Source of the DNA: an uncultured Rubrobacteraceae bacterium
Lineage (GTDB): Bacteria; Actinomycetota; Rubrobacteria; Rubrobacterales; Rubrobacteraceae
Direction of reading: 5' to 3'
NCBI GenBank assembly: GCA_902806105.1
Contig: CADCVI010000019.1
Location: forward strand, 1-17,173
Length of the DNA stretch: 17,173 nucleotides
Part shown: piece by piece, positions 1 to 17,173 of the stretch
How the letters are laid out: each line of letters begins with the position of its first letter
Numbering within the stretch: position 1 is the first letter of the stretch
The notes under the pieces: model-generated
The model's database searches: none
Seen by the model: only the letters and a program-made list of their open reading frames with translations
What the model was told of the DNA's origin: nothing
Position numbers and translations under genes: made by a program

Positions 1-285
1 ATTCTGTCCCACGCCGACCGTACCCGCGTTATCGCGGACGACCACCGCAGGATGCTGGCCTCCAAAAACGGGATGGTCCCGGCCACCGTGCTGATCGACG
101 GCTTCGTCGGCGGGACGTGGAAGACGGAGCGGTCGCGCGGGAGGATCGCGCTCGTGATCGAGCCGTTCGAGAACCTGTCCCCGAAGGAGCGCGACGCCCT
201 GGCCGAGGAAGGGGAGCGGCTCCTACGATTCGTCGGTGACGGGGCCGATGAAACACGCGAGATCCGGTTCGCCGATACGAGCTAG
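1..285 (+). CDS. Winged-helix DNA-binding domain protein (HTH_42/AlkZ-like), C-terminal fragment
   Basis: The window opens inside this gene; 94 codons remain before the TAG stop. The readable part begins ILSHADRTRVIADDH and continues through MVPATVLIDGFVGGTWK, an acidic 'EPFENLSPKERDALAEEGERL' stretch and a short tail. This matches the C-terminal end of the winged-helix DNA-binding domain family (Pfam HTH_42, formerly DUF1006; the family includes the DNA glycosylases AlkZ/YcaQ). The H-A-D-R and V-L-(I/V)-D-G-x-x-x-G-T-W signatures are typical of that end. The true start and the QxQ-type catalytic region of glycosylase members lie outside the window, so glycosylase activity cannot be judged. 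No hairpin with a T-run follows the stop. Family assignment is fairly secure; function is not. Confidence 0.75.
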   Translation: MLSHADRTRVIADDHRRMLASKNGMVPATVLIDGFVGGTWKTERSRGRIALVIEPFENLSPKERDALAEEGERLLRFVGDGADETREIRFADTS

Positions 286-378
286 AGCCCTTGCCGAGGC
301 GAGGAACCCGCCTTTCCGCGGAGCGTCGAACACCGGCCGCCCAGTCGCGGGAGAACGTAGGAAAGCTTACCCCCTCGA

Positions 379-390
379 AGGATCTATCCT
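379..390. repeat. Near-palindrome copy 1 (AGGAT-CT-ATCCT)
   Basis: A perfect 5-base inverted repeat, AGGAT and ATCCT, around a CT centre. The same 10-base core recurs at 575-584, about 195 bases downstream, and both copies lie in the leader region of the cupin gene. The form (4-5 base arms around a 2-base centre) is typical of dimeric repressor half-sites. Operator function is inferred from the duplication and position only. Confidence 0.35.
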
Positions 391-573
391 CGTACGCGTT
401 GCTCCGGGCTTGGCCTGCTCCGCGGTCCACGGGATGACGCCGGGAACGCCCTCGTCGCGCGGCGCGGCGCCGTCCGAAAAGGTTCGAAGGGTAAGGGGGA
501 CGAGAGCCGGCAGCAGCGGTACCCGGTCGGACGCAGGCCCCGGTCGGCCTTCGTCTTGCGGGAGCCTGCCTAC

Positions 574-585
574 GGGATCTATCCT
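574..585. promoter_or_regulatory. Near-palindrome copy 2, overlapping a candidate -10 element
   Basis: The core GGAT-CT-ATCC repeats the site at 380-389. This copy includes TATCCT (580-585), which could serve as a -10 hexamer with TTGCGG at 556-561 as a -35 (18-base spacing), 28 bases before the cupin start codon. A protein bound here would block that promoter, and two spaced copies would permit looping. The promoter elements are only partial consensus matches. Confidence 0.35.
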
Positions 586-613
586 TCGTCTACCAGGAGT
601 AGGAAGGAGAGTC

Positions 614-1153
614 ATGGAACAGCCACCCCCTGCTGGCGCGGCACACGCTGGATCCCGCCGCGAAGGTCCCCGCATCCTCGGTCCTGCGGACGGCAAGGCC
701 GTGGACTTCGGGTCTTTCGGTGTCCGGTTCATGGTGTGGGCCGAGGAGTCGGGCGGCGGTTTCTCGCTGGTCGAGCATCCCATCCCGCCGCGGACGCTCG
801 TCGCCCCGCTCCACCGCCACGCCAACGAGGACGAGTACAGCTACGTCATCGAGGGGCGCATGGGGGCCAAGCTCGGCGACGACGTCGTGTACGCGGAGAA
901 GGGGCATCTGGTCTTCAAGCCGCGCGACCAGTGGCACACGTTCTGGAACGCCGGCGACGAGGAGTGCCGGATCCTGGAGATCATCTCCCCCGGAGGGTTC
1001 GAGCACCTGTTCGACGAGATGTCCCGGTCCCCCGAGTCGATGACCGGAGAGCCCGCTTCAGACCTCGACGTTCGCTACGGCCTGGAGGTCGACTACGACA
1101 GCGTGGCGCGCCTCTGCGAGGAGCACGGGCTAGCCTTCCCCGCCGAGGGCTGA
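614..1153 (+). CDS. Cupin-2 domain protein
   Basis: A 179-residue single-domain cupin. Motif 1 is clear: H67-x-H69-x4-E74-x6-G81. Motif 2 is G97-x5-P103-x4-H108-x3-N112. The four metal ligands H67, H69, E74 and H108 are all present, so it should bind one divalent metal in a small beta barrel. The C-terminal 55 residues, after ISPGGFEHLF, form the short helical tail common in cupins of actinobacteria annotated as quercetin-dioxygenase-like or simply cupin. The substrate cannot be told. The ATG at 614 was chosen because AGGAAGGAGA (601-610) sits directly upstream; the frame stays open further upstream but codes for low-quality sequence. It stands alone, converging on the lut genes, with a hairpin between. 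Confidence 0.85.
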   Translation: MEQPPPAGAAHAGSRREGPRILGPADGKAVDFGSFGVRFMVWAEESGGGFSLVEHPIPPRTLVAPLHRHANEDEYSYVIEGRMGAKLGDDVVYAEKGHLVFKPRDQWHTFWNAGDEECRILEIISPGGFEHLFDEMSRSPESMTGEPASDLDVRYGLEVDYDSVARLCEEHGLAFPAEG

Positions 1154-1160
1154 GGCCGTA

Positions 1161-1180
1161 CCGCCCGGAGACCTGGGCGG
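1161..1180. terminator. Hairpin between convergent cupin and lutC genes
   Basis: CCGCCC and GGGCGG form a perfect 6-base GC stem, extended inward by a GG/CC pair with a one-base bulge and an AGA loop. It begins 7 bases after the cupin stop. No T-run follows, as is common in high-GC actinobacteria, so termination is likely but not certain. Just after it, CGGCCACCGG occurs twice in tandem order. Confidence 0.5.
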
Positions 1181-1228
1181 CCACCGGCGGGTCGGCCACC
1201 GGGCACCCCGAGCAGGGCCGCCTGGTGG

Positions 1229-1885
1229 TCAGCCGACGATCAGGACTTCGAGCGTGCGCGGCCCGTGGACGCCCTCGACCCGGTTCAGCTCGATATCCGA
1301 GGTCGCCGAAGGGCCGGAGATGAAGGTTATGGCCCGCCTCTCGCCCACTACCGTGTCGCGGAGACCGGCGAAGGCTTCGGGGACCAGCCCCACCACCTGA
1401 TCCTCCCTGACGACGCACAGGTGATAGTCCGGCAGCAGCGTGAGAGCCCTGCGGCCCTGCCCCTCGCCCGCGTCCAGGACTATCGTCCCGGTCTGGGCGA
1501 TGCCGAGGGCGCAGCCGGTCAGGACGCCGTCGCTCCGGTCCAGCTCGTCGTTCGTGAGCTGCTCCCCGCTGCCGTCGCGCAGGACCTCGACGCCCTCGGG
1601 TATCCAGGCATCGGGCAGGCCGGGGGGGACCACGAGCTTCCGTATGCCCTGTGCTTCCAGGGCGTCTCCTATCGCTCCGGAGAGTTCGGCCTCGCTCACG
1701 CGGCTCACCTTCGCCTTGTACTCGGCGGTACGCTCGGCGAAGCGTTCGACGATCTCCGCGCGTGGGGCCTCGTCGGTCTTGCGGTAGCCGCGCTCCACGG
1801 GGATGTCCCCGGGGCTCTCGGAGGCGGGGACGTCGCGGGTGGCGCGGCGGATCCGGCGCAGAACCTCCTCCCTCGCCGCGCTCAC
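1229..1885 (-). CDS. lutC: LutC, lactate utilization protein (LUD domain)
   Basis: A 218-residue LUD-domain protein, the third component of the LutABC L-lactate oxidation system that converts L-lactate to pyruvate in the cytoplasm. It carries the family signatures LTGCALGIAQTGTIVLDAG and LLPDYHLCVVREDQVVG, and a C-terminal SATSDIELNRVEGVHGPR segment typical of LutC/YkgG. The GTG start at 1885-1883 overlaps the lutB TGA as GTGA, so it should be translationally coupled to lutB. Codons upstream in this frame lie within lutB and are not used. The length matches the usual 200-240 residues. LutC has no iron-sulfur motif of its own; its catalytic role is unresolved in the literature I know. Confidence 0.92.
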   Translation of the reverse strand: MSAAREEVLRRIRRATRDVPASESPGDIPVERGYRKTDEAPRAEIVERFAERTAEYKAKVSRVSEAELSGAIGDALEAQGIRKLVVPPGLPDAWIPEGVEVLRDGSGEQLTNDELDRSDGVLTGCALGIAQTGTIVLDAGEGQGRRALTLLPDYHLCVVREDQVVGLVPEAFAGLRDTVVGERRAITFISGPSATSDIELNRVEGVHGPRTLEVLIVG

Positions 1886-3399
1886 GACGCGCCGTTCCCG
1901 GAGCCGTTGGACGGGGCGTTGGCGCGGTTCTTCCACCAGTCGCGGAAGGTCTGCTCGGGGACGGGCGCGAGGTCGCGGGCCTCCGTCCACCCGGCGAGCT
2001 TGCCGGGGAGGCGGTGGATCGTCCCGCTCCTCGCGAGCGGCCACTGGCCGATGTGGGCAGCCTTCTGGGCGCCCTCGTAGAGCTTCTGGTTCGAGAAGAT
2101 ACGCCCCATCGCCTGCATCGCGACGTTCTCGGGGTCGAGCTTGCCCTTCAAGCCGCCCTCGTCCTGCTTGTGGCGGATTACTTTGCCGCGCAGGTGTATG
2201 AGGACCTGTGGGATGTTGATCTTGACGGGACAAACCTCGTAGCAGGCCCCGCACAGCGACGAGGCGTAGGGGAGCGAGTCCGGGCCGCGCTCGCCGATAC
2301 CGACAAGCTGGGGGGTGAGGATCGCGCCTATCGGCCCCGGGTAGACGGAGTTGTAGGCGTGGCCGCCGGTCCGCTCGTAGACGGGGCAGACGTTCAGGCA
2401 GGCCGAGCAGCGGATGCAGTTTAGGGACTGGCGACCGATCTCGTCGGCCAGGACATCGGTCCGCCCGTTGTCCATCAGGACGAGGTGGAACTCCTCAGGT
2501 CCGTCGCCGGAGCCCTGGGAGGCCCCGGTCCAGAACGTGGTGTAAGGGTTCATGCGCTCGGCGGTCGAGGAGCGGGGGAGGAGCTGCATGAAGACCTCGT
2601 AGTCCTGCCACCGGGGTATTACCTTCTCTATCCCCATCAGCGTCACGAGGACCGGCGGGAGCGTCGTGCACATGCGCCCGTTCCCCTCCGACTCGACGAC
2701 GCAGACCGTGCCGGTCTCGGCGACGGCGAAGTTGGCCCCGCTGACGCCTACCTTCGCCGCGAGAAACTTCTTGCGGAGGTACAGCCGGGCGGCGTTCGCG
2801 AGGTCCGGCGGGTCGTCCGAGAGGTCCTCGACGCCGAGCTCGCGCATGAACAGCTCCCGGATCTCCGAGCGGTTCTTGTGGATGGCCGGGACGAGGATGT
2901 GCGACGAGGTCTCCCCGGCGAGCTGGATGATCAGCTCCGCGAGGTCCGTCTCGTAGGCCTCGATGCCTTCCCCTTCCAGGTACTCGTTGAGCTTGGTCTC
3001 GTCCGTCGCGATGGACTTGACCTTGACGACCTCGTTCGCGCCGTGGCTCTTCGCGATGCCCGCGACGATCCGGTTCGCCTCCTCGGCGTCGCGCGCCCAG
3101 TGGACCTGACCGCCGGCGCGCGTGACGGATTCTTCGAGCGTCACGAGGTAGTCGTCGAGGTGACGCAGGGTGCGCTCCTTGAGGGCGCGCCCCGCCTCGC
3201 GAAGCTCCTCCCAGTCGGGCATCTCGGCGACGGCCACGCCCCGCTTGCGCCGGATGGTCCTCGTCGCCTTGCCGAGGTTCTGGCGGAGCTGGGTGTTGGC
3301 GAGGGATTCCTTGGCGGACTCCTCGAAGGTCGGGGTCTTGCCCCTGGAGAACGCGTCGGGCGGGGCCTTCTTCTCGGGCCTGTTCCTGATGATGGTCAT
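1882..3399 (-). CDS. lutB: LutB, iron-sulfur lactate utilization protein
   Basis: A 505-residue LutB. The order is a basic N-terminus, a LUD domain (about residues 75-300, with SGANFAVAETGTVCVVESEGN near 220-240), a ferredoxin-like region with C328-x2-C331-x2-C334-x3-C338-P and C383-x2-C386-x3-C390-P binding [4Fe-4S] clusters, and a C-terminal LutB domain ending in FRDWWKNR. It passes electrons within the LutABC complex that oxidises L-lactate to pyruvate. The ATG at 3399 is preceded by GGAGGAG (3410-3416), which lies inside the end of lutA; only 4 bases separate the lutA stop from this start. The C-terminal tail (APSNGSGNGAS) is low-complexity. All cluster cysteines are present, so it should be functional. 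Confidence 0.95.
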   Translation of the reverse strand: MTIIRNRPEKKAPPDAFSRGKTPTFEESAKESLANTQLRQNLGKATRTIRRKRGVAVAEMPDWEELREAGRALKERTLRHLDDYLVTLEESVTRAGGQVHWARDAEEANRIVAGIAKSHGANEVVKVKSIATDETKLNEYLEGEGIEAYETDLAELIIQLAGETSSHILVPAIHKNRSEIRELFMRELGVEDLSDDPPDLANAARLYLRKKFLAAKVGVSGANFAVAETGTVCVVESEGNGRMCTTLPPVLVTLMGIEKVIPRWQDYEVFMQLLPRSSTAERMNPYTTFWTGASQGSGDGPEEFHLVLMDNGRTDVLADEIGRQSLNCIRCSACLNVCPVYERTGGHAYNSVYPGPIGAILTPQLVGIGERGPDSLPYASSLCGACYEVCPVKINIPQVLIHLRGKVIRHKQDEGGLKGKLDPENVAMQAMGRIFSNQKLYEGAQKAAHIGQWPLARSGTIHRLPGKLAGWTEARDLAPVPEQTFRDWWKNRANAPSNGSGNGAS

Positions 3400-3403
3400 G
3401 CGG

Positions 3404-4138
3404 CTACCTCTCCTCCGTGCTCGCTAGAATCTCGGCGAGGTGGACGGTCCTCGTACCGGCGCGCTGGCGCTTGAGGCCGCCGCCGATGTGCATCAGGCAC
3501 GAGTTGTCCCCGGCCGTGCAGATCTCGGCCTCCGTGTCGAGGATGTGGCGCAGCTTGTCCCCGAGCATCGCGACGGACGTGTCCGCGTTCTTGACGGCGA
3601 ACGTCCCCCCGAAGCCGCAGCACTCCTTCGCCTCGGGCAGCTCCACGAGGTCCATGCCCCGCACGCTGCGCAGAAGCTCCAGGGGCGCGTCCCCGACCTT
3701 GAGCATCCTCAAGGAGTGGCAGGTCGGGTGGTAGGTGACGCGGTGGGGGTAGTACGCCCCGACGTCCGTGACGCCAATCTTTTTGACGAGAAACTCCGAA
3801 AGCTCGAAGACCTTCTCCCCGAGCTCCTCGACCTCGTAGAGGAGCTTCTTGTCGTTCGCGAGGTTCGCGGCCATGGGGTACAGCTCGCGGACCATGCCGA
3901 CGCAGGAGCCGGAGGGAGCGACCACGGCGTCGTAGGCCTTGAAGACGTCGACGAAGCGGCGGACCAGCGGGATCGCCTCCCTCTGATACCCCGTGTTGAA
4001 GTGCATCTGTCCGCAGCACGTCTGCGCCTCGGGGAAGACTACCTCGTGGCCGAGGCGCTCCAGAAGCTCGACCGTCGCCCGGCCAGTGCTCGGGAACAGG
4101 GTGTCGTTGAAGCAGGTGATGAACAGGGCTACTCGCAT
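3404..4138 (-). CDS. lutA: LutA, (Fe-S)-binding CCG-domain protein
   Basis: A 244-residue protein with two cysteine-rich CCG domains. The first has C9, C41-C42 and C79; the second has C140, C173-C174, C207, and a further C214. These bind iron-sulfur clusters of the type found in LutA/YkgE, GlcF and heterodisulfide reductase subunits. It is the first gene of lutABC and takes part in L-lactate oxidation to pyruvate. The ATG at 4138 is the only start possible, because an in-frame TAG lies three codons upstream. Its own Shine-Dalgarno is weak (TAGGAC). A much better AGGAGG (4164-4169) lies 25 bases upstream and fits a tiny overlapping frame instead. A GntR-type inverted repeat lies at 4186-4203. 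Confidence 0.95.
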   Translation of the reverse strand: MRVALFITCFNDTLFPSTGRATVELLERLGHEVVFPEAQTCCGQMHFNTGYQREAIPLVRRFVDVFKAYDAVVAPSGSCVGMVRELYPMAANLANDKKLLYEVEELGEKVFELSEFLVKKIGVTDVGAYYPHRVTYHPTCHSLRMLKVGDAPLELLRSVRGMDLVELPEAKECCGFGGTFAVKNADTSVAMLGDKLRHILDTEAEICTAGDNSCLMHIGGGLKRQRAGTRTVHLAEILASTEER

Positions 4139-4158
4139 GTCGTCCTACCGCTCTGCAC
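4129..4158 (-). CDS. Possible 9-codon leader peptide overlapping the lutA start
   Basis: A GTG (4158-4156) sits 5 bases after a perfect AGGAGG (4164-4169, minus strand) and opens a frame of nine codons (V/M Q S G R T T C E) that stops at TAG, 10 bases inside lutA in another frame. Because lutA has only a weak site of its own, ribosomes finishing this peptide could restart at the lutA ATG. The signal is short and could be chance. There is no protein-level evidence. Confidence 0.25.
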   Translation of the reverse strand: MQSGRTTCE

Positions 4159-4185
4159 GATGGCCTCCTGGGGTCGCTCTTAACC

Positions 4186-4203
4186 GGGATGGTAGACCAT
4201 ACC
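4186..4203. promoter_or_regulatory. Inverted repeat upstream of lutA, candidate GntR/FadR-family operator
   Basis: The + strand reads GGGATGGTAGACCATACC. ATGGT and ACCAT form a perfect 5-base inverted repeat around a 2-base centre, with two further paired GG/CC positions after one mismatch. The core TGGT-N2-ACCA resembles the TNGTNNNACNA-like sites of FadR-subfamily GntR regulators (LldR, PdhR), several of which control lactate genes. It lies about 50 bases before lutA and overlaps a TATGGT that could act as a -10 element. No GntR gene is in the window. Confidence 0.45.
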
Positions 4204-4223
4204 GGGTGTTCAGGCCGCGCCCG

Positions 4224-4907
4224 TTACCGCTCCGTGTCGTCGTGGGCGCCGGTTACGTCGCGGGTGGAGATCCAACCCTCGCCGAGCGCCTTCCTCGTCG
4301 CCTCGCCGCGCGAGGAGACCCCCATCTTTGGGTAGATGTTGGCGAGATGGCGCTTGACGGTCGCCTCGGAGAGGTGGAGGACGCGCGAGATCTGGCGGTT
4401 CGAGAGGCCGCGGGCGACGAAGAGCAGGATCTCCAGCTCCCTCGCGGAGAGGTGGTTGCTCCCCTTCTCGACCTGTCTCATGGTTTCTCGCGGGACCACC
4501 ATGACGACGTTCTCGTCGTGCGGGCCCTCGGGATGCTCGGCGGCGGCATGGACCGCCGACAGGAGCTCGTTCATGGAGGCGCTCTTGACGAGGTAGGCGC
4601 TCGCCCCGAGCGCGAGCATCTCGCGCACGAGGCCCGGATCGTCGTGCATCGTGACGACCACGATCCGGGGCCGGGGCCGGAGCACGAGCAGCTTGTCCAT
4701 CGCCTCCGGGGCGCCCATGACCGGCATCTCGACGTCCAGGATCACGATGTCGGGCGCGAGCTCGCGGGCGAGCGCGACGGCCTCGGCCCCGTTCTCGGCC
4801 TCGCCCACGACCTGTATGCCCTCGTCGGTCTGGAGCATCTCGCCCAGACCCTGGCGGAACATCGTGTGGTCGTCGGCGAGCAGCACCCGGATCGGGGCCG
4901 TCGTCAC
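4224..4907 (-). CDS. NarL/FixJ-family response regulator (REC + LuxR-type HTH)
   Basis: A 227-residue transcription factor. The receiver domain (about 5-122) has the acidic pair D12-D13, the phospho-acceptor D58 (VILDVEMP), T86 and K108, all in the expected places. The LuxR-type helix-turn-helix spans about 150-213 (LSARELEILLFVARGLSNRQISRVLHLSEATVKRHL, given here only as a landmark: residues LSARELEIL at its start). YPKMGV replaces the more common YRKLGV. The GTG start overlaps the TGA of the kinase gene by 4 bases (GTGA), so the two proteins should be made together and form a cognate pair. The first transcription target is unknown; lutA begins 85 bases downstream in the same direction. Confidence 0.95.
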   Translation of the reverse strand: MTTAPIRVLLADDHTMFRQGLGEMLQTDEGIQVVGEAENGAEAVALARELAPDIVILDVEMPVMGAPEAMDKLLVLRPRPRIVVVTMHDDPGLVREMLALGASAYLVKSASMNELLSAVHAAAEHPEGPHDENVVMVVPRETMRQVEKGSNHLSARELEILLFVARGLSNRQISRVLHLSEATVKRHLANIYPKMGVSSRGEATRKALGEGWISTRDVTGAHDDTER

Positions 4908-7900
4908 GAGCTCCGTCCCCTCAGGGGGACGCTGACCTCGGTCTTCGTCCCGCCGGGGACGGGAAGGAGCCGGAAAACCCCACCCACGAGCGCGGCCCGC
5001 TCCTCCATCGACCTCAACCCCCCGCCTGAGTGCGCCTCGTCGTGCTCGAAGCCCCCCCCGTCGTCCTCTACCGTGCCGATCACCCTCTCGTTCGTTATCT
5101 CAAGCCGGACCGCGATGTTGGCGCAGCCGGAGTGGTTTACGGCGTTGCGGACGGCTTCCCGCAGGACCAGGAAGACCTGGTTGCCTATGTGCGGCGGGAC
5201 GGCGGAGTCGTTCCCGGCCACGGAAGACTCATAACACACGCCCGTCGGGATGGTGGTCTCCCCGAGCCCCGCGAGCGCCCTCGTTATGCCACCCTCGACC
5301 TCCGAGCGTCGGAGCATCATCGAGAGGTCCCTGGTGGCTTTGAGCGAGACCGTCGCCTCATCCTTGGCGAGCTTCATCTTCTTCGCCGCCGCCTCCGGGT
5401 TGCGGTCCTTGAGGACCTCGTAGAGCTCCAGGTTCTGGCGGACGACGGCGATGGAGTGGGCCACGCGGTCGTGCAGGTCGCGGCTGATAATCTGCCGCTC
5501 CTCCCGGGCCCCCGCGTAGAAGGCGAGGCGCCGCTCCGCCTCGTCCGCCTGGGCCTGGGCCTCACGCTCGCGCACGAGCGAGCGGTCCCGCTCCCTCTCG
5601 GCCTTCTTGTGCTCCGTGACGTCCTCGAACGCCTTGACCGCCGCCACTACGTTCCCCTCTCCGTCGAGCACGGGTGCCGCGTTCGTCCGGATGACGCGCC
5701 GCGTGCCATCCGAGCGCTCCACGTAGTACTCCATGCCGGAGACGGCCTCGCCGCGCAGCGCGCGGACCAGCGGCAATTCGTCCTTCGCAATCCCCTCTCC
5801 GTCGGGGTAGGAGAGCGCGCGCTGGCCGCACTCCTCGACAGATGAGATCTCCTCCTCGTAGATGTGCCTGGCCCCGTCGTTGGAGATGACGAATTGCCCG
5901 GAGGAGTCGGCGACGAAGATCCCCCCGGGCATCTGCTTCAGGATCGTCTGGAGCCGCGCCCGCTCCTCCTCGGTCTCGCGCCTCAGGACCTCGCGCTCCT
6001 CCTCCGCCCGGCGGTTGTCTTCGACATCGAGGATGACGCCTACCCACTCGCGCGGCTCGTCCCGGTCCTCATCCGGTATGGAGACGCCGCGCGAGATCAC
6101 GCGGCGGTACTCGCCGTCGCGCCGCCTGAGCCGGAACTCGCTCTCGACGGGTGCCTCGCCAGGGTACGCCCGCGTCCACCTGTCCGCCAGGGCCCGGTCG
6201 TCGGGGTGCACCGCGTCGAGCCAGCCGAAGCCCTGGTATCCGTCGAAGGATTGTCCGGTGTACTCTTCCCACGAGGGCATCTCCTCGACGTACCCTCTCG
6301 CCGGGGTCGCGGTCCAGACGATGGAAGAGGTGGCGGTGACGAGGCTGCGGTAGCGGTTCTCCCGAGCGCGCAGGGCTTCCTGGGCGCGAGCGTGTTCCAC
6401 GGCGGCCCAGGTCTTCTCCGCCGCCTCCTCGATGAGCGCGACCTCTTCGGCGGTCCACGCCCTGGGCTCCGACTGCTGGATGCTCAGGAGGGCGTTGGGT
6501 CTTCCGTCCTTCCGGAGCGGTATGAGGACGTGGGCCCTGACGGCGATGGCCGCGAAGGCCGCCCTCTCGGACCCGGTGAGCCGGGCGGTCTCGGTGTCGG
6601 CCACCACGAGGTTGCGGCCATCCCGTATGCAAGCCACGGTCTCCGGGCCGAGGTCGCGGAGGCGGTGGCGCCCGGCCAGGCACGGGGCGCCGTCCGTGAA
6701 CTCGGTGGTGACGGCGAAATGATCGTCGTCCGCCTCGATCTCGGCGAAGAGCGCGCGGCTGGCGCCAAGGTGGCCCCTGAGGATGCGAACTGCCTCGGCC
6801 TGGATCCCGGTCGCGTCCTCCAGCTGGCGGAGCGCCTCGGCGAGGGCGGCCCGGAAGGTTGCCCGCTCCCGGCTCCGGCGGGCGTCCACCTCCGCCCTCT
6901 TGCGCTCCTCGATGGTGTGGAAGAGCACCGAGACCCCGCCGGGGGATGGGTAGACCCGCCCGTAGACCCAGATGCCGATGATGGACGAGACTGCCTCGTA
7001 CTCGGCGCTTCTGCCGGTGCGGAAGACCTCCTCCACCGTCCGGTGGTACTCGGAACCTATGGCCTCGGGGAAAACCTCCCAGACGTTTCTCCCCAGAAGC
7101 TCCTCGCGCTTCTTGCCCCACAGCCCTTCGGCCTCGCGGTTCACGTAGGTAAACCGCCGCTCCTCGTCCATCGCGAAGAAGGCGTCGTTTATGCTCTCCA
7201 GGATGCCGGTGGCCTGCTCGCGTGCCTCGCGCTCCCGGACGAGGGCCAGGTCGCGCTCGTCCTCCGCCCGGCGGCGATCCAGAAACTGGGCGATCTGGCC
7301 GCCCACGAGCTCCGCCGTCTTCATCATGTCCTCGTCGGGGGAGAGCGCCTCCCGGCGGAAGAGTTCGAAGACGCCGATAAAGCTCCCATCCACGATCGGG
7401 AAGGCCAGGGCCCCGCGCGGGCCTTCCCCGGCTGACCACCCCTCGTCCTCCTCCTGAAACAGGTCCTCCACCCACACGGGCCGGCCCCTCTCCCAGACCC
7501 TCCCCGGCAGGCCCTCCCCGCGCCGGTAGACCGTGCCGTCGCCCACCGCGTCGAGGATGCCCCGGGGGGAGGTCGAGGAGTGCCAGGCGTTGGCGCGGCG
7601 CAGCACGTCGGAACCCCCCGCGTCCCCCTCCACTTTCCACAGGACGCCCGCGTGCCAGCCGAGGCGCTCGCCGAGGATCTCGTAGATCTTCGGCGCTGCC
7701 TCGTCGAGGTCGCGCGCCCCGGACAGCACCCGGCTGATGGCGTACTGGGCGGCCAGGCGTCGCCTCTGCTGGTGCCGTTCGCCGACCCCGACGCGTATCG
7801 AGGAGGCGAACCTCCTGCTCATGGCCGTGAGATCCGTGAAGTGCTTGCGCGCGTCCTGGGCCTCGGCGCGCGCGGCCCGCTCGCGCTCGCGCAGCATCGC

Positions 7901-7978
7901 GACCTCGCGCCCGAGGCGCACGATCTCGGCGTCGCGAGGGTCGAGGCGGCGAACCTCGCGCCTCCCGTTGGTGCCCAC
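4904..7978 (-). CDS. Soluble multi-GAF/PAS sensor histidine kinase (HisKA_3 type)
   Basis: About 1024 residues with no membrane segment, so a cytoplasmic sensor. Approximate order: N-terminal coiled coil (15-75), GAF (80-235), PAS (255-360), GAF (380-535), PAS (540-665), PAS (670-800), HisKA_3 dimerisation domain with the phospho-acceptor H836 in SRDLHDRVAHS, and HATPase_c (915-1015) with N-box REAVRNAVNHSG and G-box EDDGGGF. The HisKA_3 type pairs with NarL-family regulators, and one follows with a 4-base overlap. I chose the GTG at 7978 because GGGAG lies 7 bases upstream; it begins one base after the preceding stop. An earlier GTG at 7999 would add seven residues and overlap the preceding gene by 20 bases. 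The stacked GAF and PAS domains suggest sensing of redox state, light or small ligands, but which one cannot be read from the sequence. Confidence 0.93.
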   Translation of the reverse strand: MGTNGRREVRRLDPRDAEIVRLGREVAMLRERERAARAEAQDARKHFTDLTAMSRRFASSIRVGVGERHQQRRRLAAQYAISRVLSGARDLDEAAPKIYEILGERLGWHAGVLWKVEGDAGGSDVLRRANAWHSSTSPRGILDAVGDGTVYRRGEGLPGRVWERGRPVWVEDLFQEEDEGWSAGEGPRGALAFPIVDGSFIGVFELFRREALSPDEDMMKTAELVGGQIAQFLDRRRAEDERDLALVREREAREQATGILESINDAFFAMDEERRFTYVNREAEGLWGKKREELLGRNVWEVFPEAIGSEYHRTVEEVFRTGRSAEYEAVSSIIGIWVYGRVYPSPGGVSVLFHTIEERKRAEVDARRSRERATFRAALAEALRQLEDATGIQAEAVRILRGHLGASRALFAEIEADDDHFAVTTEFTDGAPCLAGRHRLRDLGPETVACIRDGRNLVVADTETARLTGSERAAFAAIAVRAHVLIPLRKDGRPNALLSIQQSEPRAWTAEEVALIEEAAEKTWAAVEHARAQEALRARENRYRSLVTATSSIVWTATPARGYVEEMPSWEEYTGQSFDGYQGFGWLDAVHPDDRALADRWTRAYPGEAPVESEFRLRRRDGEYRRVISRGVSIPDEDRDEPREWVGVILDVEDNRRAEEEREVLRRETEEERARLQTILKQMPGGIFVADSSGQFVISNDGARHIYEEEISSVEECGQRALSYPDGEGIAKDELPLVRALRGEAVSGMEYYVERSDGTRRVIRTNAAPVLDGEGNVVAAVKAFEDVTEHKKAERERDRSLVREREAQAQADEAERRLAFYAGAREERQIISRDLHDRVAHSIAVVRQNLELYEVLKDRNPEAAAKKMKLAKDEATVSLKATRDLSMMLRRSEVEGGITRALAGLGETTIPTGVCYESSVAGNDSAVPPHIGNQVFLVLREAVRNAVNHSGCANIAVRLEITNERVIGTVEDDGGGFEHDEAHSGGGLRSMEERAALVGGVFRLLPVPGGTKTEVSVPLRGRSS

Positions 7979-7979
7979 G

Positions 7980-10900
7980 TTAATCTCCCGTGACCTCACG
8001 GATTACGACGACCCCGCCCCCGGCCTCGTCTTCCCCGGGGAAGGGGTGGCCCCTCGCCTCGAAGAAGGTAAGCCCGCCTTCCTCCTCCCGAATGGCGAAC
8101 AATACCTCGAACGGCTCCCCGCGCGAGGCCCGGACCTGCGGCATCTCGTCGAACGGCATGGGCTCGCCGCCCTTGTCGAGCGGGACGAACTTCCCCAGCC
8201 GGGCGCTCGCACCCACCTCCCAGACCTCCCCGTCTTCGAAGCGCCAGCGGAAGGCTTCGTTGGTGAACAGCACCTTGCCCTCGGCGTCCACCGCCAGCAC
8301 GGCATCGACGATGCCCCGCAGGATCGCCTCCAGGCGCGACCCCTGCTCCCGAGCCTTCCCGGAGATCTCCTCCGCGTGGCGGCGGGAGAGCACCTGGTCG
8401 GTGACGTCGACGATCTGCATGACGACGCCCTCGACGTCGCCGCTCCCGTCGCGCAGCGGCACGGCGGTGACGTCGAGGATGAGCTCCTCGTTTCTCCCGT
8501 CGCCGTTCCGGTCGTAGAAGAGGCCCTCTACGCGGCTGGAGAAGTGCTCGCCCTCCTCGTATACCCGGCGCACATGCTCCTCGCGTCCCTGCCGGGCGAG
8601 GTCCGGTAGCGCCTTGGCGAAGGTCTTGCCCATGACGTCGGCCTCGCGCCGGTCGAAGAGGCGCAGAAAGGCCGGGTTCGCGAGGCGCAGGAAGAGTTCC
8701 GGGCCCTCATAGACGACGATCCCGAAGGGGATCCGATCCAGGATGACCTGCAACCTGCTCCGCGCGGACTCGCTCGCCCGGCGATCCTCCTCCCGGTCGC
8801 GCGCCATCTCCTGGAGCTCGGCGCTCCTCGCCTGGAGGTCCTCGTTCGTCGTGTTCAGCTCCTCTATCGTCGCCTGGAGCTCCTCGTTCAGGGTCTCCAG
8901 CTCCTCGTTCGTCGCCTGGAGCTCCTCGTTGAGCGTCTCGACCTCCTCGGTCGACGCCTGGGCCGCCTCGGAGTCCATCAGCGACTCCTCGTAGGCGGTC
9001 TGGAGCTCCTCGTTGAGCTCGCCAAGCTCGCGGTTGGCCTCCTCGAACCTCCGATTTGCCTCGACGAGACGCTCGTTCTGCGCGCCGAGGCGCATGGTCT
9101 CGGCCTTCGCCCCTCCCTTCAGGGCCTCCACCTCGGCGACCATGGCATTTATGCGTTCTTCGAGGGCCAGGCGCTCCAGCGCCTCGCGGGAGACGTCGTT
9201 GACCACGATCATGACGGTCCCGGCCTGCCCCGCCTGGCCCACCTCGTGCCGGGGGTAGCAGTCGAGCCTCAGGTGCCTCGGCTCGCCGGTGACGGCGTCC
9301 TCCAGCACGAACTCCCCGGTCGACGCCGAGCCGTCTCTGAACGCGGCGTCGAGCGCCGCCCGAACCTCCGCGTAGGGGGCGTCGCGCATGGCGTGTAGGA
9401 AGTCCTCGCCCGCCGCCGCGCCGTGTATGGAGAGCAGGCGCCGGGCGGCGGTGTTGATCGCGCGTATGTCGTACTTGCGGTCGACCACGACGACCCCGAC
9501 GGGGATGTGCGACAGGCCGTCCTCACCCCTTGCCCGCGGCGACGCCTCGGCCTCGATCTTCTCTATGGCCGTCACCTCGGTGCCCGGGACGGTGCCGCGC
9601 CCCGGCCTCGGGCTCGGCAGGGGAGTGGTGACGGGCGGCATCAGGAAGCGCTCCCCCTCGCGCCGGTAGACCTTGTACTGGCGGCTCTCCGTCTCGAAGT
9701 ACTCGCTCAACGGGGAGACCGTCTCGGCCTTACCGAGGACGAGGCAGCCGCCGTTCCTCAGGGAGTAGGCGAAGAGATGCAGGGCGCGCCTCTGGAGTTC
9801 CGGGGCGAAGTAGATCAGGACGTTCCGGCTCACGCACAGGTCCACGTTCGGAAATGGCGAGCGCCTCGAAAGGTCGTGCTCCCCGAAGACGATCATGCTC
9901 CGTATCTTCTTTTTGATCTGGTACTGGCCGTCGACCTCGTCGAAGTAGCGGTCCAGCTGCTTCGACGAGAGCCCGCGAACGGAGGATGCGGAGTAGATCC
10001 CCCGGCGGGCGAACTCTATTGCCCCCTCGTCGACGTCCGTGGCGAAGATCCGGGCTTTGAAGGTCCCGAGGTCGCCCCCGAGCACCTCGGCGAGCGCTAT
10101 CGCCAGGGAGTACGCCTCCTCGCCCGTGGCGCATCCTGCCGACCAGACCCTGAGGCCGCGGCCGGCCTCCCGGGCCTCCCGGACCAGCCTGGGCAGCACC
10201 TCGGCCTGAAGGTACGCGAAGTGCTCGGGATCGCGGAAGAACTCGGTGACCTTTATGAGAAACGAACTCAGGAGGTTCCGGTACTCCTCGGGGTTCTCCG
10301 CGAGGTAGGCCCGGTACTCCCCCACGGTCGCCTGGTCCGTGGCGGCCATGCGGCGCTTGAGGCGGCGCGTGATCGTGGTCTCCTTGTAGCTGCCGAAGTC
10401 GACGCCGTAGACCTTTCGAAGCCCTTCCAGGAGGCGTTCGAACTCCCCCTCCTCACCCTCCGGCGGCTCCTCCATGGGTCCGCCGAGGCCGGCGAGCAGG
10501 TCCACCAGTATGCGCACGATCTCGTCGAGGTCGGCGATGATGTCCACGGTGCTCGGCGCCAGGGAGGCGGGCATCCCCCCGAACTCGGCGGTGTCGGGGT
10601 TCTGGATCAGCACGGTCCCGCCCCTCTCGCTCACGAGCCGGGCGCCGTCGGTGCCGTCGTTGCCGGTGCCGGTGAGGACCACGGCGATGAGACGCTCCCC
10701 GAACACCTCGGCGGCACTCCCGAGCAGCAGGTCCACCGAGGGCTTCGGCCGCCCCCTCAACTCGTTCATCATCCCGATGTGGGAGTCCGTGATGTCGACG
10801 TGCTTGTTCGCCGGCACCACGAAGACCACCCCGGACTCCAGGGGCTCGTTGTCCGAGACCGTGCGGACCGGCAAGACGCTGCGGCGCGCCAGAATGCCCT

Positions 10901-11054
10901 GGAGGTGACTCTCACGCTCGGGGTCGAGGTGCTGGGCTATGACTATCGGCGCGGGGAAGTCCTCAGGCAACATCGAGACCAGCCTGGAGAGCGCCCCTAT
11001 GCCTCCGGCCGAAGACCCGACCACCACAAGTTGCGTGCAAGGTGCTTCGGCCAC
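7980..11054 (-). CDS. CheB-CheR-PAS fusion protein
   Basis: About 1024 residues. A CheB methylesterase domain (5-190) lacks a receiver domain but keeps the catalytic triad S15 (GSSAGG), H42 (AQHLDPE) and D133 (GTGNDG). CheR follows: N-terminal helices (about 200-265), then a SAM-dependent methyltransferase (270-465) with WSAGCATGEEAYS and RNVLIYF. Next come a PAS domain (about 510-620), a long heptad coiled coil (630-780) and two PAS domains (785-900, 920-1024). It has no kinase domain of its own; the kinase is the next gene. Three GTG codons in a row are possible starts (11060, 11057, 11054). The last has the best spacing from GAGGAG (11060-11065). In classical chemotaxis CheB and CheR edit receptor glutamates. 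No receptor gene is here, so the substrate is unknown, and may be a partner protein or the fusion itself. Confidence 0.93.
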   Translation of the reverse strand: MAEAPCTQLVVVGSSAGGIGALSRLVSMLPEDFPAPIVIAQHLDPERESHLQGILARRSVLPVRTVSDNEPLESGVVFVVPANKHVDITDSHIGMMNELRGRPKPSVDLLLGSAAEVFGERLIAVVLTGTGNDGTDGARLVSERGGTVLIQNPDTAEFGGMPASLAPSTVDIIADLDEIVRILVDLLAGLGGPMEEPPEGEEGEFERLLEGLRKVYGVDFGSYKETTITRRLKRRMAATDQATVGEYRAYLAENPEEYRNLLSSFLIKVTEFFRDPEHFAYLQAEVLPRLVREAREAGRGLRVWSAGCATGEEAYSLAIALAEVLGGDLGTFKARIFATDVDEGAIEFARRGIYSASSVRGLSSKQLDRYFDEVDGQYQIKKKIRSMIVFGEHDLSRRSPFPNVDLCVSRNVLIYFAPELQRRALHLFAYSLRNGGCLVLGKAETVSPLSEYFETESRQYKVYRREGERFLMPPVTTPLPSPRPGRGTVPGTEVTAIEKIEAEASPRARGEDGLSHIPVGVVVVDRKYDIRAINTAARRLLSIHGAAAGEDFLHAMRDAPYAEVRAALDAAFRDGSASTGEFVLEDAVTGEPRHLRLDCYPRHEVGQAGQAGTVMIVVNDVSREALERLALEERINAMVAEVEALKGGAKAETMRLGAQNERLVEANRRFEEANRELGELNEELQTAYEESLMDSEAAQASTEEVETLNEELQATNEELETLNEELQATIEELNTTNEDLQARSAELQEMARDREEDRRASESARSRLQVILDRIPFGIVVYEGPELFLRLANPAFLRLFDRREADVMGKTFAKALPDLARQGREEHVRRVYEEGEHFSSRVEGLFYDRNGDGRNEELILDVTAVPLRDGSGDVEGVVMQIVDVTDQVLSRRHAEEISGKAREQGSRLEAILRGIVDAVLAVDAEGKVLFTNEAFRWRFEDGEVWEVGASARLGKFVPLDKGGEPMPFDEMPQVRASRGEPFEVLFAIREEEGGLTFFEARGHPFPGEDEAGGGVVVIREVTGD
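8824..8947 (-). repeat. 21-base tandem repeat coding the heptad coiled coil
   Basis: Degenerate 21-base units (7 codons) within the CheB-CheR-PAS gene, encoding runs of the pattern (L)-N/Q-E-E-L-x-x/T. This is the signalling coiled coil seen in many CheB-CheR-PAS fusions. The repeats lie between the first PAS domain and the last two, so they likely set helix register for signal transmission between domains. Confidence 0.7.
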
Positions 11055-11085
11055 CACCACTCCTCACGTATTGCGTTCTCACGGC

Positions 11086-11115
11086 ATTGTACCGCCCGGG
11101 TCGGCGCCGGTCGAA
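11086..11115 (-). promoter_or_regulatory. Sigma-70-type promoter for the signalling operon
   Basis: On the minus strand TACAAT (11091-11086) is a near-consensus -10 hexamer. A weak -35-like TTCGAC (11115-11110) lies 18 bases upstream. Transcription would begin near 11079 and reach the CheB-CheR-PAS start after about 25 bases, passing the GAGGAG ribosome binding site. The -10 match is good; the -35 match is poor, so an activator may be needed. Confidence 0.5.
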
Positions 11116-11184
11116 ACACCCTTCCGTGATACTCGCGCGGTTGCCCGAGCAGAACCGGGTACACCGGAGCGGGAGGGCCATGCA

Positions 11185-11198
11185 TATACAGACGTATA
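11185..11198. repeat. Small AT-rich inverted repeat
   Basis: TATAC and GTATA flank AGAC in an AT-rich patch within otherwise GC-rich DNA, about 95 bases upstream of the signalling operon -10 element. It could be a regulator site or part of a divergent promoter. Arms of 5 bases are short enough to be chance. Confidence 0.25.
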
Positions 11199-11309
11199 GA
11201 CCGCATGCCCGAACCGTCCAGAATCCGCGGGACCGGCCGCGGACGGCGGAATGAGAGCGAAGCCGCCCCCTGTCTTATCGGCATCTGTACCTCGGAGCGC
11301 GCGTTGCCG

Positions 11310-11489
11310 GACGGGCACGGCATACAAGCCATCGGGCCTTCCTTCGGGCATCTGGGTGAGTCGCCTGGGGCCTTACCGGACGCGATCTTCGTCGTGGTGC
11401 ATACCCCCGGAGATGCACCGGGCGTGCAAGACCCGAGAGTCGACGAGCTTCGGAGCGTATCCCCGGTCAGACGAGCGTACCGTTACTAA
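11310..11489 (+). pseudogene. Decayed CheB methylesterase fragment
   Basis: The frame ending at the TAA 11487-11489 reads DGHGIQAIG, then a short spacer, then ALPDAIFVVVHTPGDAPGV, then SPVRRA. This follows the N-terminal part of a CheB methylesterase domain: the SAGGxxAL turn, the 'LPADLPAAVFVVLHxPP' strand with the catalytic histidine, and the 'GPLPVRxA' segment. The catalytic serine position appears replaced by D, no start codon or ribosome binding site fits, and the rest of the domain (the GNDG motif) is missing. It lies next to the intact CheB-CheR-PAS gene but on the opposite strand, so it is more likely a remnant of a second CheB gene than a duplication edge. The match is by eye over about 55 residues. 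Confidence 0.42.
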
Positions 11490-11490
11490 A

Positions 11491-11514
11491 GGAGGATCAA
11501 AAAGGACCGTAGTA
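11491..11514 (+). other. Strong Shine-Dalgarno-like sequence without a gene
   Basis: AAAGGAGGATCA (11488-11499) is an ideal Shine-Dalgarno sequence, but no ATG, GTG or TTG follows at a workable distance in a frame that stays open with sensible codon use. The frame beginning at ATC 11496 runs to a TAA after the first repeat copy; the second repeat copy breaks the same frame. It may be the vestige of a gene start or part of the RNA element that begins here. Confidence 0.3.
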
Positions 11515-11664
11515 GTGGTGAAGTAGAAGAAGGCCAGCGTTCAGGGGTGGTAGGTGGGAAAGGAGAACGCCGGCCTGGAAACCGTGGCAAGAAGCAGTTT
11601 GCCGCACGGGGGCAGTCCTGGTAAGGGCCTTTGTGTGTATTTGTCATACATAGTTCAGGCCATT
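11515..11664 (+). repeat. Structured repeat element, copy A (candidate noncoding RNA)
   Basis: About 150 bases, shared with copy B. It opens with GTGGTGAAGTAGAAGAA, then a stem: GGCCAGCGTTC (11532-11542) with GAACGCCGGCC (11565-11575), 10 of 11 positions paired, 22-base loop containing GGTGGGAAAGG. Next come the conserved CTGGAAACCGTGGC, a second hairpin (GGCAA with TTGCC, inside CCGT with ACGG), and a third (TGTGTAT 11634-11640 with ATACATA 11646-11652) enclosed by GGCCT (11626-11630) with AGGCC (11657-11661). It ends GGCCATT. The strand is assigned only for convenience. On the minus strand the first stem is followed by TTCTTCTAC, so a terminator role in that direction is an alternative. I do not recognise it as a known riboswitch class. 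Confidence 0.5.
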
Positions 11665-11841
11665 GTGGCGTTGGCTAGACAGGCTCGTGGCCGGGCGCGT
11701 CCCATTGTACCGGGTCTCGCGTCTTCGTGGCATACCGCAGTTGATCTCGAAGGATTACGCGGCATCTTGACAAAGCTCGCAGCGTCGTGGTCCACGCGGG
11801 AGGTTTCATGAGGAGAGAGCGAGGTAGCTCATGTTGCCCGG

Positions 11842-11986
11842 GTGGTGAGGTAGAAGAAGGCCGGCGTCTGAGGTGGTGGGAAAGGTAGACGCCGGCCTGG
11901 AAACCGTGGCGAGGAGTATTGTGCTCCGGGTCAGGGGGAGGCGCATGTGTATTTAGGTGCATCTTCTCTGCACAACACGGGCCATT
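11842..11986 (+). repeat. Structured repeat element, copy B (candidate noncoding RNA)
   Basis: Second copy, 327 bases downstream of copy A. The opening GTGGTGAGGTAGAAGAA differs from copy A at one base. The first stem is a perfect 11 bases: GGCCGGCGTCT (11859-11869) with AGACGCCGGCC (11887-11897), 17-base loop. Compared with copy A, the inner end of the stem changes from TTC/GAA to TCT/AGA on both sides, keeping all pairs. CTGGAAACCGTGGC is identical. The second hairpin is GGAG/CTCC, and the third is GTGCA (11957-11961) with TGCAC (11969-11973) inside GTGT/ACAC. TGTGTATTT and the terminal GGCCATT are also shared with copy A. It ends about 130 bases before the small membrane-protein gene. Confidence 0.5.
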
Positions 11987-12117
11987 ATCGGGGAGCTCGG
12001 CGGCCGAGGGTGGCTCTCTCTGCGTGGGGGGGGAGTGTTGCGCGGGGATGACGGGGGTAGGTTTCTTTGAGGAATGTGGAAGGTTCTGATCTCCCCAAAG
12101 GACTACGAGGAGGGGTG

Positions 12118-12648
12118 ATGGAGGAGAGGTATGAGGCGGGGCGGGGCGCCCGTTACGGGTACTCCGGCGGGCGGGGCACGAGTTGGGTCAGCGTTGCGAT
12201 CGGGTGGCTCTCCGCCCTCGGGGCGAGCCTCATCCTGAGCGGGATCATCGGCGGTCTTATCGGCTCTTTCGTGGCGGCGGGGGCCGCGAACGGTCAGGGC
12301 GGGAACGCGACGCTGGTGGGGCTCCTGATCACGCTCTTCATGGCCTTCCTGATCGGGGGCTACACGGCCGGGAGGCTCGCGGGCCGCGACGGGACGAAGC
12401 ACGGCCTCCTGGTCGCCCTCGTCGCGCTTCTCGTTACCGTCGTCCTCGCCCTCCTCGGCGGGCTCGTGGGGGTTAGCTTTATCGGCAGCCTCCGTGGTGT
12501 CACCCTACCCGGTCTCCCGGAGGACCTTGCCCGGCAGGGCCTGAACGCCTCCCTCACGCTCGCCAGCGTCCTGGCCCTCCTCCTACCGTTCGTCGCGGGC
12601 GCGCTCGGCGGCTCCAGGGGTGCTGCGACCGGCGCGCGCCGGCCGTGA
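12118..12648 (+). CDS. Small four-helix membrane protein of unknown function
   Basis: A 176-residue protein with a short charged, Tyr/Gly-rich N-terminus (residues 1-20) and four hydrophobic segments at about 22-55, 62-84, 95-125 and 142-165. They are rich in Gly, Ala, Leu and Val, and separated by short loops (NGQGG, RLAGRDGTK, a longer LRGVTLPGLPEDLARQG). The C-terminus is a short basic tail. It resembles the TIGR04086/DUF3792-like small membrane proteins and the paralogous hypothetical proteins common in Rubrobacter, but I cannot assign a function. The ATG at 12118 was chosen for GAGGAGG (12107-12113) just upstream; the frame is open further up to 12067 without a ribosome binding site. It stands alone; a hairpin lies downstream. 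Confidence 0.8.
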   Translation: MEERYEAGRGARYGYSGGRGTSWVSVAIGWLSALGASLILSGIIGGLIGSFVAAGAANGQGGNATLVGLLITLFMAFLIGGYTAGRLAGRDGTKHGLLVALVALLVTVVLALLGGLVGVSFIGSLRGVTLPGLPEDLARQGLNASLTLASVLALLLPFVAGALGGSRGAATGARRP

Positions 12649-12719
12649 GGGCTCGTTAGAGATCTTGCGGGGCTTCCTGCACCTTTCGGACCATTTATCT
12701 CCTCGAAGCCCGCAGCCGC

Positions 12720-12746
12720 CCTACCCGTAACCTCTGCGCGGGTAGG
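12720..12746. terminator. Hairpin downstream of the membrane-protein gene
   Basis: CCTACCCG (12720-12727) and CGGGTAGG (12739-12746) form a perfect 8-base stem with an 11-base loop, about 70 bases after the membrane-protein stop and 120 bases before the methyltransferase start. No T-run follows. It could end transcription of the upstream gene or be a regulatory site for the operon that begins downstream; the remaining bases of this 217-base gap show nothing else. Confidence 0.4.
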
Positions 12747-12865
12747 ATGCTCGGTGTGGGAAACAGGAGATCCAAACCGGCGAGGCGGGTCGCGTCAGGG
12801 CTACGTTCTGCATCTCGTATGACCTCTCTGGGTTCGGGATCTAGCAGGCCGGCGAACAGCGGGGC

Positions 12866-13759
12866 GTGGAGTTGACGTGTTCGAGCCCCGGTCCTGCTGA
12901 GGGTCGTGCCACGTCTGCGGGGCAGCTTCTCTCGGGGGCGGACTGGTTGGACGTCCACTTCGAGGCGTGCCGGCCCGAGTACGAGGAGATGCTCCGCTTC
13001 GCCGGGGTGCCGCGGGGTGCCCGCGCGCTCGACGCGGGATGTGGCAGCGGGGGCTACCTGCCCCTCCTCTCCGAGATCGTCGGAGCAGGCGGCGTCGTAC
13101 ACGCCCTCGACCTCGCGCCGGAGAACGTCGCGCTGGTGGAGCGGCGACGAGAGTCAGGAGAGCTACCCCGCCTCGCGGAGGCGCGGGTGGGGAGCCTGAC
13201 CGAGCTACCCTACCCCGACGACTCCTTCGACGCGCTGTGGTGCGCCAACACGACGCAGTACCTCGGGGACGTGGAGTTCGAGACCGCTCTGGCCGAGTTC
13301 GGGCGGGTGGTGCGGCCCGGCGGGATCGTCGCGGTCAAGGACGTGGACGTGGCGCTCGCGAGGCTCTACCCGGCCGACCCGTTCCTGTTCCCGCACCTCT
13401 CGGAGGCGAGCGTGCTGGCGAACCCGGACGACGGCCACTCACGGGGTTCCCTGCGCGGACGGGAGCTGAGGCGCTGGCTCGAGCGGTCGGGGCTCCTGGA
13501 GGTGCGTCAGCGGACCGTAATGATCGAACGCTGGGCGCCGCTGCGCCCCGCGGAGCGTCGGTTCTTCGCCGACTGGCTCTCCTACCTCGCCGGGCTGGCG
13601 GAGGAGCGGGGGGTGCCCGAGGCGGACCTCGCGACCTGGCGCTCCCTCGCCGCCCCCGACGCGCCCGGCCACCCCCTCGACCGCCCCGACTCCTACACGT
13701 GCGAGGGTCAGATCGTCGCGGTGGGGCGCGTGCCCCGGCCGGGGGACGGGAGGTCGTGA
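12866..13759 (+). CDS. SAM-dependent class I methyltransferase
   Basis: A 297-residue methyltransferase. Motif I, ALDAGCGSGGYLPLL, lies at about 54-68. It is followed by the acidic end of beta-2 (VVHALDLAPENV), then SLTELPYPDDSFDALWC and VVRPGGIVAVKD: the layout of the Methyltransf_11/UbiE-like family. The extra C-terminal 110 residues (RRWLERSGLLEVRQRTVMIERWAPL onward) are typical of members that methylate small molecules. The substrate is unknown. The GTG at 12866 gives the longest sensible frame but has a weak ribosome binding site; TTG 12872 is an alternative. The stop overlaps the next start as GTGA. First gene of a tightly packed four-gene operon. Confidence 0.85.
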   Translation: MELTCSSPGPAEGRATSAGQLLSGADWLDVHFEACRPEYEEMLRFAGVPRGARALDAGCGSGGYLPLLSEIVGAGGVVHALDLAPENVALVERRRESGELPRLAEARVGSLTELPYPDDSFDALWCANTTQYLGDVEFETALAEFGRVVRPGGIVAVKDVDVALARLYPADPFLFPHLSEASVLANPDDGHSRGSLRGRELRRWLERSGLLEVRQRTVMIERWAPLRPAERRFFADWLSYLAGLAEERGVPEADLATWRSLAAPDAPGHPLDRPDSYTCEGQIVAVGRVPRPGDGRS

Positions 13760-14790
13760 TCGAGGCGAGCTACGTCGTCCCGATCCGGCGCTCGGTACCC
13801 GAGGGGCCGGGGGAGCTCTCGGACTACCTGCGCCGGCTCCCGGGAGAGGTGGACGAGGTGATCGTGGTCGACGGCTCGCCACGGGAGGTCTTCGAGGCGC
13901 ACGCCGCCCTCTGGGGGGACGCCGTCCGGCACGTCCCCGTGGACCCCGGCTCCGTCACCCCGATGGGCAAGGTCGGCGGGGTCCTCACGGGGATAAGGCT
14001 CGCGCGCAACGAGGCCGTCGTGATCGGCGACGACGACGTCTTCTACACCCCCGAGGGGCTCGCCTGCGTCGTGGACCTCCTGGGAAGGGCACACGTCGTC
14101 CGGCCCCAGAACTACTTTGACCCCCTGCCGTGGCACGCGCTCTGGGACACGGGCCGCACGCTCCTCAACCGCCTCTGGGGGGGAGATTGGCCGGGCACCC
14201 TGGGGGTGCGCCGCTCGGCGGTCCTCGCAACGGGCGGCTACGACGGGGGCGCGATGTTCGAGAACCTGGAGCTCGTGCGCACGGTGCGGGCGGCGGGTGG
14301 AGTGGAGGAGGCCCCGCTCGACCTCTTCGTCCTGCGCCGCCCGCCGGATTCCCGCCACTTCTTCTCCCAGCGCGTGCGCCAGGCCTACGACGAGTTCGCC
14401 AGGCCGGGGCGCATGGCGATCTCCCTCACGGTGCTGCCCGCGTCCATGGTCCTCGCCGCGCGCGGCCGGTGGAGGATCCTTGCGGCGGGGGCCGGGATCA
14501 TCTCGGCGCTCGCGGAGTGGGGGAGGAGGCGGGCCGGCGGGCGGACGGTCTTCCCGGCTCTTGCCTCGCTCCTGGCCCCGGCCTGGGTGGCGGAGCGCGC
14601 GGTCTGCGCGTGGCTCGCGCTCGGCTCGCTCGTCTTCCGGGGAGGTATACCTTATGGTAGTTCTGTGCTGAAGCTCGCGGCCAACAGCGAGCGGGAACTT
14701 CGGAGGCGGCACGCGGGAGCGATCGCAGCTGCGACCCCCGTGGAAGGTGAGAGGATGTTGGGAGGGAGGCGAGATGGCGACGGCGTCTGA
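13756..14790 (+). CDS. Family 2 glycosyltransferase with C-terminal membrane segments
   Basis: A 344-residue GT2-like enzyme. The N-terminal Rossmann-type part reads ASYVVPIRRSVPEG, VDEVIVVDGSP and then the metal/nucleotide-sugar acidic motif EAVVIGDDDVFYTPEG (about 89-104), which supplies the DXD-like site. GTLGVRRSAVLATGGYDGG and a downstream ENLELVR follow, as in GT2 enzymes. From about residue 218 it has hydrophobic segments (MAISLTVLPASMVLA, ILAAGAGIISALA, FPALASLLAPAWVAERAVCAWLALGSLVF), then RGGIPYGSSVLKLAANS, like the tail of membrane GT2 enzymes that act on lipid carriers. The GTG start overlaps the methyltransferase stop; GGGAGG (13748-13753) is close upstream. The sugar and acceptor cannot be named. 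Confidence 0.78.
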   Translation: MIEASYVVPIRRSVPEGPGELSDYLRRLPGEVDEVIVVDGSPREVFEAHAALWGDAVRHVPVDPGSVTPMGKVGGVLTGIRLARNEAVVIGDDDVFYTPEGLACVVDLLGRAHVVRPQNYFDPLPWHALWDTGRTLLNRLWGGDWPGTLGVRRSAVLATGGYDGGAMFENLELVRTVRAAGGVEEAPLDLFVLRRPPDSRHFFSQRVRQAYDEFARPGRMAISLTVLPASMVLAARGRWRILAAGAGIISALAEWGRRRAGGRTVFPALASLLAPAWVAERAVCAWLALGSLVFRGGIPYGSSVLKLAANSERELRRRHAGAIAAATPVEGERMLGGRRDGDGV

Positions 14791-15589
14791 GAGGGACGGT
14801 GCCAGGCGGTCCCCCAACCCCTTCGACGGCGAGGTAGCCCGGAAGAACAGTTCCTACGCGGCCTTCTCCGGAGGCAGGCTGGTGCGGATGCCCCGGGGCG
14901 GGCGGGCTGCGCCCCTCCAGGAGTTCGTCCACGACTCGTTCCGCTCGCTCGTCCTGAACCCGATGTTCTCGTGCGTGGGGGCGAAGTCCGCGGTCCGGCG
15001 CGGCGGCTATCGCTTCGGTCTCTACGACACCCTTGGCTCGCCGGGGACTACCGCCGGTCTCGCCCGCGACCTCTTCGAGTTCGTGGAGGAGCAGCCCGAT
15101 CTCGACGGGGAGTTCACGACGTTCGTGGCGAGCTTTCGAGGGCCGATAACGGCGGACGAGGGGCAGTTCGAGAGGGTGCTCTGGGCGCAGCTTCAGAAGC
15201 TTCACGAGGAGGACCGGCCGCACCACCCCTGGGACCCCGCGGTCAGCTCGGACCCCGAGGACTCGAACTTCGCGTTCAGCTTCGCGCAGAGGGCGTTCTT
15301 CGTGGTCGGATTGCACCCCGCGGCCTCCCGCTTCGCGCGCCGCTTCGCCTGGCCCACGCTGGTCTTCAACGCGCACGAGCAGTTCCAGAAGCTGCGCGAA
15401 GAGGGCAGATTCGGGCGCCTCAGGGAGGCCATACGAGCGAGGGACGAGCACCTGCAAGGGGACCTGAACCCCAACCTGAGCGACTTCGGCGAGTTCCCCG
15501 AGGCGCGCCAGTACTCAGGACGGCCCGCGGAGGAGGACTGGCGCTGCCCCTTCCACCCAGGATCCCCCGTCGATGGAGAGCAGGGCTGA
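14774..15589 (+). CDS. YqcI/YcgG (GntA-like) family putative heme-dependent N-hydroxylase
   Basis: A 271-residue YqcI/YcgG-family protein. Landmarks: PMFSCVGAKSAVRRG (63-77, with C67), YRFGLYDTLG (79-88), GLHPAASRFARRF (179-191, with H181), FNAHEQFQKLREEGRF (198-213, with H201) and the C-terminal WRCPFHP (256-262), the CPF-type signature that names the family in several databases. Characterised relatives such as GntA of guanitoxin biosynthesis are heme/iron-dependent N-hydroxylases of guanidino compounds; transferring that activity here is inference. The ATG at 14774 follows GGGAGGGAGG and overlaps the glycosyltransferase gene by 17 bases; an earlier ATG at 14747 lacks a good site. It is coupled to the next gene by TGATG. 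Confidence 0.82.
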   Translation: MATASERDGARRSPNPFDGEVARKNSSYAAFSGGRLVRMPRGGRAAPLQEFVHDSFRSLVLNPMFSCVGAKSAVRRGGYRFGLYDTLGSPGTTAGLARDLFEFVEEQPDLDGEFTTFVASFRGPITADEGQFERVLWAQLQKLHEEDRPHHPWDPAVSSDPEDSNFAFSFAQRAFFVVGLHPAASRFARRFAWPTLVFNAHEQFQKLREEGRFGRLREAIRARDEHLQGDLNPNLSDFGEFPEARQYSGRPAEEDWRCPFHPGSPVDGEQG

Positions 15590-16179
15590 TGCGGGGAGAA
15601 CGCGTGCGCATAGAGCCGCAGACGGGCCACGGCCTGGAGCTGAGGCGCGGCCAGGTTCTACGCATCATCGACCCCGAGGGCGAGCAGGTGTCGGACGTGA
15701 TGGCTTTCGCCGCGGGCGACAAGGCCGAGAAGCTCTCCAGCGGGCGGAGCATCGATTACAACAACACGATCTACCTCACGACCGGACACGTCCTCTACTC
15801 CAACCGGAGCCGCCCGATGTTCACGGTCCTCGAGGACACGGTAGGCCGCCACGACTTCCTCCTGACCCCGTGCAGCCCCGAGACCTTCGAGCTTCTGTAC
15901 GAGGGCCACGAGGGCTACCACCCGAGCTGCCTGGAGAACCTCACCGTAAACCTTCGGCCATTCGGCATCGAAGAAGACGACATCCCCACGACGTTCAACG
16001 TCTTCATGAACGTCGCGGTCTCCCCCGAGGGCGAGTTGGACATAGGGCCACCGCTCTCGAAGGCGGGGGACTACGTGGACCTGCGCGCGGAGATGGACCT
16101 CGTCGTCGGCGTGACGGCCTGCTCCGCCGAGAAGTCCAACAACGGCAGCTTCAAGCCGGTAGAGATAGAGGTCCGCTAG
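15589..16179 (+). CDS. DUF1989 protein (urea carboxylase-associated / carboxyguanidine deiminase-related)
   Basis: A 196-residue DUF1989 protein. Typical features are GEQVSDVMAFAAGD (31-44), the Arg-Ser/Asn-rich 'YNNTIYLTTGHVLYSNRSRPM' region (only landmarks quoted), HDFLLTPCS (88-96, with H88 and C95), HPSCLENL (111-118, with C114), PTTFNVFMN (133-141) and VTACSAEKSNNG (175-186, with C178). Members of this family sit beside urea carboxylase, and some form the two-subunit carboxyguanidine deiminase (CgdA/CgdB). Only one subunit-type gene is present here, and no urea carboxylase or allophanate hydrolase is visible. The ATG overlaps the preceding stop by one base. Last gene of the operon. Confidence 0.85.
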   Translation: MRGERVRIEPQTGHGLELRRGQVLRIIDPEGEQVSDVMAFAAGDKAEKLSSGRSIDYNNTIYLTTGHVLYSNRSRPMFTVLEDTVGRHDFLLTPCSPETFELLYEGHEGYHPSCLENLTVNLRPFGIEEDDIPTTFNVFMNVAVSPEGELDIGPPLSKAGDYVDLRAEMDLVVGVTACSAEKSNNGSFKPVEIEVR

Positions 16180-16193
16180 GGGTAGGGCCAGTC

Positions 16194-16221
16194 GTCCGGC
16201 CGCTTTCGGTGGCCGTGGGAC
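16194..16221. terminator. Hairpin between convergent DUF1989 and VOC genes
   Basis: GTCC-GGCC (16194-16201) pairs with GGCC (16211-16214) and GGGAC (16217-16221), with a 9-base loop (GCTTTCGGT) and a two-base bulge. It lies 15 bases after the DUF1989 stop and 26 bases after (in minus-strand direction) the VOC stop, so it could serve both. There is no T-run on either side. Confidence 0.45.
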
Positions 16222-16246
16222 GGTCGAGGGCCGAGTTCATCGTTTT

Positions 16247-16924
16247 CTACCGGCGAAGGCGCAGCGGTAGAGCCGGCCGGAAGTCGGCGCTCTGGCCCTG
16301 GCTACCGCGATCGAACTCGATCTCCACCAGATGTTCGCTGCCCATGTCGAATGAGGCGATGCCTGCTCGATGCAGTGCGCGCGCCGCGCCGGACATGGGC
16401 TTGTCGGTCGGAAGCGTGATGCGCAGCCCCGTGATTTCGACGACCCCTGTGGGGTGGACGAGCGGCTGGCGGTGCTCTGCGGGGAAGGCGTCGGGCCTTC
16501 CCCCGTACGGGGTGGAGAACAGGAATGGCTCGCTTGCGGCCGTCCCGGTAGCCACATCTATGCGCGATCCAGGTGGCAGGTAGGGCGGACGGTACTCCCA
16601 CGTCGCGAAAGGCAATGCCCGTTCGGCCGGCACGCGTCGCGCGCTCTGGCGTAAGCAGACGCCGAAAGGCGAGTATCCGCTGGAGCGGTACCTCCAACGC
16701 TCCCAGAGCCGCGCGGGAGCGATGGCCGGGCCGCGCACCTCTCGCTCGTCGTGGACCCACAGCAACTCGAGAAAAGCGTTGTGGAAGAAGAAGCGGCGGT
16801 TGGTCGTGCCCTGACCGGGGTGGGTGTTGGATGTGCCTTCGGCCAGGCCGAAAGCGACGAGCTGATCCGCTTCGGGCGCGCCCACCTCGGTACAAACGAA
16901 CACGTGATCGAGCTCGATCGTCAT
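16247..16924 (-). CDS. VOC-family (glyoxalase-like) protein
   Basis: A 225-residue protein opening MTIELDHVFVCTEVGAPEA, followed by NTHPGQGTTNRRFFFHNAFLELLWV (landmarks only): the beta-alpha-beta-beta-beta start of a vicinal oxygen chelate fold, with H7 and a later E as candidate metal ligands. The second half (TGVVEITGLRITLP, ALHRAGIASFDMGSEHLVEIEFDRG) completes the paired module, as in the Glyoxalase-like domain family. Substrate unknown. The ATG at 16924 was chosen for AAGGAGA (16929-16935); a 17-residue upstream extension to 16975 has no ribosome binding site. It converges on the four-gene operon and is probably unrelated to it. Confidence 0.82.
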   Translation of the reverse strand: MTIELDHVFVCTEVGAPEADQLVAFGLAEGTSNTHPGQGTTNRRFFFHNAFLELLWVHDEREVRGPAIAPARLWERWRYRSSGYSPFGVCLRQSARRVPAERALPFATWEYRPPYLPPGSRIDVATGTAASEPFLFSTPYGGRPDAFPAEHRQPLVHPTGVVEITGLRITLPTDKPMSGAARALHRAGIASFDMGSEHLVEIEFDRGSQGQSADFRPALPLRLRR

Positions 16925-17092
16925 AAACTCTCCTTGCCCTGCGCCTCGCACCGTCCGATCGAGGATCGGAACCATGCCTCGAAGTCTACGCCCTGCGGCC
17001 GGGTTGAGGGGGACGAGGAGGCGATCGGTCGGGTGCTCGGAGAACTGGGCGGAGAGGGCCGCGGGGACGAACCCGATTACCCCCCCGAGCTT

Positions 17093-17173
17093 CTAGCGGC
17101 CGTTGCCCAGGGCGCTCCCGACGACGCGCGCGGTAAGCGTGGCGGCTCCGAGAACCGTCCCGGCGAAGACGCC
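17093..17173 (-). CDS. C-terminal end of an unidentified protein (edge fragment)
   Basis: From the right edge, 26 codons (GVFAGTVLGAATLTARVVG followed by SALGNGR) run on the minus strand to a TAG at 17095-17093. Third positions are G or C in about 23 of 26 codons, and the residues look like the end of a membrane or Gly/Ala-rich protein. This is too short to name. The 168 bases between it and the VOC start show no gene; a long + strand open frame there reads as antisense background. Confidence 0.4.
   Translation of the reverse strand, partial: GVFAGTVLGAATLTARVVGSALGNGR

Follow-up and report, generated by a model that had tools for sequence, protein, structure and literature searches.

A conserved tandem pair of C-rich-loop elements in Rubrobacter-type bacteria, most likely small RNA genes

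The window (the whole 17,173-nt stretch of DNA that was analysed) contains a pair of related elements between the remnant of a stand-alone cheB gene and a gene for a small membrane protein, for which only sub-cutoff Pfam matches were obtained (DUF5518, E 4e-4); a CheB-CheR-PAS fusion gene lies further to the left (Table 1). An earlier note on this DNA had described two diverged copies with shared blocks and a stem with paired changes, and the existence and approximate extent of both copies were borne out. Model R3 matches them on the minus strand at 11512-11593 (E 4.3e-24) and 11839-11915 (E 1.9e-21), the window copies themselves having been R3 training sequences. Two of the shared blocks exceed chance in the window: with up to 3 mismatches allowed, GAAGTAGAAGAAGGCC is matched three times (without mismatch in copy A, with 1 in copy B and with 3 at one unrelated site), against a shuffle mean of 0.14 and 0/200 shuffles with three, and GGCCTGGAAACCGTGGC also has three, exact in copies A and B and with 2 mismatches at one unrelated site (shuffle mean 0.06). 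The stem with paired change is present, with 12 pairs in each copy and one A-C in copy A when read on the plus strand. Two other blocks of that description were not upheld. GTGGTGA, at the 5' side, is not kept in most relatives, and TGTGTATTT lies at 11634 in copy A, 24 nt before GGCCATT, and at 11946 in copy B, 34 nt before it; being out of register between the copies, it is therefore no homologous block.

Table 1. Positions of the elements, their parts and the neighbouring genes in the window
Feature	Position	Strand	Remarks
Copy A, whole element (candidate small RNA gene A)	11512..11664	-	R3 match and alignment A5
Copy B, whole element (candidate small RNA gene B)	11839..11986	-	R3 match and alignment A5
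Copy A terminator-like hairpin	11531..11576	-	arms 11565-11576 and 11531-11542; loop 11543-11564 with UUUCCCACC
Copy B terminator-like hairpin	11858..11898	-	arms 11887-11898 and 11858-11869; loop 11870-11886 with UUUCCCACC
Copy A T-rich tail, TCTTCTAC on minus	11523..11530	-	
Copy B T-rich tail, TCTTCTAC on minus	11850..11857	-	
Copy A second hairpin (GGCAA / TTGCC)	11586..11603	-	less well supported over the set of copies (65% of cells pair)
Copy B second hairpin (GGAG / CTCC)	11913..11927	-	register differs from that of copy A
Copy A degenerate dyad, presumed 5' end	11635..11662	-	
Copy B dyad TGGCCC-N5-GTGCA-N7-TGCAC, presumed 5' end	11957..11984	-	putative operator or promoter part
Stand-alone cheB remnant, left of elements	11319..11426	+	tblastn: G038 cheB 47% identity, G031 41%, each E 1.6e-6
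Small membrane-protein gene, right of elements	12118..12648	+	start set by comparison with relatives; points away from the candidate small RNA genes
CheB-CheR-PAS fusion gene, left	7980..11060	-	Pfam CheR and CheB_methylest

Read from the right, the element consists of a dyad, a short hairpin, the linker GCCACGGUUUCC, a terminator-like hairpin and a T-rich tail. The dyad is clear in most copies of the tandem clade and degenerate in copy A and in the single-copy clade. The loop of the terminator-like hairpin is C-rich, measures 17-30 nt and holds UUUCCCACC, with UUCCCA repeated in the single-copy clade; UUUCCC or UUCCC is conserved in 14/15 copies, with UUUCUC in the third G032 copy. The first 8 bases past the stem on the minus strand are T in 62 of 120 cases and pyrimidine in 100, with a local T content of 22%, and T follows the stem on the plus strand in 4/120. 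Such a stem followed by a T-rich tail resembles an intrinsic terminator; the loop is long for one, and the hairpin is missing from the terminator scan, which takes loops of 3-8 only. From this layout, the transcript of copy A would run from about 11634 down to 11523 and that of copy B from about 11956 down to 11850. A sigma-70-like match at 11733-11704 on the minus strand precedes copy A by approximately 40 nt, and none was found near copy B.

The earlier note had proposed a comparison with Rfam and a covariance-model search of Rubrobacter-type genomes. The first matched no family to the element, with no gathering-level match in the window and only six weak, unrelated matches over the element region at E<=10 (best E 1.4). 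The second found further copies beyond the window pair. Of the 42 stretches given by a pattern scan of genome contigs, covariance model R2 (built from 15 copies) confirmed one, locus L004 of a Rubrobacter MAG (genome G001), in which two tandem copies lie ahead of the membrane-protein gene, as in the window. Searches of 39 Rubrobacteria genomes (the same set for order and class) by DNA and with covariance models R1, the first built, and R2 gave 13 strong copies besides the window pair (R2, E<1e-14) in 9/39 genomes. G032 has three, G001 and G030 have two each, and there is one each in G031, where it sits at a contig end, G033, G035, G036, G037 and G038. All 13 belong to the R2 training set and nine to that of R1, and R1 picked up the copies of G031, G033, G035 and G037 even though they were outside its training set. 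With stricter filters, R2 at E<=1e-5 matched 11 of 396 genomes spread evenly over the phylum, all within the 39; the family is so far known from Rubrobacter-type bacteria only. In a tree of 14 copies with moderate supports, the first copy groups across genomes (89/96) and the second groups with the third G032 copy (82/78); the tandem pair is evidently an old duplication of which both copies have been kept. The third G032 copy lies at L077:4360-4521 (G032:C399), past a terminator-like hairpin and the 3' end of what was identified by eye as an rRNA operon.

By tblastn, the surroundings form a block of lutB, lutA, a response regulator, a histidine kinase, the CheB-CheR fusion, cheB and the element, with members varying by genome. 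Ten loci were compared (the window and nine genomes, at E<=1e-4, which could miss diverged pieces), and in seven the element directly follows cheB or a piece of it (window, G031, G033, G035, G036, G037 and G038). Two genes lie between cheB and the element in G030, the contig starts at the element in G001, and no cheB piece was detected in G032 at this threshold. The cheB frame is fully open in G038 and open over query residues 23 to 352 in G031. In G030 it is split, and only part of it was found in the window, G033, G035, G036 and G037; the kinase gene comes next in G033, G035 and G037, so that a contig end does not account for the missing part there. The element is therefore retained in several genomes whose cheB is broken or partial, and would provide an example of a small RNA locus outliving its protein-coding neighbour.

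The variation among copies carries information on both structure and strand. Read on the plus strand, the main stem has 164 Watson-Crick, 0 G-U, 8 A-C and 1 other cells; the A-C cells are G-U on the minus strand, and since that in G031 stems from an ungapped fit, seven of the 8 are firm. In the minus-strand alignment A5, the main stem (12 pairs) has 162 Watson-Crick, 12 G-U, 2 A-C and 4 other cells and the second hairpin 44, 4, 4 and 22, respectively. Per helix, 98.8% of cells pair in the main stem, 64.9% in the second hairpin and 77.1% in the dyad. Over the three helices and 15 copies, 85.8% of cells pair, compared with 33-44% in slid controls, both sides have changed in 9/21 pairs and 23 cells, and 0/500 shuffles were as high as observed on any of five measures. 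For the main stem, 6/11 pairs have changed on both sides, with 0/500 shuffles as high; the stem cells come from related copies, are therefore not independent, and represent fewer events than cells. The covariation claimed in the earlier note from two copies thus stands, with paired changes beyond shuffles in the 15-copy minus alignment, and together with the lack of an Rfam family this supports its proposal that a structured RNA, so far uncatalogued, is under selection in Rubrobacter. Folding points mainly to the same strand. The mean z of the core against shuffles over 15 copies is -3.28 on minus and -0.99 on plus, and minus folds better in 13/15 copies, the exceptions being copy B of the window and the second G032 copy. 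Copy A as a whole has z of -3.98 on minus versus -1.16 on plus, and copy B -2.63 on minus versus -4.12 on plus, such that copy B alone favours plus. In the dyad helix G-U outnumber A-C on plus, counter to a minus-strand reading.

We consider the element to be real, conserved, new as a family and ordinary in kind, most likely a pair of small RNA genes. Each copy would be a minus-strand gene for a small RNA of approximately 107-112 nt whose C-rich loop acts in trans, a reading to which we give a probability of about 0.7, tempered in part by the plus-strand preference of copy B on its own. Two genes of about 110 nt would then be transcribed on the minus strand, away from the membrane-protein gene, each with its 5' end near the dyad TGGCCC-N5-GTGCA-N7-TGCAC, followed by the short hairpin, the linker GCCACGGUUUCC, the GC-rich terminator hairpin and the T-rich tail. 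The exposed C-rich loop UUUCCCACC may base-pair in trans with mRNAs at G-rich ribosome-binding regions and in this way block translation without Hfq, a mode of action that by inference would be like that of 6C/B11, RNAIII or CcsR RNAs. Hfq was not found in any of the 39 genomes, some of which are incomplete, and the loci would as such offer a concrete, testable small RNA gene set in a deep actinobacterial class without detected Hfq. Among the matches listed in a literature search on Rubrobacter and small RNA, as far as these entries extend, no title concerned Rubrobacter small RNAs.

Other explanations of the element have to be set against small RNA genes. The earlier note had thought of a tandem arrangement upstream of the membrane-protein gene, which could be a plus-strand regulatory leader such as a riboswitch or thermometer, and both copies do precede this gene at all four tandem loci (window, G001, G030 and G032), the only loci where it was found, while copy B folds well on plus. 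The gene was not found, however, in the fetched flanks of the single elements in G033, G035, G036, G037 and G038 (the contigs of the G031 element and of the third G032 copy break off next to it), plus-strand folding is on average near that of shuffled sequence, with z near zero or positive in single-element genomes, and the variation in the main stem disrupts plus-strand pairs and fits minus. The element thus lacks the fixed placement before a single gene type, with structure on that gene's strand, expected of such a leader, which is improbable. Of the minus-strand option in the same note, a leader or terminator ahead of the signalling operon, the choice of strand fits better than plus, as stand-alone small RNA genes and not as a leader. 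It is rather unlikely that the element acts only in DNA or at transcription ends, as a conserved terminator and operator region without a trans-acting RNA: the terminator-like stem and tail adjoin the 3' end of cheB and the dyad recurs elsewhere (27 matches versus 5 in a reversed control), but termination needs no conserved loop or linker, and the element persists beside a cheB remnant and in two conserved copies.

A small protein encoded on the minus strand, in a frame with QNTPCHGFQAGVLLSH or similar, is very unlikely. The frame from the dyad ATG is open through the hairpin in copy B, the second G030 copy and the first two G032 copies; against it, inspection by eye found ATA in place of ATG in copy A, an early TAG in the first G001 copy, a base missing in the second and a shifted frame in the third G032 copy, and the loop length differences are not multiples of three. 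Still less credible is a mobile palindromic repeat of REP or MITE type, the main alternative of the earlier note, to which the one dispersed G032 copy past the rRNA operon would correspond. Genomes carry 1-3 strong copies at a single syntenic locus, that copy being the one dispersed extra, rather than many dispersed copies. No related copies were found in phage or plasmid records, with 22-base chance-like matches in 32 phage records and none in plasmid records, nor in 22 viral contigs matching a loose pattern, none of which matches R1 at E<=0.1 (one viral scan).

As small RNA genes, the copies would join a recognised kind, whose mark, a conserved C-rich hairpin loop, is present in the element. 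6C RNA (RF01066), which we take to be the B11 RNA of mycobacteria, has two hairpins with C-rich loops. It resembles the element as an actinobacterial small RNA with C-rich hairpin loops, and differs in that the window copies each have one C-rich-loop hairpin and other sequence, two such hairpins being seen in relatives from G010, G009 and G026. The Rfam 6C model matched nothing in the window region at E<=10, and among the 39 genomes was over its cut-off in none and reached E<=1 in six, at places other than the elements; its control was weak (2/14 control genomes detected, 0 over cut-off, Corynebacterium glutamicum below it). Membership of 6C was rejected, with the model unmatched, its control weak and the two-hairpin layout not seen in the window copies. 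Either C-rich loop of B11 represses a target whose 5' UTR contains a G tract (PMC10470900), and 6C RNA has extra copies in mycobacteria (PMC9569102). The alphaproteobacterial CcsR1-4 or cuckoo RNAs and SmelA075/SmelA099 are homologous RNAs in tandem, whose loops are conserved while their stems vary, and tandem homologous copies are a feature that the window element shares. The CCUCCUCCC loop of rhizobial CcsR/cuckoo-type RNAs is termed anti-Shine-Dalgarno in PMC3927594 and PMC10253847; it is missing from the window loops, which carry UUUCCCACC. CcsR RNAs differ further in being processed from a ccaF1 transcript, one with a DUF1127 protein gene, and in belonging to another phylum, and no significant model match was obtained here, the sub-threshold CcsR1 match on a G021 hairpin scoring 18.2 bits with a cut-off of 65.3. 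Streptomyces scr5583 and scr1434 are also conserved actinobacterial RNAs with a C-rich loop (PMC3765725).

In six loci the 16S tail reads GGATCACCTCCTTTCT, and tandem-clade loops and that of G031 share 6-9 nt with it and single-copy-clade loops 5 nt. Loop-Shine-Dalgarno duplexes were no stronger than those with shuffled loops (energy P 0.38 to 0.98 over 15 copies), the longest loop-tail match was mostly no better than with shuffled loops (P 0.02 to 0.89 over the same number), and duplex energies of wider-set loops (n=15) gave P 0.23 to 0.75. No anti-Shine-Dalgarno mimicry beyond base composition was seen in these comparisons. Among 22 local target tests, lutB with copy B (P 0.0025 on repeat) and the membrane-protein gene with copy B (P 0.01) stand out; none of the local targets, these two included, is conserved in relatives, some start codons having been hand-chosen.

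The dyad, in the form TGGCCC-N5-RTGCA-N7-TGCAY, has 27 matches in 15/39 genomes versus 5 in the reversed control, of which 7/27 lie in the element. Outside it, 9 of 18 examined sites (of 20) have a likely same-strand gene start within about 200 nt downstream, judged partly by eye, and the dyad could be the operator of some regulator, or part of a promoter; regulators encoded at the locus are a LuxR-type response regulator and, in G030, a Crp-like protein. At L144 in G031, a dyad in turned-round orientation precedes a different C-rich-loop hairpin; recurrences in Rubrobacteria also include L078:7607-7664, L108:4911-5038, L146, L147 and L148. A sigma-54 -24/-12 promoter, suggested by TGGCCCGAGTTGTGCA on the minus strand, was rejected, as RpoN (PF04552) was found in 0/39 genomes, with detection in 4/14 control genomes, and this absence rules out a sigma-54-dependent (Qrr-like) small RNA for the 39 genomes.

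Several weak R2 matches have the same end structure with loops like UUCCCCCCUCCU; one inspected in G023 is without a C-rich loop. Model R3, built from 23 hairpins, some with C-rich loops, gave at E<=0.01 60 matches in 27/39 genomes, some by chance, 21 at training sites and 39 elsewhere; at E<1e-6 it matched 17/39 genomes, 15 of which had given training sequences, only G004 and G006 being new. Of the 39 non-training matches, 20 were fetched, and 16/20 have, by eye, a run of at least 5 C in the hairpin stretch, a count that is not independent because R3 training sequences partly had C-rich loops; of the others, G002 has shorter C runs only and G014:C291, G018 and G037 none. The exact pattern CCGGC-CCCCCTCC-GCCGG discriminates poorly, with 162 matches in 30/39 genomes versus 86 in 31 for the reversed control, and Rfam gave sub-threshold matches only on 13 wider-set loci. 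The window pair is best read as one subgroup of a broader collection of Rubrobacteria hairpins with C-rich loops. Rather unlikely is the broader proposal that these bacteria use class-wide small RNAs with C-rich, anti-Shine-Dalgarno-like terminator loops, several of them, with some protein genes, under one dyad-binding regulator, the window pair being the best conserved locus. If true, the wider set would be a lineage-specific translation-control network, and if it acts on ribosome-binding sites would show small RNA control without the Hfq chaperone.

Some further loci in these genomes are of note. Paired hairpins with C-rich loops, nearer the two-hairpin layout of 6C RNA, occur at L185 (G010), L229 (G026) and L235 (G009). 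A common AT-rich stretch around AAAAATACGTAA, possibly a common promoter, lies upstream of C-rich-loop hairpins at L178 (G015), L179 (G016), L186 (G003) and L225 (G004). A further hairpin type, in which the loop is TTCCCCCCTCCAGAT and the stems vary, may represent another family of small RNAs and was seen at G015:C1:2439724, G016:C1:1579329, G006:C28:1660, G013:C27:4734 and G027:C2:63427.
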